Positions 1 through 64,000 of a stretch of DNA of 64,000 nt are shown here, piece by piece. Each line of letters opens with the position of its first letter. The stretch's first letter is position 1. The notes beneath the pieces were generated by a model. The model was not told the origin of the DNA. It saw nothing but the letters and a program-made list of their open reading frames with translations, and searched no databases. Origin of the DNA: Eudoraea adriatica DSM 19308 (lineage in GTDB: Bacteria; Bacteroidota; Bacteroidia; Flavobacteriales; Flavobacteriaceae); the NCBI RefSeq assembly GCF_000382125.1, contig NZ_KB907551.1, positions 186,001 through 250,000 on the forward strand. The letters run 5' to 3'. The translations under genes and the position numbers were made by a program.

Positions 1-906
1 AACGAAGTAGGTGCCGGAGGCGTTTGGATGTACAATCAGTACGAATATCTAAAAGATGAGGTGGATCTCTACTATTTAGATAATATGAGAAATCCATTAA
101 GGTTCGTGCAGCATATGTTTCGACTTCAAAAACTCGCTAAATCGTATGATTTGGTCCATGCACAATACGGCTCTGCAAATGGTTTCTTGACCAGTCTTAT
201 GAACTGCAAACGTATTCTTTCTTTGAAAGGATCTGATTGGTACGTTTCCCCAAGTTCTTCGATATGGCATCGCATTCGTGTAATGCTTGGAGGCATCCTT
301 ACAAAATTCTCGTTGCGCAGGTTTCATCATATTATAGTTATGTCGGATGCGATGAAACTCGAAGTTTTGAAGAAATTTCCGGAGGCGAAAATAGCTACTA
401 TTGTGGACCCGATTGATTTCGACCGGTTCCGACCTTTGGAGAAATCCGAAGAAAATGAGGTGAAAAAAGTACTTTTTGCATCCGTCAATCTGAACAATCC
501 CATTAAACGTTTCCCCCTGGCAAAAAAAAGTTTTGATTTCTTGCATCAAAAGATGCCGAATACAGAGCTTATTACGATGAGCAATATTCCACATGAAGAG
601 GTTAATACATTCATGAATAATGTGGATGTCCTTATTTTAACATCGGTATACGAAGGTTGGCCCAATGTGGTAAAAGAAATGTTGGCGTGTAATAAACCTT
701 TTGTAAGCACCAAAGTTAGCGATTTGGAAGGTGTTGCTGCAAAAACGAACAGTTGTTTTACTTGTAACGATACGCCTGAGGATCTGGGTCAAGGACTTTA
801 TCGGGCATTAAATGCCGAGCCTGAGGAATTAAGACATTTGGTAAAACATTTTAGTATGGCCGATAGCCTGAATACAATAAGGGCGATTTATGCTAAATAT
901 CTTTAG
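1..906 (+). CDS. Glycosyltransferase family 4, 5' end outside the window
   Basis: This is a GT-B fold glycosyltransferase that probably adds a sugar to a surface glycan precursor at the cytoplasmic membrane. The reading frame is open back to base 1 (codons for VGAGGVW precede the first in-window ATG at 28), so the N-terminus lies upstream and the entry is partial. The C-terminal half shows the GT4 donor-site signature: a DVLILTS strand followed by YEGWPNVVKEMLACNKPFV, whose Glu and following helix bind the nucleotide-sugar phosphates. The acceptor half has the motif SLKGSDWY. It leads the glycan locus, but 134 bases separate it from the next gene. Sugar specificity cannot be read from the sequence. 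Confidence 0.85.
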   Translation, partial: NEVGAGGVWMYNQYEYLKDEVDLYYLDNMRNPLRFVQHMFRLQKLAKSYDLVHAQYGSANGFLTSLMNCKRILSLKGSDWYVSPSSSIWHRIRVMLGGILTKFSLRRFHHIIVMSDAMKLEVLKKFPEAKIATIVDPIDFDRFRPLEKSEENEVKKVLFASVNLNNPIKRFPLAKKSFDFLHQKMPNTELITMSNIPHEEVNTFMNNVDVLILTSVYEGWPNVVKEMLACNKPFVSTKVSDLEGVAAKTNSCFTCNDTPEDLGQGLYRALNAEPEELRHLVKHFSMADSLNTIRAIYAKYL

Positions 907-1040
907 CATTGTGCACTATTTCAGGTGTTTTGGGCATTGGTTACCTTAGCATGTTGAAAGTACATTGATGGCTCTAATTTGAAATATATGAGTACTTTTA
1001 CTTGTCGGCTGACTGGACAGAAATCTGATGAATCAAAATA

Positions 1041-1730
1041 ATGAATTACAAAAACCTTATCCTAGACCTCGATAATACTTTATATGGCTACGATGTTCCT
1101 CACAAATCGGCTTTAACAACTGTTTTGGATTCTTTTTCGGCGAGGTTCGAGATTTCCAAAGAAGATACACTCCAAAGCTTTAACGTATCAAGACAGAAAA
1201 CTCACCTGGAATTGCCCTCCAGAGCGGCCTCACACAATAGGTTGCTGTACTTTCAAAAAATGTTGGAATACCATGGCCTCAATAGCATGTACTATGCGTT
1301 GGAATTTTATGAAATCTATTGGGATACCTTTTTGGCCCAGATGTCGCTTTTTGAAAGCGTAGCGGACTATTTGGAAAATCATAAGGCAAAAGGAGGTAAA
1401 ATATGCATCCTCACCGACCTAACGGCTCATATACAGTATAGAAAAATAGAAAAATTGAATCTGATGGATTTTGTCGATTTTTTAGTAACCAGCGAAGAGG
1501 TAGGGGTTGAAAAACCGCATCCGTATATTTTCACTCGAGCATTGCAAAAACTGAATTGTACAGCTTCTGAAGCACTTATGATTGGCGATAGCTGGCAGAA
1601 AGATATCGTTGGTGCGAATGCTATGGGCATACAAAGTATTTGGATCAACCATAAAAAAGAAGAGCGAACAGTAACTGAAAACATAAGGGAGATTTCCCGA
1701 TTTGAAGAAATAGCGACCAATGGAAAATAA
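1041..1730 (+). CDS. HAD-superfamily phosphatase
   Basis: Haloacid-dehalogenase-type phosphohydrolase of 229 residues, predicted cytosolic. Motif I is DLDNT with the nucleophile Asp9 and acid/base Asp11. Motif II is in ILTDLT, motif III is Lys158 in EKPHPY, and motif IV is GDSWQKD with Asp183 and Asp188. The helical cap of about 80 residues between motifs I and II resembles the pyrimidine 5'-nucleotidase/YjjG group. The stop overlaps the next gene, a class II aldolase, by 11 bases, which implies translational coupling and a shared pathway. In this setting it most likely dephosphorylates a sugar- or polyol-phosphate intermediate; that role is inference from the neighbours. Confidence 0.85.
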   Translation: MNYKNLILDLDNTLYGYDVPHKSALTTVLDSFSARFEISKEDTLQSFNVSRQKTHLELPSRAASHNRLLYFQKMLEYHGLNSMYYALEFYEIYWDTFLAQMSLFESVADYLENHKAKGGKICILTDLTAHIQYRKIEKLNLMDFVDFLVTSEEVGVEKPHPYIFTRALQKLNCTASEALMIGDSWQKDIVGANAMGIQSIWINHKKEERTVTENIREISRFEEIATNGK

Positions 1731-2796
1731 AGAAGCACTTGAAGCCCTGATAAAAATGTCAAAATATGCCGGGCAGCGGTTTGACCTTGTGCAGGCCGGT
1801 GGCGGTAATACCTCTGTAAAATTCGGAGATTACATGTATATCAAGGCATCTGGATATCTGCTCTCTGAACTCACAAAAGATACGGGTCATACGATCGTGA
1901 AAACTGAAGAGGTGGTTGCGATATTGAGGGATGATGCCGTTTTAGGAATATCGGATAAAAAAGAAAAGGACGCCACGGCATCGAAAAAGTTACAGATGAC
2001 AAAGGTGAATGATGGCCCAAGACCATCAATTGAAACCTACTTACATGCCTTGTTATACAAATACACCCTGCATGTCCATTCCATTTCGGTAAATATGTTC
2101 ACTTCCCACCAAAACTGGCTGCAAAAAATGGCCGAATTGGATAGTGAGGCACTCTACGTGTGTTATGAGACTCCAGGAATTGAATTAGCACTTGAATTGC
2201 AAAAACAAATGGAGGTATACAAAACAAATTTTGGTCGTCTCCCCCATGTGATTTTTCTGCAGAACCATGGGCTTATCATTAGCTCGGACAACTATGAGGA
2301 TATCGAGGTGTTCAATGAAAAGGTTGTGGTTACTGCTGAGAAAAAAGCGGGAATCGATTTTTCTCGATATCGGGACACTACCAAAATAGCAAACAGCTAC
2401 AATGAAACTTTTCAGCGTGAGGATATTGCCTACCTGTCAGAGGATGCAGTGATTACCGAGCTTTTGAATGCCTTGGATCCTGAGCTGTTGAAGAAGCCTT
2501 TTTCACCAGATGGATATGTGTTCTGTGGCTATACGATGTTGAATGTTGATGAATTACAAACAGCCATTTTTCGAAAGTATCAAGAGCTTTATTTTGATGC
2601 TCCAAAGATTGTACGCTATAATGAAAGCTTATATATCATGGCAGAAGACTTGAAAAAGGCTAAAATGATAGAGGATGTTTTTAAAAACAATCTTTTGATT
2701 GCAAATACACTAGGTTACGATTTGGAATTTTTAGAGGATAGTGAAATCAGCTATTTGGGCAATTGGGAGGCGGAGAAGTACCGACAAAAATTGTAG
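1720..2796 (+). CDS. Class II aldolase/adducin family protein
   Basis: Zinc-dependent class II aldolase or epimerase fold, 358 residues. An early GGGNTSVK segment (residues 27-34) matches the phosphate-binding loop of FucA/RhaD-type aldolases. The metal ligands are visible as Glu105 (SIETYLHALLY), His118 and His120 (HVHS) and His183 (QNHGLI). The protein is longer than FucA (about 215 residues): roughly 130 further residues form an uncharacterised C-terminal domain with no short-chain dehydrogenase signature. Its start lies inside the HAD gene. The family cleaves or builds ketose-1-phosphates; the substrate here is unknown. Presence beside a phosphatase, a kinase domain and a nucleotidyltransferase suggests synthesis of a glycan building block. 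Confidence 0.85.
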   Translation: MENKEALEALIKMSKYAGQRFDLVQAGGGNTSVKFGDYMYIKASGYLLSELTKDTGHTIVKTEEVVAILRDDAVLGISDKKEKDATASKKLQMTKVNDGPRPSIETYLHALLYKYTLHVHSISVNMFTSHQNWLQKMAELDSEALYVCYETPGIELALELQKQMEVYKTNFGRLPHVIFLQNHGLIISSDNYEDIEVFNEKVVVTAEKKAGIDFSRYRDTTKIANSYNETFQREDIAYLSEDAVITELLNALDPELLKKPFSPDGYVFCGYTMLNVDELQTAIFRKYQELYFDAPKIVRYNESLYIMAEDLKKAKMIEDVFKNNLLIANTLGYDLEFLEDSEISYLGNWEAEKYRQKL

Positions 2797-2848
2797 CAAC
2801 CGCCTTCAATCTTTTGCCCCATCAGACCCTAAAGAACATGATTTTAGT

Positions 2849-4423
2849 ATGGCATCGGCATTAGATTTTTCTCGGAATTATTCCTACTTGGCCATTGCGG
2901 GCTTTTTCGGATTTTTGGCCTTCATGTTGCAGCCAACAGCCTATACATGGGGTGAGCAGGATATGATGCCCTTTTTCGAAAGAATATTTGATAAAAACTA
3001 CCTTCCCAATGATTTTTTCACGAATACTACAGTAGTAAAAAATCCGAGATGGGTCTATGGTTATATCATAGTGGCACTCTCTTGGATATCTGGCTTATCT
3101 TGGTATAAGACTTTATATATTCTTAAATTATTTTTAAGTATTTTAAACCCAATTTTGTACTATAAGGTCAGTTACGCTTTGGTTCGTAACTATGTTGACA
3201 AATCGAAATTAAGCGTGTTGGCACCTATAATTTTAGGTGCTGTGGTTCTAATGGTATTTTTAGAAGGCTATCGCGAATTTTTCACTATAGCCTCATGGTT
3301 GAATTATACCCAGGCAATTCAAGCCAACAGCCTTTCATTGGTGTTTTGTCTAAGTGCTATACTTTTGAAAGAAAACGGCGCTAGGTCAATTTTTTATTTA
3401 CTTTTTTTCCTTGCCGGATGTTTAATACATCCTACTGTGGGCTTTTTTGGAGCACTTTTTTATATATTGTTTTTGATTCCTGAATACAAAAAAGAAGGAA
3501 AAAACATCCTTAAGATTGCGCTCTCATGTATACTAGGGATGGCTTTTATAAAAGTTATATTCTCTTCTGACTCTAGTCTCTCGACTTCTGAATTCATAAA
3601 TTATTATGTGCTTGAACGGCATCCATGGCATTATCATGTTCCTTACTACAAGATTTACATAGAAAATTGGATGAGCTTTTTTGTAAAAATCAATTTTTTG
3701 TTTCTAATACCGTTATGTTATGGCATCATAAAAAAGAACAAAAAATTAATTTTATTGGCGGCCCTTTCTTTATTTTTCTATGCAGGTGCAATAACGATTC
3801 AATACGTTTTTATCGATCTTTATCCGGTCAAGATGATAGCATATCTCGGGGTTTCCCGTTTCACTTCTTTCGGTTATTGGATGCTTCTACCCCTCTGGGG
3901 AATTCTATTGGCCGACTTTATTGGAGAAAATAGGCATTTTATTTTTCCGAATCTTAACCTAAAGAATTTCAGACTTATCATAATAAATCTGATTTTTGTA
4001 GGAATTGTATTTCTTGATAATCCAAAGGAAGATAGGTATCGAAAAAAGAAAGATTTTTATGATTTTGTTTCTAGTACGCCCAAAGATGCTATTTTTATTA
4101 CATATTCAACCAAATTGAATACTGATTTAAGAATTATAGGTCGCAGAGGAGTTTTGGTCGGACTCGAGTTTCCGTTCACCGAAATGGCCATTAAGGAGTT
4201 CAGCAATCGTTTCTCAAGTGTGTATGGGTCAAGGCAAAAAGAGCTAAATGGCACCTATTTTTATCGCAACTTGGGAGCTAAGGATTTTCTTGAGATTGCA
4301 AAGAATTATCAGCTTGATTACATAGTAACTGAAAAGTCAGTGGGCAGTCCCTTCGGGGCAAATATTCCTGTTTGGAACAATAATGAATACCAGATATACA
4401 AAGTCAAAAATCTTAGATTGTAA
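2849..4423 (+). CDS. Polytopic membrane protein of the glycan locus, GT-C-like
   Basis: I do not recognise a specific family. The frame is open from 2741, but that part overlaps the aldolase gene; the ATG at 2849 starts just before the first hydrophobic segment and is preferred, giving 524 residues. About ten to twelve hydrophobic helices are visible, with a charged loop after the first (TWGEQDMMPFFERIF) and a soluble C-terminal tail of about 130 residues. This layout, with an acidic motif in the first periplasmic loop, is that of GT-C glycosyltransferases using lipid-phosphate sugars. It is packed 3 bases ahead of the nucleotidyltransferase gene. An O-unit polymerase or acyltransferase role is not excluded. 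Confidence 0.6.
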   Translation: MASALDFSRNYSYLAIAGFFGFLAFMLQPTAYTWGEQDMMPFFERIFDKNYLPNDFFTNTTVVKNPRWVYGYIIVALSWISGLSWYKTLYILKLFLSILNPILYYKVSYALVRNYVDKSKLSVLAPIILGAVVLMVFLEGYREFFTIASWLNYTQAIQANSLSLVFCLSAILLKENGARSIFYLLFFLAGCLIHPTVGFFGALFYILFLIPEYKKEGKNILKIALSCILGMAFIKVIFSSDSSLSTSEFINYYVLERHPWHYHVPYYKIYIENWMSFFVKINFLFLIPLCYGIIKKNKKLILLAALSLFFYAGAITIQYVFIDLYPVKMIAYLGVSRFTSFGYWMLLPLWGILLADFIGENRHFIFPNLNLKNFRLIIINLIFVGIVFLDNPKEDRYRKKKDFYDFVSSTPKDAIFITYSTKLNTDLRIIGRRGVLVGLEFPFTEMAIKEFSNRFSSVYGSRQKELNGTYFYRNLGAKDFLEIAKNYQLDYIVTEKSVGSPFGANIPVWNNNEYQIYKVKNLRL

Positions 4424-4426
4424 TTT

Positions 4427-6076
4427 ATGAAGATCGTTATACCAATGTCCGGTATGGGCAACCGTTTTATAAAAGCAGGTTATGAAACACCGAAGCCCTT
4501 AATTGAGATGGATGGTATCCCCATTATTGAACATGTTGTAAAGATGTTTCCTTCTGAGGAAGACTTTGTTTTCATATGCAATAGCAAACATCTCAAAGAA
4601 ACCAATATGAGGGCAATGCTACAGAGAATTGCTCCGAAGGGTAAAATCGTTGAGATTCCACCTCATAAGAAGGGTCCGGTCTATGCGGTAGACTTTATAG
4701 AAAATCTTATTGAAGACGAGGAAGAGGTTATCGTAAACTATTGCGATTTCTCGTGTTATTGGAATTATACCGACTTTTTAGAACATACACGCTCTCGAGA
4801 TGCAGATGGGGCGGTACCTTCCTATAAAGGCTTTCATCCGCACATGTTAGGCACTACCAATTATGCTTTCATGAGAGATGAAAAACAGTGGATGTTAGAG
4901 ATAAAGGAGAAAGAACCCTTTACCGACAATAGAATGCAAGAATACGCTTCTATGGGCACTTATTACTTCAAAAAAGGAGCATATGTAAAAAAGTATTTTA
5001 AAAGGTTGATGGATGAGGACATTAACCTGAACGGGGAGTATTATGTCAGTCTGATCTATAATCTTTTGGTAAACGACGGACTCAAAGTTTCCATCTATGA
5101 TGTGCAGCATATGTTACAATGGGGCACACCTCAAGATGTTGAAGCGTATAATGGTTTTTCAGATTACTTTAGAGCCGTTTGTGATGAGGCAGCCAGTTCT
5201 GAAGCTCATGACCCCAATGGTATTAATTTGATTCCACTGGCGGGTCTCGGAAGTCGTTTTTCCAAAGAGGGTTATGTGGATCCTAAACCTTTGATTTCGG
5301 TCTCCGGAAAACCTATGATTGTTCAAGCAGCGAATTATTTACCAAAAGCACCCAGAAATATTTTCGTTTGTCTGGAAGAACACCTTGAGAAGTATCCTCT
5401 CGAAAGTGCTATAAAAGCGGTTTATCCTGAGAGTAAAATAGTAACTTTGAACAAAACTACTGAAGGACAGGCCTGCACCTGTGAAGTAGGCCTGGAGAAT
5501 GAAAACCCAGATAGTCCGTTGTTGATAGCTGCCTGTGATAATGGCATGCTATATAACAAAAAAAAGTACGAAGCTTTACTAAACGACACCAATGTGGATG
5601 CGATTGCATGGTCTTTTAGAAACCATCCCAGTAGTGTACGAAATCCTGAAATGTACGGTTGGATTAAAACAGATAAAAATGATATGGTGACCGGGGTAAG
5701 TGTGAAAAAAGCGATCAGCGATACGCCCAGAAAAGACCACGCAATAGTCGGCACATTTTACTTTAGGAAGACCAGTTATTTTTTAGAGGCATTGTCGCGC
5801 ATGTATGAAAAAAATGAAAGGGTAAACGGAGAGTTTTATGTTGATAGCTGTCTAAACGAGCTTGTTGAAATGAAGCTAAATGTGAAGGTATTTGAGATTG
5901 ACCATTACATTGGTTGGGGGACACCTAACGACTATAAAACATTTCAATATTGGCAGAGTTTTTTCCATAAGGCAGAATGGCACCCGTATCGCTTGGAAAA
6001 TGATTTCACCGTAAATCACGGTGCTATAGAAGAAATTGAAAAAGAGTATACTACTTTTCAACAAGAATGGAAATAG
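4427..6076 (+). CDS. Tandem two-domain sugar/alcohol-phosphate nucleotidyltransferase
   Basis: Cytosolic protein of 549 residues containing two complete nucleotidyltransferase domains in a row. Domain 1 (about 1-255) has GMGNR at 9-13, PKP at 22-24 and the metal-binding Asp107 in NYCD. Domain 2 (about 268-549) has GLGSR at 273-277, DPKPL soon after and Asp371 in AACD. Both halves end with a similar WGTP-containing segment (QWGTPQD, GWGTPND), so they look like an internal duplication. The family activates sugar-1-phosphates or phospho-alcohols with CTP, UTP or GTP. Neither nucleotide nor substrate can be told by eye. Both active sites look intact, so two activation reactions in one chain are possible. 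Confidence 0.8.
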   Translation: MKIVIPMSGMGNRFIKAGYETPKPLIEMDGIPIIEHVVKMFPSEEDFVFICNSKHLKETNMRAMLQRIAPKGKIVEIPPHKKGPVYAVDFIENLIEDEEEVIVNYCDFSCYWNYTDFLEHTRSRDADGAVPSYKGFHPHMLGTTNYAFMRDEKQWMLEIKEKEPFTDNRMQEYASMGTYYFKKGAYVKKYFKRLMDEDINLNGEYYVSLIYNLLVNDGLKVSIYDVQHMLQWGTPQDVEAYNGFSDYFRAVCDEAASSEAHDPNGINLIPLAGLGSRFSKEGYVDPKPLISVSGKPMIVQAANYLPKAPRNIFVCLEEHLEKYPLESAIKAVYPESKIVTLNKTTEGQACTCEVGLENENPDSPLLIAACDNGMLYNKKKYEALLNDTNVDAIAWSFRNHPSSVRNPEMYGWIKTDKNDMVTGVSVKKAISDTPRKDHAIVGTFYFRKTSYFLEALSRMYEKNERVNGEFYVDSCLNELVEMKLNVKVFEIDHYIGWGTPNDYKTFQYWQSFFHKAEWHPYRLENDFTVNHGAIEEIEKEYTTFQQEWK

Positions 6077-6173
6077 GATACCGGATTTGATATGAATAAA
6101 ACGTGAAGACGTTTAGCAGGCTAATGAGAAAAAGCGGCATTAACAGAAACCTAACCTAAAATCAAAAAGACGC

Positions 6174-6887
6174 ATGAAATCAAAATTTGGACTACTTGGG
6201 AAATTGGAATTTTTACAAAACCTGAGTTCTAGTTTCATTAGTTCCATAAATCCGGCAGTGATCCATAACATTGAAAAATATATGGCTTTAAAGAAAGCGG
6301 TATATTTAAATTCATTGGAACATCAAACTGGAGACTACCTCGAGTTTGGGGTATATACGGGATCATCTTTTTGCCACGCGATCAAATGCTTTAAAAAGAC
6401 AGAAAAATTCAATCCCTTTCAAAAAGAGACCAAATTTATTGGCTTCGATTCATTCGAAGGCTTCGGGGAATTGGAAGAGGATGATAAACATCCGTTCTAT
6501 GTAGATCAGAATTTTACCACCAGTTATAAAAAGGTAAAAAGAAGAGCCGAGAAGACTTTAAAAGGCTGGGGGGCAGGATGCCAACTTGTACAAGGATACT
6601 TCGAAGAGACCTTAAAGGTTGGTGCAAAGGAGTATGGTATTAATGACATAAGAATGGCATTTATTGACTCAGATACCTATTCGTCTTCGAAATGTGCTTT
6701 CGAATTTATTAAGAACAATGTCAAAAGTGGAACCCATATCATTTTAGATGATTTTTATAGTTACAATGGTGATCCAAAAAAAGGGGTTACTTTGGCATTT
6801 AATGAGTTTTTAAACGAATCGAAGTTTAAATACAGAAAAATTCTGGATTACGGAATGGGGGGAATTGTCGTTGTTCTTTATAAGTAG
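6174..6887 (+). CDS. TylF/MycF-like SAM-dependent O-methyltransferase
   Basis: Class I methyltransferase of 237 residues. The SAM-binding motif I is LEFGVYTGSS, followed by FIGFDSFEGF, a hallmark of TylF/macrocin O-methyltransferases. The metal-binding acidic positions are in AFIDSDTYSS and IILDDFYSY. Members methylate sugar hydroxyls and need a divalent metal, so a methylated sugar on the glycan made here is likely. It sits 97 bases after the nucleotidyltransferase, the widest gap within this part of the locus, but in the same direction and with no visible terminator between. Confidence 0.8.
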   Translation: MKSKFGLLGKLEFLQNLSSSFISSINPAVIHNIEKYMALKKAVYLNSLEHQTGDYLEFGVYTGSSFCHAIKCFKKTEKFNPFQKETKFIGFDSFEGFGELEEDDKHPFYVDQNFTTSYKKVKRRAEKTLKGWGAGCQLVQGYFEETLKVGAKEYGINDIRMAFIDSDTYSSSKCAFEFIKNNVKSGTHIILDDFYSYNGDPKKGVTLAFNEFLNESKFKYRKILDYGMGGIVVVLYK

Positions 6888-6925
6888 ACAATAAAATTTT
6901 AGATATCAAGGAGAAGGTGTTTTTC

Positions 6926-7654
6926 ATGGAGATAAAAGAAAATTTTAAACAGATGAAATTGTCCGTTGTAGTTCCTTGTTATAATGAAGCACAGAACATT
7001 CCTTTAATTCTTAAGGGTTTTGACAAGGTGATTCTACGAAACGATATTGAAGTTGTTCTGGTCAACAATGGCTCAACCGATAATTCACATGACGTACTTG
7101 AGGAATTATTGCCAAAGTACCCTTTTGCTCGAGTGGTGAACGTACAGGTGAACAAAGGGTATGGCTATGGTATCTTATCAGGATTGAAGGAGGCGACAGG
7201 GACCTTTATCGGATGGACCCATGCCGATATGCAGACCGATCCCAATGATGTGATAAAAGCACTTGAGATTATTGAAAATCAATCACATCAAGAAAGTGTT
7301 TATGTAAAAGGCGATCGAAAAGGGCGGCCCTTTTTTGATCAGTTCTTTACGTCGGGCATGAGTCTTTTTGAAACCATTTATATGGGTGAGAACTTGCAGG
7401 ATATCAATGCGCAACCCAATATTTTTCATCGCGATTTCTTTGCCAGTTGGAAGAACCCTCCTCATGATTTTGCCTTAGACCTTTACGCCCTTTATATGGC
7501 AAAGAAACAAAAAATTAAGGTAATAAGGTTCGATGTTTTATTCCCTGAGCGTATTCATGGTACGTCGAGTTGGAATACTGGTTTTGCCGCAAAAAAGAAA
7601 TTCATAAAAAGAACGCTGGATTTCAGTAAAAAACTGAAGAAGAGCTTAAAATAA
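6926..7654 (+). CDS. GT2 glycosyltransferase, polyprenyl-phosphate-sugar synthase type
   Basis: GT-A fold glycosyltransferase beginning with the classic VVPCYNEAQNIP strand-loop, then VLVNNGSTDNS and the DxD-equivalent HADMQTDP. The GYGYGILSGL segment is typical of the DPM1/GtrB-like branch that transfers sugar to polyprenyl phosphate, but no C-terminal membrane helices follow, so the enzyme would be soluble or peripheral. Possible starts are GTG 6917, ATG 6926 and ATG 6953. I chose 6926 because a purine-rich GGAGAAGG lies 9 bases ahead of it; 6953 gives the family-typical MKLSVVVP start. A lipid-linked product would suit the GT-C proteins encoded just downstream. Confidence 0.82.
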   Translation: MEIKENFKQMKLSVVVPCYNEAQNIPLILKGFDKVILRNDIEVVLVNNGSTDNSHDVLEELLPKYPFARVVNVQVNKGYGYGILSGLKEATGTFIGWTHADMQTDPNDVIKALEIIENQSHQESVYVKGDRKGRPFFDQFFTSGMSLFETIYMGENLQDINAQPNIFHRDFFASWKNPPHDFALDLYALYMAKKQKIKVIRFDVLFPERIHGTSSWNTGFAAKKKFIKRTLDFSKKLKKSLK

Positions 7655-7655
7655 T

Positions 7656-8246
7656 ATGGAATATATTGCACATCGTATCAATACAGTATCAGCACTGAAA
7701 GAGCTGCCCATAAGATATGGTGTAGAAATCGACCTAAGGGATGCACTTGACGGTACCGTATACATTGCACATGATCCATTTACAGCTGGTGAAAATTTCG
7801 AAACATATCTGAAGCATTATAAACATGGGACGATGATTTTGAATGTCAAAAGCGAGCGAATAGAATTCAAGGTTTTAGAATTGCTACAAAATTATGGTAT
7901 TTCCAAGTATTTCTTCTTAGATTCCTCTTTCCCTATGATTTATACATTGGCCAATAAGGGAGAGAGAAATATCGCTTTGCGCTTTTCGGAGTTTGAGGGT
8001 ATTGACACATTGGTCAAGATGCAAGGTAAAGTAGATTGGATCTGGGTCGATTGTTTTACCCGCTTGCCTATTGATACGGATTTATTTTTACAGTTCAAGA
8101 AAATGGGCTTTAAACTTTGTTTGGTGTCCCCGGAACTACAAGGCCGAAATGCGGATATCGAAAAGTACAAAGCATATTTAGCGGCACAAGAAGTCGTATT
8201 TGACGCCATATGCACTAAACACTATAATGTTTCGAGATGGCAGTAA
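7656..8246 (+). CDS. GDPD/PI-PLC-fold phosphodiesterase-like protein
   Basis: Small protein (196 residues) with the glycerophosphodiester phosphodiesterase active-site pattern: His6-Arg7, Glu24 and Asp26 in VEIDLRD, and His39-Asp40 in AHDPF. The usual Gly after the HR pair is Ile here. The chain is shorter than typical GDPDs (about 240-300 residues) and has no signal peptide, so it is predicted cytosolic. It starts 1 base after the GT2 gene and overlaps the next gene by 10 bases. The family hydrolyses phosphodiesters with a sugar or glycerol moiety; here it might act on a nucleotide-activated or phosphodiester-linked intermediate. Function is inferred only. Confidence 0.7.
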   Translation: MEYIAHRINTVSALKELPIRYGVEIDLRDALDGTVYIAHDPFTAGENFETYLKHYKHGTMILNVKSERIEFKVLELLQNYGISKYFFLDSSFPMIYTLANKGERNIALRFSEFEGIDTLVKMQGKVDWIWVDCFTRLPIDTDLFLQFKKMGFKLCLVSPELQGRNADIEKYKAYLAAQEVVFDAICTKHYNVSRWQ

Positions 8247-10336
8247 GTGATAGTTTACATTTTTCGCTGAAAGATAAAAAAGGGGTCTTCAAGCTAGAAA
8301 TACTCAGAAATCGGTTATTCTGGATTGGACTAGTCCTGAAAGTAATGCTGTCTTTTCTTTTCGCGGGAAAATTTCTGAAAGAGGCCTTTATTCCTTTTGT
8401 CACCTATTTTTTCGAATCGGGCTTCGATAATCCGTATGAGTTTTTTTATAATTCGGGTGCAGTGGATGCCTTTCCCTATCCACCCTTTATGTTGTATTTT
8501 TTAGGGTTTTTGGGGGGCTTTGCAGCCAATTTGTCCCCGTTTCTGATAAGGATACCCATGCTCTTGGCCGATATTGGCATTCTGCTCGTTTTAAGCAGAC
8601 TTTTAAAGGGTAAGGAGACTAAATTACTGAAGTACTACTGGTTGTCTCCCGTGTTGATTTATATCACCTATATCCACGGGCAGCTCGATGTTGTTCCGAT
8701 TGCTTTTCTTTTGGCGTCTTCCTATTTGCTTTTCAAAAAGAAAAATGTTTTTTCTGCAGTAGTTTTAGGATTGGGCATAGCGGCAAAAACAAATCTTGTA
8801 TTGGTTATTCCTTTCTACGTGCTGTATCTATGGAAAAATAATAACGAGAAGAAATTAGCAAAATTGGTCATACCGGCACTTATTACAGCGCTTGTCTTTT
8901 TCGTTTTAAACCTTCCGTATCTCGACAGTGATTCATTTCTTAAAATGGTGTACGCCAACAGGGAACAACCGAAAGTTTGGAATGCCAGTTTTTCCATGAT
9001 AGGCACCTTGCAGTATTATATCATTCCTGGAGTATATCTCATTTTGTTGGCCACAGCAACGCGATTTAAACGCATCAGTAAAGACCTATTTCTGATATTC
9101 ATAGGTTTTTCGTTTTCCGTACTCTTGATTTTTATTCCCCCGCAGCCAGGTTGGTATTTTTGGATTCTTCCTTTTTTCGTCTATTTCGCCATTCGTGAAA
9201 ATAAGTTCTCGTTTTTACCCATATTGATTTTACAGTTGGCATTCTTCGCCTACTTCGCCCTAACGGCCGATTCTGACTATTTCACGGTATTCTTATTTAG
9301 CGAAAGTAACTTTACGCTTTATGGCTTTTTCGAAGAAAATCAATGGATTTCCATAGCAGTATTACCGAGTTTGGCCTTGACCTTTTTGCAAACCTGTTTG
9401 CTACTCAATGTGTATTGGATTTACAAATGGGGGATTAAAAAAAATCTGGAGAAAAAAATAAAGAACAAACCCTTTTTAATCGGTATTGGTGGTGACTCTG
9501 GGGTTGGAAAATCTACTTTGACTGAATTGCTCACGAATCTTTTTGGCACGGATAATATGACGATTATTAGGGGCGATGACATGCACAAGTGGGAGCGCGG
9601 TCATGACAAATGGGATGAAATCACTCATCTCTCACCAAAGGCGAATCATTTATACGAAGACATCAGTCACCTGAAAACCTTGAAAGATGGCAAAAAGGTA
9701 TTGCGAAGATTTTATGACCACGATACCGGAAAATTTACGGCACCATCCGTTGTGTATCCCAATAAAGTAATTGTTTTTGAAGGATTGCATCCTTTTTATA
9801 TTTCGGCGAAAAGGAATCTTTTTGATCTTAAAGTATTCATAGAACCTGAAGAAAGCCTTCGCTTGCATTGGAAAATTAGTCGTGACATCCAGAAAAGGGA
9901 TTATACAAAAGAAAAAGTCCTCTATCAACTTAGACTTAGAGAAGAAGACAGTAACAAGTACATTCGTTCCCAAGCGCCATTTTCAGATATTAAAGTGGCC
10001 TACTACGCTATTGATGATATTGCTGATATAGGCAATGGTGAAGACGTCGAATTGGCACTCCGAGTAGAACTAGAAACCAATATTGATATTAATGACCTCT
10101 TAGATAAGTTGAGAGATTATCCTACCTTGCAAATTGCTCATGATTATGGTGTGAGCAATCAAGTATTAAATGTAAGAGGAACGATTTTAAGTAGTGAAAT
10201 CAAAGAATCGACGTACGGCTTTATTGGTGATTATGACGAGTTTATAGAAGACGTGGTTTTCCAAAATGACCTTAACGGATTTTTACAGTTATTTTTTGTG
10301 TACTGTATCGTATATAAAGCCAAAAACAAATCATAG
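8237..10336 (+). CDS. GT-C-like membrane protein fused to a uridine kinase/phosphoribulokinase-like domain
   Basis: A 699-residue fusion. Residues 1 to about 400 are polytopic, with around ten helices, and resemble DUF2029/mannosyltransferase-type GT-C proteins (SPVLIYITYIHGQLDV loop; AAKTNLVLVIPF). From about 412 a soluble P-loop kinase follows: Walker A GDSGVGKS with Lys425, then RGDDMHKWERG, FYDHDTG and VIVFEGLHPFY, all recognisable equivalents of the uridine kinase/phosphoribulokinase family. A tail of about 90 residues ends in a hydrophobic stretch. I see no stop or frameshift between the halves. Overlap with the upstream gene and zero spacing to the next gene mark one operon. The kinase would face the cytoplasm; its substrate is unknown. 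Confidence 0.8.
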   Translation: MAVSDSLHFSLKDKKGVFKLEILRNRLFWIGLVLKVMLSFLFAGKFLKEAFIPFVTYFFESGFDNPYEFFYNSGAVDAFPYPPFMLYFLGFLGGFAANLSPFLIRIPMLLADIGILLVLSRLLKGKETKLLKYYWLSPVLIYITYIHGQLDVVPIAFLLASSYLLFKKKNVFSAVVLGLGIAAKTNLVLVIPFYVLYLWKNNNEKKLAKLVIPALITALVFFVLNLPYLDSDSFLKMVYANREQPKVWNASFSMIGTLQYYIIPGVYLILLATATRFKRISKDLFLIFIGFSFSVLLIFIPPQPGWYFWILPFFVYFAIRENKFSFLPILILQLAFFAYFALTADSDYFTVFLFSESNFTLYGFFEENQWISIAVLPSLALTFLQTCLLLNVYWIYKWGIKKNLEKKIKNKPFLIGIGGDSGVGKSTLTELLTNLFGTDNMTIIRGDDMHKWERGHDKWDEITHLSPKANHLYEDISHLKTLKDGKKVLRRFYDHDTGKFTAPSVVYPNKVIVFEGLHPFYISAKRNLFDLKVFIEPEESLRLHWKISRDIQKRDYTKEKVLYQLRLREEDSNKYIRSQAPFSDIKVAYYAIDDIADIGNGEDVELALRVELETNIDINDLLDKLRDYPTLQIAHDYGVSNQVLNVRGTILSSEIKESTYGFIGDYDEFIEDVVFQNDLNGFLQLFFVYCIVYKAKNKS

Positions 10337-12409
10337 ATGAAGAACAGCACGCCCTATTTATTTTTTGCCAAGTATAAATTGTTCATTATGGCCGTGGTGG
10401 TATTGTTTTTTACCGTGGTAGCGCTTCAAGTAAATTACAACAAAAACGGAATGCACAAGTCTAGCGTCGATGAGTATTTTACAATATCTACGATACATCC
10501 GAAAATAACGCCTGAAAAAATGACATATCGAGCTCTTAATGGGCCTAGAATGTTCACCTATTTATTTTACCCAGGGGCTTTGGTAGGCATGATAAATCAC
10601 ATGGGAGGTAATATTTATGAAGATGGATGGAAATACCCTGGCCATAATTACTTCGTAAGGAATTATCAAACAACAAGCACTTCCATCAAAAACAACATGA
10701 AAGACCCCAATTTGAGGTATTTTCATTATTATCTGAAATTTCAGGCGATTATTTTGGTGTTTTTGTCCTTCATTCCAGTACTTTATTTGTTATGGAAACG
10801 AAATCTTTTTGTAGCCATGTTTATGATGTCCACTTTGGTAGGCATAAATTTTTTATTCCTTAAAGAGCGGAACTTTTTTTACATCGAACCATTGTTGGTT
10901 TCAATGATGAGCATACTGACGTGGCTGTATTTAGTCATTTCAGAAAAAAAACGGATAAGTTGGTTTTGGGTCCTTTTTTCGGCCTTCCTTTTTGCAATTA
11001 CCATTTCACTTAAATTTTCTTGCTTGTTCATTCTTGTGTTAATTGGCATATTGATATGCTCAAAATTCAAAACACTTGAAAAGCGAATAAAGGCTGTAGC
11101 CCTATTGATTGTAGGTTTCGTGTTTTTCTTTTGTTTGATCAATTGGGATTTATTTTACAGTAAAGAAGTATTTAACAAGGTGGTGCACGATTATTTCTCT
11201 AATTTTTGGCAATATGCAACAGGCAGCAGAGGCCCAATGGTAGAGGATTATAAACTTCATAATTTAAAACAAATCATTGGTGAAATATTCAGTTCACTCG
11301 GAGGTCTGGTCTTTTTGTTCCCCGTAATTATTTTTTACGGATTACGATGGTCTTCGAAAGGTGCGAGGGTTAGCTGGGGCATATATACGTTTGTCATCCT
11401 ATTGTCCGTAGGTTTTATTGTAAAACAACAGGTTTATATTGACCGAAACATCCTTCCTTTTTTACCTGCCTTGGTATTGATTACTGGGGTGAATCTAGAT
11501 TTCATAGTCAAAAGACTTTTGACAAAGGATGTTTTTAAGCAAAAGGCGAAACCGTTATACCTGTATGTATTGCTTGGGTTGCTCATTTTTGTGCCCATTT
11601 GGGGCAGTTCAAAGAACTATTTAAAAAGAATAGCACCAAGTGCCAAAAAGAATATTACGGCTGTGCTGAGCAGTATTGAAAACCCTGATGAGCGAAGGTT
11701 GATTACCATTGATTATAATAAAGATCTAAGTACTAAAAATTTTAAAAGCACCAAAGAAATGCCTTCGGCACCTATAACCAACAAGGAAAACTTTAAAGAA
11801 TTCATCAAAAAGAATCTACTCGAATTTGAGTCAACGGATGTCGTGGTGGTTACCGAAATCAATAATAACAAGCAGCTTACGAATTACTTATTGCCCAACA
11901 TATTTAATACGAATAAACAGTTCGCAAATCATTTCATATTCTACAATACTGAAAAAGAAAATAAGACGTATCGTGCGTATGATGATTTTCAAAGAAATTA
12001 CAAGAAAAAAGAGGTGAAAATGCTACTGAACGACTCGATTGCCATTCGAGAAGATTTGGTTTTAAGAGAGGTGAAAATAGCGAAGACCAAAACAGGGCAA
12101 CGTTTATTCCTGAAGTTTGATTTTTTGACCGTTACAACAAGAGATTGGAATGGTTGTAGGATTTATTTTCATGGCAAAGCCTATGAAGAAGATGTAGAAA
12201 GACTTCCCGAGGATAGAATCCGTCATGGGTATGAAGGCTGGGATTTTTCGGTAAACCAGACCAATACGTTAAAGTATGGAAACACCATGTATGTATTCCA
12301 AGATTTCGATCCGACCCTTGAGAAATATAAAGAATTTTCTTTAGGCATTTTTCGAGGTTGTACAACAAGTAAAGAATTCAAAGTAGCAAACATTGTTCTT
12401 CCAGAGTAA
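10337..12409 (+). CDS. GT-C family integral membrane glycosyltransferase
   Basis: Protein of 690 residues starting directly after the stop of the fusion gene. One helix at about 16-33 is followed by a periplasmic loop containing SSVDEYFTI; the acidic pair Asp45-Glu46 sits where GT-C enzymes (ArnT/PMT type) hold their catalytic Asp/Glu. Some ten further helices follow, then a soluble C-terminal domain of about 250 residues with β-rich character. Such enzymes use polyprenyl-phosphate sugars as donors on the periplasmic side, which fits the GT2 of the polyprenyl-phosphate type four genes upstream. Acceptor and sugar cannot be determined. Confidence 0.75.
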   Translation: MKNSTPYLFFAKYKLFIMAVVVLFFTVVALQVNYNKNGMHKSSVDEYFTISTIHPKITPEKMTYRALNGPRMFTYLFYPGALVGMINHMGGNIYEDGWKYPGHNYFVRNYQTTSTSIKNNMKDPNLRYFHYYLKFQAIILVFLSFIPVLYLLWKRNLFVAMFMMSTLVGINFLFLKERNFFYIEPLLVSMMSILTWLYLVISEKKRISWFWVLFSAFLFAITISLKFSCLFILVLIGILICSKFKTLEKRIKAVALLIVGFVFFFCLINWDLFYSKEVFNKVVHDYFSNFWQYATGSRGPMVEDYKLHNLKQIIGEIFSSLGGLVFLFPVIIFYGLRWSSKGARVSWGIYTFVILLSVGFIVKQQVYIDRNILPFLPALVLITGVNLDFIVKRLLTKDVFKQKAKPLYLYVLLGLLIFVPIWGSSKNYLKRIAPSAKKNITAVLSSIENPDERRLITIDYNKDLSTKNFKSTKEMPSAPITNKENFKEFIKKNLLEFESTDVVVVTEINNNKQLTNYLLPNIFNTNKQFANHFIFYNTEKENKTYRAYDDFQRNYKKKEVKMLLNDSIAIREDLVLREVKIAKTKTGQRLFLKFDFLTVTTRDWNGCRIYFHGKAYEEDVERLPEDRIRHGYEGWDFSVNQTNTLKYGNTMYVFQDFDPTLEKYKEFSLGIFRGCTTSKEFKVANIVLPE

Positions 12410-12458
12410 TGGGAAACCATTTTCAAAATATGCATGGTTATAAGTTAAGTCAAGTATA

Positions 12459-13202
12459 ATGAGCCTAGTTTCGATTATAACACCAGTATACAATTCTGAA
12501 AAATATATTGAGGGGACTATTGAATCTGTGCAAGCCCAAACCCACACAAACTGGGAACATATTCTGGTCGACGATTGTTCGTCGGATGGGAGTGCGACAT
12601 TGATAAAAACATTTCAAGAGAAGGATCCTAGAATCAAATACCATCGCTTAAAAAAAAATAGTGGTGCCGGTATGGCCAGAAATAAGGGAATTGAATTTGC
12701 AAAAGGAAAATATATAGCATTTTTGGATAGTGATGATGTCTGGTATCCTGAAAAATTGGAAAAGCAATTGCACTTCATGGAACAAAACAATTATCATTTT
12801 ACCTTTACGGATTACGACCAGATTAATGAAGCAGGGCAACGATTGTCCAAAGTGTTAAAGTGTAAGCCAATAGTAACTTATAAAAATGCCCTATACAAAA
12901 ACCCAATAGGTTGTTTAACGGTTATTTACGACGTCGATTTTTTTGGAAAGCAGTATATGTCTTCTATAAGAAAGCGCCAGGATTACGCCCTCTGGTTGAA
13001 ACTTTTAAAAAAAACTAATGGGTATGGTTTAAACGAATGTTTGGCTAGTTATCGAGTCGGTAATGAATCTATTTCGGCCAATAAATTAGATTTACTAAAA
13101 TATGAATGGAAAATTTATAGAGATGAAGAAAACCTGCCTTTCTTGAAATCCACATTTTATCTTATATCAGCTATAGTTTTAAAAATGAAAAGTTACTTTT
13201 GA
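12459..13202 (+). CDS. GT2 glycosyltransferase (WcaA/TuaG-like)
   Basis: Typical family 2 inverting glycosyltransferase of 247 residues. The N-terminal motif is SIITPVYNSEKYI, followed by LVDDCSSDGS and the metal-binding AFLDSDDVWYPEKL. The later segment RKRQDYALWLKLL supplies the ED/QD-type catalytic base region. It is a cytoplasmic enzyme that extends the lipid-linked repeat unit. It is separated by 49 bases from the GT-C gene and by 21 from the initiating transferase. Genes from here to about 14600 look more AT-rich by eye than the preceding block, which could mean a separate origin of this part of the locus. Confidence 0.88.
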   Translation: MSLVSIITPVYNSEKYIEGTIESVQAQTHTNWEHILVDDCSSDGSATLIKTFQEKDPRIKYHRLKKNSGAGMARNKGIEFAKGKYIAFLDSDDVWYPEKLEKQLHFMEQNNYHFTFTDYDQINEAGQRLSKVLKCKPIVTYKNALYKNPIGCLTVIYDVDFFGKQYMSSIRKRQDYALWLKLLKKTNGYGLNECLASYRVGNESISANKLDLLKYEWKIYRDEENLPFLKSTFYLISAIVLKMKSYF

Positions 13203-13223
13203 AGTAGACAAACTAAATGGTAA

Positions 13224-14591
13224 ATGCCAAGGCTATCAATTTTAAACACTTTAGAACGAAAATTCATACTGCTTGTAGGGGACTTTATTATTGTCTTATC
13301 ATCACTCAATGTTTTTGTAAATCATGCGATAGATAAGGAATTTATATCTTTAAGACTAAAAATAGGCGTATTTACAATAGGAGTAATCGCTTATATGTCA
13401 TTATCCTATATTCTGGATTTTTATAACTTAGAAAAGGTTAACAAGAGGAAATATATTTTATCTCAATCTCTTTATATCACTGCGCTTTTTGTTTTTGTTG
13501 TTTTTATAGTAACGGTACTAGTCTATGACGTTAGTTTCTGGAGAATTCCCTTGCTATGTTTTTTATTGTTGACGCCCATTTCCATTGGGCTTTGGCGCTT
13601 TTTTTTTAGTAATGTTTTCAGAATAATCCCAGTCACAAAAAATGTTTTATATATCTATGATGAAAAAGCGGATGAAAATTTTAGAGAAGATGTAAGTACA
13701 ATTAATGGCAATGAAATGGAGACATTTTATAAAGTTAAACTTACGTATTCAATTGATAAGAATACTCTTTTAAATAAAAACTTCTTTTTATCGGCCGCGG
13801 AAAAAATAGATACATTGATTATTAATACGAAAAGTTACGATAGTTTGCCTGAAGATCTTGAGCAAATGATTTTGAGCTCAATAATAAAAGGGAAAGAGGT
13901 TATATCCTTCACATCGTTTTATGAGAACACTTATGAAGCTATGCCCATCAGATCACATAACGACAGCTTTTTTGAAATTCTTCAAATTAGGAATAAAAAA
14001 ATTAGATACTTGCAGCAAATTTTCAGCTTTGGCATTAATTTTTCACTTTCACTTTTTATCGGACTAATTTTTTTACTATGTGTTCCAATTGTCTTTGTTG
14101 GCAACCTCTTTTTTAACAGAGGGCCTTTATTTTATAAACAGTACAGAGTTGGCCAACATGGAGAAGAGTTTAAGGTATATAAATTTAGATCAATGATAGT
14201 GGATGCTGAAAAAGAAGGCGCTTTAATGGCAACAAAAAATGATAAAAGAATTACGCCATTTGGAAGAATATTAAGACTTTTTCGAATTGACGAACTTCCT
14301 CAAATAATATCTGTTATTAAGGGGCATATGCAGTTTATTGGCCCAAGGCCTGAAAGAAAAATATTTGTGGACCAGTTAAATAATATTCTGCCTTTTTACA
14401 ATGTAAGACATTTAATTAAACCCGGAATTACCGGGTGGGCCCAGGTAAAATATAAATATGGAGAAAATTTGGAAGATTCTGTAAAAAAACTAGAGTATGA
14501 TTTATATTATATTAAAAACAGGTCTATAACCCTAGATATGAGGATTATTTTTAAAACAGTTACAACTGTTCTTTTCTCCAGAGGAATTTAA
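13224..14591 (+). CDS. Exopolysaccharide polyprenyl glycosylphosphotransferase (WbaP/WcaJ type)
   Basis: Starts glycan assembly by moving a sugar-1-phosphate from a nucleotide sugar to undecaprenyl phosphate. The N-terminal part has four to five hydrophobic helices, then a cytosolic CoA-binding-like middle domain. The C-terminal catalytic domain follows a further helix (about 270-295) and shows KVYKFRSMIVDAE, then RLFRIDELPQI, FIGPRPER, and KPGITGWAQV, all hallmarks of the bacterial sugar transferase family. Length (455) is normal for the five-helix type. It marks the locus as a Wzx/Wzy- or ABC-type surface polysaccharide cluster. The first sugar is not predictable by eye. Confidence 0.92.
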   Translation: MPRLSILNTLERKFILLVGDFIIVLSSLNVFVNHAIDKEFISLRLKIGVFTIGVIAYMSLSYILDFYNLEKVNKRKYILSQSLYITALFVFVVFIVTVLVYDVSFWRIPLLCFLLLTPISIGLWRFFFSNVFRIIPVTKNVLYIYDEKADENFREDVSTINGNEMETFYKVKLTYSIDKNTLLNKNFFLSAAEKIDTLIINTKSYDSLPEDLEQMILSSIIKGKEVISFTSFYENTYEAMPIRSHNDSFFEILQIRNKKIRYLQQIFSFGINFSLSLFIGLIFLLCVPIVFVGNLFFNRGPLFYKQYRVGQHGEEFKVYKFRSMIVDAEKEGALMATKNDKRITPFGRILRLFRIDELPQIISVIKGHMQFIGPRPERKIFVDQLNNILPFYNVRHLIKPGITGWAQVKYKYGENLEDSVKKLEYDLYYIKNRSITLDMRIIFKTVTTVLFSRGI

Positions 14592-14609
14592 AACAACATA
14601 ATAATTATA

Positions 14610-15590
14610 ATGAAAAAAGTACTCATTACAGGAGCTGCAGGATTTTTAGGATCACATTTATGTGATCGATTTATTAAAGAAGGATTCCATGTAATAGGCA
14701 TGGATAATCTTATTACCGGGGACCTAAAAAATATTGAACATTTGTTTCCTCTGGAACAATTTGAGTTTTACCATCATGATGTCACGACCTTTGTTCATCT
14801 TCCAGGAAAGCTGGATTATATTTTACACTTTGCTTCACCCGCCAGCCCAATAGACTACCTCAAAATCCCCATAGAAACATTAAAGGTAGGGTCATTAGGA
14901 ACACTTAATCTTCTGGGATTGGCCAAAGAAAAGAATGCCACTATTCTTGTTGCCTCTACCTCTGAAGTATATGGCGATCCATTGGTACATCCACAAAATG
15001 AGGATTATTATGGCAATGTTAGTCCTGTTGGCCCCAGAGGTGTTTACGATGAAGCAAAACGATTTATGGAATCCATCACTATGGCTTACCATCGCTTTCA
15101 CGGTGTTGATACCCGGATTGTCAGGATATTTAACACCTATGGTTCAAGAATGCGATTAAACGACGGTCGCGTGGTCCCTGCCTTTATGGGACAGGCACTA
15201 CGGGGTGAGGATCTTACCGTTTTTGGAGATGGCAAACAAACCCGTTCTTTTTGCTATATAGATGATCAGGTTGAGGGAATCTATAGGTTACTTATGAGTG
15301 ACTATACAGATCCAATCAATATCGGGAATCCGCATGAAACCACTATAAACGAATTTGCTGAAGAAATCATTAAACTTACAGGGACAGCTCAAAAAATCAT
15401 TCATAAACCGCTACCTAAGGATGATCCTACGCAACGACAACCCGATATTACCCGGGCCAGGGAAATTTTAAACTGGGAACCTAAAGTGGATAGATCAGAA
15501 GGCCTAAAAAAAGTGTATGAATATTTCAAATCGTTGACTCCAGAAGAATTGCTAGATAAAGAGCATAGGGATTTTTCCGGGATTACATAG
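14610..15590 (+). CDS. uxs: UDP-glucuronate decarboxylase (UDP-xylose synthase)
   Basis: Extended short-chain dehydrogenase/reductase that makes UDP-xylose from UDP-glucuronate with bound NAD. The nucleotide-binding motif is [10 protein letters not shown]. The line [21 protein letters not shown], a Thr/Ser-Glu pair in STSEVYGDP, and the catalytic Tyr and Lys in VYDEAKR are typical of UXS, as is [30 protein letters not shown]. Length 326 matches bacterial UXS. It follows the glycosylphosphotransferase by 18 bases and likely supplies a pentose for the glycan. Related dTDP-glucose dehydratases are less likely because the PASP and RTRSF-type segments are UXS-like. Confidence 0.88.
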
Positions 15591-15609
15591 ATTATTATTG
15601 CTCAAAACG

Positions 15610-15617
15610 TATTTTTG
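15610..15617 (+). promoter_or_regulatory. Putative -7 promoter box of purD
   Basis: TATTTTTG matches the Bacteroidota -7 consensus TAnnTTTG and lies 15 bases ahead of the purD ATG. No TTG at the right -33 distance was seen, so support is from one box only. Confidence 0.45.
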
Positions 15618-15632
15618 CGCAAACTTTAAATT

Positions 15633-16907
15633 ATGAATATCCTTATTCTTGGGTCAGGAGGCCGCGAACATGCAATTGCATGGAAACTCAATCAAAGCCC
15701 TAAATTATCTAAACTTTTTATTGCGCCAGGAAACGCTGGTACAGCTAAAATTGGCAAGAATATACCAATAGGTGTAAATGATTTTGAAAGTGTAAAGAAA
15801 TCAGTGCTTTCGGAAAGTATTGATATGCTTATTGTAGGTCCTGAAGATCCATTAGTAAATGGAATTCACGACTTTTTCCTTAATGATCCTGAACTCAAAA
15901 ATATTGCTGTTATTGGACCCCAAAAGGCCGCTGCAACATTGGAAGGCAGTAAAGAATTTGCCAAGGAATTCTTATTCAGACACAATATCCCAACCGCTGC
16001 TTATCAAAGTTTCACTTCGGATAACTTAATAGACGGATATGCGTTTCTAGAAACATTGAAGCCGCCTTATGTTTTAAAGGCAGATGGGTTGGCGGCTGGC
16101 AAAGGGGTTCTTATTTTGAATGATTTACAAGAGGCCAAAGATGAACTGAAAACCATGCTGATCGATGCCAAATTCGGCAGCGCAAGTGCCACTGTGGTTA
16201 TCGAGGAGTTCTTGGCAGGGATTGAGTTAAGTGTTTTTGTATTGACCGATGGTCAAGGATATAAAGTGTTGCCTACAGCCAAAGATTATAAAAGAATTGG
16301 AGAGGGAGATACAGGATTGAATACAGGGGGCATGGGAGCCATTTCACCGGTCCCTTTCGTTAGCGAAGAATTCTTAGAAAAAGTCCATAAGCGTATTATC
16401 AAACCAACCATTGAAGGCTTAAATAAGGATCAACTGCCTTATAAAGGGTTTATTTTTATTGGTTTAATAAAAGTAGGAGACGATCCTTTTGTAATTGAGT
16501 ATAATGTGCGTCTCGGGGATCCTGAGACCGAAGTTGTAATTCCAAGGATAAAAAATGATCTGATTGATTTATTTACTGCAGTGGCCGCTGGTAAACTGAA
16601 TTCCATTGAACTGGAAATTGATGAAAGGACCGCAACTACTGTTATGTTGGTTTCCGGTGGTTACCCACAGGCTTATAACAAAGGGATAGAAATTAAAGGT
16701 ATAGACCAGGTAGATGAGGAGTCCATTGTTTTCCATGCAGGAACCCAACTGAAGGAGCAAAAAATCCTGACTAATGGCGGCCGGGTTTTGGCTGTTACTT
16801 CCTTTGGGAAAAATTTTAGGGAGGGACTTAACAAATCTTATCAAAATATTGATAAAATTCACTTTGATAATATGTACTACAGGAAAGATCTGGGTTTTGA
16901 TCTATAG
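15633..16907 (+). CDS. purD: Phosphoribosylamine-glycine ligase (GAR synthetase)
   Basis: ATP-grasp enzyme of de novo purine synthesis that joins glycine to 5-phosphoribosylamine. The N-terminus ILGSGGREHAIAWKL is diagnostic. The ATP-grasp lysine region KADGLAAGKGVLI, and NTGGMGAISPVPF and EYNVRLGDPETEVV follow in the usual order. At 424 residues it is full length. It has its own probable promoter and begins the housekeeping block that borders the glycan locus; no other pur gene is adjacent. Confidence 0.97.
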   Translation: MNILILGSGGREHAIAWKLNQSPKLSKLFIAPGNAGTAKIGKNIPIGVNDFESVKKSVLSESIDMLIVGPEDPLVNGIHDFFLNDPELKNIAVIGPQKAAATLEGSKEFAKEFLFRHNIPTAAYQSFTSDNLIDGYAFLETLKPPYVLKADGLAAGKGVLILNDLQEAKDELKTMLIDAKFGSASATVVIEEFLAGIELSVFVLTDGQGYKVLPTAKDYKRIGEGDTGLNTGGMGAISPVPFVSEEFLEKVHKRIIKPTIEGLNKDQLPYKGFIFIGLIKVGDDPFVIEYNVRLGDPETEVVIPRIKNDLIDLFTAVAAGKLNSIELEIDERTATTVMLVSGGYPQAYNKGIEIKGIDQVDEESIVFHAGTQLKEQKILTNGGRVLAVTSFGKNFREGLNKSYQNIDKIHFDNMYYRKDLGFDL

Positions 16908-16969
16908 TTACTAATTCTTAAGGTTGACGATTCCTATTAAGCTCTATTAAGAAAGCTAAATATCAAATT

Positions 16970-17191
16970 TTATAAGTACGAATGGGAAGTAATGCTCTTA
17001 TCTTCTTCTCCGCTATCGTCAAACTTTTTCAGTTGTATCAGCCAGTATATCATCGCAGTAGCTCCTAGTAATACAAAGATCCAGTTTACAGCATTGGAAG
17101 TCCACCAGTTAGACATAAATCGAAAAAAATCATAAGGCCAGAAAAGTCCGTTAACGAATAAATCCTCTATGCCTTCAAAAAATGCTCTCAT
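16970..17191 (-). CDS. DUF6341 small membrane protein
   Basis: A 73-residue protein with one clear hydrophobic helix (VNWIFVLLGATAMIYWLIQL) flanked by an aromatic N-terminal segment and a polar C-terminus. I recognise it as the small flavobacterial protein family that sits beside purD and DUF6427; some databases have labelled its members uracil phosphoribosyltransferase, which the sequence does not support. It is divergent from the DUF6427 gene, with 39 bases between the two starts. Function unknown; a membrane-associated partner of the neighbouring polytopic protein is possible. Confidence 0.75.
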   Translation of the reverse strand: MRAFFEGIEDLFVNGLFWPYDFFRFMSNWWTSNAVNWIFVLLGATAMIYWLIQLKKFDDSGEEDKSITSHSYL

Positions 17192-17210
17192 CTTGGTTAT
17201 ATTTACATTG

Positions 17211-17218
17211 CAAAAATA
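17211..17218 (-). promoter_or_regulatory. Putative -7 box in the DUF6341/DUF6427 divergent spacer
   Basis: On the minus strand this reads TATTTTTG, a full TAnnTTTG match 19 bases ahead of the DUF6341 start. The same 39-base spacer carries TATATTTA on the plus strand (17198-17205) that could serve DUF6427, so the two promoters would overlap back to back. Confidence 0.4.
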
Positions 17219-17230
17219 TAAAAACCCGGG

Positions 17231-18163
17231 ATGATTTCAGGCATTTTTGGAAAAACAAAACCAATAAACTTTATTATTCTTCAAGGTTTTTTATTCGTGT
17301 TCTACTGGTTTGTCAATTTTGTGCTTTACAAAAACCATTATGGCCCGGAAAAGCTGGTTACTAAATTTGTAGTCCTGGGGGTTTTATTATTTAGTGTTTT
17401 TGCGGTTGATTTTATTGTGAAGCGAAATCAAATTACAGCCACCAATTCATTTGCCATTCTCTATTTTACACTGTTAATTGTTATTTTTCCTGAGGTTTTG
17501 CTGGATGATAATTCCGTGTTTTGTACTTTTTTCCTTTTGTTGGCATTGAGGAGACTTATTAGCCTAAAATCTTTGAAGAATCTTAAACTTAAAATACTCG
17601 ATGCCACAATATGGACCCTGATTGCAAGCCTTTTTTATGATTGGGCCATAGTATATCTTATTTTGGTTGGGATCGCTATTTATTTCTATGAGCCCAAGAA
17701 TATAAAAAATTGGCTGGTTCCTTTGACCGGTATTTTTGCGGTGGGAATAATTGTATATAGTTTTCTGATAATTACAGACAATCTCGATTTTTTAAGCAAC
17801 CATTATCAATTGTCCCTGAAGTTTGATGTAATGGAGTACTGGAAGGATAGCACCAAACTCGCAGTTTATGCAATATTTACATTTATTGGCGCGACAATGA
17901 CATTTATTAAAATGAGCAAATTAGGTATGGGTAAAATAATTACCATGCGTCTTATTGCCATTTCGCTTGTCCTGGGTTTTACCATTACCTTTTTAAAAAC
18001 CTCCAATGATATTTACCCTGTCCTGGTTACTTTTTGCCCGGGAGCAATTTTTCTGGCGAAATATGTAGAATTAATTAAAAAAACGACTCTCAGGGAAATC
18101 GTTTTAATAGTATCCGTAATAGCCCCATTGCTGCTTTTAATAACACAAATGATTGTGAAATAA
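17231..18163 (+). CDS. DUF6427 polytopic membrane protein
   Basis: Protein of 310 residues with about nine hydrophobic helices and little soluble sequence. The first segment (NFIILQGFLFVFYWFVNFVL) and a central LNLKILDATIWTLIASLFYDW-like region place it in the flavobacterial DUF6427 family, found next to purD and DUF6341. No catalytic motif is visible. Located 30 bases ahead of the DUF4254 gene, in the same direction, so probably co-transcribed with DUF4254 and the GT9 gene; an envelope role is likely, but that is inference. Confidence 0.75.
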   Translation: MISGIFGKTKPINFIILQGFLFVFYWFVNFVLYKNHYGPEKLVTKFVVLGVLLFSVFAVDFIVKRNQITATNSFAILYFTLLIVIFPEVLLDDNSVFCTFFLLLALRRLISLKSLKNLKLKILDATIWTLIASLFYDWAIVYLILVGIAIYFYEPKNIKNWLVPLTGIFAVGIIVYSFLIITDNLDFLSNHYQLSLKFDVMEYWKDSTKLAVYAIFTFIGATMTFIKMSKLGMGKIITMRLIAISLVLGFTITFLKTSNDIYPVLVTFCPGAIFLAKYVELIKKTTLREIVLIVSVIAPLLLLITQMIVK

Positions 18164-18193
18164 AGGGTATATTTACATTAAAATTAAACCACT

Positions 18194-18796
18194 ATGTTTA
18201 GTAATTTAGCCTTTGGGATATTTAAGGAAAGTATTGTTAACTATCATATAAAGGATGACGTTAACCAGCCATTCAATAATCCATATCCAAAAGACGAAAT
18301 TAATCATCTTTTGTACAGAAAGAATTGGATAGATACGGTTCAATGGCATTATGAGGATATTATAAGAGATCCTGATATAGATCCGGTGAAGGCCCTGGAG
18401 TTAAAGCGAAAAATTGACGCCAGCAATCAGGATAGAACAGATTTGGTAGAATATATTGATAGTTATTTCCTAAATAAATACCGAAAGGTACAAATACTGC
18501 CAAATGCCAGACTAAATACTGAAAGCCCGGCCTGGGCAATTGATCGCCTTTCCATTCTGGCCTTAAAAATCTACCATATGCAGGAAGAAGCGGAGCGTCT
18601 GGATGCCTCGCCGGAACACATTAAAAAATGCAGTGATAAACTAAAGGTCCTTCTAGAGCAAAAAGAGGATTTATCCTCTGCAATAGATCAGCTTCTGTCT
18701 GATATTGAGCAAGGAGCCATCTTTATGAAGACCTATAAGCAGATGAAGATGTACAACGACGAGGAGTTAAATCCGGTTTTGCGTGGGCAAAAATAA
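18194..18796 (+). CDS. DUF4254 domain protein
   Basis: A 200-residue, soluble, helix-rich protein. The N-terminal NHLLYRKNWIDTVQWHYEDIIRDP segment and the following ELKRKIDASNQDRTDLVEYID are typical of DUF4254, whose genes stand next to family 9 glycosyltransferases in Bacteroidota. The 3' end overlaps the GT9 start by 14 bases, strong evidence for coupling. No enzyme motif is apparent. It probably assists or regulates a lipopolysaccharide step together with the GT9 protein; the molecular role is unknown. Confidence 0.85.
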   Translation: MFSNLAFGIFKESIVNYHIKDDVNQPFNNPYPKDEINHLLYRKNWIDTVQWHYEDIIRDPDIDPVKALELKRKIDASNQDRTDLVEYIDSYFLNKYRKVQILPNARLNTESPAWAIDRLSILALKIYHMQEEAERLDASPEHIKKCSDKLKVLLEQKEDLSSAIDQLLSDIEQGAIFMKTYKQMKMYNDEELNPVLRGQK

Positions 18797-19832
18797 TATC
18801 AAACATCTTTTAGTTATTCGTTTGTCGGCCATGGGCGATGTGGCCATGACGGTTCCTGTTTTAAAGGCACTTACAGAACAACATCCCCATCTGCAAATTA
18901 CAGTTCTTACCAGGGCTTTTTATAGGCCTATGTTTACTGATTTGAGAAATGTTCGCGTTTATCAGGCAGATGTTAATGGCAAACACAAAGGGATTTTAGG
19001 TTTGTGGAGGTTATTTACGGAACTGAAAACTCTGGGAATCGACGCCGTGGGGGATCTCCACAATGTGCTGCGAAGTTCTGTTTTAAAAAGGTTCTTTACA
19101 TTAAATAATATCCCTTTTATTCAGATTGATAAAGGGAGAAAAGAAAAAAGGGCGTTGACTGCTACCAAAAAAAAGGTCTTCAAACCATTAAAAACAACTT
19201 TTCAGCGCTACGAGGACGTTTTTTCCCAACTTGGATTCCCAATACAACTGGAAACTACAGAAGTTCTAGCTAAAAGAGAATTGCCGCAAAAAGTACAGCA
19301 AGTAATCGCGCCTGATAACCTGAAGTGGATAGGAATTGCCCCGTTTGCTGCCTATGAGGGGAAAATGTATCCCTATGGGCTTATGGAAGAAATTATCAAA
19401 GCATTAAATAATACCAATAAGTATAAAATAATTCTTTTTGGCGGCGGAGACAATCAAAAGAAACAGGCAGAACAATGGTCTGCTCTTTATGAAAACTGTA
19501 TAAATACTATTGGCAGAATGTCTTTTGAAGAAGAATTGGCGCTAATATCAAATCTGGATCTTATGCTTTCAATGGATAGTGGTAATGGACACCTGGCTGC
19601 CATGTTTAACATACCTACTATTACTTTATGGGGTATTACACATCCTTATGCCGGTTTTTCACCATTCAATCAGGCTTCTGATAACAATTTGCTTTCAGAC
19701 CGGAATAAATTTCCATTTATTCCAACTTCTATTTATGGAAATAAAGCTCCAAAAGGATATGAAAACGTAATGTCTACCATTTTGCCCGAAACTGTTATAT
19801 CCAGGATTACTTCACTTCTTCAGATGAAGTAA
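18783..19832 (+). CDS. Glycosyltransferase family 9 (heptosyltransferase-like)
   Basis: GT-B enzyme of the ADP-heptose:LPS heptosyltransferase family, 349 residues. The start HLLVIRLSAMGDVAMTVPVLKAL carries the family Asp in MGDV, and the C-terminal donor site has SMDSGNGHLAA followed by ITLWGITHPYAG. These enzymes build the LPS inner core in other phyla, while in Bacteroidota the exact sugar varies. The gene overlaps DUF4254 upstream and ends 6 bases from the convergent tetR gene, leaving almost no room for a terminator. Confidence 0.88.
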   Translation: MGKNNIKHLLVIRLSAMGDVAMTVPVLKALTEQHPHLQITVLTRAFYRPMFTDLRNVRVYQADVNGKHKGILGLWRLFTELKTLGIDAVGDLHNVLRSSVLKRFFTLNNIPFIQIDKGRKEKRALTATKKKVFKPLKTTFQRYEDVFSQLGFPIQLETTEVLAKRELPQKVQQVIAPDNLKWIGIAPFAAYEGKMYPYGLMEEIIKALNNTNKYKIILFGGGDNQKKQAEQWSALYENCINTIGRMSFEEELALISNLDLMLSMDSGNGHLAAMFNIPTITLWGITHPYAGFSPFNQASDNNLLSDRNKFPFIPTSIYGNKAPKGYENVMSTILPETVISRITSLLQMK

Positions 19833-19838
19833 AATAGT

Positions 19839-20453
19839 TTATGCAATTTCTTTTAAGGTTAAAGAACTGAAATAATGCCTTAATTGCTGCATGTACTTAT
19901 AACGCAGATTTCTACAGTTACCCTGCACCATTAAGGTTCTTACACCCATGTACGACGAAATTAAATATGTGGCAACGCCTTCACTGTCAACATGTCTGTC
20001 CACATAGCCATCCGACTTCCCTTTTTGTAGGATTGAGACTAAATTCACTTCCCAAACCTTGTAAATATCCATTAAGTAATTAGAGATGACAGTATTTCGG
20101 CGGTTAAACTCTGAAATAAAGTTACTAAGGATAAAGCCATAGTCCATTTCATTATGTTCTGCTGTTTCCAAAGCATTTTCAAAACATTTTTCAATTACCA
20201 CGAAGGGGTTTTCCTTTCCTTCTATTGGCTCAATAAGCATACTGTATACTTTACGAACAATTAAGTTTTGAACAATACTGACGAAAAAATCCTCTTTTGA
20301 CTGAAAATGATAGTAAAAAGCTCCTTTGGAAAGAGAAAGAGATTTCAATATATCATCTATACTGGTATTGTAGTAGCCATTCTTATAAAACAACTCCAAT
20401 CCGGTAACTTGCATCCGATGCATGGTGGCCATGCGTTTTAAATTCTTATCCAT
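19839..20453 (-). CDS. TetR/AcrR family transcriptional regulator
   Basis: One-component repressor of 204 residues. The N-terminal helix-turn-helix spans about 10-55 with the family signature GLELFYKNGYYNTSIDDILK...LSKGAFYYHFQSKEDF. The C-terminal ligand-binding domain is helical and has no recognised ligand motif. The gene is preceded by a 578-base gap with several palindromes, one of which is likely its operator, and then by a PaaE-like reductase gene on the same strand. Similar regulators control phenylacetate or fatty-acid catabolism; a link to the reductase is an inference from position. Confidence 0.88.
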   Translation of the reverse strand: MDKNLKRMATMHRMQVTGLELFYKNGYYNTSIDDILKSLSLSKGAFYYHFQSKEDFFVSIVQNLIVRKVYSMLIEPIEGKENPFVVIEKCFENALETAEHNEMDYGFILSNFISEFNRRNTVISNYLMDIYKVWEVNLVSILQKGKSDGYVDRHVDSEGVATYLISSYMGVRTLMVQGNCRNLRYKYMQQLRHYFSSLTLKEIA

Positions 20454-20477
20454 TAGATTTGGGTTTTAGTGTTAAAC

Positions 20478-20491
20478 AGACCATCGGGTCT
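20478..20491. promoter_or_regulatory. Small palindrome upstream of tetR
   Basis: AGACC-atcg-GGTCT, 25 bases ahead of the tetR start codon and so within its probable promoter. It could be an autoregulatory site, but it is short and differs from the larger palindrome at 20598. Confidence 0.35.
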
Positions 20492-20597
20492 ATAAACAAG
20501 AACCCTCGAAAGCACAGGAAGGTGAATATTTAAGGATGTAAGCCTTTAAAAAATCGTTATAATGATGAATTCCCGATAAACGGCATATCCAACCCGA

Positions 20598-20627
20598 TTT
20601 TTTACCGACCACTTAGTCGGAAAAAAA
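20598..20627. promoter_or_regulatory. Probable TetR-type operator
   Basis: Inverted repeat with 12-base arms: TTTTTTACCGAC on the left, GTCGGAAAAAAA on the right, six bases (cactta) between and one mismatch. GC-rich CCGAC half-sites flanked by A/T runs are typical for TetR-family operators, and the tetR gene is 145 bases away. Neither strand has a U-run after the stem that is not part of it, so a terminator is less likely. A degenerate copy of the core (ACTTAGT after TTTAC) is seen at 20741-20755. Confidence 0.55.
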
Positions 20628-20911
20628 CATCGACGAATGGCATTTTACTGAATTTTTAAGGTTTATGAGCCTCAGGTCTGGCTAAAAAACCCAAAATGAA
20701 AGTACCAATTAACATAATCTAATGATTCCTGACATGTTTTTTTACGCACTTAGTTACTAATTCAATCCTTTTTGGATTTAAAATATCCCAATAGGATTGT
20801 CTTAAATAACCAGGCTACCCAAAATAAAGTAAACAAACTATTTGGTCTCTAATAGGACGGGAAAAATAACGGATAAAAACGATTGTTAAGGTTTTTTAAC
20901 CAAACTTCCGG

Positions 20912-20949
20912 ATTAAATGCATTTTAGTTGAACAACTATTGCATTTAAT
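20912..20949. repeat. 38-base interrupted palindrome downstream of the PaaE-like gene
   Basis: Arms ATTAAATGCA (20912-20921) and TGCATTTAAT (20940-20949) enclose a second pair TAGTTG / CAACTA with AA at the centre; the two arm pairs are separated by TTT on one side and T on the other. It lies 83 bases beyond the stop of the minus-strand reductase gene. No U-run follows, so it may be an RNA 3' end structure or a protein-binding site. Confidence 0.45.
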
Positions 20950-21031
20950 ACGCATTGACAAACCACCTGGTTTCTATAATGCAGGTTTAGCTGATCTGAT
21001 TTTAAACTAAAAATACAATACAATATAGCTA

Positions 21032-22081
21032 TTAGACATCATCATAGTCTACTTTCAACGTTGCCGTTACCGGATGGGCCTGACAAGTAAGAATAAGTCC
21101 TTCTGCAATCTCACTATCCGTAAGGATCTGGTTTTTATCCATTTTTGCTTCACCTTCGGTAATCCTTGCAATACACGTACTACAAACTCCCCCCTGACAA
21201 GAATATGGGGCATCTATATCTTCATCCAGGACAGCATCTAAAATTGTAGATTTTTTATCCATGCTAAAGGAGTAAACTTCATCCTCCAACAACACTTCTA
21301 CTGTTGTTATACCTTCAGTCGTTATAGTTTCGGCAGCATCGTTCTCCGTTGTAGTAAAAAGTTCAAAATAGACAGAACCCTCAGCTATTCCATTCGCTTT
21401 TAGTGTGTTCCTCGTAAGATTGATCATATCCTCAGGGCCACATAAGTAGAATGTATTGAACCTGGTTTCTTTAAATTTATTTTTAAGGACAAAATTTATT
21501 ACAGAGGCATCTATTCTCCCAAACAAGGAGTCATCTTCCCTGGCCCTGCTATAAACAAACTGAACTGCAAAGCGGTCTTTATAGTCATTTTGGAGTTCCA
21601 ATATTTCATCGAGGAACATAGTTTCAGATTTATTTTTATTTCCATAGACCAATAAAAATGTATTTTCCGGGTGGCTTTTCAAAACTGTTCTGGCTATGCT
21701 CATTATAGGTGTAATGCCACTACCTGCAGCAACAGCACATATATTTTCCTGCTGAGGAGAATTTTTGTAAATAAATCGCCCTTCCGGAGGCATAACCAAC
21801 AATTGGTCTCCTTCCCTGAGTGAGGTATTCGCATATGATGAAAAGCGTCCTTCCGGCACTTTTTTGATACCTATTGTAATATGCTTGTCTTCCGGACTTG
21901 AGGAAATGGAATAAGCCCGCCTGACTTCCTCTCCATTTATTTCATGTTTAATGGTTATATATTGCCCCGCCTCAAAAGCAAATACATTTTCCAGTTCTTT
22001 AGGAATAGCGAAACTCACGGCGACTGAGTTAGGGGTTAATCTGGATATTTTGTTTATTGTAAGGGAATAAAAGTCACTCAT
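21032..22081 (-). CDS. PaaE-like ferredoxin-NAD(P)H reductase with C-terminal 2Fe-2S domain
   Basis: Flavoprotein of 349 residues that passes electrons from NAD(P)H through FAD to a plant-type 2Fe-2S centre and on to an oxygenase. Order: FAD domain with RRAYSISSSPED, NAD domain with AAGSGITPIMSI and YLCGPEDMI, then the ferredoxin domain with CQGGVCSTC and a later Cys in ILTCQAHP. This is the architecture of PaaE of phenylacetyl-CoA epoxidase. The frame is open to 22114, but a TAnnTTTG box at 22097-22104 would place transcription start inside that extension, so the ATG at 22081 is chosen. No oxygenase subunit genes are adjacent, so the partner is unknown. Confidence 0.88.
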   Translation of the reverse strand: MSDFYSLTINKISRLTPNSVAVSFAIPKELENVFAFEAGQYITIKHEINGEEVRRAYSISSSPEDKHITIGIKKVPEGRFSSYANTSLREGDQLLVMPPEGRFIYKNSPQQENICAVAAGSGITPIMSIARTVLKSHPENTFLLVYGNKNKSETMFLDEILELQNDYKDRFAVQFVYSRAREDDSLFGRIDASVINFVLKNKFKETRFNTFYLCGPEDMINLTRNTLKANGIAEGSVYFELFTTTENDAAETITTEGITTVEVLLEDEVYSFSMDKKSTILDAVLDEDIDAPYSCQGGVCSTCIARITEGEAKMDKNQILTDSEIAEGLILTCQAHPVTATLKVDYDDV

Positions 22082-22096
22082 AATAAAAAATTTGTG

Positions 22097-22104
22097 CAAA
22101 ATTA
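22097..22104 (-). promoter_or_regulatory. Putative -7 box of the PaaE-like gene
   Basis: Reads TAATTTTG on the minus strand, a full match to TAnnTTTG, 15 bases ahead of the chosen ATG at 22081. No clear TTG was found at the -33 distance. The box helps to reject the upstream ATG at 22114. Confidence 0.4.
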
Positions 22105-22200
22105 AGGATTGCATTGGATTAATAATGAGAAATTAACTTCTCTTTGTAACAAATAATAAATTTGAGGTACTAACTTTTTGAACGAAAAATACCAGCCTTC

Positions 22201-23673
22201 ATGTTCAAACACTTTTTTAAACTGCAATGGAAGTCATTTTTCAGGGCAGCTTCTTTTAAAACAAACCTGGTTTTTAAGATCCTGATGATTTTTGGGGCTT
22301 TGTATTTTATAGTTGTATTTCTGGCATTAGGGGTTGGGTCTTATTTTATTATTGAGAAAAATGGGTTGGGAGACCCATTATTGTTTGTCAATAAGTATAT
22401 CATTTATTACCTGGTAATGGATGTTTATATCCGGTATATGCTTCAAAAAATGCCTGTTTTAAACATCAAACCTTTGCTTTATTTACCTTTTAATAAAAGC
22501 CAGGTGGTTTACTTTTCTCTTGGGAAAACAATCTTTTCATTCTTTAATTGGGCTCATGCTTTTTTCTTTGTGCCATTTTCCATTGTACTCATTATTGAGG
22601 GATATAATCCATTAGGGGTAATAGGATGGCATTTGGGAATCATGGCCTTGTTTTATTGTAATAATTTCATCAACATTATGATGAATAATAAAGACAGTAT
22701 TTTTTATCCCTTAGTTGCAATTCTGGCAATTTTGGGAATTTGTCAGTATTATGAATGGTTTGATATCACTGTCTACTCTTCACCCGTTTTCAATATGTTT
22801 TATGATATACCCTGGACTGCGATTATTCCCTGGGCTGCCTTAATCGGCCTTTACTATGGAGCATTTAACTATTTTAAGAATAATATGTATCTGGATGCCG
22901 GTTTGGCCACAAAGCATGCAATCGCAAAATCTGAAGATTATACCTGGCTCAATCGGTTTGGAAACTTAGGAACTTTTCTAAAAAACGACATTAAACTAAT
23001 AAAGAGGAATAAAAGGTCTAAAACCACGGTAATCATGAGTTTTATATTTCTTTTTTATGGACTATTGTTTTTTACAAATAGTATTGAGGCCTATGACAAC
23101 CCTGTTTGGAAAATTTTTGCGGGCATCTTCGTTTCCGGAGGTTTCTTATTTAGTTTTGGACAGTTTGTACCCAGCTGGGATAGTTCTTATTACCCCCTTA
23201 TGATGAGTCAGAACATACAATACAAAGAATATCTTTCTTCTAAATGGTATTTGATTATAATAGCGACAATAATCAGTACAATCCTATCTGTGTTTTATCT
23301 CTATTTTGGCTGGGATGCTTATTTGGCGGTAATCGTAGGAGCAATCTACAATATTGGCGTAAACTCTTATCTGGTATTATGGGGAGGGGCGTATATAAAG
23401 ACTCCGATTGATTTAACTTCTAACAAGAAAGCTTTCGGGGATAAGCAGGCATTCAATGTAAAAACACTCCTTCTGACATTACCAAAATTAATATTACCCA
23501 TTGCAATATATGGGTTGGGCCATTACCTTATTAATCCAACTGCGGGATACCTGTTTGTAGCGCTTACCGGAATATTGGGCTTTGCTTTTAAGAATTTGGT
23601 GTTCAGAAAGATTGAAAAAGTGTATAAAAAAGAAAAATATAAAACCCTTTTGGCTTATAAACAGAAAGCCTGA
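22201..23673 (+). CDS. DUF5687 family ABC-2 type membrane protein
   Basis: Integral membrane protein of 490 residues with about twelve hydrophobic helices, beginning FKHFFKLQWKSFFRAASF, which I recognise as DUF5687, the permease-like partner of an ABC ATPase in Bacteroidota. The gene lies 16 bases ahead of an ATP-binding subunit gene, and the two should form one exporter. The substrate is unknown; the family has no accepted function. Confidence 0.8.
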   Translation: MFKHFFKLQWKSFFRAASFKTNLVFKILMIFGALYFIVVFLALGVGSYFIIEKNGLGDPLLFVNKYIIYYLVMDVYIRYMLQKMPVLNIKPLLYLPFNKSQVVYFSLGKTIFSFFNWAHAFFFVPFSIVLIIEGYNPLGVIGWHLGIMALFYCNNFINIMMNNKDSIFYPLVAILAILGICQYYEWFDITVYSSPVFNMFYDIPWTAIIPWAALIGLYYGAFNYFKNNMYLDAGLATKHAIAKSEDYTWLNRFGNLGTFLKNDIKLIKRNKRSKTTVIMSFIFLFYGLLFFTNSIEAYDNPVWKIFAGIFVSGGFLFSFGQFVPSWDSSYYPLMMSQNIQYKEYLSSKWYLIIIATIISTILSVFYLYFGWDAYLAVIVGAIYNIGVNSYLVLWGGAYIKTPIDLTSNKKAFGDKQAFNVKTLLLTLPKLILPIAIYGLGHYLINPTAGYLFVALTGILGFAFKNLVFRKIEKVYKKEKYKTLLAYKQKA

Positions 23674-23689
23674 AAATTTATAAATAGAA

Positions 23690-24385
23690 ATGATTTACTC
23701 ACAAAATCTAACTAAAGTATACGGAGGTAAGACCGTTTTAAATATCGAAAGCTTAGAGATACCCAAAGGGCAGAGTTTTGGTCTGGTAGGGAATAATGGG
23801 GCAGGGAAGACTACTTTTTTCAGTTTGCTTTTAGACCTGATTCAACCAACAACAGGTAAAGTAATCAATAATGAAATACAGGTAAATATTAGTGAAGCAT
23901 GGAAACCCTTTACCTCGGCATTTATAGACGAGACTTTTCTGATCGGATACCTAACCCCTGAAGAGTATTTCTATTTTATCGGGGAATTAAGAGGGCAATC
24001 TAAAAAAGATGTGGATGAACTTCTTACCGGCTTTGAGGATTTCTTTCATGGGGAGATTTTAGGGCAAAAAAAGTATTTGCGGGATTTATCAAAGGGGAAT
24101 CAGAAAAAAGTGGGTATAGTAGCTTCTTTTATCGGAGAACCTCAGGTCATAATCCTGGACGAACCTTTTGCCAATTTAGACCCCACTACACAAATAAGAC
24201 TCAAATCAATTATAAAAAAACTGGGACAAGACAGGGAAGTAACCGTATTAGTTTCGAGCCATGATCTCATACATGTAACGGAAGTTTGCGAACGCATTGT
24301 GGTATTAAATAATGGGGAAATAGTCAAAGATATTCAGACCTCCACAGAAACATTAAAGGAACTTGAGTTGTTTTTTAGTAGCTAA
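23690..24385 (+). CDS. ABC transporter ATP-binding protein
   Basis: ATPase of 231 residues. Walker A is GNNGAGKTT, the signature LSKGNQKKVGI replaces the canonical LSGGQ, Walker B is VIILDEPFANLDP, and the switch His is in SSHDLIH. The signature with KGN is usual for the ABC-2 exporter group (CcmA/NatA-like). It forms a pair with the DUF5687 protein encoded 16 bases upstream. Confidence 0.92.
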   Translation: MIYSQNLTKVYGGKTVLNIESLEIPKGQSFGLVGNNGAGKTTFFSLLLDLIQPTTGKVINNEIQVNISEAWKPFTSAFIDETFLIGYLTPEEYFYFIGELRGQSKKDVDELLTGFEDFFHGEILGQKKYLRDLSKGNQKKVGIVASFIGEPQVIILDEPFANLDPTTQIRLKSIIKKLGQDREVTVLVSSHDLIHVTEVCERIVVLNNGEIVKDIQTSTETLKELELFFSS

Positions 24386-24559
24386 GGGTATCAGATTTCT
24401 AACCTTGTGTTTTTTCTATTCTTTCCAGTTTATTTTTGGATAAATATTATTCTGTTATAGCTTTTTGAACGTAGATACCTATTTATCCTCCCTTTTCCTG
24501 TACAAAAAGATAATAATCTGAATGTTTTTAAGTTAAGATTACATAGAATACCAACAATT

Positions 24560-27121
24560 TTGAGGCTACGTATAAAATTTATCCTGGCTGGTGTTCTTGG
24601 GGGCATACTTTTTAACGCTTGTTCTACCAAGAAAGACACTTTTGTAAACCGCAATTGGCATGCGGTGAATACCAAGTACAATGTCTTGTACAATGGCAAT
24701 ATTGCATTTGAGGAAGGTAGAGAGGCACTCAATATATCATATCTGGATAACTATTGGGAAGTGCTACCCGTTGAGCGCTTACAGGTTAAGGATGAAATAA
24801 AACTCGATTCTGAAAACAACAATCCAAACTTTGTGATTGCTGAGGAAAAAGCTACAAAAGCTATTCAAAAGCACAGTATGGATATAAAAGATGAAGAGCG
24901 TAATCCACAAACAGATGAAGCCTTCCTCCTTTTGGGTAAAGCAAGATACTTTGACCAACGCTACATACCTGCTATAGAAGCATTTAATTATATCTTAAGG
25001 AAATATACTCAAAGTGATAAGTTAAACGAAGCGACAATATGGAGAGAAAAAACCAATATTAGGCTGAATAACGAGGAACTGGCGCTTAAAAATTTAAAAA
25101 CCCTTCTTAAGTACGAACAGCTTAGCGATCAGGAATATGCAGACACTCATGCAATGATGGCGCAGGCGTATATCAACCTGAAGGTTCCGGATACGGCTAT
25201 TCAGGAATTAAAAATAGCTTCGGCCTATACTAAGAAGATTCCTGAGAAAGGCAGGTATTATTTTATTATAGGGCAACTATTTAATGAGTTGGGATATAGG
25301 GATAGTGCAAATTACGCCTTTGAAAAAATTATTGACTTAAAAAGGAAATCCCCAAGGGTGTATATGATTAATGCCCATTTACACCAAATTCAAAATACTG
25401 ATATAACTGAGGCAAATAAGGAAGAACTTCTTGAAGAACTGGTTGATCTTGAGGAGAACAGGGAAAACAGGCCATTTTTGGATAAGATATACAATCAGAA
25501 GGCTGAATATTATATGGCCATTGGGTCAGACAGTCTGGGCATAGCATATTTTAATAAGTCTTTAAGGGCAACTCAAAATTCACCCCAGTTAAATGCTCTC
25601 AATTATGAAAATCTTGCAGAATATAACTTTGATCAGAATGAATACCAAAATGCAGGGAATTATTATGATAGTGTATTAACGAACTTACCAGAGAATACTA
25701 AGAAATTCAGGACTATTAAGAAGAAACAGGATAATCTGGAAGATGTTATTAAATATGAGAATGTTGTTCAATACGCAGATAGCGTAATAACACTGTTTAA
25801 TCTTCCAAAAATTGATCAATTGGCATTTTTTGAAGATTATATTGCCAAATTGAAGCTAGCCGAGGAAGAAGAAGCACAAAAAAAGGAAAACCGGGCTAAT
25901 GCGGGTTTTGCGGCTTTCGCTGAAACAAAGGGTGGGAAACAAAATAAGGGAAAATTTTACTTTTATAATATTACAAGCCTTGGTTATGGCAAAAACGACT
26001 TTAAAACCAATTGGGGTGAACGGGTTTTGGAGGATGACTGGCGTTGGAGTAATAAAAATACATCCAGGTTAGTAGAGGGTGTCGGAGATCCTCTCATTGC
26101 TGATGGGGCTAATGGCCGGCAAGGAGAAATTTCAGAAGAGCAAAAATATTCGGTAGAATATTATTTAGATCAGATACCAACAGATAGCTCAATTATTGAC
26201 AGCCTTAAAATTGAAAGAAATTTTGCAAACTACCAGCTTGGACTAATTTATAAAGAGAAATTTAAGGAAAACCTTTTAGCAGCTGGAAAATTGGAAAGGG
26301 TATTGAAATCAGACCCGGAGGAAAGGTTGGTACTTCCATCCATGTATAATTTGTATAAGATATATGAGGAGTCCGGCAGTCCGCTTGCCGAAAGCATGAA
26401 ACAAGATATTATACGGAGCTATCCCGATTCCAGATATGCCGAAATATTGGTAAATCCCCAGGCAATTTTGGCAGGCTCAGCAGATAGCCCTGATGCCAGA
26501 TATGCCCAACTGTATAAACTATATGAAAATCAGGAGTATTTAAAGGTTATTACAGGGGCTGAAGCCAATATAAATTTGTACACCGGGGACCCTATTGTGC
26601 CCAAATTTGAAATGCTAAAGGCCAATGCCATAGGCAGGCTCCAGGGCTTCAACGACTTCAAGGAAGCACTTAATTATGTAGCCCTGAACTATCCGAATAA
26701 TCCTGAAGGTAAAAAGGCCCAACAAATAATTGCCGAACAATTACCCAAATTAGAACCCAAGGACTTTTCATTAGAAATCGATTCAAAGGGAACAGCTAAT
26801 TGGAAGGTTATCTTTCCGTTTAAAAGGCAGAACGACGAGAAGGCAATGGAACTAAAAAATTTATTGGAGAAATCCATTGCAGATTTGGAATATAAAAATC
26901 TGGTTTCAAAAGATATTTATGACCTGGAGACGGAATTTATAGTCGTTCATGGATTCAGATCTAAGGATTACGCATTAGGATATGTTGAACTACTAAATAA
27001 AAACAGGGATTACCGGATTGCTAATGAGAATTTCGTAATTTTATCTTCTAACTATAAAATCATACAAGTACATAAAAACTTACAAGATTATTTAAATCAA
27101 GTTTTAACCCCAAAACCATAA
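24560..27121 (+). CDS. sprE: Gliding motility/type IX secretion lipoprotein SprE (PorW)
   Basis: TPR-containing outer-envelope lipoprotein of 853 residues, required in Flavobacterium for gliding and type IX secretion (PorW in Porphyromonas). It starts at TTG 24560; this start gives a lipoprotein signal (LAGVLGGILFNAC, lipidated Cys21), whereas the next Met is far inside the mature chain. The segment after the Cys (KKDTFVNRNWHAVNTKYNVLYNG) is the family hallmark. TPR-like repeats run from about 110 to 430. A TATTTTTG box lies 122 bases upstream (24431-24438). The bactofilin gene follows after 5 bases. Confidence 0.85.
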   Translation: MRLRIKFILAGVLGGILFNACSTKKDTFVNRNWHAVNTKYNVLYNGNIAFEEGREALNISYLDNYWEVLPVERLQVKDEIKLDSENNNPNFVIAEEKATKAIQKHSMDIKDEERNPQTDEAFLLLGKARYFDQRYIPAIEAFNYILRKYTQSDKLNEATIWREKTNIRLNNEELALKNLKTLLKYEQLSDQEYADTHAMMAQAYINLKVPDTAIQELKIASAYTKKIPEKGRYYFIIGQLFNELGYRDSANYAFEKIIDLKRKSPRVYMINAHLHQIQNTDITEANKEELLEELVDLEENRENRPFLDKIYNQKAEYYMAIGSDSLGIAYFNKSLRATQNSPQLNALNYENLAEYNFDQNEYQNAGNYYDSVLTNLPENTKKFRTIKKKQDNLEDVIKYENVVQYADSVITLFNLPKIDQLAFFEDYIAKLKLAEEEEAQKKENRANAGFAAFAETKGGKQNKGKFYFYNITSLGYGKNDFKTNWGERVLEDDWRWSNKNTSRLVEGVGDPLIADGANGRQGEISEEQKYSVEYYLDQIPTDSSIIDSLKIERNFANYQLGLIYKEKFKENLLAAGKLERVLKSDPEERLVLPSMYNLYKIYEESGSPLAESMKQDIIRSYPDSRYAEILVNPQAILAGSADSPDARYAQLYKLYENQEYLKVITGAEANINLYTGDPIVPKFEMLKANAIGRLQGFNDFKEALNYVALNYPNNPEGKKAQQIIAEQLPKLEPKDFSLEIDSKGTANWKVIFPFKRQNDEKAMELKNLLEKSIADLEYKNLVSKDIYDLETEFIVVHGFRSKDYALGYVELLNKNRDYRIANENFVILSSNYKIIQVHKNLQDYLNQVLTPKP

Positions 27122-27126
27122 ACAAG

Positions 27127-27618
27127 ATGTTTTCTGATAACAAAAAACCTAAAACTATGAACGAAACAGGAGGACAACCCAACAGAATTGAAAAGAACAC
27201 CAGAATTAAAGGTGATATTATATCTGAAGCTGATTTTAGGATAGACGGCAAATTAGATGGAAATTTAAAGACTTCCGGTAAGGTAGTAATTGGAAAAGAC
27301 GGATACATTCACGGCAAAGTAGAATGTGTTAATGCTGATATTGAAGGAAGTTTTAACGGAGAGCTTCAGGTATCCAATTTATTGGCATTAAAAGCGTCTG
27401 CCGTTATTGAAGGTACAGTTACCGTTGCTAAACTGGCTGTTGAACCCGGAGCAACATTTAACGCATCTTGTACAATGAAAGGCAAGGGCGGTATTGGCTC
27501 TTCAGATACAAGTAAGACTACAGCAGCAAGTAGTTCTGGGAATAAGAGCTCAGAAATATATAAGTCTGGTGTTGCCAGCGAGTCGGGTAGCAAAAATGAA
27601 CCCGCCAAAGTTTCCTGA
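27127..27618 (+). CDS. Bactofilin (polymer-forming cytoskeletal protein)
   Basis: A 163-residue protein with the bactofilin β-helix core (about 20-125) made of short repeats such as GDIISEADFRIDGKLDGNL and GKVECVNADIEG. The N- and C-terminal tails are polar and disordered; the last 40 residues are Ser/Lys/Gly rich. Bactofilins self-assemble without nucleotide and organise cell-envelope enzymes. The gene starts 5 bases after sprE, so scaffold and secretion lipoprotein are probably made from one message. Confidence 0.92.
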   Translation: MFSDNKKPKTMNETGGQPNRIEKNTRIKGDIISEADFRIDGKLDGNLKTSGKVVIGKDGYIHGKVECVNADIEGSFNGELQVSNLLALKASAVIEGTVTVAKLAVEPGATFNASCTMKGKGGIGSSDTSKTTAASSSGNKSSEIYKSGVASESGSKNEPAKVS

Positions 27619-27785
27619 TCATTTAATACCATTTTGTTTGAATTAAACCCGGGCTGACTGCATTGGGGTTTATCTGGCTTATTCGATACTTCTTTAGGTC
27701 AGTAGTTTCATATAAATACTTCAATCTTATAGTCAGGGCAATTACATTTTCGGTATTTTTATACTTTAAAAAATATCTCAATAAA

Positions 27786-28001
27786 ATGGCTAAAGGGAAA
27801 AAGCAAGCCAAATACTGGCTAAGTCTTACAGGAATTGCCGTTCAAATGGGAGTTATTATATATCTGGGAGCCAGATTAGGTCAATGGCTGGATATGAAGT
27901 ATCTGGACGAAAAAAACACCTACACCATAATTCTTACTTTATTTGCTGTGGCCATTTCAATGTATTTGGTGATACAGCAAACGAAGAAATTAAATTCCTG
28001 A
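27786..28001 (+). CDS. atpZ: AtpZ/AtpI family protein
   Basis: Small membrane protein of 71 residues with two helices (SLTGIAVQMGVIIYLGARLG and YTIILTLFAVAISMYLVIQ), the pattern of AtpZ, an ATP synthase-associated Mg/Ca transport or assembly factor. The frame is open from 27663, but the ATG at 27786 gives the family-typical polar MAKGKKQAKYW start. A weak TATTTTTA at 27754-27761 may be the -7 box. It heads the ATP synthase block. Confidence 0.8.
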   Translation: MAKGKKQAKYWLSLTGIAVQMGVIIYLGARLGQWLDMKYLDEKNTYTIILTLFAVAISMYLVIQQTKKLNS

Positions 28002-28002
28002 T

Positions 28003-28395
28003 TTGAATAAACAAATAATCATTTTCACAAGCCAGTTGCTTGCTGCAATTTTATTTGCAGGAGTGCTTCACACATTATTTTTATTGGTCCGTAACCTGGA
28101 ATTCGATTTCACGCTGCTACTTCTCGGTTATCTAATAAATTTTGCAATGGCTTTGGGGATATATTCCACGCTGCTTTATTTTGCGGAGAGGAAAAACAAG
28201 AATCTTGGTTTTTTATTTATGTTCGGGAGCACTTTAAAATTTGTTATCTACTTCCTGGTTTTTGATCCAATTTTTTTGTTGGACAGTAAACTCACAAAAC
28301 TCGAATTTTTTATTTTTTTTATACCCTATTTTACTTGTCTCATCGTAGAGACTTTTTCACTTATAAAACTCTTGCGGGAAATAGATCAGCTATAG
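28003..28395 (+). CDS. DUF6168 family membrane protein (AtpI-like)
   Basis: Protein of 130 residues with four predicted helices, starting with TTG one base after the atpZ stop. It occupies the place of AtpI ahead of atpB; I recognise it as the flavobacterial DUF6168 family from its position and topology. No catalytic motif. A role in c-ring assembly like AtpI is plausible but not shown. An ATG start is not available near the 5' end. Confidence 0.7.
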   Translation: MNKQIIIFTSQLLAAILFAGVLHTLFLLVRNLEFDFTLLLLGYLINFAMALGIYSTLLYFAERKNKNLGFLFMFGSTLKFVIYFLVFDPIFLLDSKLTKLEFFIFFIPYFTCLIVETFSLIKLLREIDQL

Positions 28396-28463
28396 AATGG
28401 CTAACACTGATTTTCAGGGGAAAATAAAACTCTAAATGCTTTTTTCTTTTTAAGAGAATAGCT

Positions 28464-28471
28464 TACATTTG
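28464..28471 (+). promoter_or_regulatory. Promoter -7 box of the atpBEFHAG operon
   Basis: TACATTTG is a full TAnnTTTG match, 34 bases ahead of the atpB ATG in a 110-base spacer, with a T-run at the -33 distance. It suggests that atpB onward has its own promoter in addition to read-through from atpZ. Confidence 0.55.
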
Positions 28472-28505
28472 CACGGATTTTTAGAGACCCATTTTTATAA
28501 GTGAT

Positions 28506-29618
28506 ATGCGAAATCCTCTTTTGGTAAACTTCATACTGGTTTGTACTTTATTCTTCAACGCAACCATTTTCGCTAAGGAGTCGGAGATGAGTAGTGATGA
28601 AACCAAAACCGACCTGAAAACAGAAATAGACGAATACATACAGCATCACCTTAAGGATTCTCATGATTTTTCCTTGTTTTCCTATACCGATAGCGATGGC
28701 ATTCTGCATCACGTTGGTTTTCCATTGCCTGTTATTCTATGGGATGATGGTTTAGTGGTATTTTCATCTTCCAGATTTCATCATGGTGAAGAGGTAGCAA
28801 AAGCAGATGAAAATCATTATAAATTATACCACGGAAAAATTTATAAAACTGATGCGACCGGAACGATAACTTATGATTCTGAACATCATGCGTCCAATAT
28901 AAAGCCTTTAGATTTTTCGATTACTAAAAGCGTCATGATGATCCTGATCACTGGTCTTTTAATGTTCCTTTTATTCAGAGGCCTGGCAAAATCGTATTCC
29001 AAAAACAGAGGGATAGCAAAAGGGGTTGGACGATTCTTTGAACCAGTAATTATATACATAAGAGACGATATAGCCATAGCCACAATAGGAGAAAAAAAGT
29101 ATCAGAAATACATGCCTTTTCTGCTTACCATATTCTTCTTTATATGGTTTCTTAATATGTTTGGATTAACTCCACTAGGCGTTAACGTAACCGGAAACAT
29201 TGCCATTACAACGGCATTGGCAATTCTCACGTTTTTGATTACCAACTTTACCGGAACAAAAACCTATTGGAAGCATTTGTTTGATCCGCTGGGGAACTCA
29301 ATGCCATGGTATGCTAAAATTCCCCTTTATGTAATATTAATTCCTATTGAAGTTTTAGGAATATTTATCAAGCCATTTTCATTATTGATTCGTTTGTATG
29401 CTAACATGCAGGCGGGACATATTGTTATTATGAGTTTAATTGGGCTTATGTTCCTGTTTAAAAACTGGATTGGAAGTTCGTTATCCTTTGGACTCGCGTT
29501 TGCTATTTCTTTAATAGAAATATTAGTGGCATTATTACAGGCTTATATTTTTACAATGTTGTCGGCCTTGTATTTTGGGTTTGCTTCTGAGGAGCATGAG
29601 CATGCAGAAGCACATTAA
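28506..29618 (+). CDS. atpB: F0F1 ATP synthase subunit a
   Basis: Membrane subunit of F0 that forms the proton half-channels. The 370-residue chain has the long N-terminal extension typical of Bacteroidota: a signal-like hydrophobic start (NFILVCTLFFNATIFA) followed by about 110 soluble residues. The membrane domain contains the essential Arg in SLLIRLYANMQAGH and the usual PLGVNVTGN loop. The last residues are His/Glu rich. First gene of atpB-E-F-H-A-G. Confidence 0.97.
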   Translation: MRNPLLVNFILVCTLFFNATIFAKESEMSSDETKTDLKTEIDEYIQHHLKDSHDFSLFSYTDSDGILHHVGFPLPVILWDDGLVVFSSSRFHHGEEVAKADENHYKLYHGKIYKTDATGTITYDSEHHASNIKPLDFSITKSVMMILITGLLMFLLFRGLAKSYSKNRGIAKGVGRFFEPVIIYIRDDIAIATIGEKKYQKYMPFLLTIFFFIWFLNMFGLTPLGVNVTGNIAITTALAILTFLITNFTGTKTYWKHLFDPLGNSMPWYAKIPLYVILIPIEVLGIFIKPFSLLIRLYANMQAGHIVIMSLIGLMFLFKNWIGSSLSFGLAFAISLIEILVALLQAYIFTMLSALYFGFASEEHEHAEAH

Positions 29619-29649
29619 TTTGAATGTTTAATTTTTAATTATATATACT

Positions 29650-29850
29650 ATGACAATTCCAAGAATTGTAGGAGCAGGATTAATTGTAATCGGCGTAGGA
29701 GTGGGTATCGGCAGAATCGGTGGCCAGGCTATGGAAGCGATTGCACGTCAACCTGAAGCTTACGGAAAAATTCAAACGGCGATGCTTATTGTTGCGGCGC
29801 TTATTGAAGGTATTGGTTTTGCTGCATTGTTTGCAACTGCAGAAAACTAG
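29650..29850 (+). CDS. atpE: F0F1 ATP synthase subunit c
   Basis: Ring subunit of 66 residues with two helices joined by the RQPE loop (33-36). The ion-carrying carboxylate is Glu53 in LIEGIGFAALF. The residue after it is Gly rather than Ser, and the helix-1 Gln/Glu of sodium rings is not evident, so a proton ring is most likely. Short length is normal for Flavobacteriaceae. A perfect hairpin follows 6 bases after the stop. Confidence 0.96.
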   Translation: MTIPRIVGAGLIVIGVGVGIGRIGGQAMEAIARQPEAYGKIQTAMLIVAALIEGIGFAALFATAEN

Positions 29851-29856
29851 AAAAAT

Positions 29857-29893
29857 AACCAATGGTAGTAACGGTTGGTTACTACCATTGGTT
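29857..29893 (+). promoter_or_regulatory. Perfect 16-bp hairpin between atpE and atpF
   Basis: Arms AACCAATGGTAGTAAC (29857-29872) and GTTACTACCATTGGTT (29878-29893) are exact inverted repeats with a five-base loop GGTTG. An A-run precedes and only TTAATTC follows, so it resembles a weak terminator or an RNA processing and stabilising element rather than a full stop. It lies exactly where c-subunit over-production relative to the distal genes would be set. Confidence 0.75.
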
Positions 29894-29932
29894 TAATTCA
29901 AAAATTGAACAATTAAGATTTAATACTATAGT

Positions 29933-30433
29933 ATGGAGAAATTAATAGAAGATTTTTCGTTGGGCTTGTTCTTTTGGCAAACTTTGTTGTTTCTGGCATT
30001 GGTTTTTTTATTGTGGAAGTATGCATGGAAACCAATCCTGAATGCAATAAGTGATAGAGAAGAAGGAATTAGAAATGCATTGGATGCAGCTGAAGAAGCC
30101 AAAAAAGAAATGCAGAATGTAACGGCAGATAACGAGAAATTATTAAAGGAAGCAAGGACAGAACGTGAAAACCTTTTAAAAGAAGCAAGAGAGATAAAGG
30201 AAAAAATTGTCACGGATGCAAAAGAATTGGCTCAGGCTGAAGGCGATAAATTAATTAAGCAGGCAAAAGCTACTATTGAAAGTGAGAAAAAAGCTGCTGT
30301 TGCAGATATTAAAAATCAGGTAGCTGAACTCTCTGTTGAAATTGCTGAGAAAGTAATCAAAGAACAACTGTCCAATAAAGAAAAACAGTTGAAATTGGTT
30401 GATGACATGCTAGGGGATATTAAATTGAATTAA
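29933..30433 (+). CDS. atpF: F0F1 ATP synthase subunit b
   Basis: Peripheral-stalk subunit of 166 residues. One N-terminal helix (SLGLFFWQTLLFLALVFLLW) anchors it, followed by a long charged coiled coil (about 35-140) rich in Ala, Glu and Lys. Located after the hairpin that follows atpE and 4 bases before atpH. Confidence 0.95.
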   Translation: MEKLIEDFSLGLFFWQTLLFLALVFLLWKYAWKPILNAISDREEGIRNALDAAEEAKKEMQNVTADNEKLLKEARTERENLLKEAREIKEKIVTDAKELAQAEGDKLIKQAKATIESEKKAAVADIKNQVAELSVEIAEKVIKEQLSNKEKQLKLVDDMLGDIKLN

Positions 30434-30437
30434 TTAA

Positions 30438-30977
30438 ATGAACGAATCAAGAGCAGCCTTACGTTACGCAAAAGCAACATTAAATCTTGCAGTAGAACAA
30501 AAAGCTACAGATGCAATTGATCGTGATATGCGGTCGATAGTTCAAACTATTTCTGATAGCAATGAATTAAAGGAAATGCTTGCAAGCCCTATTCTTGAAG
30601 GTTCGTCAAAGAAGGAAGTTCTGCTAACACTCTTTAAGAATTTCAATGAGATCACTAAAGAAGTTTTTTCTTTACTGGTTTCTAAAAAAAGAATCGACCT
30701 CTTATATGAGGTTGCTTCTAAATACATTGCGCTTAATGACGATTTAAAGGGAGAAAATGTTGCTCTGGTTACCACAGCAGTTCCATTAACTCCATCTTTA
30801 GAAAAGAAGATTCTTTCTCAAATTGGAAAAATAACAAAGAATAAAATCACTTTGGAAAATCAAATTGATGAAAGCATAATAGGAGGCTTTATATTACGCA
30901 TTGGGGATTTGCAATACAATGCAAGTATTTCCAATAAATTAAATAGTCTGAAAAGAGAATTTACAAATAGTATTTAA
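30438..30977 (+). CDS. atpH: F0F1 ATP synthase subunit delta
   Basis: Stalk protein of 179 residues linking subunit b to the top of F1. The N-terminal [14 protein letters not shown] and the C-terminal [14 protein letters not shown] motif, followed by the Leu-rich final helix, are typical of OSCP/delta. A short hairpin lies in the 59-base gap to atpA. Confidence 0.95.
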
Positions 30978-30995
30978 ATAGAAATTACCAATATA

Positions 30996-31015
30996 AAAGG
31001 AGTGATTTCCTTTTA
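30996..31015 (+). promoter_or_regulatory. Short hairpin between atpH and atpA
   Basis: AAAAGGA and TCCTTTT are exact inverted arms around GTGATT. It is AT-rich and weak, with no clean U-run beyond the arm. It may modulate the message between the stalk genes and the highly needed alpha subunit, or be chance. Confidence 0.35.
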
Positions 31016-31036
31016 ATCATCTTAGATCTGAAAAAA

Positions 31037-32617
31037 ATGGCAGGAGTAAAAGCCGCAGAAGTATCTGCAATCTTAAAAAAACAATTATCTGGATTTGAAG
31101 CCAAAGCTTCATTAGATGAAATAGGAACTGTTTTACAAATTGGTGACGGAATTGCCAGAGTTTATGGCCTTTCCAATGCCGAATATGGTGAATTAGTTGA
31201 ATTTGAAGGCGGTTTGGAAGGAATTGTTCTGAATCTTGAAGAAGATAATGTTGGAGTTGTATTGCTGGCACCATCAAGAGAAATTAAAGAAGGTGCTACT
31301 GTAAAACGTACGCAGCGTATTGCCTCGATTAAAGTAGGAGAAGGTATTGTAGGGCGTGTGGTAAACACACTTGGCATTCCTATAGATGGAAAAGGGGCCA
31401 TTTCCGGAGACCTTTATGAAATGCCTTTAGAGCGCAAGGCACCAGGGGTAATATTCCGACAACCGGTATACGAACCATTGCAGACTGGTGTTAAAGCTAT
31501 AGACGCTATGATACCTGTAGGAAGAGGTCAGCGGGAATTGGTTATTGGTGACCGTCAGACTGGTAAGACAACAGTTTGTATAGATACAATCATAAATCAG
31601 AAAGAATTTTATGATGCAGGAGAACCTGTCTACTGCATATATGTAGCCATTGGGCAAAAGGCCTCAACTGTTGCTGCAATTGCAAAAACACTGGAAGATA
31701 GGGGCGCTTTAGCATATACAACAATTGTTGCAGCCAATGCTTCTGAACCTGCCCCAATGCAGGTTTATGCACCTTTTGCTGGTGCAGCTATCGGAGAATA
31801 TTTTAGAGATACAGGTCGCCCGGCATTGATTATTTATGATGACCTTTCCAAACAGGCTGTGGCATATCGTGAAGTATCACTTTTATTAAGAAGACCACCG
31901 GGACGTGAAGCTTACCCGGGGGATGTTTTCTATTTGCATTCAAGGTTATTGGAACGCGCAGCCAAAGTTATAGATGATGATTCCATCGCAAAGAATATGA
32001 ACGATTTACCAGAGGTTTTGAAACCTATGGTAAAAGGTGGGGGATCATTAACGGCCCTGCCAATTATTGAAACTCAGGCGGGAGATGTATCCGCTTATAT
32101 TCCTACCAACGTTATTTCGATTACAGATGGGCAAATATTTCTTGAACAGGATTTATTTAATCAAGGTGTGCGTCCGGCTATTAATGTTGGGATATCCGTA
32201 TCTCGAGTTGGAGGGAATGCACAGATTAAGTCAATGAAGAAAGTAGCGGGGACATTAAAACTGGACCAGGCACAATACAGGGAGTTAGAGGCATTTTCCA
32301 AATTTGGATCTGACCTGGATGCGGCTACTTTAAACGTAATTGAAAAGGGGAGACGCAATGTGGAAATTTTAAAGCAGGCGCAGGCAGACCCATTCACAGT
32401 TGAAGATCAGATAGCTATTATTTATGCAGGATCCAAAAATTTATTAAAAAATGTTCCTGTAGACAAGGTAAAGGAGTTTGAAAAGGACTTTTTAGAATTT
32501 TTAAATGCTAAGCACAGAGACGTGCTGGACACATTGAAAGCCGGGAAATTAACGGATGAGGTGATGGATACCTTAACCTCTGTATGTCAAGATCTGGCTG
32601 GGAAATATCAAGGCTAA
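31037..32617 (+). CDS. atpA: F0F1 ATP synthase subunit alpha
   Basis: Regulatory nucleotide-binding subunit of F1, 526 residues. The P-loop GDRQTGKTT, the segment [14 protein letters not shown] and the family end signature [14 protein letters not shown] are all present. Full length, in the usual place between delta and gamma. Confidence 0.98.
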
Positions 32618-32640
32618 TCTCTGAACTCACAATTTAAAAA

Positions 32641-33501
32641 ATGGCAAATTTAAAGGAAATACGAAATAGAATAGTATCGGTATCCTCCACCATGCAGATT
32701 ACAAGTGCCATGAAGATGGTATCTGCTGCCAAGCTTAAAAAAGCTCAGGATGCCATTACTGCAATGCGTCCTTATGCCAATAAGCTTTCAGAATTGTTAC
32801 AAAATTTCAGTGGAAGTATAGATGGTGAAACAGGGAGTAAATATACCGACAAACGAGATGTCAAAAACGTCCTGATCGTGGCTATAACCTCTAACAGGGG
32901 ACTATGTGGGGCATTTAACACCAATATAATTAAGCACTGCCTGTCAATGGAGAAAGATCATTATATGGGCCAGCAGGTAGATTTTATATCAATAGGGAAG
33001 AAAGCGCATGACCTTATTGGGAAAAGACATAATGTTATTTCTGACCATAGCGAAATCTATGATGAACTGAATTTTAATAATGCAGCAGAAATAGCGGAAG
33101 AATTAATGCAATTATATACTAAAGGAACCTACGATAAAATTGAAATAGTATATAATAAATTCAAAAATGCCGCTACACAAATAGTCACTACAGAACAATT
33201 TCTGCCAATTGTGCCTATGGAGCAGGACTCAAGCACATCTGCAGATTATATATTTGAGCCGGCAAAGGCGGCCATTGTTGAACAACTTATTCCTAAATCT
33301 CTGAAAACCCAGTTATTCAAGGCAATAAGAGACTCATTCGCCAGTGAACATGGCGCAAGAATGACTGCAATGCACAAGGCTACTGATAATGCCACAGAAT
33401 TAAGGGATCAGCTAAAACTAACATATAATCAGGCCCGCCAGGCAGCGATTACCAATGAAATCCTTGAAATAGTAGGCGGAGCTGAGGCATTAAATAATTA
33501 A
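32641..33501 (+). CDS. atpG: F0F1 ATP synthase subunit gamma
   Basis: Central rotor shaft, 286 residues. The N-terminal helix NLKEIRNRIVSVSSTMQITSAM and the C-terminal EHGARMTAMHKATDNA are family signatures. It is the last gene of the operon: a terminator follows within 40 bases, and atpD and atpC are not in this window, as is usual for the split arrangement of many Flavobacteriia. Confidence 0.97.
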   Translation: MANLKEIRNRIVSVSSTMQITSAMKMVSAAKLKKAQDAITAMRPYANKLSELLQNFSGSIDGETGSKYTDKRDVKNVLIVAITSNRGLCGAFNTNIIKHCLSMEKDHYMGQQVDFISIGKKAHDLIGKRHNVISDHSEIYDELNFNNAAEIAEELMQLYTKGTYDKIEIVYNKFKNAATQIVTTEQFLPIVPMEQDSSTSADYIFEPAKAAIVEQLIPKSLKTQLFKAIRDSFASEHGARMTAMHKATDNATELRDQLKLTYNQARQAAITNEILEIVGGAEALNN

Positions 33502-33539
33502 TGATTTTCAAAAGAACTAATTGGAACTACAATACCGGT

Positions 33540-33561
33540 CCCGCTTCATGCGGGATTTTTT
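33540..33561 (+). terminator. Intrinsic terminator of the atp operon
   Basis: CCCGC-ttcat-GCGGG followed by ATTTTTT, 39 bases after the atpG stop. A canonical GC stem with a U-run. Confidence 0.8.
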
Positions 33562-33597
33562 ATTGGTAATAACTTCATAATAGCTTACCTGACTTTT

Positions 33598-33626
33598 TTG
33601 GCACCAGATTTGGTTTCATATCTTTA
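33598..33626 (+). promoter_or_regulatory. Promoter of the lipoprotein gene at 33651
   Basis: TTG at 33598-33600 and TATCTTTA at 33619-33626 are separated by 18 bases, close to the Bacteroidota -33/-7 pattern, and lie directly downstream of the atp terminator and 24 bases ahead of the ATG. Confidence 0.5.
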
Positions 33627-33650
33627 CTAATGCATAAATAAATAAGAATT

Positions 33651-34166
33651 ATGAAAATTGCATCAATATTAATAGTTACTATTTTCAGTCTTTATGGATG
33701 CTCTTCCCAGAAGAAATATACCATGGCACCTCCTTTCAGCATAAATAATCCATCATATCAGAAATATGTGGGAGGCAGGGAAGAAAGCGGAACAGGTTTT
33801 ATTTTGCAATTCCCGGTTGATATAGAGGTGGGTAATGACATAGAATTTTTGGAAGTCTTTTTCAGGGGTCATGTATTGCCGGCAGCAATGGAAGAAGATG
33901 GGGAGAAACTATACATTATCTGCAATTACCAGGATATCCCCAAGGTTAAAAAACCGGATATTATAATGCATTCAGACCCTAAAAAAGAAGTGGGAAACCA
34001 ACCGCCGGGATCTATAAGTAAAGAAAATCAGGATTTTCCATTTGAATTGAAAGAAGATGAAGCGGTTATCAGTTATAAAAATGCCGCTGCAGATCCTAAA
34101 AAAAGGAAAATTGTCTTTTTCAAAATTACAGGAATAAAGACGAAACCTTCTCTCATATACAAGTGA
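33651..34166 (+). CDS. Hypothetical lipoprotein
   Basis: A 171-residue protein with a clear lipoprotein signal (IASILIVTIFSLYGC, lipidated Cys17 followed by SSQ). The mature part is mostly β-strand in character (GTGFILQFPVDIEVGNDIEFLEVFFRG) with a Pro/Lys-rich linker in the middle. I do not recognise a family. It stands alone between the atp terminator and the flippase gene, with its own likely promoter. Likely attached to the periplasmic side of the inner or outer membrane. Confidence 0.75.
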   Translation: MKIASILIVTIFSLYGCSSQKKYTMAPPFSINNPSYQKYVGGREESGTGFILQFPVDIEVGNDIEFLEVFFRGHVLPAAMEEDGEKLYIICNYQDIPKVKKPDIIMHSDPKKEVGNQPPGSISKENQDFPFELKEDEAVISYKNAAADPKKRKIVFFKITGIKTKPSLIYK

Positions 34167-34232
34167 ACATAAAATAACAGACTTTGTTCCATGGGTTTAA
34201 ATACCTAAATTTAAGCGCAAATCTATAAGCCA

Positions 34233-35717
34233 TTGAGTTTATTTAAAAAACTTTTTAAGCAAACATTCATTTATGGTTTGGCTACAGTATTACCTCGTAT
34301 GCTGTCCTTTATTTTGGTTCCAATTTATACCAAGGTTATGCCACCGGGATCCTATGGAGAGGTGACTTTAATTTTTTCCTGGTTTGCAATTTTCAATGTG
34401 TTCCTCGCTTACGGCATGGAAACTGGTTTTTTTAGATTTTTCAACGGAGAAGATGACAAGAATAAAGTAGTTACCACCTCATTGGTTTCTTTATTAGTTA
34501 GTACAGTCTTATTTACACTCTTCGCATTACTGTTTCAATATCAACTGACAGAATTGTTGAATATTGAACAGCGCTATATTAAGTATGTAATTTTTATCCT
34601 TGCATTAGATGCTCTGGCAATCATTCCATTCGCCTGGTTGCGCGCAAATGAAAGACCCATGCGCTACGCTATGGTTAAAACCGTAAATGTAGCTGTAAAT
34701 TTAGGGTTGAATATATTTTTCCTGCTTTTATTGCCCGGCCTTTCAGATGCGAATCCTGAAAGCTTGTTAAACGCCATATATATTCCCGATTTTGAAATAT
34801 CATACATTTTTATTTCAAATTTGATCGCCAGCGGCCTTACACTTTTAATGATGGGTAGTCTATACCTTAACAGAACCTATTCTTTTGACAAGGCTTTATG
34901 GCTTAAGATGATAAAATATGGTATACCGGTCATGATTGCAGGAATAGCCTTTACAATAAATGAAGTTTTTGATAGAATATTACTTGCTGAATTATTACCT
35001 CAGGATATAGCCAAAAGTGAAATGGGTAAATATTCTGCATGCTACAAACTGGCACTTTTCATGACACTTTTTGCTACTGCCTTTCGCCTTGGGATAGAAC
35101 CCTTTTTCTTTAGCCACTCCTCCTCAGAAAACCCCCAACGTGCCTATGCCCAGATTACCAACTATTTTGTTGTTTTGGGCAGCGTAATATTATTAGCCGT
35201 TGTAGTATTTGCAGATGTCTTAAAAGTCATTTTTATCAGAGACCAGGCATATTGGGAGGCAATGCCAATAGTGCCCGTAATAGTTTTAGCGAGTTTTTGT
35301 CTCGGAATCTACCACAATCTTTCAGTTTGGTATAAAGTTACGGACAGGACCAGATTTGGAGCTTATATTTCTATTGTAGGAGCATTAATTACAATCGGCA
35401 TAAACTATTTCTTTATTCCTGAATGGGGATACTATGCTTCCGCCTATGCCACACTTGCAGCCTATGGAAGCATGATGATCATCTCTTATATGTTTGGCAG
35501 GAAATACTACCCTATACCCTATAACTTTAGAAAAATAATTTTTTATCTGGGATTATCAATCCTTTTGGCAATAGTTTCTTTTTACGTATTTAACAGAAAT
35601 TTGATAATTGGCAGTGCTTTGCTTTTAGTATTTTTAATCATTCTTTATAAAATGGAAAGTGAAGTGCTTAAAAGAATATTTTTAGGTGGAATAAAAGGAA
35701 AAGATAAGAGTGTTTAA
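34233..35717 (+). CDS. Polysaccharide flippase (Wzx/MVF-type)
   Basis: Membrane protein of 494 residues with about 14 helices, starting at TTG 34233 ([23 protein letters not shown]). The early [25 protein letters not shown] segment is the classical start of lipid-linked oligosaccharide flippases in the MOP superfamily. It moves a polyprenyl-linked unit across the inner membrane. It is coupled to dut by one or two bases rather than to glycosyltransferases, an order common in Flavobacteriia. It may serve the glycan locus at 1-15590, but it lies 18 kb away. Confidence 0.88.
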
Positions 35718-35718
35718 A

Positions 35719-36153
35719 ATGAAAATAAAAATTATCAATAAATCAGATCATGCAATACCGGGATATGAAACTCCAGCTTCTGCCGGGATGGATCTTAGGG
35801 CTAATATATCAGAATCAATTACCTTACAACCATTAGAAAGAGCTGTGGTTAAAACAGGGCTATTTGTGGAAATTCCTGTTGGGTATGAAGCACAGGTTCG
35901 TCCGCGAAGCGGTTTGGCCGCTAAGAAAGGAATTACAGTGCTCAATGCCCCTGGAACAGTTGATGCGGATTACAGAGGAGAAATTGGCGTGATTCTTGTT
36001 AATTTATCCAATGAAGAATTTACCGTTGTCAATGGGGAGCGCATTGCTCAGTTAGTGATCTGTGCTCATGAACGAGCCGAATGGATTGAAACGGAAAGTT
36101 TAACTGAAACCACAAGGGGAGCAGGTGGTTTTGGAAGTACGGGAACAAAATAA
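35719..36153 (+). CDS. dut: dUTP diphosphatase
   Basis: Trimeric dUTPase of 144 residues that removes dUTP and supplies dUMP for thymidylate synthesis. Conserved motifs in order: [44 protein letters not shown] and the C-terminal arm GAGGFGSTG. The ATG at 35719 is preferred over GTG at 35710 because MKIKIINK is the family start and 35710 would overlap the flippase. Confidence 0.96.
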
Positions 36154-36191
36154 GAATAATCTTCTTTTTGGGATTTATGTAGTCTGATCAT

Positions 36192-37109
36192 ATGAACATT
36201 AGGGTTAAATATATAATTTATATTTTGGGGATATTTATTTTCTCTCAGTTAAACTATGCCCAGGAGGAAGAGAGCGCGGAAGTTTTTTTGGAAGATTATA
36301 CCGATGAATTTCAGGAAGCATTTTTTGAGGCTTTAAAGCAGAAGGGAATAGAAAACTATGATAGGGCTATTAACCTTTTTCTTGAATGTAAAAGGCTGGA
36401 TAGTACAAGCAATGTAGTTGATTTTGAACTGGCTAATGCTTATTTAGCGAATAAACAACCCATAATTGCTCTGCAATATGGCATTGATGCATTAAATTCC
36501 ATGCCCGAGAACTATTGGTATTTAAATGTTGTTGTGGAGATAATGGAGAAGCAGGGGAATTCAATTGAGTCAATCAAAGATCAAATTGCTTTTGATAATG
36601 AGAAATTGAGAGAAAACCTGGCTGTAATTTACTTTCAAAAAAGGAAATTTCAGGAGTCTTTACATATTCTAAACGAAATGAAAGACTCTTCCTTCAAAAA
36701 TTCACTTTCACTTAAGATCGAAGATTCTTTAAATCGGATTAAAAATGTTGATGAAATAAAGCAACCGACTTTGGTTGAAACAACGGATCTTAGTCCCCTT
36801 TTACAGTATAAAAAGGAAATTGGCGAATTAATACGAAATAAGAATTATTCTTCGCTGGTTAGTAAAGCAGAAGAAGCTCTGGAAGAATTTCCTTCTCAGC
36901 CCTATTTTTATTTCGCAAAGGGAATGGGTCTGAATAGAAGTGGAAAGCAGAAAGAGGCAACAGGTGAATTGGAAACTGCGCTTGATTTTCTTATAGATGA
37001 TAACGAATTGGGCAATGACATATACAAAGAGTTAGCCAATGCTTATACAACTTTGGGGAATTCATCAAAGGCAAATATGTATCTTAGTAAAATCAAATCC
37101 GGCTCCTGA
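36192..37109 (+). CDS. Periplasmic TPR protein
   Basis: A 305-residue protein with a signal peptide (YIIYILGIFIFSQLNYAQ) and tetratricopeptide-like helix pairs, notably at about 30-110 and 215-300 (FYFAKGMGLNRSGKQKEATGELETAL). Such repeats bind protein partners. It starts the three-gene run TPR, DUF4292, EnvC, an order repeated across Flavobacteriia, so it probably works with them at the envelope. No enzymatic motif. Confidence 0.8.
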   Translation: MNIRVKYIIYILGIFIFSQLNYAQEEESAEVFLEDYTDEFQEAFFEALKQKGIENYDRAINLFLECKRLDSTSNVVDFELANAYLANKQPIIALQYGIDALNSMPENYWYLNVVVEIMEKQGNSIESIKDQIAFDNEKLRENLAVIYFQKRKFQESLHILNEMKDSSFKNSLSLKIEDSLNRIKNVDEIKQPTLVETTDLSPLLQYKKEIGELIRNKNYSSLVSKAEEALEEFPSQPYFYFAKGMGLNRSGKQKEATGELETALDFLIDDNELGNDIYKELANAYTTLGNSSKANMYLSKIKSGS

Positions 37110-37113
37110 CTTA

Positions 37114-37899
37114 ATGAAATGTAATACCTACAGATCGAAAAGATGGATCATAATTACCTTTTTGGCAATGCTTTCTTTTTCATGCAAAACAAGTAAGATA
37201 GTTTCAGCTGGCAAAGTAGATGAAAGGCTTACGACCAAGGCAATAATCAAAAATCATTATAAAAATCAATTAGAATTCAAAACCGTAAGCGGCAGAATGA
37301 AAGTTGCTTATAATGATGGTGGAGCCGTTCAAAGTTTTAATGTTAGCCTTAGAGTTGAAAAGGACAAGGCAATATGGATGAGCGCACCTTTGGGTGTTGT
37401 AAAGGCTTTAATCACCCCTAAAAGGGTGACTTTCTATAATAAACTTCAGAATGAGTACTTTGATGGAGACTTTGGCTATTTGAGCAAGTTGTTGGGAACG
37501 GAATTAGATTTTAACAAAGTACAGAATCTATTATTCGGGGAAGCATTATTTGATTTGCGGACGGAGAAGTATATTTCCCTTGCTGCAGAAGAATACTATG
37601 AGCTTAAGCCCAAAAATATGGGGGATCTGTTCAAAACACTTTTCCTGATTGAACCAAAGAATTTTAAAATTGCTACACAGCAATTATCTCAGCCATGGAA
37701 TAACAGGCTAATGGAGATTTATTACAAATCGTATCAGGAAAAGAATAACCGGATCTTACCTGAAGAAATTCAGATTATAGCAATTGATAGTGATCATACC
37801 ACCAATATTGACATAGAATTTAAGAATATTGAGTTTAATAGAACGTTGAATTTTCCCTATAAAATCCCTAAAGGATTCGAAGAAATAGTTTTGAAATAA
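37114..37899 (+). CDS. DUF4292 lipoprotein (LolB-like fold)
   Basis: A lipoprotein of 261 residues: the ATG at 37114 precedes a signal ending FLAMLSFSC with a lipidated Cys, and is preferred over 37039, which overlaps the TPR gene. The mature chain has the DUF4292 pattern (FKTVSGRMKVAYNDGG, IWMSAPLGVVKALITPKRVTFYN), a half-barrel fold related to LolA/LolB that binds lipoproteins or lipids. It could be a Bacteroidota stand-in for LolB; this is a structural inference. The EnvC-like gene starts 1 base after the stop. Confidence 0.82.
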   Translation: MKCNTYRSKRWIIITFLAMLSFSCKTSKIVSAGKVDERLTTKAIIKNHYKNQLEFKTVSGRMKVAYNDGGAVQSFNVSLRVEKDKAIWMSAPLGVVKALITPKRVTFYNKLQNEYFDGDFGYLSKLLGTELDFNKVQNLLFGEALFDLRTEKYISLAAEEYYELKPKNMGDLFKTLFLIEPKNFKIATQQLSQPWNNRLMEIYYKSYQEKNNRILPEEIQIIAIDSDHTTNIDIEFKNIEFNRTLNFPYKIPKGFEEIVLK

Positions 37900-37900
37900 A

Positions 37901-39130
37901 ATGAGAATTGCAAAGCAATATTCTGCATATATACTATTTGTTTTTTTAGTACAGCTGGGTTCAATTGCATATGGGCAAACCAATGAACAAAAAGCATTGG
38001 AAACCAGGCGCGAACAGCTTTTAAAGGAAATTGAAGACATAAACAGGCTGTTATTTGCTGAAAAAAAGCAAAAAGGGACTGTTCTGGATCAAATGGAAGT
38101 TCTTGATCAGAAGATTAATGTAAGACAGCAATTGATCCGTGTTACAAACCAGCAAGCCAACCTTCTTAGCAGGCAAATAAATGCCAATATCAGAAATATA
38201 TCAAAGCTTCGTGAAGACCTGGAAGCTTTGAAAGAAGAGTATGCCAAAATGATCCAAAAATCATATCAGAATAGATCCCAACAAAGCAGGCTGATGTTTC
38301 TCCTATCTTCAGAAAACTTTTATCAGGCGTTCAAAAGATTACAATACATGAAACAATACACTCAATTCAGGAAAGAGCAGGGAGAGGATATTGTCAGGAA
38401 AACGGAAGAACTAACTCAATTAAATAACGACTTAACTAACCAAAGGAAGGAAAAGGAGGTTTTGTTGGCCGATAATTTAAAAGCCAAAGGCGAATTGATG
38501 GGGGAGATAAAAGCACAGAAAGAACTTTTAAAGTCTATAAGGCAGAATGAGAGTAAATATGCCTCGGCGATTAAGAATAAAAGGCAGGAAGCACGAAAAA
38601 TTGAGCAACAAATAGAACGACTGATCCGAAGTGCAATAGCAGCCTCAAACAAGAAGGCAGGAAAAAGCGGAACATCAAATAAGTTTGTTTTAACACCGGA
38701 AGCCACATTGGTAGCAAATAACTTTTCTGCAAATAAGGGAAAACTTATATGGCCGGTTGAAAAAGGAATTAAGCAGCAGGGTTTTGGCATCTATAAAGAT
38801 GCAGTATATCCTGGGATTAAACATCAGAGTAATGGCGTAATCATTGCGACAGACGAAGGGGCCAGGGCACGGGCTGTTTTTGAAGGTGAAGTTATTGCTA
38901 TCCTGGCTGTGCCAGGTGGAAATAAGGGAGTTCAGATTAAACATGGGAACTTTATAAGCACCTATTACAACCTTTCCAATTTATATGTGAAAAAAGGTGA
39001 TAAAGTAAGCCTGAAAGAAGAGTTAGGAGAAATATATACTAATCGGTATAATGGGTTAACACAATTAAAATTTTACCTCTACAGGGATGCTACAAGATTA
39101 AATCCTGAGGAATGGATTTATCGACTTTAA
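37901..39130 (+). CDS. EnvC-like murein hydrolase activator with degenerate LytM domain
   Basis: Periplasmic protein of 409 residues with a signal peptide (ILFVFLVQLGSIAYGQ), a long coiled coil (about 25-250) and a C-terminal LytM/M23 domain (about 290-405). In active M23 peptidases the zinc ligands are in HxxxD and HxH. Here the first motif reads KHQSNGV, with no Asp, and the final one TYYNLSN, where His is replaced. The enzyme is therefore probably inactive and, like EnvC, activates an amidase during cell separation. Terminal gene of the TPR-DUF4292-EnvC run. Confidence 0.88.
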   Translation: MRIAKQYSAYILFVFLVQLGSIAYGQTNEQKALETRREQLLKEIEDINRLLFAEKKQKGTVLDQMEVLDQKINVRQQLIRVTNQQANLLSRQINANIRNISKLREDLEALKEEYAKMIQKSYQNRSQQSRLMFLLSSENFYQAFKRLQYMKQYTQFRKEQGEDIVRKTEELTQLNNDLTNQRKEKEVLLADNLKAKGELMGEIKAQKELLKSIRQNESKYASAIKNKRQEARKIEQQIERLIRSAIAASNKKAGKSGTSNKFVLTPEATLVANNFSANKGKLIWPVEKGIKQQGFGIYKDAVYPGIKHQSNGVIIATDEGARARAVFEGEVIAILAVPGGNKGVQIKHGNFISTYYNLSNLYVKKGDKVSLKEELGEIYTNRYNGLTQLKFYLYRDATRLNPEEWIYRL

Positions 39131-39142
39131 CATAAATAAAAT

Positions 39143-39979
39143 ATGAACTCGATTACAGATATTAAAGGCACTTTTAGATTGCATAACGGAGTTAGAATGC
39201 CCTATTTTGGTTTAGGTGTTTACCTTTCTGAAGATGGGCAAGAAGTTATAAACGCAGTTAAATGGTCATTAGAGACCGGATATCGTCATATAGATACCGC
39301 CTCCGTGTATGACAATGAAAAAGGGGTCGGAGCCGGGATCAGGGAAAGCGATGTGCCAAGGGAAGATATATTTGTAGTGAGTAAAGTATGGAACTCTGAC
39401 CAGGGTTTTGAAAAAACCTTAAATGCTTTTGACCAAAGCCTTGACAGGCTGGGTCTGGATTACCTGGATCTTTATTTGGTGCACTGGCCGGTTTCTGGAA
39501 AATATAAAGATACCTGGAAAGCCATAGAATATCTTTACGAGCAAAAGCGAGTTAGAGCCATTGGCGTAAGTAACTTCATGCAGCATCACCTGGAGGATTT
39601 GCTAAATACGGCAAAGATAGTACCCATGGTAAATCAGATGGAATTTCACCCGTATTTGGTACAACAGGACCTATTGGACTTTTGTGTGGCCAGGAATATT
39701 CAATATGAAGCCTGGTCTCCAATGATGCAAGGCAGAATTTTTGGAATCGATACGTTCAATGAACTCGCGGCTAAATACAATAAAACCAGTGCTCAAATAG
39801 TGCTGCGATGGAACTTACAAAAAGGAGTCATAACCATACCTAAATCGTCAAAACGCGATAGAATCGTGGCAAATTCAGAAATTTTCGATTTTGAATTAAG
39901 TCCCGAAGATGTAGCTAATTTGGATAGCTTAGATAAAAGTCAGCGCTTTGGCCCGGATCCAAACAACTTCGATTTCTAA
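39143..39979 (+). CDS. Aldo/keto reductase
   Basis: NADPH-dependent oxidoreductase of 278 residues with a TIM-barrel fold. The catalytic tetrad is visible: Asp in YRHIDTAS, Tyr in SVYDNE, Lys in VVSKVW and His in YLVHWPV. The cofactor segment IPKSSKRDRIVAN is close to the C-terminus. Most similar in layout to 2,5-diketogluconate reductase/YtbE-type enzymes that reduce small aldehydes. It starts 12 bases after the EnvC-like gene and may be transcribed with it. Confidence 0.93.
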   Translation: MNSITDIKGTFRLHNGVRMPYFGLGVYLSEDGQEVINAVKWSLETGYRHIDTASVYDNEKGVGAGIRESDVPREDIFVVSKVWNSDQGFEKTLNAFDQSLDRLGLDYLDLYLVHWPVSGKYKDTWKAIEYLYEQKRVRAIGVSNFMQHHLEDLLNTAKIVPMVNQMEFHPYLVQQDLLDFCVARNIQYEAWSPMMQGRIFGIDTFNELAAKYNKTSAQIVLRWNLQKGVITIPKSSKRDRIVANSEIFDFELSPEDVANLDSLDKSQRFGPDPNNFDF

Positions 39980-39991
39980 CAAAAAATCAAT

Positions 39992-40507
39992 TTAGTCTTT
40001 AACAAATAATGCACGGAGCTCCGTAGCCTCATTTGGCTTCATTTTGCCTGCAAGAACCAAACTAAGCTGCTTTCTCCTTAGGGCCCCCTCAAAGCGTTCG
40101 GACTCAAGAGCTGTTTCCGGGATTATTGGCGGGACTTCAGTTGGCTTGCCGGTTTCGTCTACCGCTACAAAGGTATAAATGGCTTCATTGGCTTTTGTTC
40201 TTTCCCCGCTAAACCTATCTTCCATCCAGACATCAATATATACTTCCATGGATGTTCTGAAGGTTCGGGATATTTTCGCTTCAACAGTTACTACACTTCC
40301 AAGGGGCACAGAACGATTAAAAGCAACATGATTGACAGATGCTGTTACCGTAATGCGGCGGCTGTGTCTTCTCGCTGCTATACTTGCCGCCCTGTCCATT
40401 CGCGCCAATAATTCACCGCCAAAAAGGTTATTTAGTGGATTAGTTTCGCTGGGCAAAACCATATCCGTCATAATAGTTCTTGAATCACTGGGTTTTTTTG
40501 GCTGCAT
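39992..40507 (-). CDS. Acyl-CoA thioesterase (hotdog fold)
   Basis: Cytosolic thioesterase of 171 residues of the YciA/BACH group. The family signature is METNPLNNLFGGELLARMDRAAS-like (here SETNPLNNLFGGE), with the catalytic Asp in MDRAAS, followed by the hotdog helix and strands (VTASVNHVAFNRSVPLG). It ends 12 bases from the convergent aldo/keto reductase gene. A TATCTTTG box is placed 13 bases ahead of the start. Confidence 0.92.
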   Translation of the reverse strand: MQPKKPSDSRTIMTDMVLPSETNPLNNLFGGELLARMDRAASIAARRHSRRITVTASVNHVAFNRSVPLGSVVTVEAKISRTFRTSMEVYIDVWMEDRFSGERTKANEAIYTFVAVDETGKPTEVPPIIPETALESERFEGALRRKQLSLVLAGKMKPNEATELRALFVKD

Positions 40508-40520
40508 CTTATTTTTTTTC

Positions 40521-40528
40521 CAAAGATA
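40521..40528 (-). promoter_or_regulatory. Putative -7 box of the thioesterase gene
   Basis: Minus strand reads TATCTTTG, a full TAnnTTTG match, 13 bases ahead of the ATG at 40507. No -33 TTG at the expected distance was found. Confidence 0.4.
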
Positions 40529-40560
40529 CGCAGCAATTGTATTGAAGAAAAAGAAAGAAA

Positions 40561-41508
40561 CTATTTTGTAGACAACATCCAGGCGTCCTGTGATTCTTTG
40601 CTCTTTATTCGCTTTAGAACAATTAGAGCTTCTTCAGGGTCTTCGTAACTTGCGAAGGTAACCTGGTGCAAGCCATAGCTATTAACACCAAGATATCTTG
40701 CTTCATAGCCCTTTTTGCGCAATTGTAGAACCTTTTTATCGGCATTTTCCTTTATTCTGAAGGCTCCTGCAATTATGTGGTGATTCCCTGTTATTGTCTT
40801 CTTGGTTACATTGAGCGTGAGTTCAGGCAATTCAAGGGGCTTTGAGTTAAAGAATGTCGCTTCCTGAATATTTTTGGAAACAAGGGTTTGCGCTTCCTCC
40901 AGAACAATTTGTTTTTTGTTAAGCATTTCACCGTAAAACCTGTAAGCAGTCATACCCGTTGAAAAGGCCAGTAAGAGTATCGCGGCATATTTCAAATAAG
41001 GCCTGAATGAACTTCTTTTCCTCTGTTCGGGCGTAATAATAAATGGAATCTTTTCTTCTAATTCCTCTACCTGTTCCTTAAGGACTTCACGCGTAACAAC
41101 AGGTGAAACAAATGAGGAAAGGCCGAACGAGGAGGTAAGGTAATTTACTTCGTCTGAAGGTTGAAACTGTAATTTGCCTTCCCTGTTTAACCATAATTCG
41201 CCAATGGATGATATTTTCAGCCTTTCTCCTGAATGCAATTGTTTCTTCCAGGTCTTTGCAACATCAAGGGTATGTTTCAGCATCTCCTCATACGACTTGT
41301 TTTCAGCATTGGCCATGTATGAAACCAATAAACCGTCATTTGAGGATAACTGTTCATTAAAAGATATTCGTTTTGAAGGCGGGTAAAAGGTATTGGTACT
41401 CTTATAAATAGATGCAGATTTCATTTGAGTTAAAAACGCACCAAAATCAGGAACTACAACACAGTTGTAACGATATAAAAGTTGTTGAATGTAGTGCTCA
41501 ATTCCCAT
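40561..41508 (-). CDS. HU-CCDC81 and SPOR domain transmembrane protein
   Basis: A 315-residue bitopic protein. The N-terminal part (about 1-140) carries two HU-like domains of the bacterial CCDC81 type (YNCVVVPDFGAFLTQMKSA; KHTLDVAKTWKKQLHSGERLKISSIGELWL). One helix spans about 172-189 (LKYAAILLLAFSTGMTAYRF). The C-terminus (about 240-315) is a SPOR domain (HHIIAGAFRIKENADKKV...GYEARYLG), which binds denuded septal peptidoglycan. The HU part would be cytoplasmic and the SPOR part periplasmic, a layout that could connect the nucleoid or cytoplasmic factors to the division site. Confidence 0.88.
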   Translation of the reverse strand: MGIEHYIQQLLYRYNCVVVPDFGAFLTQMKSASIYKSTNTFYPPSKRISFNEQLSSNDGLLVSYMANAENKSYEEMLKHTLDVAKTWKKQLHSGERLKISSIGELWLNREGKLQFQPSDEVNYLTSSFGLSSFVSPVVTREVLKEQVEELEEKIPFIITPEQRKRSSFRPYLKYAAILLLAFSTGMTAYRFYGEMLNKKQIVLEEAQTLVSKNIQEATFFNSKPLELPELTLNVTKKTITGNHHIIAGAFRIKENADKKVLQLRKKGYEARYLGVNSYGLHQVTFASYEDPEEALIVLKRIKSKESQDAWMLSTK

Positions 41509-41613
41509 AAATACAAAGATGAAAAAAAATTAGAGGGGTTCAAACCAGACAAGAGAATTTTTTATTAACATAATATTTTATGTAATTTGTGAATAACTAA
41601 AAATATTTTATAA

Positions 41614-42717
41614 ATGACTAAGGATGAGTTGATTGCAGTTCTAAGGTTGCAAAATATCCCTAATATCGGTGATATAACGGCTAAAAAGCTGATCACTCAT
41701 TGTGGTAGTCCAATTGCAGTTTTTACAGATAAAATGAAGCATCTGGAAAAAATTGAAGGAATTGGGCGTGTAATACTAAGAGGCCTCCAGAATAAAAAAT
41801 ACCTTCATGCTGCAGAAATGGAATATGAATTTATCCTTAAGAATAATATTTCCTGTTCATATTTCCTGGATGTGGATTACCCCAAATATCTAAAACACTG
41901 TGTTGATGCTCCAATATTACTATTCAAAAGGGGCAATATGCAACTTGAGAATAAAAAAATAATTAGCATAGTCGGCACACGAAATAGCACAAGTTATGGC
42001 AGGGCATTCTGTGAAGAATTCATAGAAAATATAGCACCATTAGATCCTGTAATAATAAGTGGATTTGCCTATGGAATTGATATTTGCGCTCAGCGGGCGG
42101 CTATCAAATACGGGCTTCAGACTATTGCGTGCGTGGCACATGGTTTAAATCAAATTTATCCAAAAACGCACCTTAAATATGTTGATGAAATTTGTAAGAA
42201 TGGCGGGTTTTTGACTGAATTCTGGAGCACAAGCAACCCGGACCGGGAGAATTTTCTAAAAAGGAATAGAATTATTGCAGGTATTAGTGAGGCAACAATT
42301 GTCATTGAGTCTGCAGAAAAGGGAGGTAGCCTTGTAACAGCGGATATGGCGAATAATTATAATCGGGATGTATTTGCTGTGCCGGGTCGGGTCAGGGATA
42401 AATACAGTCTGGGATGCAATAATCTAATTAAAGGGCAAAGGGCACATATGCTTACTTCAGCAGCTGATCTTATTTACTTGATGAATTGGCAATTGGAAGA
42501 ATCAGTATCAGCTCCGGTGCAAAAGCAACTTTTCGTGGAATTGGATGAAAATGAGAAAATAATTTACTCTTTTTTACGGAAAGATGGGCGTCAATTGGTA
42601 GATCAAATTGCCTTGGAATGTCATTTGCCTGTATTTAAAACAGTATCCAGTCTTTTGACCATGGAACTTAAAGGAATGATAAGGCCTTTGCCCGGAAAAC
42701 AGTATGAAGCTATTTAA
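41614..42717 (+). CDS. dprA: DNA-processing protein DprA
   Basis: Loads RecA on incoming single-stranded DNA during natural transformation. The 367-residue chain has an N-terminal helix-hairpin-helix region (IPNIGDITAKKLITHCG), the Rossmann-fold core (ISIVGTRNSTSYG, ISGFAYGIDICAQRAA, ACVAHGLNQIYPKTH) and a C-terminal winged-helix (about 305-365). Complete and intact. Confidence 0.95.
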   Translation: MTKDELIAVLRLQNIPNIGDITAKKLITHCGSPIAVFTDKMKHLEKIEGIGRVILRGLQNKKYLHAAEMEYEFILKNNISCSYFLDVDYPKYLKHCVDAPILLFKRGNMQLENKKIISIVGTRNSTSYGRAFCEEFIENIAPLDPVIISGFAYGIDICAQRAAIKYGLQTIACVAHGLNQIYPKTHLKYVDEICKNGGFLTEFWSTSNPDRENFLKRNRIIAGISEATIVIESAEKGGSLVTADMANNYNRDVFAVPGRVRDKYSLGCNNLIKGQRAHMLTSAADLIYLMNWQLEESVSAPVQKQLFVELDENEKIIYSFLRKDGRQLVDQIALECHLPVFKTVSSLLTMELKGMIRPLPGKQYEAI

Positions 42718-42877
42718 TTTTAATCAGACCGGGTAGTTTGTTTATCTGAAATTTAGGATGCTGAAACCCAATAATTAGAGCGTTTATCGATAAAATGTAC
42801 TTATAGGCCATAGGTTAAACGAATTGGCTTATGGACAAAAAGTTATATTACAAACCAGGTAGTCAGTAATAAGAAAA

Positions 42878-43846
42878 TTAGTATCCTACCTTATTCCTGA
42901 CTCTTTCAAGAACTGAATTGGCCACTTTTCCAGCTTTTTCTGCTCCAATTAACAGTGCTTCATCTACTTCATTAAGGTGGTTCATATAATAATCGAATTT
43001 CTCTCTGGGAGATTTAAACTTTTCAATAATTAATTCGTAAAGTGCCTGTTTGGCATGCCCATAACCATAATTTCCGTTTAAGTAGTTCGACCGCATTTCG
43101 GAGATCTGCGCATCAGAGGCTAAAATATTATATAAAGAAAAAGTAGTATCTGTCTCCGGGTCTTTGGGATCCTCCAGTGATGTACTGTCCGTAATTATAC
43201 TCATCACTTGTTTGCGGAGTTTTTTATCGGGTTGAAATATATTAATTAGATTGCCTTTACTTTTGCTCATTTTTTCCCCATCGGTCCCCGGAATATACAT
43301 AGTATCTTTTTGAACCTGTGCCTCCGGCATTACGAAAGTCTCACCCATTTGAGCCTCAAAACGCCCTGCAACATCACGCGTCATCTCTATATGTTGGAGC
43401 TGATCTTTGCCTACCGGCACAATATTGGCATCATATAATAAAATATCCGCAGCCATTAACATAGGATAGGCAAATAAACCTGCATTGACATCCCCCAGCC
43501 TGTCGGCTTTGTCTTTGAATGAATGGGCCAGCGTAAGTCGTTGATAAGGATAAAAGCAGCTTAAATACCATGCAAGCTCAGTTACCTGCGGAACATCGCT
43601 CTGTCTGTAAAATACAGTGCTTTCAACGTCGAGCCCGAAAGCTAACCATGTGGCGGCAGTTGCATAGGTGTTATGCCTTAACTCATCACCATTCTTAATT
43701 TGGGTAAGCGAATGCATATCGGCAATAAATAGAAAGGAATCATTTTCATGTTCTTTTGCCATATCGATTGCAGGGATAATCGCTCCAAGTATATTACCCA
43801 GGTGTGGTGTTCCTGTACTTTGTATGCCAGTTAAAATTCTTGCCAT
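42878..43846 (-). CDS. trpS: Tryptophan-tRNA ligase
   Basis: Class I aminoacyl-tRNA synthetase of 322 residues. The HIGH-type motif is GTPHLGNILG after the start RILTGIQST, and the KMSKS loop is DGEKMSKSKGN. Other typical parts are FIADMHSLT and PVGKDQLQHIEMTRDVA. Stands alone on the minus strand, convergent to dprA, with a TACTTTTG promoter box ahead. Confidence 0.97.
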   Translation of the reverse strand: MARILTGIQSTGTPHLGNILGAIIPAIDMAKEHENDSFLFIADMHSLTQIKNGDELRHNTYATAATWLAFGLDVESTVFYRQSDVPQVTELAWYLSCFYPYQRLTLAHSFKDKADRLGDVNAGLFAYPMLMAADILLYDANIVPVGKDQLQHIEMTRDVAGRFEAQMGETFVMPEAQVQKDTMYIPGTDGEKMSKSKGNLINIFQPDKKLRKQVMSIITDSTSLEDPKDPETDTTFSLYNILASDAQISEMRSNYLNGNYGYGHAKQALYELIIEKFKSPREKFDYYMNHLNEVDEALLIGAEKAGKVANSVLERVRNKVGY

Positions 43847-43865
43847 TTAGTTAATATTACGTAGG

Positions 43866-43873
43866 CAAAAGTA
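43866..43873 (-). promoter_or_regulatory. Putative -7 box of trpS
   Basis: Minus strand reads TACTTTTG, 19 bases ahead of the trpS ATG, in the 69-base divergent spacer shared with plsC. Confidence 0.45.
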
Positions 43874-43903
43874 AAAGAAATACGATTACCCTGCTAAAAT
43901 TGT

Positions 43904-43911
43904 TACTTTTG
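43904..43911 (+). promoter_or_regulatory. Putative -7 box of plsC, only 4 bases before the ATG
   Basis: TACTTTTG is a full TAnnTTTG match. Transcription starts some 5 to 7 bases beyond such a box, which puts the first base at or next to the ATG at 43916 and implies a leaderless message. Confidence 0.4.
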
Positions 43912-43915
43912 ATTT

Positions 43916-44656
43916 ATGCGCTTACTTCTGCAAAAATTGGGGCTGGTTCTTTATCGTATTTGGTTTTATATCCTGGTAAGCTTACCAATTTTTATTTTTT
44001 TTCCAATACTTCTGATAACTACCCTATCCGACAGAACCTATGCACAATTTTTTTGGCTGGCTCGAAACATATGGGCAAATACTATTATTTACGGGATGTT
44101 CTGTTTTCCAAGAATATCCTATGAACAAAAGCTGGAAAGGGGTCAAAGTTATATGTTGGTTGCAAATCATACCAGTATGCTGGATATAATGATGATGTTA
44201 AAAACAAGTAAGAACCCCTTTGTTTTTGTTGGTAAGAAGGAACTGGTTAATATTCCTGTTTTCGGATTTTTTTATAAACGTGTTTGTATTCTGGTTGACA
44301 GGGAAGACAGCAGAAGCAGGAGTGCGGTTTACAGAAGGGCACAAAAAAGATTAAATCAAGGTCTTAGTATTTGCATTTTTCCGGAAGGGGGAGTGCCTGA
44401 GGAGCATATAATACTGGATGAATTTAAGGATGGGGCCTTTAAAATGGCAATAGCCCATGATATTCCGGTAGTTCCCATTACTTTTTATGACAATAAAAAG
44501 CGATTTCCATTCACGGTTTTTGGTGGTGGTCCCGGGATTGTGAGAGTAAAGGTCCATTCTTTCCATTATACAAAAGGACTAATGGAAAACCAGAAATCAG
44601 AATTGCGGAAGCAGGTGAGAACAGTAATTTTAAAAGAACTCTCAAGAGAGGCCTGA
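43916..44656 (+). CDS. plsC: 1-acyl-sn-glycerol-3-phosphate acyltransferase
   Basis: Phospholipid synthesis enzyme that acylates lysophosphatidate at the inner membrane, 246 residues. The first helix (IWFYILVSLPIFIFFPILLI) anchors it. Catalytic motif I is NHTSMLD, followed by VGKKELVNIPVFGFF, motif III FPEGG and motif IV DIPVVPITF. Divergent from trpS. Confidence 0.93.
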   Translation: MRLLLQKLGLVLYRIWFYILVSLPIFIFFPILLITTLSDRTYAQFFWLARNIWANTIIYGMFCFPRISYEQKLERGQSYMLVANHTSMLDIMMMLKTSKNPFVFVGKKELVNIPVFGFFYKRVCILVDREDSRSRSAVYRRAQKRLNQGLSICIFPEGGVPEEHIILDEFKDGAFKMAIAHDIPVVPITFYDNKKRFPFTVFGGGPGIVRVKVHSFHYTKGLMENQKSELRKQVRTVILKELSREA

Positions 44657-44780
44657 TATCAGCAAAGAGAGGTGTTCACAATAGCATATACCAAAAGGTA
44701 TAAATAAAAATAACTTCATTATGCTCTTGCCAACTTGTATTATAGTCTTTGGGCCGTTTTCTTTTTAATCGGCATCAGGC

Positions 44781-46346
44781 CTAAAATTTAAAATTCAAAC
44801 CCGTGTAGACTCCAATAGAGAATGGCTGAAAATCACCGGCTGTTTGAGTAAATGTATTTAATTGGTATTTGAACATGGGTTCCAGGTTCAATTGCAACAT
44901 TGGTGAAAATTTATAATTTAACCCAAAACCGATGTTTGTACTTAAATTCAAATCATTAATATTATTAGCCTCACCCATCTCAACAGTATTTCCATTAGCC
45001 TCAAGTACTACGGAATTAGAAACCAGGAAGAGTGAGCTTAATCCGCCAATTACGTTTATGCCAAATTTTCTGTCCAGTAAGGCATAATTTATTTCTAGGG
45101 GCAATTCTATATAGCCGAAATCCTGAATCATTCTTCCATTACGCGCGGGACTTTGTGCCACAAACTCCAGACCAATTGTCTGCTCAGAAAGCTTGCTGTC
45201 TTCCATATTCCTGACAACTAAATTTCTTGAGGTAGTTGCATAATTTATGTTATCAATTTGATCATTAGTAGAAGCTGTTAGTGAAGCAGAAAAAGAGATT
45301 TCATTTGTATCATAGCCATAGTCAACCCTGTGGAGTCCGGAGCGAATACTCAACTTTTTACTGATATCATAAGAAATCCTCAGACCATAACTAAGATTTA
45401 CGTTACCACTCTTGGAATTGGACACAAAATTTGAGTGTATTGGTGAACCATCCCCAAAAGAATTAAAATATACCGGCCCTAAACTTGGTCCAACAGACCA
45501 TCTATTGCTATTACTTTGAGCTACTTGTGTTTCCTGAGATTTTTCAATTTCGTCAAAAATAGACTTTTTGCCCTTTTCTGATTTTACATCTTCTTTCTCT
45601 TTTTCCTCCTCTTTTTCCCCGATTACTTTAGCTGTGCCATTTGCAATAGTGGCTTCCCGGAGCCCGGATTTACTTTGGATATCAGAATTTTCGCTATCGA
45701 CAGCCACAGGATCATTATCAGGAACCTTGATTTTGGCGGCAATACCGGAATTTTCATTTTTTAGAAGCTGTTGTTCCTTGATTTTTGCGCCGGTTTCATC
45801 CTTTCCGGCATTTCCGTCTGTTTTTTCGGAACGAACAGAAGCAATAGTTGCTACAGGGTCTGAAGGTTTAGATTTATCAGTTTTTTGCTCTGCTTGTAAA
45901 ATATTTTTTTCAGTAGTCGCAATAACGGAAGTCTCACCAGTTGGCAGTACCTTTGAGGCCCTGCCATTCGGACTTGCAGAAACTGAATTTCCAATTTCAT
46001 TCTTTTCATCAGATGAGGTTACAACACCAGCTTCATTTTCATTATTTTCTTCCGGTAAAATTTTTTCAATATCATTTGCCTTTGAATTATTTGTGGAAGG
46101 AGAACTTTCTACATCCGTAATTATTTGATCTGTCTTTTGAGCACTTTCAAAAGGGATAAAAACGTATAATAATATGGCTAAAATTGCCGCCGCTCCACCT
46201 AATTTCCACCAAACAGGCAGGATTAGACGAGACTTTTTCTTTTTGTCCAGGGAGGCAGCAATGGATTTCCAGACCTTTTCGTCCGGAACCTCACTGAAGT
46301 TTTTCAACTTCTCCTGGTACAATTTATCAATACTATCTTTTCTCAT
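44781..46346 (-). CDS. Putative anti-sigma/outer-membrane β-barrel fusion protein
   Basis: A 521-residue protein encoded 11 bases downstream of an ECF sigma gene. Residues 1-42 form a small charged cytosolic segment containing VPDEKVWKSIAASLD, a pattern common in anti-sigma-like proteins of Bacteroidota. One transmembrane helix follows at about 43-64. Residues 65-281 are a Ser/Glu/Lys-rich, probably disordered linker, and 282-521 form a β-barrel-like domain (WSVGPSLGPVYF to the terminal YTGLNFKF, ending in Phe as outer-membrane proteins do). The chain could span both membranes. Function as sigma regulator is inferred from position and layout; no recognised anti-sigma domain name is claimed. 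Confidence 0.65.
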   Translation of the reverse strand: MRKDSIDKLYQEKLKNFSEVPDEKVWKSIAASLDKKKKSRLILPVWWKLGGAAAILAILLYVFIPFESAQKTDQIITDVESSPSTNNSKANDIEKILPEENNENEAGVVTSSDEKNEIGNSVSASPNGRASKVLPTGETSVIATTEKNILQAEQKTDKSKPSDPVATIASVRSEKTDGNAGKDETGAKIKEQQLLKNENSGIAAKIKVPDNDPVAVDSENSDIQSKSGLREATIANGTAKVIGEKEEEKEKEDVKSEKGKKSIFDEIEKSQETQVAQSNSNRWSVGPSLGPVYFNSFGDGSPIHSNFVSNSKSGNVNLSYGLRISYDISKKLSIRSGLHRVDYGYDTNEISFSASLTASTNDQIDNINYATTSRNLVVRNMEDSKLSEQTIGLEFVAQSPARNGRMIQDFGYIELPLEINYALLDRKFGINVIGGLSSLFLVSNSVVLEANGNTVEMGEANNINDLNLSTNIGFGLNYKFSPMLQLNLEPMFKYQLNTFTQTAGDFQPFSIGVYTGLNFKF

Positions 46347-46357
46347 GGCTTAAGTAT

Positions 46358-46888
46358 TTAAGCAATATTTATGTTTTCTTTCTTTATTTTATCTTTTAAA
46401 ATCATTCTGGCTCTGGCCAGGTTTGATTTTGATGTTCCCTCTGATGTTCCTAATTGTTCACTTATCTCTTTATGTGTAAACCCATCAAGGACGTACATAT
46501 TAAAGGTGATTCTATATTTATTAGGAAGTTCCTGTATATACCGCAGGAGCGTGGGGAGTTCAATATCCAGGTAGTCCGAATCACTCTCGGGTTCTTCAGT
46601 AATATTATCATTTACTACTTTCAGATACTCTTCCTTTCTATATTTCTGCAGTACCGTATTAACAGTAATCCTTTTTATCCAACCTTCAAAAGAGCCCTTA
46701 AATTTATATTGACCAATCTTATCGTAAATGACCATAAAGCTATCGTGAAGATTATCTTCGGCCTCTGTTTTATTGCGTGAGTATTTAAGGCAGATACCGA
46801 ACAATATTTTTGCATAATTTCTATACAATTGTTCCTGCGCTATTCTATCTCCTCTTTTACAATTATGTATGAGTTCTTTAAGACTCAA
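46358..46888 (-). CDS. ECF-type RNA polymerase sigma factor
   Basis: Extracytoplasmic-function sigma factor of 176 residues. Region 2 spans about 20-90 (LYRNYAKILFGICLKYSRNKTEAEDNLHDSFMVIYDKI, with SFEGWIKRITVN). Region 4 spans about 115-170 (LPNKYRITFNMYVLDGFTHKEISEQLGTSEGTSKSNLARAR). It lies in a minus-strand operon between a lipoprotein gene and the anti-sigma-like barrel gene. The signal and target genes are unknown. Confidence 0.93.
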   Translation of the reverse strand: MSLKELIHNCKRGDRIAQEQLYRNYAKILFGICLKYSRNKTEAEDNLHDSFMVIYDKIGQYKFKGSFEGWIKRITVNTVLQKYRKEEYLKVVNDNITEEPESDSDYLDIELPTLLRYIQELPNKYRITFNMYVLDGFTHKEISEQLGTSEGTSKSNLARARMILKDKIKKENINIA

Positions 46889-46924
46889 AATATTGGTTAG
46901 ATTAAACAGACCTAAAATAGTAGA

Positions 46925-47347
46925 TTATTGGTTTACAGGAACTTCAATTTCCAAATATTCTTGTTCGCCATTTTCATTTTCCCCCGTCCAGAACCTAAAA
47001 AGATAGGTGTCTGTATATAGGCAGATAAAGTTAAAAGAACCTTCTAATTCAGCCCCTCCGTCCACACATTCCGGATCATCAAACTGAGATCCTATAGGGA
47101 CTACATTCCTTGTTGTTTGTGCAATTGGAGTCACGTCAAAACCTTCAAAGGAGGCGCAACCATTTGGCAATAAGTAAGTTACATTAATTTTATATTTTTC
47201 ATGCAATGTAAATGACTGGGGTAACTCTGCACTCACCACCTGGAGAGGAATAAAATAAAAATCCGGCTCATCATCGGTTACACTGCATGAGGACAACACA
47301 AATATGAATAATGCCAAAAACAGGGAAACTAATCTTTTCATAATCAT
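46925..47347 (-). CDS. Hypothetical lipoprotein upstream of the ECF sigma gene
   Basis: A 140-residue protein with a lipoprotein signal (LFLALFIFVLSSC, then SVTDDEPDF). The mature part is rich in β-strand and holds Cys residues that could form disulfides (NGCASFEG, DDPECVDG, FICLY). I do not know a family name. A second start, ATG 47341, is possible. It lies 36 bases ahead of the sigma gene, so it may be co-expressed with the envelope-stress regulatory pair. Confidence 0.75.
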   Translation of the reverse strand: MIMKRLVSLFLALFIFVLSSCSVTDDEPDFYFIPLQVVSAELPQSFTLHEKYKINVTYLLPNGCASFEGFDVTPIAQTTRNVVPIGSQFDDPECVDGGAELEGSFNFICLYTDTYLFRFWTGENENGEQEYLEIEVPVNQ

Positions 47348-47431
47348 CTATTAAAATCTTTAGTATAAGATGATAAGATTAGCTAATGGTTGCTTGGAAA
47401 GGCAATAATATAGGAAGGATATAATTCTAAA

Positions 47432-48439
47432 TTATACTTTTACAGTACTGATAGCTTCTTTTATTTTACCTTCTAATTCTTCAAGCAGTTCAGGGTTATC
47501 TTGCAAAAGAGATTTAACTGCATCTCTTCCTTGCCCAAGTTTTGTGTCTCCGTAACTAAACCAGGACCCGCTTTTTTTAATGATTTCATATTGTACTCCA
47601 AGATCAAGGATTTCACCAACCTTTGATATTCCTTCACCGTACATTATGTCAAATTCTGCGGTTTTAAACGGGGAAGCCACTTTATTTTTAACAACCTTTA
47701 CCCTGGTTTTATTCCCTAATACCGCACCTTCAGTATCTTTGATTTGTGTTGATCTGCGAATATCCAATCTCACTGAAGCATAAAACTTTAGGGCGTTCCC
47801 TCCGGTAGTAGTTTCGGGATTTCCAAACATAACCCCAATTTTTTCTCTTAATTGGTTAATGAAAATAACCGTACTATGTGTTTTGCTGATAGAACCGGTT
47901 AATTTTCGAAGTGCCTGTGACATCAATCTGGCGTGCAAACCCATTTTGGAGTCTCCCATCTCACCTTCAATTTCACTTTTTGGTGTTAATGCTGCTACCG
48001 AATCTATGATCACTATATCAATGGCACCAGATCGAATTAAATTATCGGCAATTTCCAATGCCTGTTCACCATGATCAGGCTGTGAAATGATAAGGTTGTC
48101 AATATCAACGCCTAATTTTTGGGCATAAAACCTGTCAAATGCATGCTCAGCATCAATAAATGCTGCAATACCGCCATTTTTTTGAGCTTCAGCTATGGCA
48201 TGCAAAGTTAATGTGGTTTTACCGGAAGATTCTGGCCCGTATATTTCTATAACCCTGCCACGAGGATATCCACCAACTCCCAAAGCAATGTCCAAACCAA
48301 GTGAACCCGATGGGATAACTTCTACATCCTCAACAACATAGTCGCCCATTTTCATGACAGCACCCTTGCCATAGGTTTTATCCAGTTTATCTAATGTAAG
48401 TTTTAATGCTTTAAGTTTTGCGTCTTTATCGTTGCTCAT
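47432..48439 (-). CDS. recA: Recombinase RecA
   Basis: Homologous recombination and SOS protein of 335 residues. Walker [10 protein letters not shown], the loop L1 region [21 protein letters not shown] and loop L2 [30 protein letters not shown] are all present. Full length. The 84-base gap separates it from the lipoprotein gene downstream. A weak TTG / TAATTTAG pair may be its promoter on the minus strand. Confidence 0.98.
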
Positions 48440-48652
48440 TTGTGATTTTCTATAAAATTAGGAAAGCTAAATTACCATTTCTTTTTCCATATAACAATGT
48501 CAAAAGCAACCTTTTTCGTATTGCTGCATCTAACGTACAAGTGATAGTGATTAAACACAAAATATTCCATAGTTCCAATGAACTTTGGGCAATGGTGACC
48601 ATATCCTTTCAGGTTAATCTATGAAAAAGAAAATTACCAGGGAATGGTCCTT

Positions 48653-48682
48653 AAAGAGTCTTGAAAATTCAAGGCTCTTTTT
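48653..48682 (+). terminator. Intrinsic terminator with no annotated gene before it
   Basis: AGAGTCTTGA and TTCAAGGCTCT pair around AAA with one G-T/mismatch position, followed by TTTTTTATTT. It points in the + direction although the nearest upstream gene, recA, is on the other strand. It may end a small RNA that starts between 48440 and 48650. Confidence 0.6.
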
Positions 48683-48748
48683 TATTTGAAACAAGTCGTC
48701 CTACGCCGGCAACTTGGAGTATCAGCCTCAAAATCAATTGGTTTTCTC

Positions 48749-48778
48749 TTGTTCTAAAGCGGAATATGTTTAATTTTG
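48749..48778 (+). promoter_or_regulatory. Promoter of trhO
   Basis: TTG at 48749-48751 and TAATTTTG at 48771-48778 with 19 bases between, an excellent Bacteroidota -33/-7 pair. It overlaps the open frame upstream of ATG 48817, so starts before that ATG are unlikely. Confidence 0.65.
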
Positions 48779-48816
48779 CATACTATTTTATATTTAAACT
48801 TAATCATTGGTATAGC

Positions 48817-49848
48817 ATGCAACTGTACAATACATTAAGTGCTAAAGAAAGAGAATCCCTTATCGAGGAAGCGGGCAAGGAGCGCCTGACTATTTCTTTT
48901 TACAAGTACGCACATATTTATAATCCACAATTATTCAGGAATCATTTATTTATTCATTGGAATGAATTGGATGTTCTGGGTAGAATCTATGTGGCGAGAG
49001 AAGGGATTAATGCCCAATTATCTGTTCCTGCAGATAATTTTGAAAAGTTCAAATCTCATATAGACAGTATTTCGTTTCTTGAAAATGTTCGCCTGAATAT
49101 TGCTATCGAACAGGATAATAAATCCTTTCTGAAACTAAAGATAAAGGTGCGAAAAAAAATTGTCGCTGATGGTTTGAATGATGCAACCTTCGATGTAACC
49201 AATAAGGGGGTGCATGTTGATGCCACACACTTTAACGAGTTAATAGACGATCCGGATACAATATTGGTTGATATGCGAAATCACTATGAAAGTGAAATAG
49301 GTCATTTTAAAAACGCAATTACGCCGGATGTTGACACCTTTAGAGATTCATTGGATATTATAGAAAAGGATTTATCGGACTATAAAGAAAACAAAAATCT
49401 GGTCATGTATTGCACCGGCGGCATACGATGTGAAAAGGCCAGTGCCTACTACAAGCATAAAGGGTTTAAAAAGGTATTTCAGCTCGAAGGAGGGATTATA
49501 GAATATACCCGCCAGGTAAGGGCTAAGAATCTTGAAAATAAATTTCTGGGTAAAAATTTTGTGTTTGATCATAGAAGAGGTGAGCGTATATCGGAGGATA
49601 TTATTGCTAAATGTCACCAATGTGGTAAATCTTGTGACACGCATGTTAACTGTGCTAATGAAGCCTGTCATCTTCTATTTATTCAATGCGACGCATGCGC
49701 GGACAAAATGAACAGCTGTTGCTCTGACCACTGTAAAGAAATTCATGAACTACCGTTTGAAGAGCAAAAAAAACTTAGAAAAGGGAAAGTCGTCAGCAAT
49801 AAAATTTTTAAGAAAGGAAGATCAGAGGTATTAAGGTTTAAAAAATAA
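48817..49848 (+). CDS. trhO: tRNA uridine-34 hydroxylase TrhO (rhodanese family)
   Basis: Enzyme that hydroxylates U34 of tRNAs (YceA type), 343 residues from ATG 48817. The N-terminal acylphosphatase-like region (about 20-110) contains LGRIYVAREGINAQLSVP. The rhodanese domain carries the active Cys in MYCTGGIRCEKAS and the family line FQLEGGIIEYTR. The Cys/His-rich C-terminal part (CHQCGKSCDTHVNCAN, CDACADKMNSCCS) binds zinc. The longer frame from 48661 contains the promoter and is rejected. Confidence 0.93.
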   Translation: MQLYNTLSAKERESLIEEAGKERLTISFYKYAHIYNPQLFRNHLFIHWNELDVLGRIYVAREGINAQLSVPADNFEKFKSHIDSISFLENVRLNIAIEQDNKSFLKLKIKVRKKIVADGLNDATFDVTNKGVHVDATHFNELIDDPDTILVDMRNHYESEIGHFKNAITPDVDTFRDSLDIIEKDLSDYKENKNLVMYCTGGIRCEKASAYYKHKGFKKVFQLEGGIIEYTRQVRAKNLENKFLGKNFVFDHRRGERISEDIIAKCHQCGKSCDTHVNCANEACHLLFIQCDACADKMNSCCSDHCKEIHELPFEEQKKLRKGKVVSNKIFKKGRSEVLRFKK

Positions 49849-49982
49849 TTCTGCTGATTTTTAGGTGGCATAATTTCAGAAAAATCTACGCAAAATTTTA
49901 GGCCTTTTTTACGTTACTTAAATTGGAGAAGATATAATAATTCATTCAATATTTGCCACTTTCCATCACAGCAAAAAAGTAC

Positions 49983-49990
49983 TATCTTTA
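49983..49990 (+). promoter_or_regulatory. Possible -7 box ahead of ricT
   Basis: TATCTTTA, one base off TAnnTTTG, about 71 bases before the ricT start in a 213-base spacer. TTTG at 49952-49955 is somewhat too far for a normal -33 element. Confidence 0.3.
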
Positions 49991-50061
49991 CCTTCAGTAA
50001 TTATTTATGAACCTATTTTAGTAAATCCGAATTATGGTTTTGCTAAATCAAGATATAAAAT

Positions 50062-51225
50062 ATGGGTTGTAACAGTTGTTCAACCGGCAAGGATGGGCAG
50101 CCACGGGGATGCAAAAATAATGGGACGTGCGGCACGGATAGCTGCAATAAATTGACTGTATTTGACTGGCTTTCTAATATGTCTATGCCAAGTGGTTCCA
50201 AGCCATTTGATTGTGTTGAAATTCGATTTAAAAATAGTAGAAAAGAGTTTTTCAGGAACACGGAAAACCTGTCTTTGTCCATAGGTGATATTGTCGCTAC
50301 CCAGGCCAAATCTGGCCATGACATTGGTCTTATCACATTAACCGGTGAACTGGTGAAGGTGCAGATGAAGCGAAAGAAAGTTTCCGATTCTCAGGACGAA
50401 ATTCCAAAAATATATCGAAAGGCAACTCAAAAGGACATAGACAAATGGCAGAAATGTCGGGAAAAGGAAGAAGAGATAAAGAAACGCGCCCGGGAAATGG
50501 CTATTTTGCTAAAATTGCAGATGAAGATCTCAGATGTAGAATTTCAGGGAGATGGTTCCAAGGCAACTTTCTACTATACAGCAGAAGAACGTGTTGATTT
50601 CAGACAATTGATCAAGGATATGGCGAAAGCCTTTGGTATTCGCATAGAAATGAAGCAAATTGGCTACAGGCAGGAAGCACAGCGCTTAGGAGGTATTGGT
50701 TCTTGCGGGAGGGAACTATGTTGTTCAACCTGGTTATCAGATTTCCGCTCCGTGAGTACTTCGGCAGCACGTTATCAGCAACTTTCGCTTAATCCGCAAA
50801 AATTAGCCGGGCAATGTGGGAAACTGAAATGTTGTTTGAATTATGAGTTGGATCTTTATTTAGAGGCTCTGGAAGATTTCCCTTCTCAGGACAGTAGATT
50901 ATTTACCGAAAAAGGAACGGCATTTTGTCAAAAAACAGACATTTTTAAGGGGATATTGTGGTACTCCTATAAGGATGACCCTTCTAAATGGCATACACTT
51001 ACAAAAGAACAGGTTCAGGAGATACTGGATAAGAATAAAGCTAAAAAACCAGTGGCAAGTCTTGAAGAGTTTGCCGATGAAAACATTGAAGAAGAAAAGT
51101 TGATTTTTGAAAATGTTGTAGGACAAGACAGTCTTACCAGGTTTGACCGCCCGAAGCGAAAAAACAAGACAAGCAAGAGTAAAAAGAGAAGGAATAATAG
51201 AAAAAGACCTGCTAAAAATGCCTAA
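50062..51225 (+). CDS. ricT: PSP1 domain iron-sulfur protein RicT
   Basis: Protein of 387 residues. The N-terminus is Cys-rich (MGCNSCSTG, GCKNNGTCGTDSCN). The PSP1 domain covers about 95-260 (QEAQRLGGIGSCGRELCCSTWL, LAGQCGKLKCCLNYE). Its Cys positions match RicT/YaaT, which with RicA and RicF forms an iron-sulfur complex affecting RNA processing in Bacillus. The C-terminus is a Lys/Arg-rich tail. It overlaps gldH by 8 bases; the order ricT-gldH-PBP1A is conserved in Flavobacteriia. Confidence 0.9.
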   Translation: MGCNSCSTGKDGQPRGCKNNGTCGTDSCNKLTVFDWLSNMSMPSGSKPFDCVEIRFKNSRKEFFRNTENLSLSIGDIVATQAKSGHDIGLITLTGELVKVQMKRKKVSDSQDEIPKIYRKATQKDIDKWQKCREKEEEIKKRAREMAILLKLQMKISDVEFQGDGSKATFYYTAEERVDFRQLIKDMAKAFGIRIEMKQIGYRQEAQRLGGIGSCGRELCCSTWLSDFRSVSTSAARYQQLSLNPQKLAGQCGKLKCCLNYELDLYLEALEDFPSQDSRLFTEKGTAFCQKTDIFKGILWYSYKDDPSKWHTLTKEQVQEILDKNKAKKPVASLEEFADENIEEEKLIFENVVGQDSLTRFDRPKRKNKTSKSKKRRNNRKRPAKNA

Positions 51226-51700
51226 AAGAATATTCTACTCAATACTCATTTTATTTATTTGGGCATGTAATAAAAATCTGATTCATTCAGAATTTCAGCC
51301 CAACCCCGGCGGAATATGGTCCAAAAGTGACATAAAGGAATTTAGTTTCACTGAAAACGACACTATTAAAGCCAGAGACATATTTATTTCTGTAAGAAAT
51401 GATGATACTTTCCCTTATAGTAATTTATTTTTAATAGCAGATTTGAAATACCCAAATGGCGATGTTCAAAGGGATACGTTAGAGTATGAAATGGCCATGC
51501 CGGATGGCAAATGGCTGGGGAAAGGATATGGTAGTTTAAAAGAAAATAAACTTTGGTATAAGGAAAACATCATTTTTCCCGTTAAGGGCGTATATACTTT
51601 ACAAATTTCCCATGCTATGCGAAAAAATGGCAGTGCAGATGGGATTATGGAACTCGAAGGCATCACTGATGTTGGTTTCTTAATTGAAAAGCGTAATTAA
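51218..51700 (+). CDS. gldH: Gliding motility lipoprotein GldH
   Basis: Lipoprotein of 160 residues from ATG 51218: the signal FYSILILFIWAC precedes the lipidated Cys. The upstream frame to 51143 overlaps ricT and is rejected. The mature part (SVRNDDTFPYSNLFLIADLKYPNG, MADGKWLGKGYGSLKENKLWY-like MPDGKWLGKGYG) is the GldH hallmark. GldH is needed for gliding and type IX secretion in Flavobacterium, though its exact role is open. Overlaps ricT and precedes the PBP gene by 3 bases. Confidence 0.92.
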   Translation: MPKRIFYSILILFIWACNKNLIHSEFQPNPGGIWSKSDIKEFSFTENDTIKARDIFISVRNDDTFPYSNLFLIADLKYPNGDVQRDTLEYEMAMPDGKWLGKGYGSLKENKLWYKENIIFPVKGVYTLQISHAMRKNGSADGIMELEGITDVGFLIEKRN

Positions 51701-51703
51701 GTT

Positions 51704-54058
51704 ATGGCAAAAGCCCGGAAAAAAAATGATTCTTCCAATTTTTCTAAGTTTATTAAATGGTTTTGGATTCTGTTTGCTTCAGGATTTTTTATAATTTGTT
51801 TAGTGTTTCTATTGGCCTCATGGGGCTTTTTGGGAGAAATGCCAACTTTTGAGCGGCTGGAGAATCCGCAGACAAATCTTGCTACAGAGATAATTTCTTC
51901 AGATGGCAAGACTCTGGGAAAGTTTTATTTAGATGATAACAGAACTCCCGTTTCATATGATGAGTTACCCGCCAATTTGGTTAATGCACTGGTAGCAACT
52001 GAAGACGCAAGATATTTCGAACATTCAGGGATAGACGCAAGAGGTACTTTAAGAGCAATAGTGTTTCTGGGAGCAAAGGGTGGTGCCAGTACCATTTCTC
52101 AGCAATTATCTAAGTTACTGTTTACCAAAAGAATATCCGGCGGGGTGGCAGGAAGGATTGTTCAAAAAGTAAAAGAATGGGTAATCGCAATACGTCTGGA
52201 AAGACAATACACCAAAGAAGAGATTATTGCCTGGTACCTGAACACCTATGACTTTATCAATAACGCAGATGGAATACGTTCCGCGTCCAGAATTTATTTT
52301 GGAAAGGAACCTAAAGACCTGAGGACTGAGGAGTCTGCCGTTTTGGTTGGGATGTTAAAGAACTCTTCCTTATACAATCCTCTGAGAAGAGAAGAACTCG
52401 TATTAAACAGACGTAATACCGTACTTGGGCAAATGGCCAAATACGATTTTATTACGGAAAAAGAGAAGGATTCTCTGCAGGAATTAAAAATGGATATAAA
52501 TTTCACTCCTGAATCTCACAGGGATGGACTGGCTACCTATTTCAGAATGTATTTGCAGGGGTTTCTTAATGACTGGATTGACAAAAACCCTAAACCGGCG
52601 GCTGAAGGGGAAAGAGACCGTTGGAATATATATTTAGACGGTCTTAAAGTTTATACCACTGTAGATTACCGAATGCAGAAAAATGCTGAGGAGGCTGTTA
52701 AGGAGCATATGATAAGACTTCAAAAAGAGTTTTTTCATCAAAATACACCAGAAAGAAATAGTACCGCCCCTTTCCTGGAACTGAATCCTGAAGAGACAAG
52801 CCGAATTATGGAGCGTGCCATGAAAAACTCAGAGCGTTGGCGTATCATGAAGGCCAATGGTAAATCTGATAAGGAGATCAGGGCGTCGTTTACTGAAAAA
52901 ACTGAAATGACTGTATTCGACTGGAATAGTGAAACAGAAGAGAAGGATACGATTATGACGCCTTTGGATTCCATTAGGTACTATAAAACTTTCTTAAGGG
53001 CTGCAATGATGTCAATGGAACCCCAAACTGGTCATGTTAAAGCTTGGGTAGGCGGACTAAACTACAAACATTTTCAATACGACAATGTTATTCAGGGCGC
53101 AAGACAGGCCGGCTCAACCTTTAAGCCTTTTGTATATGCCGCGGCCATTGATCAATTGAGATTATCACCATGTGATTCACTTCCGGATAGTCAGTATTGT
53201 ATTGAAGCAGGGAAACATGGAAACCCGGAGCCCTGGTGCCCCAAGAATGCTGACGGTAAATTTTCAGGAAGTATGTATACCTTAAAACGAGCCCTCGCAA
53301 ACTCGGTGAACTCGGTTACAGCACAACTAATTGACAGGGTGGGCCCAAAACCCGTAGTGGCCATTGCCAAAGATCTTGGAATAAAAGGCGAAATTCTGGA
53401 GGTGCCTTCAATTGCCCTTGGAACCCCGGATCTAAATGTATATGAAATGGTAGGTGCCTATGGCACCTTTGTTAATCAGGGAGTTTTTGTAAAACCGGTA
53501 ATGGTAACCAGAATAGAAGATAAGAATGGAACTGTACTTTATGAATACGTTCCCGAAACAAAAGATGTGCTTAGCAAGGAAGTGGCCTATGCAATGGTAA
53601 ACTTAATGGAAGGCGTTACACAAGGAGGTTCAGGCACAAGGCTCCGGCATTCTTCTAATATAGACCAAACGGTATATAAAGAAATAATTACAGGTTATCC
53701 ATATGAATTCACAAACCCGATTGCCGGTAAGACAGGAACAACGCAGAACCAGAGTGACGGTTGGTTTATGGGAATGGTTCCCAATCTGGTCACCGGTGTA
53801 TGGGTTGGTGGCGAAGACAGGGCCACCCATTTTAAAACAATAACATATGGCCAGGGAGCATCAATGGCCTTGCCTATATGGGCTTTATATATGAAAAGTA
53901 ATTATGCAGATGAGGAATTAGGAATTTCTATGGCGGAATTTCCGGAACCAGAAGAGCTTACAATTAGTGTTGATTGCTCAAAAGAAACAGAAGAATCAAT
54001 TGAGAAAGATAAGCTTGATGATGATCTTGATGATGACCTTGATGATCTGGATTTTTGA
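51704..54058 (+). CDS. Class A penicillin-binding protein (PBP1A)
   Basis: Bifunctional peptidoglycan synthase of 784 residues. One helix at about 20-43 anchors it. The GT51 domain has its catalytic Glu100 in [14 protein letters not shown], then STISQQLSK and the helix [17 protein letters not shown]. The transpeptidase domain has Ser471 in STFK, Ser534 in SVN and Lys676 in KTGTT. The C-terminal tail is an acidic repeat ([13 protein letters not shown]). It follows gldH by 3 bases and ends with a terminator, so ricT-gldH-PBP form one operon. Confidence 0.95.
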
Positions 54059-54089
54059 TTATTTTCAGAATTTTTCCTGTTAAACTAAT

Positions 54090-54112
54090 CCCGCTTAAAA
54101 GCGGGTTTTTTT
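54090..54112 (+). terminator. Intrinsic terminator of ricT-gldH-PBP1A
   Basis: CCCGC-ttaaaa-GCGGG followed by TTTTTTT, 31 bases after the PBP stop. The next reading frame runs through it, which helps to place the CoA-transferase start further on, at 54163. Confidence 0.85.
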
Positions 54113-54162
54113 ATTTAATAATGTATTTTAGTATCTATAGGGAACTAACAATTAATTTAGCT

Positions 54163-54864
54163 ATGATACGTAAAACGGTGGCCAGTGTGCAGGATGCATT
54201 ACTTGGAGTAGAAGACGGAATGACCTTAATGTTAGGAGGTTTTGGCCTTTGTGGGATACCTGAAAATGCAATTTCAGAGCTCGTTCGCCTGGGAGTAAAA
54301 GATATAACCTGCATAAGTAATAATGCAGGTGTAGATGATTTTGGCCTGGGTTTATTGTTACAAAAACATCAGATTAAAAAAATGATCTCCTCTTATGTTG
54401 GCGAAAATGAGGAATTTGAAAGGCAGATGTTGAGTGGGGAATTAGATGTTGAATTAACACCACAGGGAACCCTGGCCGAGAAATGCAGGGCTGCTCAAGC
54501 TGGCTTTCCGGCTTTTTATACGCCTGCAGGTTACGGGACAGAAGTTGCGGAAGGCAAGGAAACACGAGATTTTAATGGCAAAATGTACGTTCTTGAACAT
54601 GCCTTCGAGGCCAGTTTTGCATTCGTTAAGGCCTGGAAAGGCGATGAAGCCGGGAATTTAATCTTTAAAGGGACAGCTAGAAATTTTAATCCCTGTATGT
54701 GTGGAGCAGCTAAGATTACCGTGGCGGAAGTAGAAGAACTGGTACCGGCCGGCGGTCTTGATCCAAATGAAATTCATATCCCTGGTATATTTGTACAACG
54801 AATCTTTCAGGGGGAACATTATGAAAAAAGAATAGAACAACGGACCGTTAGATCAAGAAACTAA
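54163..54864 (+). CDS. scoA: 3-oxoacid CoA-transferase subunit A
   Basis: One half of succinyl-CoA:3-ketoacid CoA-transferase, 233 residues from ATG 54163 ([13 protein letters not shown]). The longer frame from 54055 reads through a terminator and is rejected. The CoA-binding glycine loop is [28 protein letters not shown] and [20 protein letters not shown] are typical of the A subunit. A TATTTTAG at 54124-54131 may be the promoter box. Works with the B subunit encoded 21 bases on, in ketone-body or branched-chain degradation. Confidence 0.93.
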
Positions 54865-54885
54865 GAACGAAGTAAGGACAATATT

Positions 54886-55539
54886 ATGCTGGACAAAATT
54901 GGAATAGCAAAAAGAATAGCCAGAGAAGTAAAAGACGGGTATTATGTTAATCTCGGTATTGGGATTCCTACACTTGTGGCAAATTATGTCAGAGACGATA
55001 TAAGCGTTGAATTCCAAAGTGAAAATGGTGTATTAGGCATGGGTCCATTTCCTTATGAAGGGGAAGAAGATGCCGATATTATAAATGCCGGGAAGCAAAC
55101 CATTACAACATTACCCGGAGCTTCCTTTTTTGATTCGGCAACTAGTTTTGGAATGATTCGCGGAAAACATGTTGATCTTACTATTCTCGGGGCTATGGAA
55201 GTAGCAGAAAACGGGGATATTGCCAATTGGAAAATACCCGGAAAAATGGTTAAAGGCATGGGCGGAGCAATGGATCTTGTTGCATCAGCAGAGAATATTA
55301 TTGTAGCCATGATGCACACCAATAAAAAAGGCGAATCAAAGCTCTTAAAAAAATGTTCACTGCCTCTTACCGGTGTTGGTTGTGTAAAAAAAATAGTAAC
55401 TAATCTCGGAGTTCTGGAGGTTACCCCCAAAGGATTCCGATTACTTGAAAGGGCTCCCGGAGTAACTGTTGAAGCTATAAAACAAGCAACGGAGGGCACT
55501 TTAATTGTTGAAGGAGACATTTCGGAGATGACCATTTAA
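54886..55539 (+). CDS. scoB: 3-oxoacid CoA-transferase subunit B
   Basis: Catalytic half of the CoA-transferase, 217 residues. The active-site Glu that forms the CoA thioester is in SENGVLGMGP. Other family lines are GYYVNLGIGIPTLVANYV and MKGMGGAMDLV. An AAATATG / CATATTT inverted repeat follows at 55546-55570 but lacks a U-run. Confidence 0.94.
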   Translation: MLDKIGIAKRIAREVKDGYYVNLGIGIPTLVANYVRDDISVEFQSENGVLGMGPFPYEGEEDADIINAGKQTITTLPGASFFDSATSFGMIRGKHVDLTILGAMEVAENGDIANWKIPGKMVKGMGGAMDLVASAENIIVAMMHTNKKGESKLLKKCSLPLTGVGCVKKIVTNLGVLEVTPKGFRLLERAPGVTVEAIKQATEGTLIVEGDISEMTI

Positions 55540-55643
55540 CGATTAAAATATGCACTTTGTCGACATATTTAAATGAGTTACTTATTTCACAACAATTTGG
55601 AGATCATTCACAACAAAATTTAAGAGACCTGAATCATACACAT

Positions 55644-55651
55644 TATCTTTA
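55644..55651 (+). promoter_or_regulatory. Possible -7 box of the small transcription unit
   Basis: TATCTTTA, one base away from TAnnTTTG. No convincing -33 TTG was seen. Transcription would begin near 55657. Confidence 0.35.
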
Positions 55652-55695
55652 TATCATTATTTTTCAACCCCAAATCTTATTTAATTTTAAAACCT

Positions 55696-55803
55696 ATGGA
55701 CGCACAAATTAACCACAGGCCTGCTGAAGAAGAAATCCAGGTTTACCGAAACGAGTTTTTTAGCGGAATAATAATGTTGACCAAAAAACTATTTATGTTT
55801 TAG
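55696..55803 (+). CDS. Possible 35-residue small protein
   Basis: Short frame ATG to TAG. The predicted peptide has a polar, Glu-rich N-terminal half (MDAQINHRPAEEEIQ) and a hydrophobic, Lys-containing C-terminal half (FFSGIIMLTKKLFMF) that could lie on a membrane. The support is its place between a promoter-like box and a strong terminator; no homology is known to me. The transcript may instead be a non-coding RNA of about 200 bases. Confidence 0.35.
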   Translation: MDAQINHRPAEEEIQVYRNEFFSGIIMLTKKLFMF

Positions 55804-55823
55804 TAGATAATCTTTAAAGAATT

Positions 55824-55859
55824 AAAAGGAGTAAAGCAATTTGTTTTACTCCTTTTTTT
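55824..55859 (+). terminator. Strong terminator of the small transcription unit
   Basis: AAAGGAGTAAA and TTTTACTCCTTT pair around GCAATTTG and are followed by a run of T. It lies 20 bases after the 35-codon frame and just ahead of the GNAT gene. Confidence 0.75.
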
Positions 55860-55884
55860 ATTTTCGGGAATATTTAATAACAGT

Positions 55885-56415
55885 ATGAATCTTCATTTAT
55901 CAAAATGTACAAATTCCGATTTGGATAGACTTCTTTCGATCTCCAGAAAGACATTTATTGATGCCTTTGAAAACCATAATAACCCGGATGATTTTAAAGC
56001 CTACATGGAAACGGCTTTTTCCAGAGAACAAATTTTAAGGGAACTGACAAACCCTCAGATGTCTTTTTACCTGGTTTATTCAGAAGATGAGACAATAGCA
56101 TATTTTAAATTAAATGAAGATGAGGCTCAAAGAGATATAAAGGATGAAAATGCTATGGAATTGGAAAGAATTTATGTAAAAAGTGAATTTCAGAGAAATA
56201 AAATAGGCCATTTTATGCTAAATAATATTAAACGTATTGCAGTTGGTAAAAATAAAAGTTACCTCTGGCTCGGAGTTTGGCAGAAAAACGGTAAAGCTAT
56301 CAGATTCTATGAAAAAAATGGATTTATAAAGTTTGGAAAACATCCGTATTACATAGGCACGGATAAACAAATGGATTGGCTAATGAAACTGAATTTGATT
56401 AACTTGGAAAAATAA
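55885..56415 (+). CDS. GNAT family N-acetyltransferase
   Basis: Acetyltransferase of 176 residues. The acetyl-CoA loop is in VKSEFQRNKIGHFML (Q/RxxGxG/A variant), preceded by AMELERIYV and followed by YLWLGVWQKNGKAIRFYEKNGF, a classical GNAT end. The acceptor is unknown; spermidine/protein N-terminal type acetylation cannot be told apart by eye. It is 11 bases ahead of the serine hydrolase gene. Confidence 0.88.
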   Translation: MNLHLSKCTNSDLDRLLSISRKTFIDAFENHNNPDDFKAYMETAFSREQILRELTNPQMSFYLVYSEDETIAYFKLNEDEAQRDIKDENAMELERIYVKSEFQRNKIGHFMLNNIKRIAVGKNKSYLWLGVWQKNGKAIRFYEKNGFIKFGKHPYYIGTDKQMDWLMKLNLINLEK

Positions 56416-56426
56416 AGAAATAAACC

Positions 56427-57584
56427 ATGTATGTAAAAACCCTTGCCTTCGCTTTTTTGTTATTATCAACAAATATTACGATCAGTCAGCAGACGAATTA
56501 TTTTCCTGAAAGAAACGCTACCTGGCTAGAACGGCCTGCGTCTGTTTTTAATCTTGATGAAAAAAAACTTAATGAAGCAGTAAATTTTGCGGAAAACAAT
56601 GAATATAAAGGGTCGAGAGATTTGCGCATAGCAATTTTAAAGGGTTTTGAGCGAGAACCATTTCATCAAATTTTGGGGCCTACTAAAAAACGAGGCGGTC
56701 CTGCAGGGATGATATTGAAAAATGGTTATATCGTTCAAAAATGGGGCGATATAAATCGTGTAGATATGACTTTCAGTGTTACAAAAAGTTTTTTATCCAC
56801 TGTGGCAGGCCTTGCGGTAGACAATCACCTAATTGAAAGCACAGACGACAAAGTTTCCTCTTATATCTGGGATGGCACTTTTGCAGGAGAACATAATAGC
56901 AAAATTAGCTGGAAACATTTATTACAGCAAAACTCAGACTGGTCCGGACAGTTGTGGGGCGGCAAGGATTGGGCAGACAGGCCACCCAGGGATGGGGGGC
57001 TGGACGATTGGAAATATAGAGAGCTCAATGAACCAGGATCGGTAATGGAGTACAATGATGTACGTGTGAATGTGTTGGCCTATGCATTGACTCACGTTTG
57101 GCGCAAGCCTGTTCCTGTTGTGCTCAAGGAGCATATAATGGATAAAATAGGTGCTTCAACTACCTGGCGTTGGTATGGTTACGACAATGCCTGGACGGTA
57201 ATAGACGGAATTAAAATGAAATCTGTTACGGGTGGTGGTCATTCCGGGGCAGGCATTTTCATAAATACCGCAGATATGGCGCGTTTTGGCTTGCTATTTC
57301 TTAATAATGGTAAATGGAATGCGAAACAGCTTCTTAGTGAGGCCTGGATAGATGAAGCAATAACACCTTCTGTGCCTAACGCTAACTATGGTTATATGTG
57401 GTGGCTTAACCAAAAGGGAGACCGTCATTGGGAGGAACTTTCAGAAGATGTTTATTATGCCGCTGGTTTTGGCGGAAATTTTATTGTCATTGACAGGGCC
57501 AATAACATGGTTGTTGTTACAAGATGGTTAGAGCCATCCAGGATTGGCGATTTGATGCGTCTTATTCAGGATGCAATAGATTAG
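56427..57584 (+). CDS. Secreted serine hydrolase (class C β-lactamase family)
   Basis: Protein of 385 residues with a signal peptide (LAFAFLLLSTNITISQ). The nucleophile Ser and Lys are in SVTKSFLS (SxxK). The YxN-like element is EYNDVRVNV, and the KTG-equivalent is GGGHSGAG. The layout resembles 6-aminohexanoate-dimer hydrolase/esterase EstB-type enzymes more than true β-lactamases. Substrate unknown, probably periplasmic or external. Confidence 0.88.
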   Translation: MYVKTLAFAFLLLSTNITISQQTNYFPERNATWLERPASVFNLDEKKLNEAVNFAENNEYKGSRDLRIAILKGFEREPFHQILGPTKKRGGPAGMILKNGYIVQKWGDINRVDMTFSVTKSFLSTVAGLAVDNHLIESTDDKVSSYIWDGTFAGEHNSKISWKHLLQQNSDWSGQLWGGKDWADRPPRDGGLDDWKYRELNEPGSVMEYNDVRVNVLAYALTHVWRKPVPVVLKEHIMDKIGASTTWRWYGYDNAWTVIDGIKMKSVTGGGHSGAGIFINTADMARFGLLFLNNGKWNAKQLLSEAWIDEAITPSVPNANYGYMWWLNQKGDRHWEELSEDVYYAAGFGGNFIVIDRANNMVVVTRWLEPSRIGDLMRLIQDAID

Positions 57585-57637
57585 AATAAGAATGAAGAAT
57601 GACAAAATGAACAGCCAGGGATTATTGAAAAAATCAG

Positions 57638-58795
57638 CTAGATTGCAGATATAATTTCAGCCGATTCTAAGATCGTTTCAGGAGTCTTTGCAAAACAAAT
57701 CCGAATCTGTTTATTATCTACCAGGTCTTTATTAAAAACCGAAATGGGGATAGTAGCAATACCGAATTCTTTGGTAAGTCTTTCTGTAAAAGCAATATCA
57801 CTTTCATCGCTGATTTCTGAAAAATCCAAAAGTTGAAAATAAGTACCCCGGGTAGGTGTAAATTTGAATCTGGAATCTTGGATTGCGTTTAAGAATAAAT
57901 CACGTTTTTGCTGGTAAAACGGACCCAAATCCAAATAGTGGGCAGGTTGCTTCAAATATTCGGCCAGTGCTCTCTGGAACGGATGATTAACGCAAAACAC
58001 ATTGAATTCATGAATTTTCTGAAATTCTTTCATAAGTTCTGCTGGTGCTGCGCAATAACCCATTTTCCATCCCGTTGCATGAAAAGTTTTTCCAAATGAG
58101 GCACAAACAAAGCTTCTTGATGCCAGATCCGGGTATTTTGAAGCACTCTCGTGAGTGTGCTTATCAAATACTATATGCTCATAAACTTCATCACTTAACA
58201 ATATTATATCGGTGCCTTTTAGGCAACTTTGAAGCATTAACATATCAGAACTGGAAAATACCATCCCACTTGGGTTATGTGGTGTATTAATAATTACCAT
58301 CCTGGTTTTTTTATTCAGATGTGCCTTAAACTCATCCCAATCTATTGTATAATCCTTTTCGTTTAACTGAATTAGCACCGGAATACCGCCATTTGCTTTA
58401 ATAGCAGGTTCATAGCAATCATAGGCTGGTTTGAGAACTATTACTTCGTCATTTGGCCAAACCATTGCCGAAATAGCAGTAAAAATGGCTTGTGTTGCTC
58501 CTACTGTAACCGTTATTTCAGACTGTGGATGGTAATTGGCGCCATATAAAAGGGAAATCTTTTCGGCAATTACCTCTTTGAGAGTATATATGCCACCCAA
58601 TGGGGCATATTGATTATGCCCGTCCCTCATTGCTTTTGCAACCAATTCTATAAGAACAGGATCCGGATCAAAATTGGGAAAACCCTGTGAAATGTTAATG
58701 GCGTTATACTCCTTTGCGAGCAGACTCATTGTAGTAAATATGGATTCGGGTAGCTTTGGCAACTTGGAATTAATGTTTTGTGCAGATGATTTCAT
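57638..58795 (-). CDS. Methionine aminotransferase-like PLP enzyme
   Basis: Fold-type I aminotransferase of 385 residues, closest by motif to YbdL/KAT (methionine or kynurenine aminotransferase). PLP-binding signs are INTPHNPSG, LSDEVYEHIVF and the Schiff-base Lys in SFGKTFHATGWKMGY. The N-terminal NISQGFPNFDPDP is typical of this group. Likely works in methionine salvage or glutamine transaminase K-type reactions. Its promoter region contains the sdh terminator upstream. Confidence 0.9.
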   Translation of the reverse strand: MKSSAQNINSKLPKLPESIFTTMSLLAKEYNAINISQGFPNFDPDPVLIELVAKAMRDGHNQYAPLGGIYTLKEVIAEKISLLYGANYHPQSEITVTVGATQAIFTAISAMVWPNDEVIVLKPAYDCYEPAIKANGGIPVLIQLNEKDYTIDWDEFKAHLNKKTRMVIINTPHNPSGMVFSSSDMLMLQSCLKGTDIILLSDEVYEHIVFDKHTHESASKYPDLASRSFVCASFGKTFHATGWKMGYCAAPAELMKEFQKIHEFNVFCVNHPFQRALAEYLKQPAHYLDLGPFYQQKRDLFLNAIQDSRFKFTPTRGTYFQLLDFSEISDESDIAFTERLTKEFGIATIPISVFNKDLVDNKQIRICFAKTPETILESAEIISAI

Positions 58796-58850
58796 AGCAT
58801 TTTAGTTATAGTAAAAATAGCAAAAAAGACACAGGGAAATTCCAAATAAA

Positions 58851-58878
58851 AATCCCGGATAATGTTATCCGGGATTTC
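58851..58878 (-). terminator. Intrinsic terminator of sdhCAB
   Basis: AAATCCCGGATAA and TTATCCGGGATTT are exact 13-base inverted arms with TG at the centre. On the minus strand the stem is followed by TTATTTGG. It lies 21 bases after the sdhB stop. Confidence 0.8.
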
Positions 58879-58899
58879 AGAAATATGAACATTTTTCTT

Positions 58900-59646
58900 T
58901 TAGCCCTTTAAGGAGGCGCTTAAATATTCTCTATTCATTCTCGCAATATTCTCCAAAGAAATACCCTTTGGACATTCTATCTCACAGGCACCTGTATTAG
59001 TACAATTTCCGAATCCTTCCAGATCCATCTGTCTTACCATATTTTGTACGCGCTCTGCTGCTTCGACACGTCCCTGCGGTAATAATGCAAACTGGGATAC
59101 TTTGGCTGAAGTAAACAACATGGCGCTGGCATTTTTACACGCCGCTACGCATGCTCCGCAACCAATACATGCAGCCGCATTAAATGCCTTATCCGCATTC
59201 ACTTTTGGTATAGGAATGTTATTTGCGTCAGCAGTGCGGCCTGAAGTGTTCACAGAAATAAAACCACCGGCCTGTTGAATGCGTTCAAAAGCATTTCTAT
59301 CTACAATCAAATCTTTTATTACCGGGAAGGCTTTGGCCCTGAAAGGTTCAATTACAATGGTGTCACCATCTTTAAAGCTACGCATATGCAGTTGGCAGGC
59401 GGTAATAAGCCTGTCGGGACCGTGCGGGCGACCATTAATTTGAAGTGAACAAGTGCCGCAAATACCTTCGCGGCAATCATGATCAAATTCTACAGGAACC
59501 TCGCCCTTTGCAATTAGATCTTCGTTTAATATGTCCAGCATTTCAAGGAAGGACATATCACCTTCAATACCATCCAGAGTATAGTCTACCATTTTTCCTT
59601 TGGAGGAAGCATCTTTTTGACGCCATATTTTAAGATAAATCTTCAT
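58900..59646 (-). CDS. sdhB: Succinate dehydrogenase/fumarate reductase iron-sulfur subunit
   Basis: Electron-transfer subunit of complex II, 248 residues. The 2Fe-2S ligands are in [10 protein letters not shown], the 4Fe-4S and 3Fe-4S ligands in [13 protein letters not shown] and [15 protein letters not shown]. Third gene of the sdhCAB operon; sdhA stops 6 bases upstream. Confidence 0.96.
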
Positions 59647-59652
59647 AGCTTA

Positions 59653-61656
59653 TTATTTATAGGAACGCGTCTTTACTTCAATGTTTTCATAAATTAAATT
59701 CTCTTTATGCAATTTGGCGTCTTTTGGCTCTCCTTTATATTCCCATGCCGACACAAATTTGAAATTCTTGTCATCACGCAACGCCTCCCCTTCAGGGGTT
59801 TGATATTCTTCTCTGAAGTGACCTCCACAAGACTCATTACGTTCTAAGGCATCCATGGCAAAAAGTTCTCCAATCTCAAGGAAATCTGCTACACGACCTG
59901 CTTTTTCCAGTTCCTGATTTTTGTCATCTGCCGCTCCCGGGATTTTTACATTCTCCCAAAAATCTTTTCTCAAGGCTGCAATTTCTTTAATAGCTTCCTT
60001 TAATCCTTTTTCATTACGAGACATACCACAGTTATTCCACATGATTTTGCCCAATTTTTTGTGATAATAATCAACAGAATTGGTTCCGTTTGCAGACATT
60101 AACCTATTAATCCTATCCAAAACATCCTTCTCAGCCCTATCAAATTCTTCGGAATCGGTGGGGATAGGCCCGGTGCGGATATCATCGGCTAAGAAATCAC
60201 CTATGGTGTACGGCAGCACAAAGTAACCATCTGCCAATCCTTGCATTAAAGCGGATGCTCCAAGCCTGTTTGCTCCATGGTCACTAAAATTAGCCTCGCC
60301 TGCTGCATAACATCCTGGAATTGTTGTCTGCAAATTGTAGTCGACCCAAAGCCCTCCCATGGTATAATGTACCGCAGGATATATCATCATTGGGGTTTTA
60401 TATGGATTTTCATCCACAATTTTTTCATACATCTGGAACAGGTTGCCATATTTGGCTTCCACGACCTCTTCCCCAAGTTTTCTAATATGGGCATCATCGG
60501 CATTTTTTAGACCAGATGTGAGTGCTTTTTCATTCCCATATCGCATGATGGCCGCATCAAAATCGAGATATACAGCCTCTCCGGTTTTATTTACACCGTA
60601 TCCGGCATCACAGCGTTCTTTAGCCGCCCTTGAGGCTACATCCCGCGGCACCAGATTTCCAAATGCGGGGTATCTGCGTTCTAAATAGTAATCCCTGTCT
60701 TCTTCTTTTAATTGTGTTGGCTTTAACTTTCCTTCACGTATGGCCTTGGCATCGTCTAAATTTTTAGGCACCCATATACGTCCGTCGTTCCTGAGAGACT
60801 CAGACATTAGAGTAAGTTTGGACTGATGATCTCCTGAAACCGGGATACAGGTAGGGTGTATTTGTGTATAACAAGGGTTTGCAAAAAAAGCTCCTCTTCG
60901 ATGTGCCCGCCAGGCAGCCATGACATTGGCTCCCATACAATAGGTAGAAAGGAAAAATAAATTACCATATCCTCCTGAAGCTATAACAACCGCATGAGCA
61001 GAGTGACGCTCAATTTCTCCTGTAATGAGATTTCTTGCTATTATTCCTCTGGCTTTGCCATCAACTAGCACCAAATCAAGCATTTCATGCCTTGTATAGG
61101 ACTTAATCTTTCCCCGATGTATTTGCCGGTTCATTGCTGCATAGGCACCCAATAAAAGTTGTTGCCCTGTTTGCCCTTTGGCATAAAAAGTCCTCGAAAC
61201 AAGAACACCACCGAAAGAACGGTTATCTAAAAGACCGCCATAATCACGAGCGAATGGAACTCCCTGGGAAACACATTGATCAATAATATTTCCGGAAACT
61301 TCTGCCAGTCGATAAACGTTAGCCTCGCGAGATCTGTAATCCCCTCCCTTTATGGTGTCATAAAATAATCTGTAATCACTGTCACCATCACCCTGATAAT
61401 TTTTAGAGGCATTTATTCCTCCCTGAGCAGCTATGGAATGTGCCCTTCTGGGTGAATCCTGATAACAAAAGGTTTTAACATTGTAGCCTAATTCTGCCAG
61501 GGAAGCGGCAGCAGAACCGCCGGCAAGCCCTGTGCCCACGACTATAATGTCAATATTCCTTTTATTGGCGGGGTTTACTAAATCTATTTCATTTTTATGT
61601 TTTGTCCATTTCTCAGCCAATGGCCCTGATGGAATTTTTGAATCAAGAATGCCCAT
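59653..61656 (-). CDS. sdhA: Succinate dehydrogenase/fumarate reductase flavoprotein subunit
   Basis: Catalytic subunit, 667 residues, oxidising succinate to fumarate with covalently bound FAD. The dinucleotide fold is [20 protein letters not shown], the FAD-linking His is in [14 protein letters not shown], and the active-site stretch is [14 protein letters not shown]. Length suits the Bacteroidota/Bacillus B-type enzyme. In operon with sdhC (2-base gap) and sdhB. Confidence 0.97.
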
Positions 61657-61658
61657 AA

Positions 61659-62327
61659 TTAATGAGTTATAGGGTTAAGATGATGATATATTGCAATAAA
61701 GACAAATACCAAAGGAATTACAATAGCATAGATTTTGGTAAATGATTTAATAGATGGGGTGTATTTATTGTTTAAACCCATACTTTGAAAAGATGAGGCA
61801 AAGCCATGCCATAAATGAAGGCTGAGCAATCCGAAGGAAATCACATAAAGGATAGTTCTCCAGACAGGCGCAAATTTCTCTACGGTTTCGGTATAATAAC
61901 GCGCAGGGTCTTCAGGATTAACCTCGATATATTTGTAGGTCATTTCATGAATCCAAAAGTCATAGAAGTGCAAACCAAGAAAGGCAAGCACAACAAGGCC
62001 CGTTATTATCATATTTCTTGAAACCCACGGAGCGTTTGCAGCTCCCTTGTATTTAGTGTATTTAATTGTGCGCGCCTGCATATTTTGAAACTCAAGAACT
62101 ATTCCCATAACAAAATGGACAATAACACCAATTATCAAAACAGGTTGCATAATGTATTGCACTAATCCATTATAGCCCATAAAATGGGACCATTGGTTAA
62201 AAGTGTCGGGAGAAATTACGGAGGTTAAATTAATGGTTACATGAAGTGCCAAAAACAATACCAAAAAAAGACCCGAAAGTGCCATCACCACCTTCCGGGC
62301 TATGGACGATTTAATCAGTGAACTCAT
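61659..62327 (-). CDS. sdhC: Succinate dehydrogenase cytochrome b subunit
   Basis: Membrane anchor of 222 residues with five helices, the fused single-subunit type that holds two hemes. Candidate heme ligands are His in [29 protein letters not shown] and [10 protein letters not shown]. First gene of the operon, with a good promoter upstream on the minus strand. Confidence 0.93.
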
Positions 62328-62346
62328 TAGTTATAGTTTAGGGGAC

Positions 62347-62378
62347 CAAATTTAAGTCAAGAGCTAATCATTAACAAA
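62347..62378 (-). promoter_or_regulatory. Promoter of sdhCAB
   Basis: On the minus strand TTTG (62378-62375) and TAAATTTG (62354-62347) are 20 bases apart, a full Bacteroidota -33/-7 pair, ending 19 bases ahead of the sdhC ATG. Confidence 0.65.
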
Positions 62379-62755
62379 TTTCAGGGCCTAATAGAATGGT
62401 ATTTAGATCGATTTTAAGCAAATACTAAAAGGGATATAAACTTTTATAGATGAAACCCTGAAAGCAATTAAGCCAATACCAAAATAGAGGAAGATTCCTA
62501 ACAGGGGAATTTGAATCTATCTGTTTTTAAGCAGCAGGGCTTTTTCAATTTTCGTACCAGTACAGATTGGCATCCAAAAAAACAGGAAAATAAAATTTGT
62601 AACAGATTTAATTTCATGGAAATGAAAACGGAGATTAGAGTCTGAAAATATTAATTTGAGATGTTGCAGACAAAAACATACTCATAGGCTTCGGTTTGTT
62701 TAATTGTTAAGCATTGAGTTATTCGAGTTTTACTGCTTTTTAAAATGAGTTCTTG
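62379..62755. other. AT-rich spacer between sdhC and pepP promoters
   Basis: I see no gene, no strong terminator and no known RNA in this stretch. A weak nested inverted repeat (AGATTC ... GAATCT, with ATTCC / GGAAT inside) lies at 62493-62518. Confidence 0.5.
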
Positions 62756-62786
62756 TTTGAAGTGATAGGGCTTATGCTTATTTTTG
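62756..62786 (+). promoter_or_regulatory. Promoter of the aminopeptidase P gene
   Basis: TTTG at 62756-62759 and TATTTTTG at 62779-62786 with 19 bases between, a full -33/-7 pair. The ATG at 62805 is 18 bases beyond the box, giving a very short leader. Confidence 0.65.
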
Positions 62787-62804
62787 AGGAAAGTACTTCC
62801 TTTT

Positions 62805-64000
62805 ATGAAATATGAACAAATAAACAACGGGCTGTTTAAAAAAAATCGGGCAAAATTTACGGCACAAATGAAGCCGAAGAGCATTGCGATTTTTAATTCC
62901 AATGATATCTATCCAATTAGCGCAGACAGCACTATGCCATTTCAACAACACAGAGATATTTTGTACCTGAGTGGGGTAGACCAGGAGGAATCTATCCTTT
63001 TGCTATTCCCGGATGCCATTGATGAAAAAAACAGGGAGATATTGTTTGTAAGGGAAACAAACGAACACATTGCCATTTGGGAAGGAGCGAAGTTAGATAA
63101 GGAACAGGCAACTGCCGTTTCCGGAATAGAATCTGTGCATTGGCTAACAGATTTTGACAAGGTATTTTTTGGGCTGATGACCGAAGCCGAGTGTATTTAT
63201 TTTAACACCAACGAACATTACAGGCAGTCCGTAGAGACCCAAACCAGAGAAGATCGTTTTATTATAAAATGCAAAAAAGATTTTCCAGCCCATAGTTGGG
63301 CGAAGAGCAATCCAATTTTGCAACAGATCAGAGGTGTAAAAGAAGCAGAGGAGATTAAGCTCATCCAACATGCCTGCGATATTACTGAAAAGGGATTTCG
63401 TCGGGTATTAAAATTCCTGAAACCCGGTATTTGGGAATATGAACTGGAAGCAGAATTCCTGCACGAATTTATTAGAAACCGTTCAAGAGGATTCGCTTAT
63501 ACCCCAATAATTGCATCCGGGAACAACGCTAACGTTTTACACTATATAGAAAATAACAATCAATGTAAAGATGGCGACTTAATCCTGATGGACGTAGGAG
63601 CGGAATATGCCAATTATTCAAGTGATATGACCCGGACTATTCCGGTAAACGGCAAATTTACTAAAAGGCAGCGTCAGGTATATGAAGCTGTTCTTCGCGT
63701 TAAAAATGAAGCTACAAATATGTTGGTGCCAGGCACCTTATGGGCAGATTATCATGTAGAGGTTGGGAAAGTAATGACTTCGGAACTACTCGGTTTAGGT
63801 TTACTTGATAAAGCGGATGTAAAGAATGAAGATAAGGACTGGCCCGCTTATAAAAAATATTTTATGCACGGCACGAGTCACCATATGGGATTAGACACAC
63901 ATGATTATGGAGAATTAAAAACACCAATGAAACCGAATATGGTGTATACAGTAGAGCCGGGAATTTATATTCCGGATGAGAAAATGGGTATTCGGCTTGA
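62805..64000 (+). CDS. pepP: Aminopeptidase P (Xaa-Pro aminopeptidase), 3' end outside the window
   Basis: Cytosolic M24 metallopeptidase that removes an N-terminal residue ahead of proline. The frame opens with MKYEQINNGLFKKNRAKF at 62805 and remains open to the last base, so it is partial. The N-terminal domain (about 1-170) has PFQQHRDILYLSGVDQEES. In the pita-bread domain the metal ligands seen are Asp in LMDVGAEY, Asp in SSDMTRTIP, His in HGTSHHMGLD and Glu in TVEPGIYIP; the last Glu lies beyond the window edge. About 399 residues are visible of a usual 430. Confidence 0.93.
   Translation, partial: MKYEQINNGLFKKNRAKFTAQMKPKSIAIFNSNDIYPISADSTMPFQQHRDILYLSGVDQEESILLLFPDAIDEKNREILFVRETNEHIAIWEGAKLDKEQATAVSGIESVHWLTDFDKVFFGLMTEAECIYFNTNEHYRQSVETQTREDRFIIKCKKDFPAHSWAKSNPILQQIRGVKEAEEIKLIQHACDITEKGFRRVLKFLKPGIWEYELEAEFLHEFIRNRSRGFAYTPIIASGNNANVLHYIENNNQCKDGDLILMDVGAEYANYSSDMTRTIPVNGKFTKRQRQVYEAVLRVKNEATNMLVPGTLWADYHVEVGKVMTSELLGLGLLDKADVKNEDKDWPAYKKYFMHGTSHHMGLDTHDYGELKTPMKPNMVYTVEPGIYIPDEKMGIRL

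What the first reader, a model, noticed from the sequence alone, without database searches (positions are those of the whole stretch)
1041..12409. Candidate uncharacterised pathway for a phospho-activated polyol or sugar within a surface-glycan locus
One tight run of genes joins a HAD phosphatase, a class II aldolase with intact Zn ligands, a nucleotidyltransferase with two full active sites, a cytosolic GDPD-fold protein, a uridine kinase/phosphoribulokinase-like domain fused to a membrane GT, a GT2 of the polyprenyl-phosphate type and GT-C proteins. Overlaps of 11 and 10 bases and gaps of 0-3 bases show coupling. Established knowledge: kinase, aldolase, phosphatase and nucleotidyltransferase are the parts needed to make and activate a small sugar or polyol phosphate. 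Inference: the locus makes a nucleotide-activated building block that I cannot match to a pathway known to me, then transfers it in lipid-linked form.
Basis: partly seen in the sequence, partly recalled or inferred. Interest (0 to 1): 0.72.

Follow-up and report, generated by a model that had tools for sequence, protein, structure and literature searches.

The report
Surface-sugar gene cassette, probably ribulose-based
A block of six neighbouring genes, found in distantly related bacteria, on plasmids and in reduced form in viruses of cyanobacteria, appears to turn a five-carbon sugar phosphate best known from photosynthesis into a building block for the cell's outer sugar coat; the product is still unknown.

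Summary
The window (Flavobacteriaceae) carries HAD phosphatase, class II aldolase, double nucleotidyltransferase (NTP2), GT2, a small GDPD-fold protein and a GT87-phosphoribulokinase-like fusion. All six families recur in 18 of 21 loci of a genome scan, and on E. coli, Azospirillum and Hirschia plasmids. In 397 Flavobacteriaceae genomes, full-length NTP2, kinase fusion and aldolase mark the same six. NTP2 is fused to GT2 in one genome.

Best reading: kinase makes ribulose 1,5-bisphosphate (RuBP), HAD makes ribulose 1-phosphate, aldolase remodels it, NTP2 activates it, GT2/GtrA/GT87 transfer it lipid-linked. Key evidence: 25 of 25 aligned copies from other hosts keep eight kinase catalytic positions; 0 of 8 copies from RuBisCO-bearing relatives of Prochlorococcus do, though the other enzymes stay intact. 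These eight form two lineages (one clade rejected, p=7e-5): probably two losses, where the host's own phosphoribulokinase supplies RuBP. Two cyanophages carry aldolase and NTP2 without such a kinase.

Unresolved: final sugar, nucleotide, and roles of the second NTP domain and the GDPD. Curated HAD and kinase cut-offs are not reached. Nothing was assayed.

The parts
1041..1730 (+). HAD phosphatase (core); best curated model is ribulose-1,5-bisphosphate 5-phosphatase
   Evidence: NF053830 185.7 bits, below its cut-off of 330; D9, D11, T125, K158, G182, D183 invariant in 27 sequences
1720..2796 (+). class II (Zn) aldolase (core), 358 aa with an unannotated C-terminal extension
   Evidence: PF00596; H118, H120, H183 and E105 invariant in 25; model pLDDT 94.1 matches 3m4r and FucA structures
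2849..4423 (+). membrane protein, about 524 aa, possibly GT-C (local addition)
   Evidence: no Pfam hit; six hydrophobic segments by a simple script; homologues in 8 of the 21 loci
4427..6076 (+). double nucleotidyltransferase NTP2 (core), two domains with complete motifs
   Evidence: PF12804/PF00483; motif table; full length in 6 of 397 family genomes
6174..6887 (+). TylF-like methyltransferase (accessory); stands where many relatives have GtrA
   Evidence: PF05711; in 5 of 21 loci; a homologue is fused to a GtrA-like domain in L066 4857-5999
6917..7654 (+). GT2 glycosyltransferase, probably polyprenyl-phosphate-sugar synthase (core)
   Evidence: PF00535; fused to NTP2 in L080 9299-11575; GtrA neighbour in many relatives
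7656..8246 (+). small GDPD-fold protein, probably a phosphodiesterase (core)
   Evidence: model and fold match; H6, R7, E24, D26, H39, N63, K65 invariant in 28; no hydrophobic segment
8237..10336 (+). fusion of GT87 membrane glycosyltransferase (about 1-400) and phosphoribulokinase-like kinase (about 409-699) (core)
   Evidence: PF09594 and PF00485; PRK07429 212.5 bits; eight catalytic positions identical in 25 of 25 aligned copies outside the Prochlorococcus family
10337..12409 (+). large membrane protein, 690 aa, probably GT-C (local addition)
   Evidence: no Pfam hit; ten hydrophobic segments; in 9 of the 21 loci

Best explanation
A transferable six-gene cassette makes a ketopentose-phosphate-derived building block and places it on a surface glycan. 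Proposed steps: (1) the kinase domain phosphorylates ribulose 5-phosphate (or a near relative) to RuBP; (2) the HAD removes the 5-phosphate to give ribulose 1-phosphate; (3) the Zn aldolase acts on this ketose 1-phosphate, either as a retro-aldol/aldol epimerase or by exchanging DHAP and an aldehyde; (4) NTP2 couples the product, perhaps in two stages, to a nucleotide; (5) GT2 moves the unit to polyprenyl phosphate; (6) GtrA, where present, flips it; (7) the GT87 half of the fusion transfers it outside the membrane. Shown by sequence: the parts, their conserved active sites, their co-occurrence, the NTP2-GT2 fusion, and the decay of the kinase in RuBisCO-bearing hosts. Inferred: every substrate and product. 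Open: the identity of the final unit, the need for two NTP domains, and the role of the GDPD. A ketose 1-phosphate is not an anomeric phosphate, so at least one step between (2) and (5) is not understood.
For: Co-occurrence: all six families in 18 of 21 loci (in L047 and L050 the two NTP domains are separate genes, in L048 the kinase is decayed), in L023, in 7 of 11 further loci of the Prochlorococcus family, in L080 and on three plasmids; the same 6 of 397 family genomes for full-length NTP2, kinase fusion and aldolase. Kinase: PRK07429 is the best NCBIfam model in 8 of 8 tested; PRK-type D-x2-H-x3-R and Y-x-H positions in 25 of 25 aligned copies outside that family. HAD: the RuBP 5-phosphatase model is best in 11 of 11 tested and in 0 of 3 control HADs. 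Precedent: in haloarchaea a HAD RuBP phosphatase and a FucA-type ribulose-1-phosphate aldolase are encoded in an operon and act in sequence (PMC9700705, abstract and passages). Natural experiment: the kinase has decayed in 8 of 8 full cassettes of the Prochlorococcus family, whose genomes all have RuBisCO (in G432 only partial hits at contig ends) and a stand-alone ~300-aa PRK; the kinase part is less conserved than the GT87 part in 28 of 28 pairs there, against 18 of 210 pairs among 21 other copies; catalytic residues of the other enzymes persist; no other kinase gene is shared by these loci; one clade for the decayed copies is rejected, p=6.9e-5. Two cyanophages carry NTP2 and a class II aldolase, and S-SM2 also HAD-like and GDPD-like small genes by my reading; no Synechococcus phage matched the kinase query. 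More distant NTP2 loci use RPE-like epimerases, again pentulose-phosphate enzymes.
Against: HAD and kinase scores are below the curated cut-offs (150-200 against 330; 179-216 against 236), so neither is assigned by those models. The aldolase model matches ketose-phosphate aldolases, an epimerase and others of the family. G994 has an intact kinase and a weak RuBisCO-like match (E 1.6e-19, 375 aa). Two RuBisCO-negative genomes with NTP2 show no fused kinase: G806 (only a 237-aa PRK-family ORF) and G424, the Sulfurospirillum MAG of L041 (no PRK-family match at all); in both the contig ends inside NTP2, so the assemblies may simply lack the gene. L049 has no recognisable aldolase in the stretch fetched. 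The hosts of the three intact plasmid copies that split the decayed copies on the tree were not searched for RuBisCO. Two changes on the tree could be one loss and one regain by transfer. The decayed domain is kept as sequence, so it may have another role. The phages carry other genes annotated as kinases (SSM2_200, Bellamy 215). Small cyanobacterial genomes lose genes readily in general (my knowledge).
Confidence: 0.52

Rival explanations
1. The kinase phosphorylates a different ketose or sugar phosphate (for example xylulose 5-phosphate or fructose 6-phosphate), and the cassette makes a ketose of another type by the same logic; the kinase decayed in cyanobacteria because a different host enzyme supplies that product.
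For: PRK-family enzymes differ in substrate; scores are below the curated cut-offs; distant relatives swap in a class II FBP-aldolase-like domain and RPE-like epimerases, which could act on other ketose phosphates.
Against: Residues I recall as ribulose-5-phosphate binding in PRK (D, H, R, Y, H) are invariant in 25 of 25; all 8 genomes with a decayed kinase have a stand-alone PRK.
Confidence: 0.25
2. The aldolase runs in the cleavage direction, and the activated unit is a two- or three-carbon fragment (glycolaldehyde- or DHAP-derived) rather than a pentulose.
For: The haloarchaeal ribulose-1-phosphate aldolase yields DHAP and glycolaldehyde (PMC9700705); the small GDPD-fold protein would suit a glycerophosphate-like diester.
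Against: No gene family that could process a C2 unit is common to the eight loci of the Prochlorococcus family (within the stretches fetched); DHAP alone would not need this route.
Confidence: 0.15
3. Two unrelated pathways lie side by side: NTP2, GDPD and GT2 make one residue, and kinase, HAD and aldolase another.
For: NTP + NTP + HAD + GDPD modules in which I saw no kinase or aldolase exist (L026-L028 and, by annotation, a P. aeruginosa plasmid).
Against: All six families persist in 8 of 8 divergent loci of the Prochlorococcus family, where the next most shared families are GtrA (5 loci) and an epimerase-like one (3 loci); aldolase and NTP2 stay together in two cyanophages.
Confidence: 0.12
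4. Ordinary glycan gene neighbourhood with no shared pathway; coincidence of common families.
For: Each superfamily alone is common (established knowledge).
Against: Same six of 397 genomes for three different parts; recurrence across phyla, plasmids and phages; fusion of NTP2 and GT2.
Confidence: 0.02

Closest known systems
Non-carboxylating pentose bisphosphate pathway of halophilic archaea (PMC9700705; abstract and passages seen)
   Same: RuBP, a HAD RuBP 5-phosphatase and a FucA-family ribulose-1-phosphate aldolase used in sequence
   Different: There it is nucleoside breakdown, with ribose 1-phosphate kinase and an isomerase upstream; here a PRK-like kinase is fused to a glycosyltransferase inside glycan loci, with nucleotidyltransferases and a GT2
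GtrA/GtrB/Gtr lipid-linked sugar transfer systems (recalled; GtrA domain found in relatives)
   Same: GT2, GtrA and a multi-membrane glycosyltransferase
   Different: Carries its own sugar-making enzymes; the window itself has a methyltransferase in place of GtrA
CDP-6-D-fructose / CDP-6-D-glucitol pathway of Campylobacter jejuni HS:5 (PMC10918830; passages seen)
   Same: A nucleotidyltransferase activates a ketose phosphate for a surface glycan
   Different: IspD-type enzyme (PF01128) with an SDR reductase; the pathway as given needs no kinase, aldolase, HAD or GDPD; single nucleotidyltransferase
Calvin-cycle phosphoribulokinase
   Same: Sequence family and motifs
   Different: Fused to a GT87 membrane enzyme; 16 of 17 genomes with an intact fused kinase that were searched have no RuBisCO match

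Membership tests
Phosphoribulokinase (PF00485 / PRK07429) | Walker A lysine, catalytic Asp, H and R of D-x2-H-x3-R, Y-x-H motif (roles recalled) | tested here: met
   25 of 25 aligned copies outside the Prochlorococcus family; alignment with solved PRKs
Phosphoribulokinase (PF00485 / PRK07429) | Score over the curated cut-off of PRK07429 (236 bits) | tested here: not met
   179-216 bits in 8 of 8 tested; the PF00485 cut-off is met by the window protein
Phosphoribulokinase (PF00485 / PRK07429) | Phosphorylates ribulose 5-phosphate at O1 | not testable with these tools
   needs an assay; indirect support from decay in RuBisCO-bearing hosts
RuBP 5-phosphatase (NF053830) | Score over the curated cut-off of 330 bits | tested here: not met
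   150-200 bits in 11 of 11 tested, though always the best model
RuBP 5-phosphatase (NF053830) | HAD catalytic residues | tested here: met
   D9, D11, T125, K158, D183 invariant in 27
Class II aldolase (PF00596) | Three Zn-binding His and catalytic Glu | tested here: met
   invariant in 25 sequences
Class II aldolase (PF00596) | Aldolase rather than epimerase or dehydratase | tested here: inconclusive
   Glu105 as in FucA (recalled), but dehydratases of the family also have Glu (recalled); the fold search lists aldolases and an epimerase together
GDPD (PF03009) | GDPD fold with HR...ExD...HD motif | tested here: met
   H6, R7, E24, D26, H39 invariant in 28; the D after H39 is not invariant; fold
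GDPD (PF03009) | Score over the Pfam gathering cut-off | tested here: not met
   no hit for the window, L048 or L072 proteins
GDPD (PF03009) | Second acidic metal ligand (E-x-K; recalled) | tested here: not met
   N63-x-K65 instead, invariant in 28
GtrA/GtrB/Gtr-type lipid-linked transfer | GT2 plus GtrA plus membrane glycosyltransferase | tested here: inconclusive
   GtrA in 12 of the 21 loci (11 by clustering, plus L048; two proteins checked by Pfam); not seen in the window cassette, which has GT2 and GT87

The most novel reading that the evidence does not exclude
RuBP, best known as the CO2 acceptor of the Calvin cycle, is a precursor of a surface glycan residue in bacteria of several phyla. 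Bacteria without a Calvin cycle carry a private phosphoribulokinase fused to the membrane glycosyltransferase that uses the end product; cyanobacteria of the Prochlorococcus family and their phages dispense with that kinase and draw on the host's Calvin-cycle RuBP.
Probability: 0.42. Interest if true: 0.85.

Novelty: new variant of a known kind. Interest (0 to 1): 0.74.

Why it matters
It would be an activated-sugar pathway that I found described in no paper of the library searched, a further use for RuBP beside CO2 fixation and nucleoside breakdown, and a way for cyanophages to tap the Calvin cycle for coat glycans. It also gives a testable role to a small GDPD-fold family and to double nucleotidyltransferases annotated today as 'NTP transferase domain-containing' or 'hypothetical' proteins.

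Tried and rejected
Chance neighbourhood: rejected by the counts. Uridine kinase as the function of the fused kinase: disfavoured (212.5 against 72.5 bits). Polyol pathway: I see no reductase in this cassette; an MDR dehydrogenase occurs in the distant L071/L072 variant. Viral-contig scan with NTP2: no relative, though the annotated phage collection gave 19 records, two of which (L098, L099) I compared with the cassette and a third (L103) I only listed. Paper searches for the set, for an NTP-phosphodiesterase-HAD module and for pentulose residues gave nothing I could use (listings only; a review of giant-virus glycans that names xylulofuranose was not read); none of the 10 papers listed for the cyanobacterial PRK structures was on them. 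G806 and G424 were looked at as possible counter-examples and are uninformative because their contigs end inside NTP2. The fold of the aldolase did not separate aldolase from epimerase. A first tree without the proteobacterial plasmids placed the decayed copies together; adding them split the group.

Rows dropped before counts: L020, L021, L022 and L024 are the same contigs as L037, L045, L036 and L038, and G431 is the same genome as G183; they were not counted twice. L035 and L037 gave near-identical matches and both are counted among the 21 loci. The tree holds 21 of the 31 loci with all six families; left out were L030, L031, L032, L034, L035, L036, L037, L045, L047 and L050. L033 was not searched for PRK or RuBisCO because its genome is not held; the genomes of L030-L032, L035 and L095-L097 were not searched for RuBisCO either.


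Full report
WHAT IS THERE. From 1041 to 12409 on the + strand it encodes a HAD phosphatase, a class II aldolase, a membrane protein, a double nucleotidyltransferase (NTP2), a TylF-like methyltransferase, a GT2, a small GDPD-like protein, a fusion of GT87 with a phosphoribulokinase/uridine-kinase domain, and a second large membrane protein. A further GT2, a WbaP-like sugar-phosphate transferase and a UDP-sugar decarboxylase-like gene follow (names by my reading of the sequence).

THE SET IS CONSERVED. A scan of one genome per species with NTP2 gave 21 loci in Flavobacteriaceae and other Bacteroidota, Campylobacterota (Poseidonibacter, Sulfurospirillum, Campylobacterales), Gastranaerophilales, Obscuribacterales and Prochlorococcus. 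HAD, aldolase, NTP2, GT2, GDPD and the GT87 fusion are all present in 18 of the 21; among these, L047 and L050 have the two NTP domains as separate genes and a divergent aldolase, and L048 has a decayed kinase. Two of the three misses (L041, L046) are cut by a contig end inside NTP2; the third (L049) has no recognisable aldolase in the stretch, separate NTP genes, and a different, Pfam-recognised GDPD. In 397 Flavobacteriaceae genomes, full-length NTP2, the GT87-kinase fusion and the aldolase were each found in 6, and these are the same six genomes (limits 1e-20, 1e-40 and 1e-15; the NTP2 query also gave partial or single-domain matches in four other genomes). None of nine sampled relatives of the same genus matched NTP2 at 1e-10, as expected of an exchangeable surface-glycan locus. 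Plasmids carry the whole set in Escherichia coli (an IncR plasmid, and a stretch of 100.0% identity between two IS26 copies in a second strain; 2 of 5426 E. coli genomes), Azospirillum brasilense and Hirschia baltica. On the trees the Flavobacterium phragmitis copy lies with Campylobacterota, so the cassette has moved between phyla. With the window, L023, seven loci, L080 and the three plasmids, that makes 31 loci with all six families.

LINKS WITHIN THE SET. In genome G994 NTP2 and GT2 are one protein of 758 aa (L080 9299-11575), a direct sign that they serve one pathway. A GtrA protein lies between NTP2 and GT2 in 12 of the 21 loci (11 by clustering, plus the Prochlorococcus copy; two checked by Pfam). 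The window and five of the 21 have the methyltransferase there instead; in L066 a GtrA-like domain is fused to a methyltransferase like the window's. GT2, GtrA and a GT-C enzyme are the usual parts of lipid-linked sugar transfer (established knowledge).

ACTIVE SITES. Aldolase: E105, H118, H120, H183 invariant in 25. HAD: D9, D11, T125, K158, G182, D183 invariant in 27. GDPD: H6, R7, E24, D26, H39, N63, K65 invariant in 28, with a confident model (pLDDT 96.5) that matches GDPD structures; N63 stands where I recall an acidic residue in classical GDPDs. NTP2: glycine-rich loops, Asp motifs and the GTP/NGE motifs of both domains are kept, with small changes, in 13 of the 17 rows printed, and weaken in the other four, the distant variants L070-L073.

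WHICH SUBSTRATE. The kinase domain scores best with PRK07429 phosphoribulokinase in 8 of 8 tested, far above uridine kinase, and its alignment with solved PRKs keeps the D-x2-H-x3-R and Y-x-H-x-T-G motifs. The HAD scores best with the haloarchaeal RuBP 5-phosphatase model in 11 of 11 tested, while 3 of 3 control HADs have other best models. All these scores are below the curated cut-offs. In haloarchaea, RuBP phosphatase makes ribulose 1-phosphate, and a FucA-type aldolase encoded beside it acts on that product (PMC9700705, abstract and passages). The window's trio therefore mirrors a proven chemical sequence, but inside a glycan locus.

A NATURAL EXPERIMENT. In Prochlorococcus L048 the fused kinase has lost its P-loop. 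I then searched 350 genomes of that genome's family (unnamed by the tool); 12 had NTP2, L048's own included. L048 and seven of the eleven others carry all six families. In all eight the kinase is decayed: of eight catalytic positions, 25 of 25 aligned copies from other hosts keep all eight, the eight copies here 0 of 8. The kinase half there is less conserved than the GT87 half in 28 of 28 pairs, against 18 of 210 pairs among 21 other copies. In the stretches fetched the eight loci share the six families; the next most shared are GtrA (5 loci) and an epimerase-like family (3 loci), and no other kinase gene is shared. All eight host genomes have a stand-alone PRK ORF of about 300 aa and RuBisCO, with only partial hits at contig ends in G432. 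Of 17 distinct genomes with an intact fused kinase searched for RuBisCO, 16 have no match and one (G994) a weak RuBisCO-like match of 375 aa. Two further RuBisCO-negative genomes with NTP2, G806 and G424, show no fused kinase at all, but their contigs end inside NTP2. A tree of 21 of the 31 loci from the six proteins, kinase columns left out, places the eight decayed copies in two groups, separated by the intact copies from Azospirillum, E. coli and Hirschia (whose genomes I did not search for RuBisCO); one clade is rejected (p-AU 6.9e-5), and the label needs two changes. The tool flagged uneven letter make-up, and the model was LG+G4 without mixture. The simplest reading is two losses, each in cells that make RuBP anyway; one loss and a regain by transfer is not excluded.

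PHAGES AND VARIANTS. Synechococcus phages S-SM2 and Bellamy carry NTP2 (about 40% identity to the E. coli plasmid copy) and a class II aldolase; S-SM2 also has a 103-aa gene with an HAD-like DxD start and a 148-aa GDPD-like gene right after the aldolase (these two by my reading; the record names the first a phosphoheptose isomerase). No Synechococcus phage matched the kinase query, though both phages have other genes annotated as kinases. This agrees with the host supplying RuBP. RPE is a pentulose-phosphate epimerase family, so the theme stays the same.

MECHANISM AND LIMITS. I propose RuBP to ribulose 1-phosphate, remodelling by the aldolase, nucleotide activation, transfer to a lipid carrier and then to the glycan. 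The substrates are inferred. A ketose 1-phosphate is not an anomeric phosphate, so the route to a glycosyl donor is incomplete; the second NTP domain and the GDPD may fill that gap. NTP + NTP + HAD + GDPD modules in which I saw no kinase or aldolase also exist, which suggests that these four do a common job with different inputs.

VERDICT. A real, conserved, mobile gene set with no description found in the papers I could search. It is most likely a new variant of a known kind (activated-sugar synthesis with lipid-linked transfer), with a good though unproven case that its input is RuBP.

Noticed in passing
L026 9513-12535, L027 7429-10818, L028 8149-11524; L101 7998-11148: A smaller recurring module of two single-domain nucleotidyltransferases, a HAD (beta-phosphoglucomutase-like in the two tested), a GDPD-like protein and a small cupin-like protein in Flavobacteriaceae and on a Pseudomonas aeruginosa plasmid; function unknown to me.
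   Followed up: partly
L070 8064-14218, L073 7200-14509, L071 4286-9852, L072 4176-10659: Distant NTP2 loci in the Prochlorococcus family with swapped upstream enzymes, including a 1293-aa protein with FBP-aldolase and RPE-family domains after a P-loop.
   Followed up: partly
L098 9582-14060; L099 10001-13303: Cyanophages S-SM2 and Bellamy carry NTP2 and a class II aldolase among other glycan genes.
   Followed up: partly
L095 6022-14984; L100 3774-12736: The whole cassette on small E. coli plasmids from human stool and frog-farm sediment; between two IS26 copies in the second, where an AIDA-repeat fragment lies beside it.
   Followed up: partly
L048 9595-11679 and its homologues in L063-L069: The decayed kinase domain is kept as a long tail rather than deleted, so it may have a structural or regulatory role.
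   Followed up: no
window 6174-6887; L066 4857-5999: The TylF-like methyltransferase stands in the place of GtrA, and a homologue is fused to a GtrA-like domain in L066; the window cassette itself has no visible flippase.
   Followed up: partly
window 2362-2793 (aldolase residues about 215-358): A C-terminal extension of the aldolase, mostly confidently folded in the model, outside the Pfam domain; much shorter in L080.
   Followed up: no
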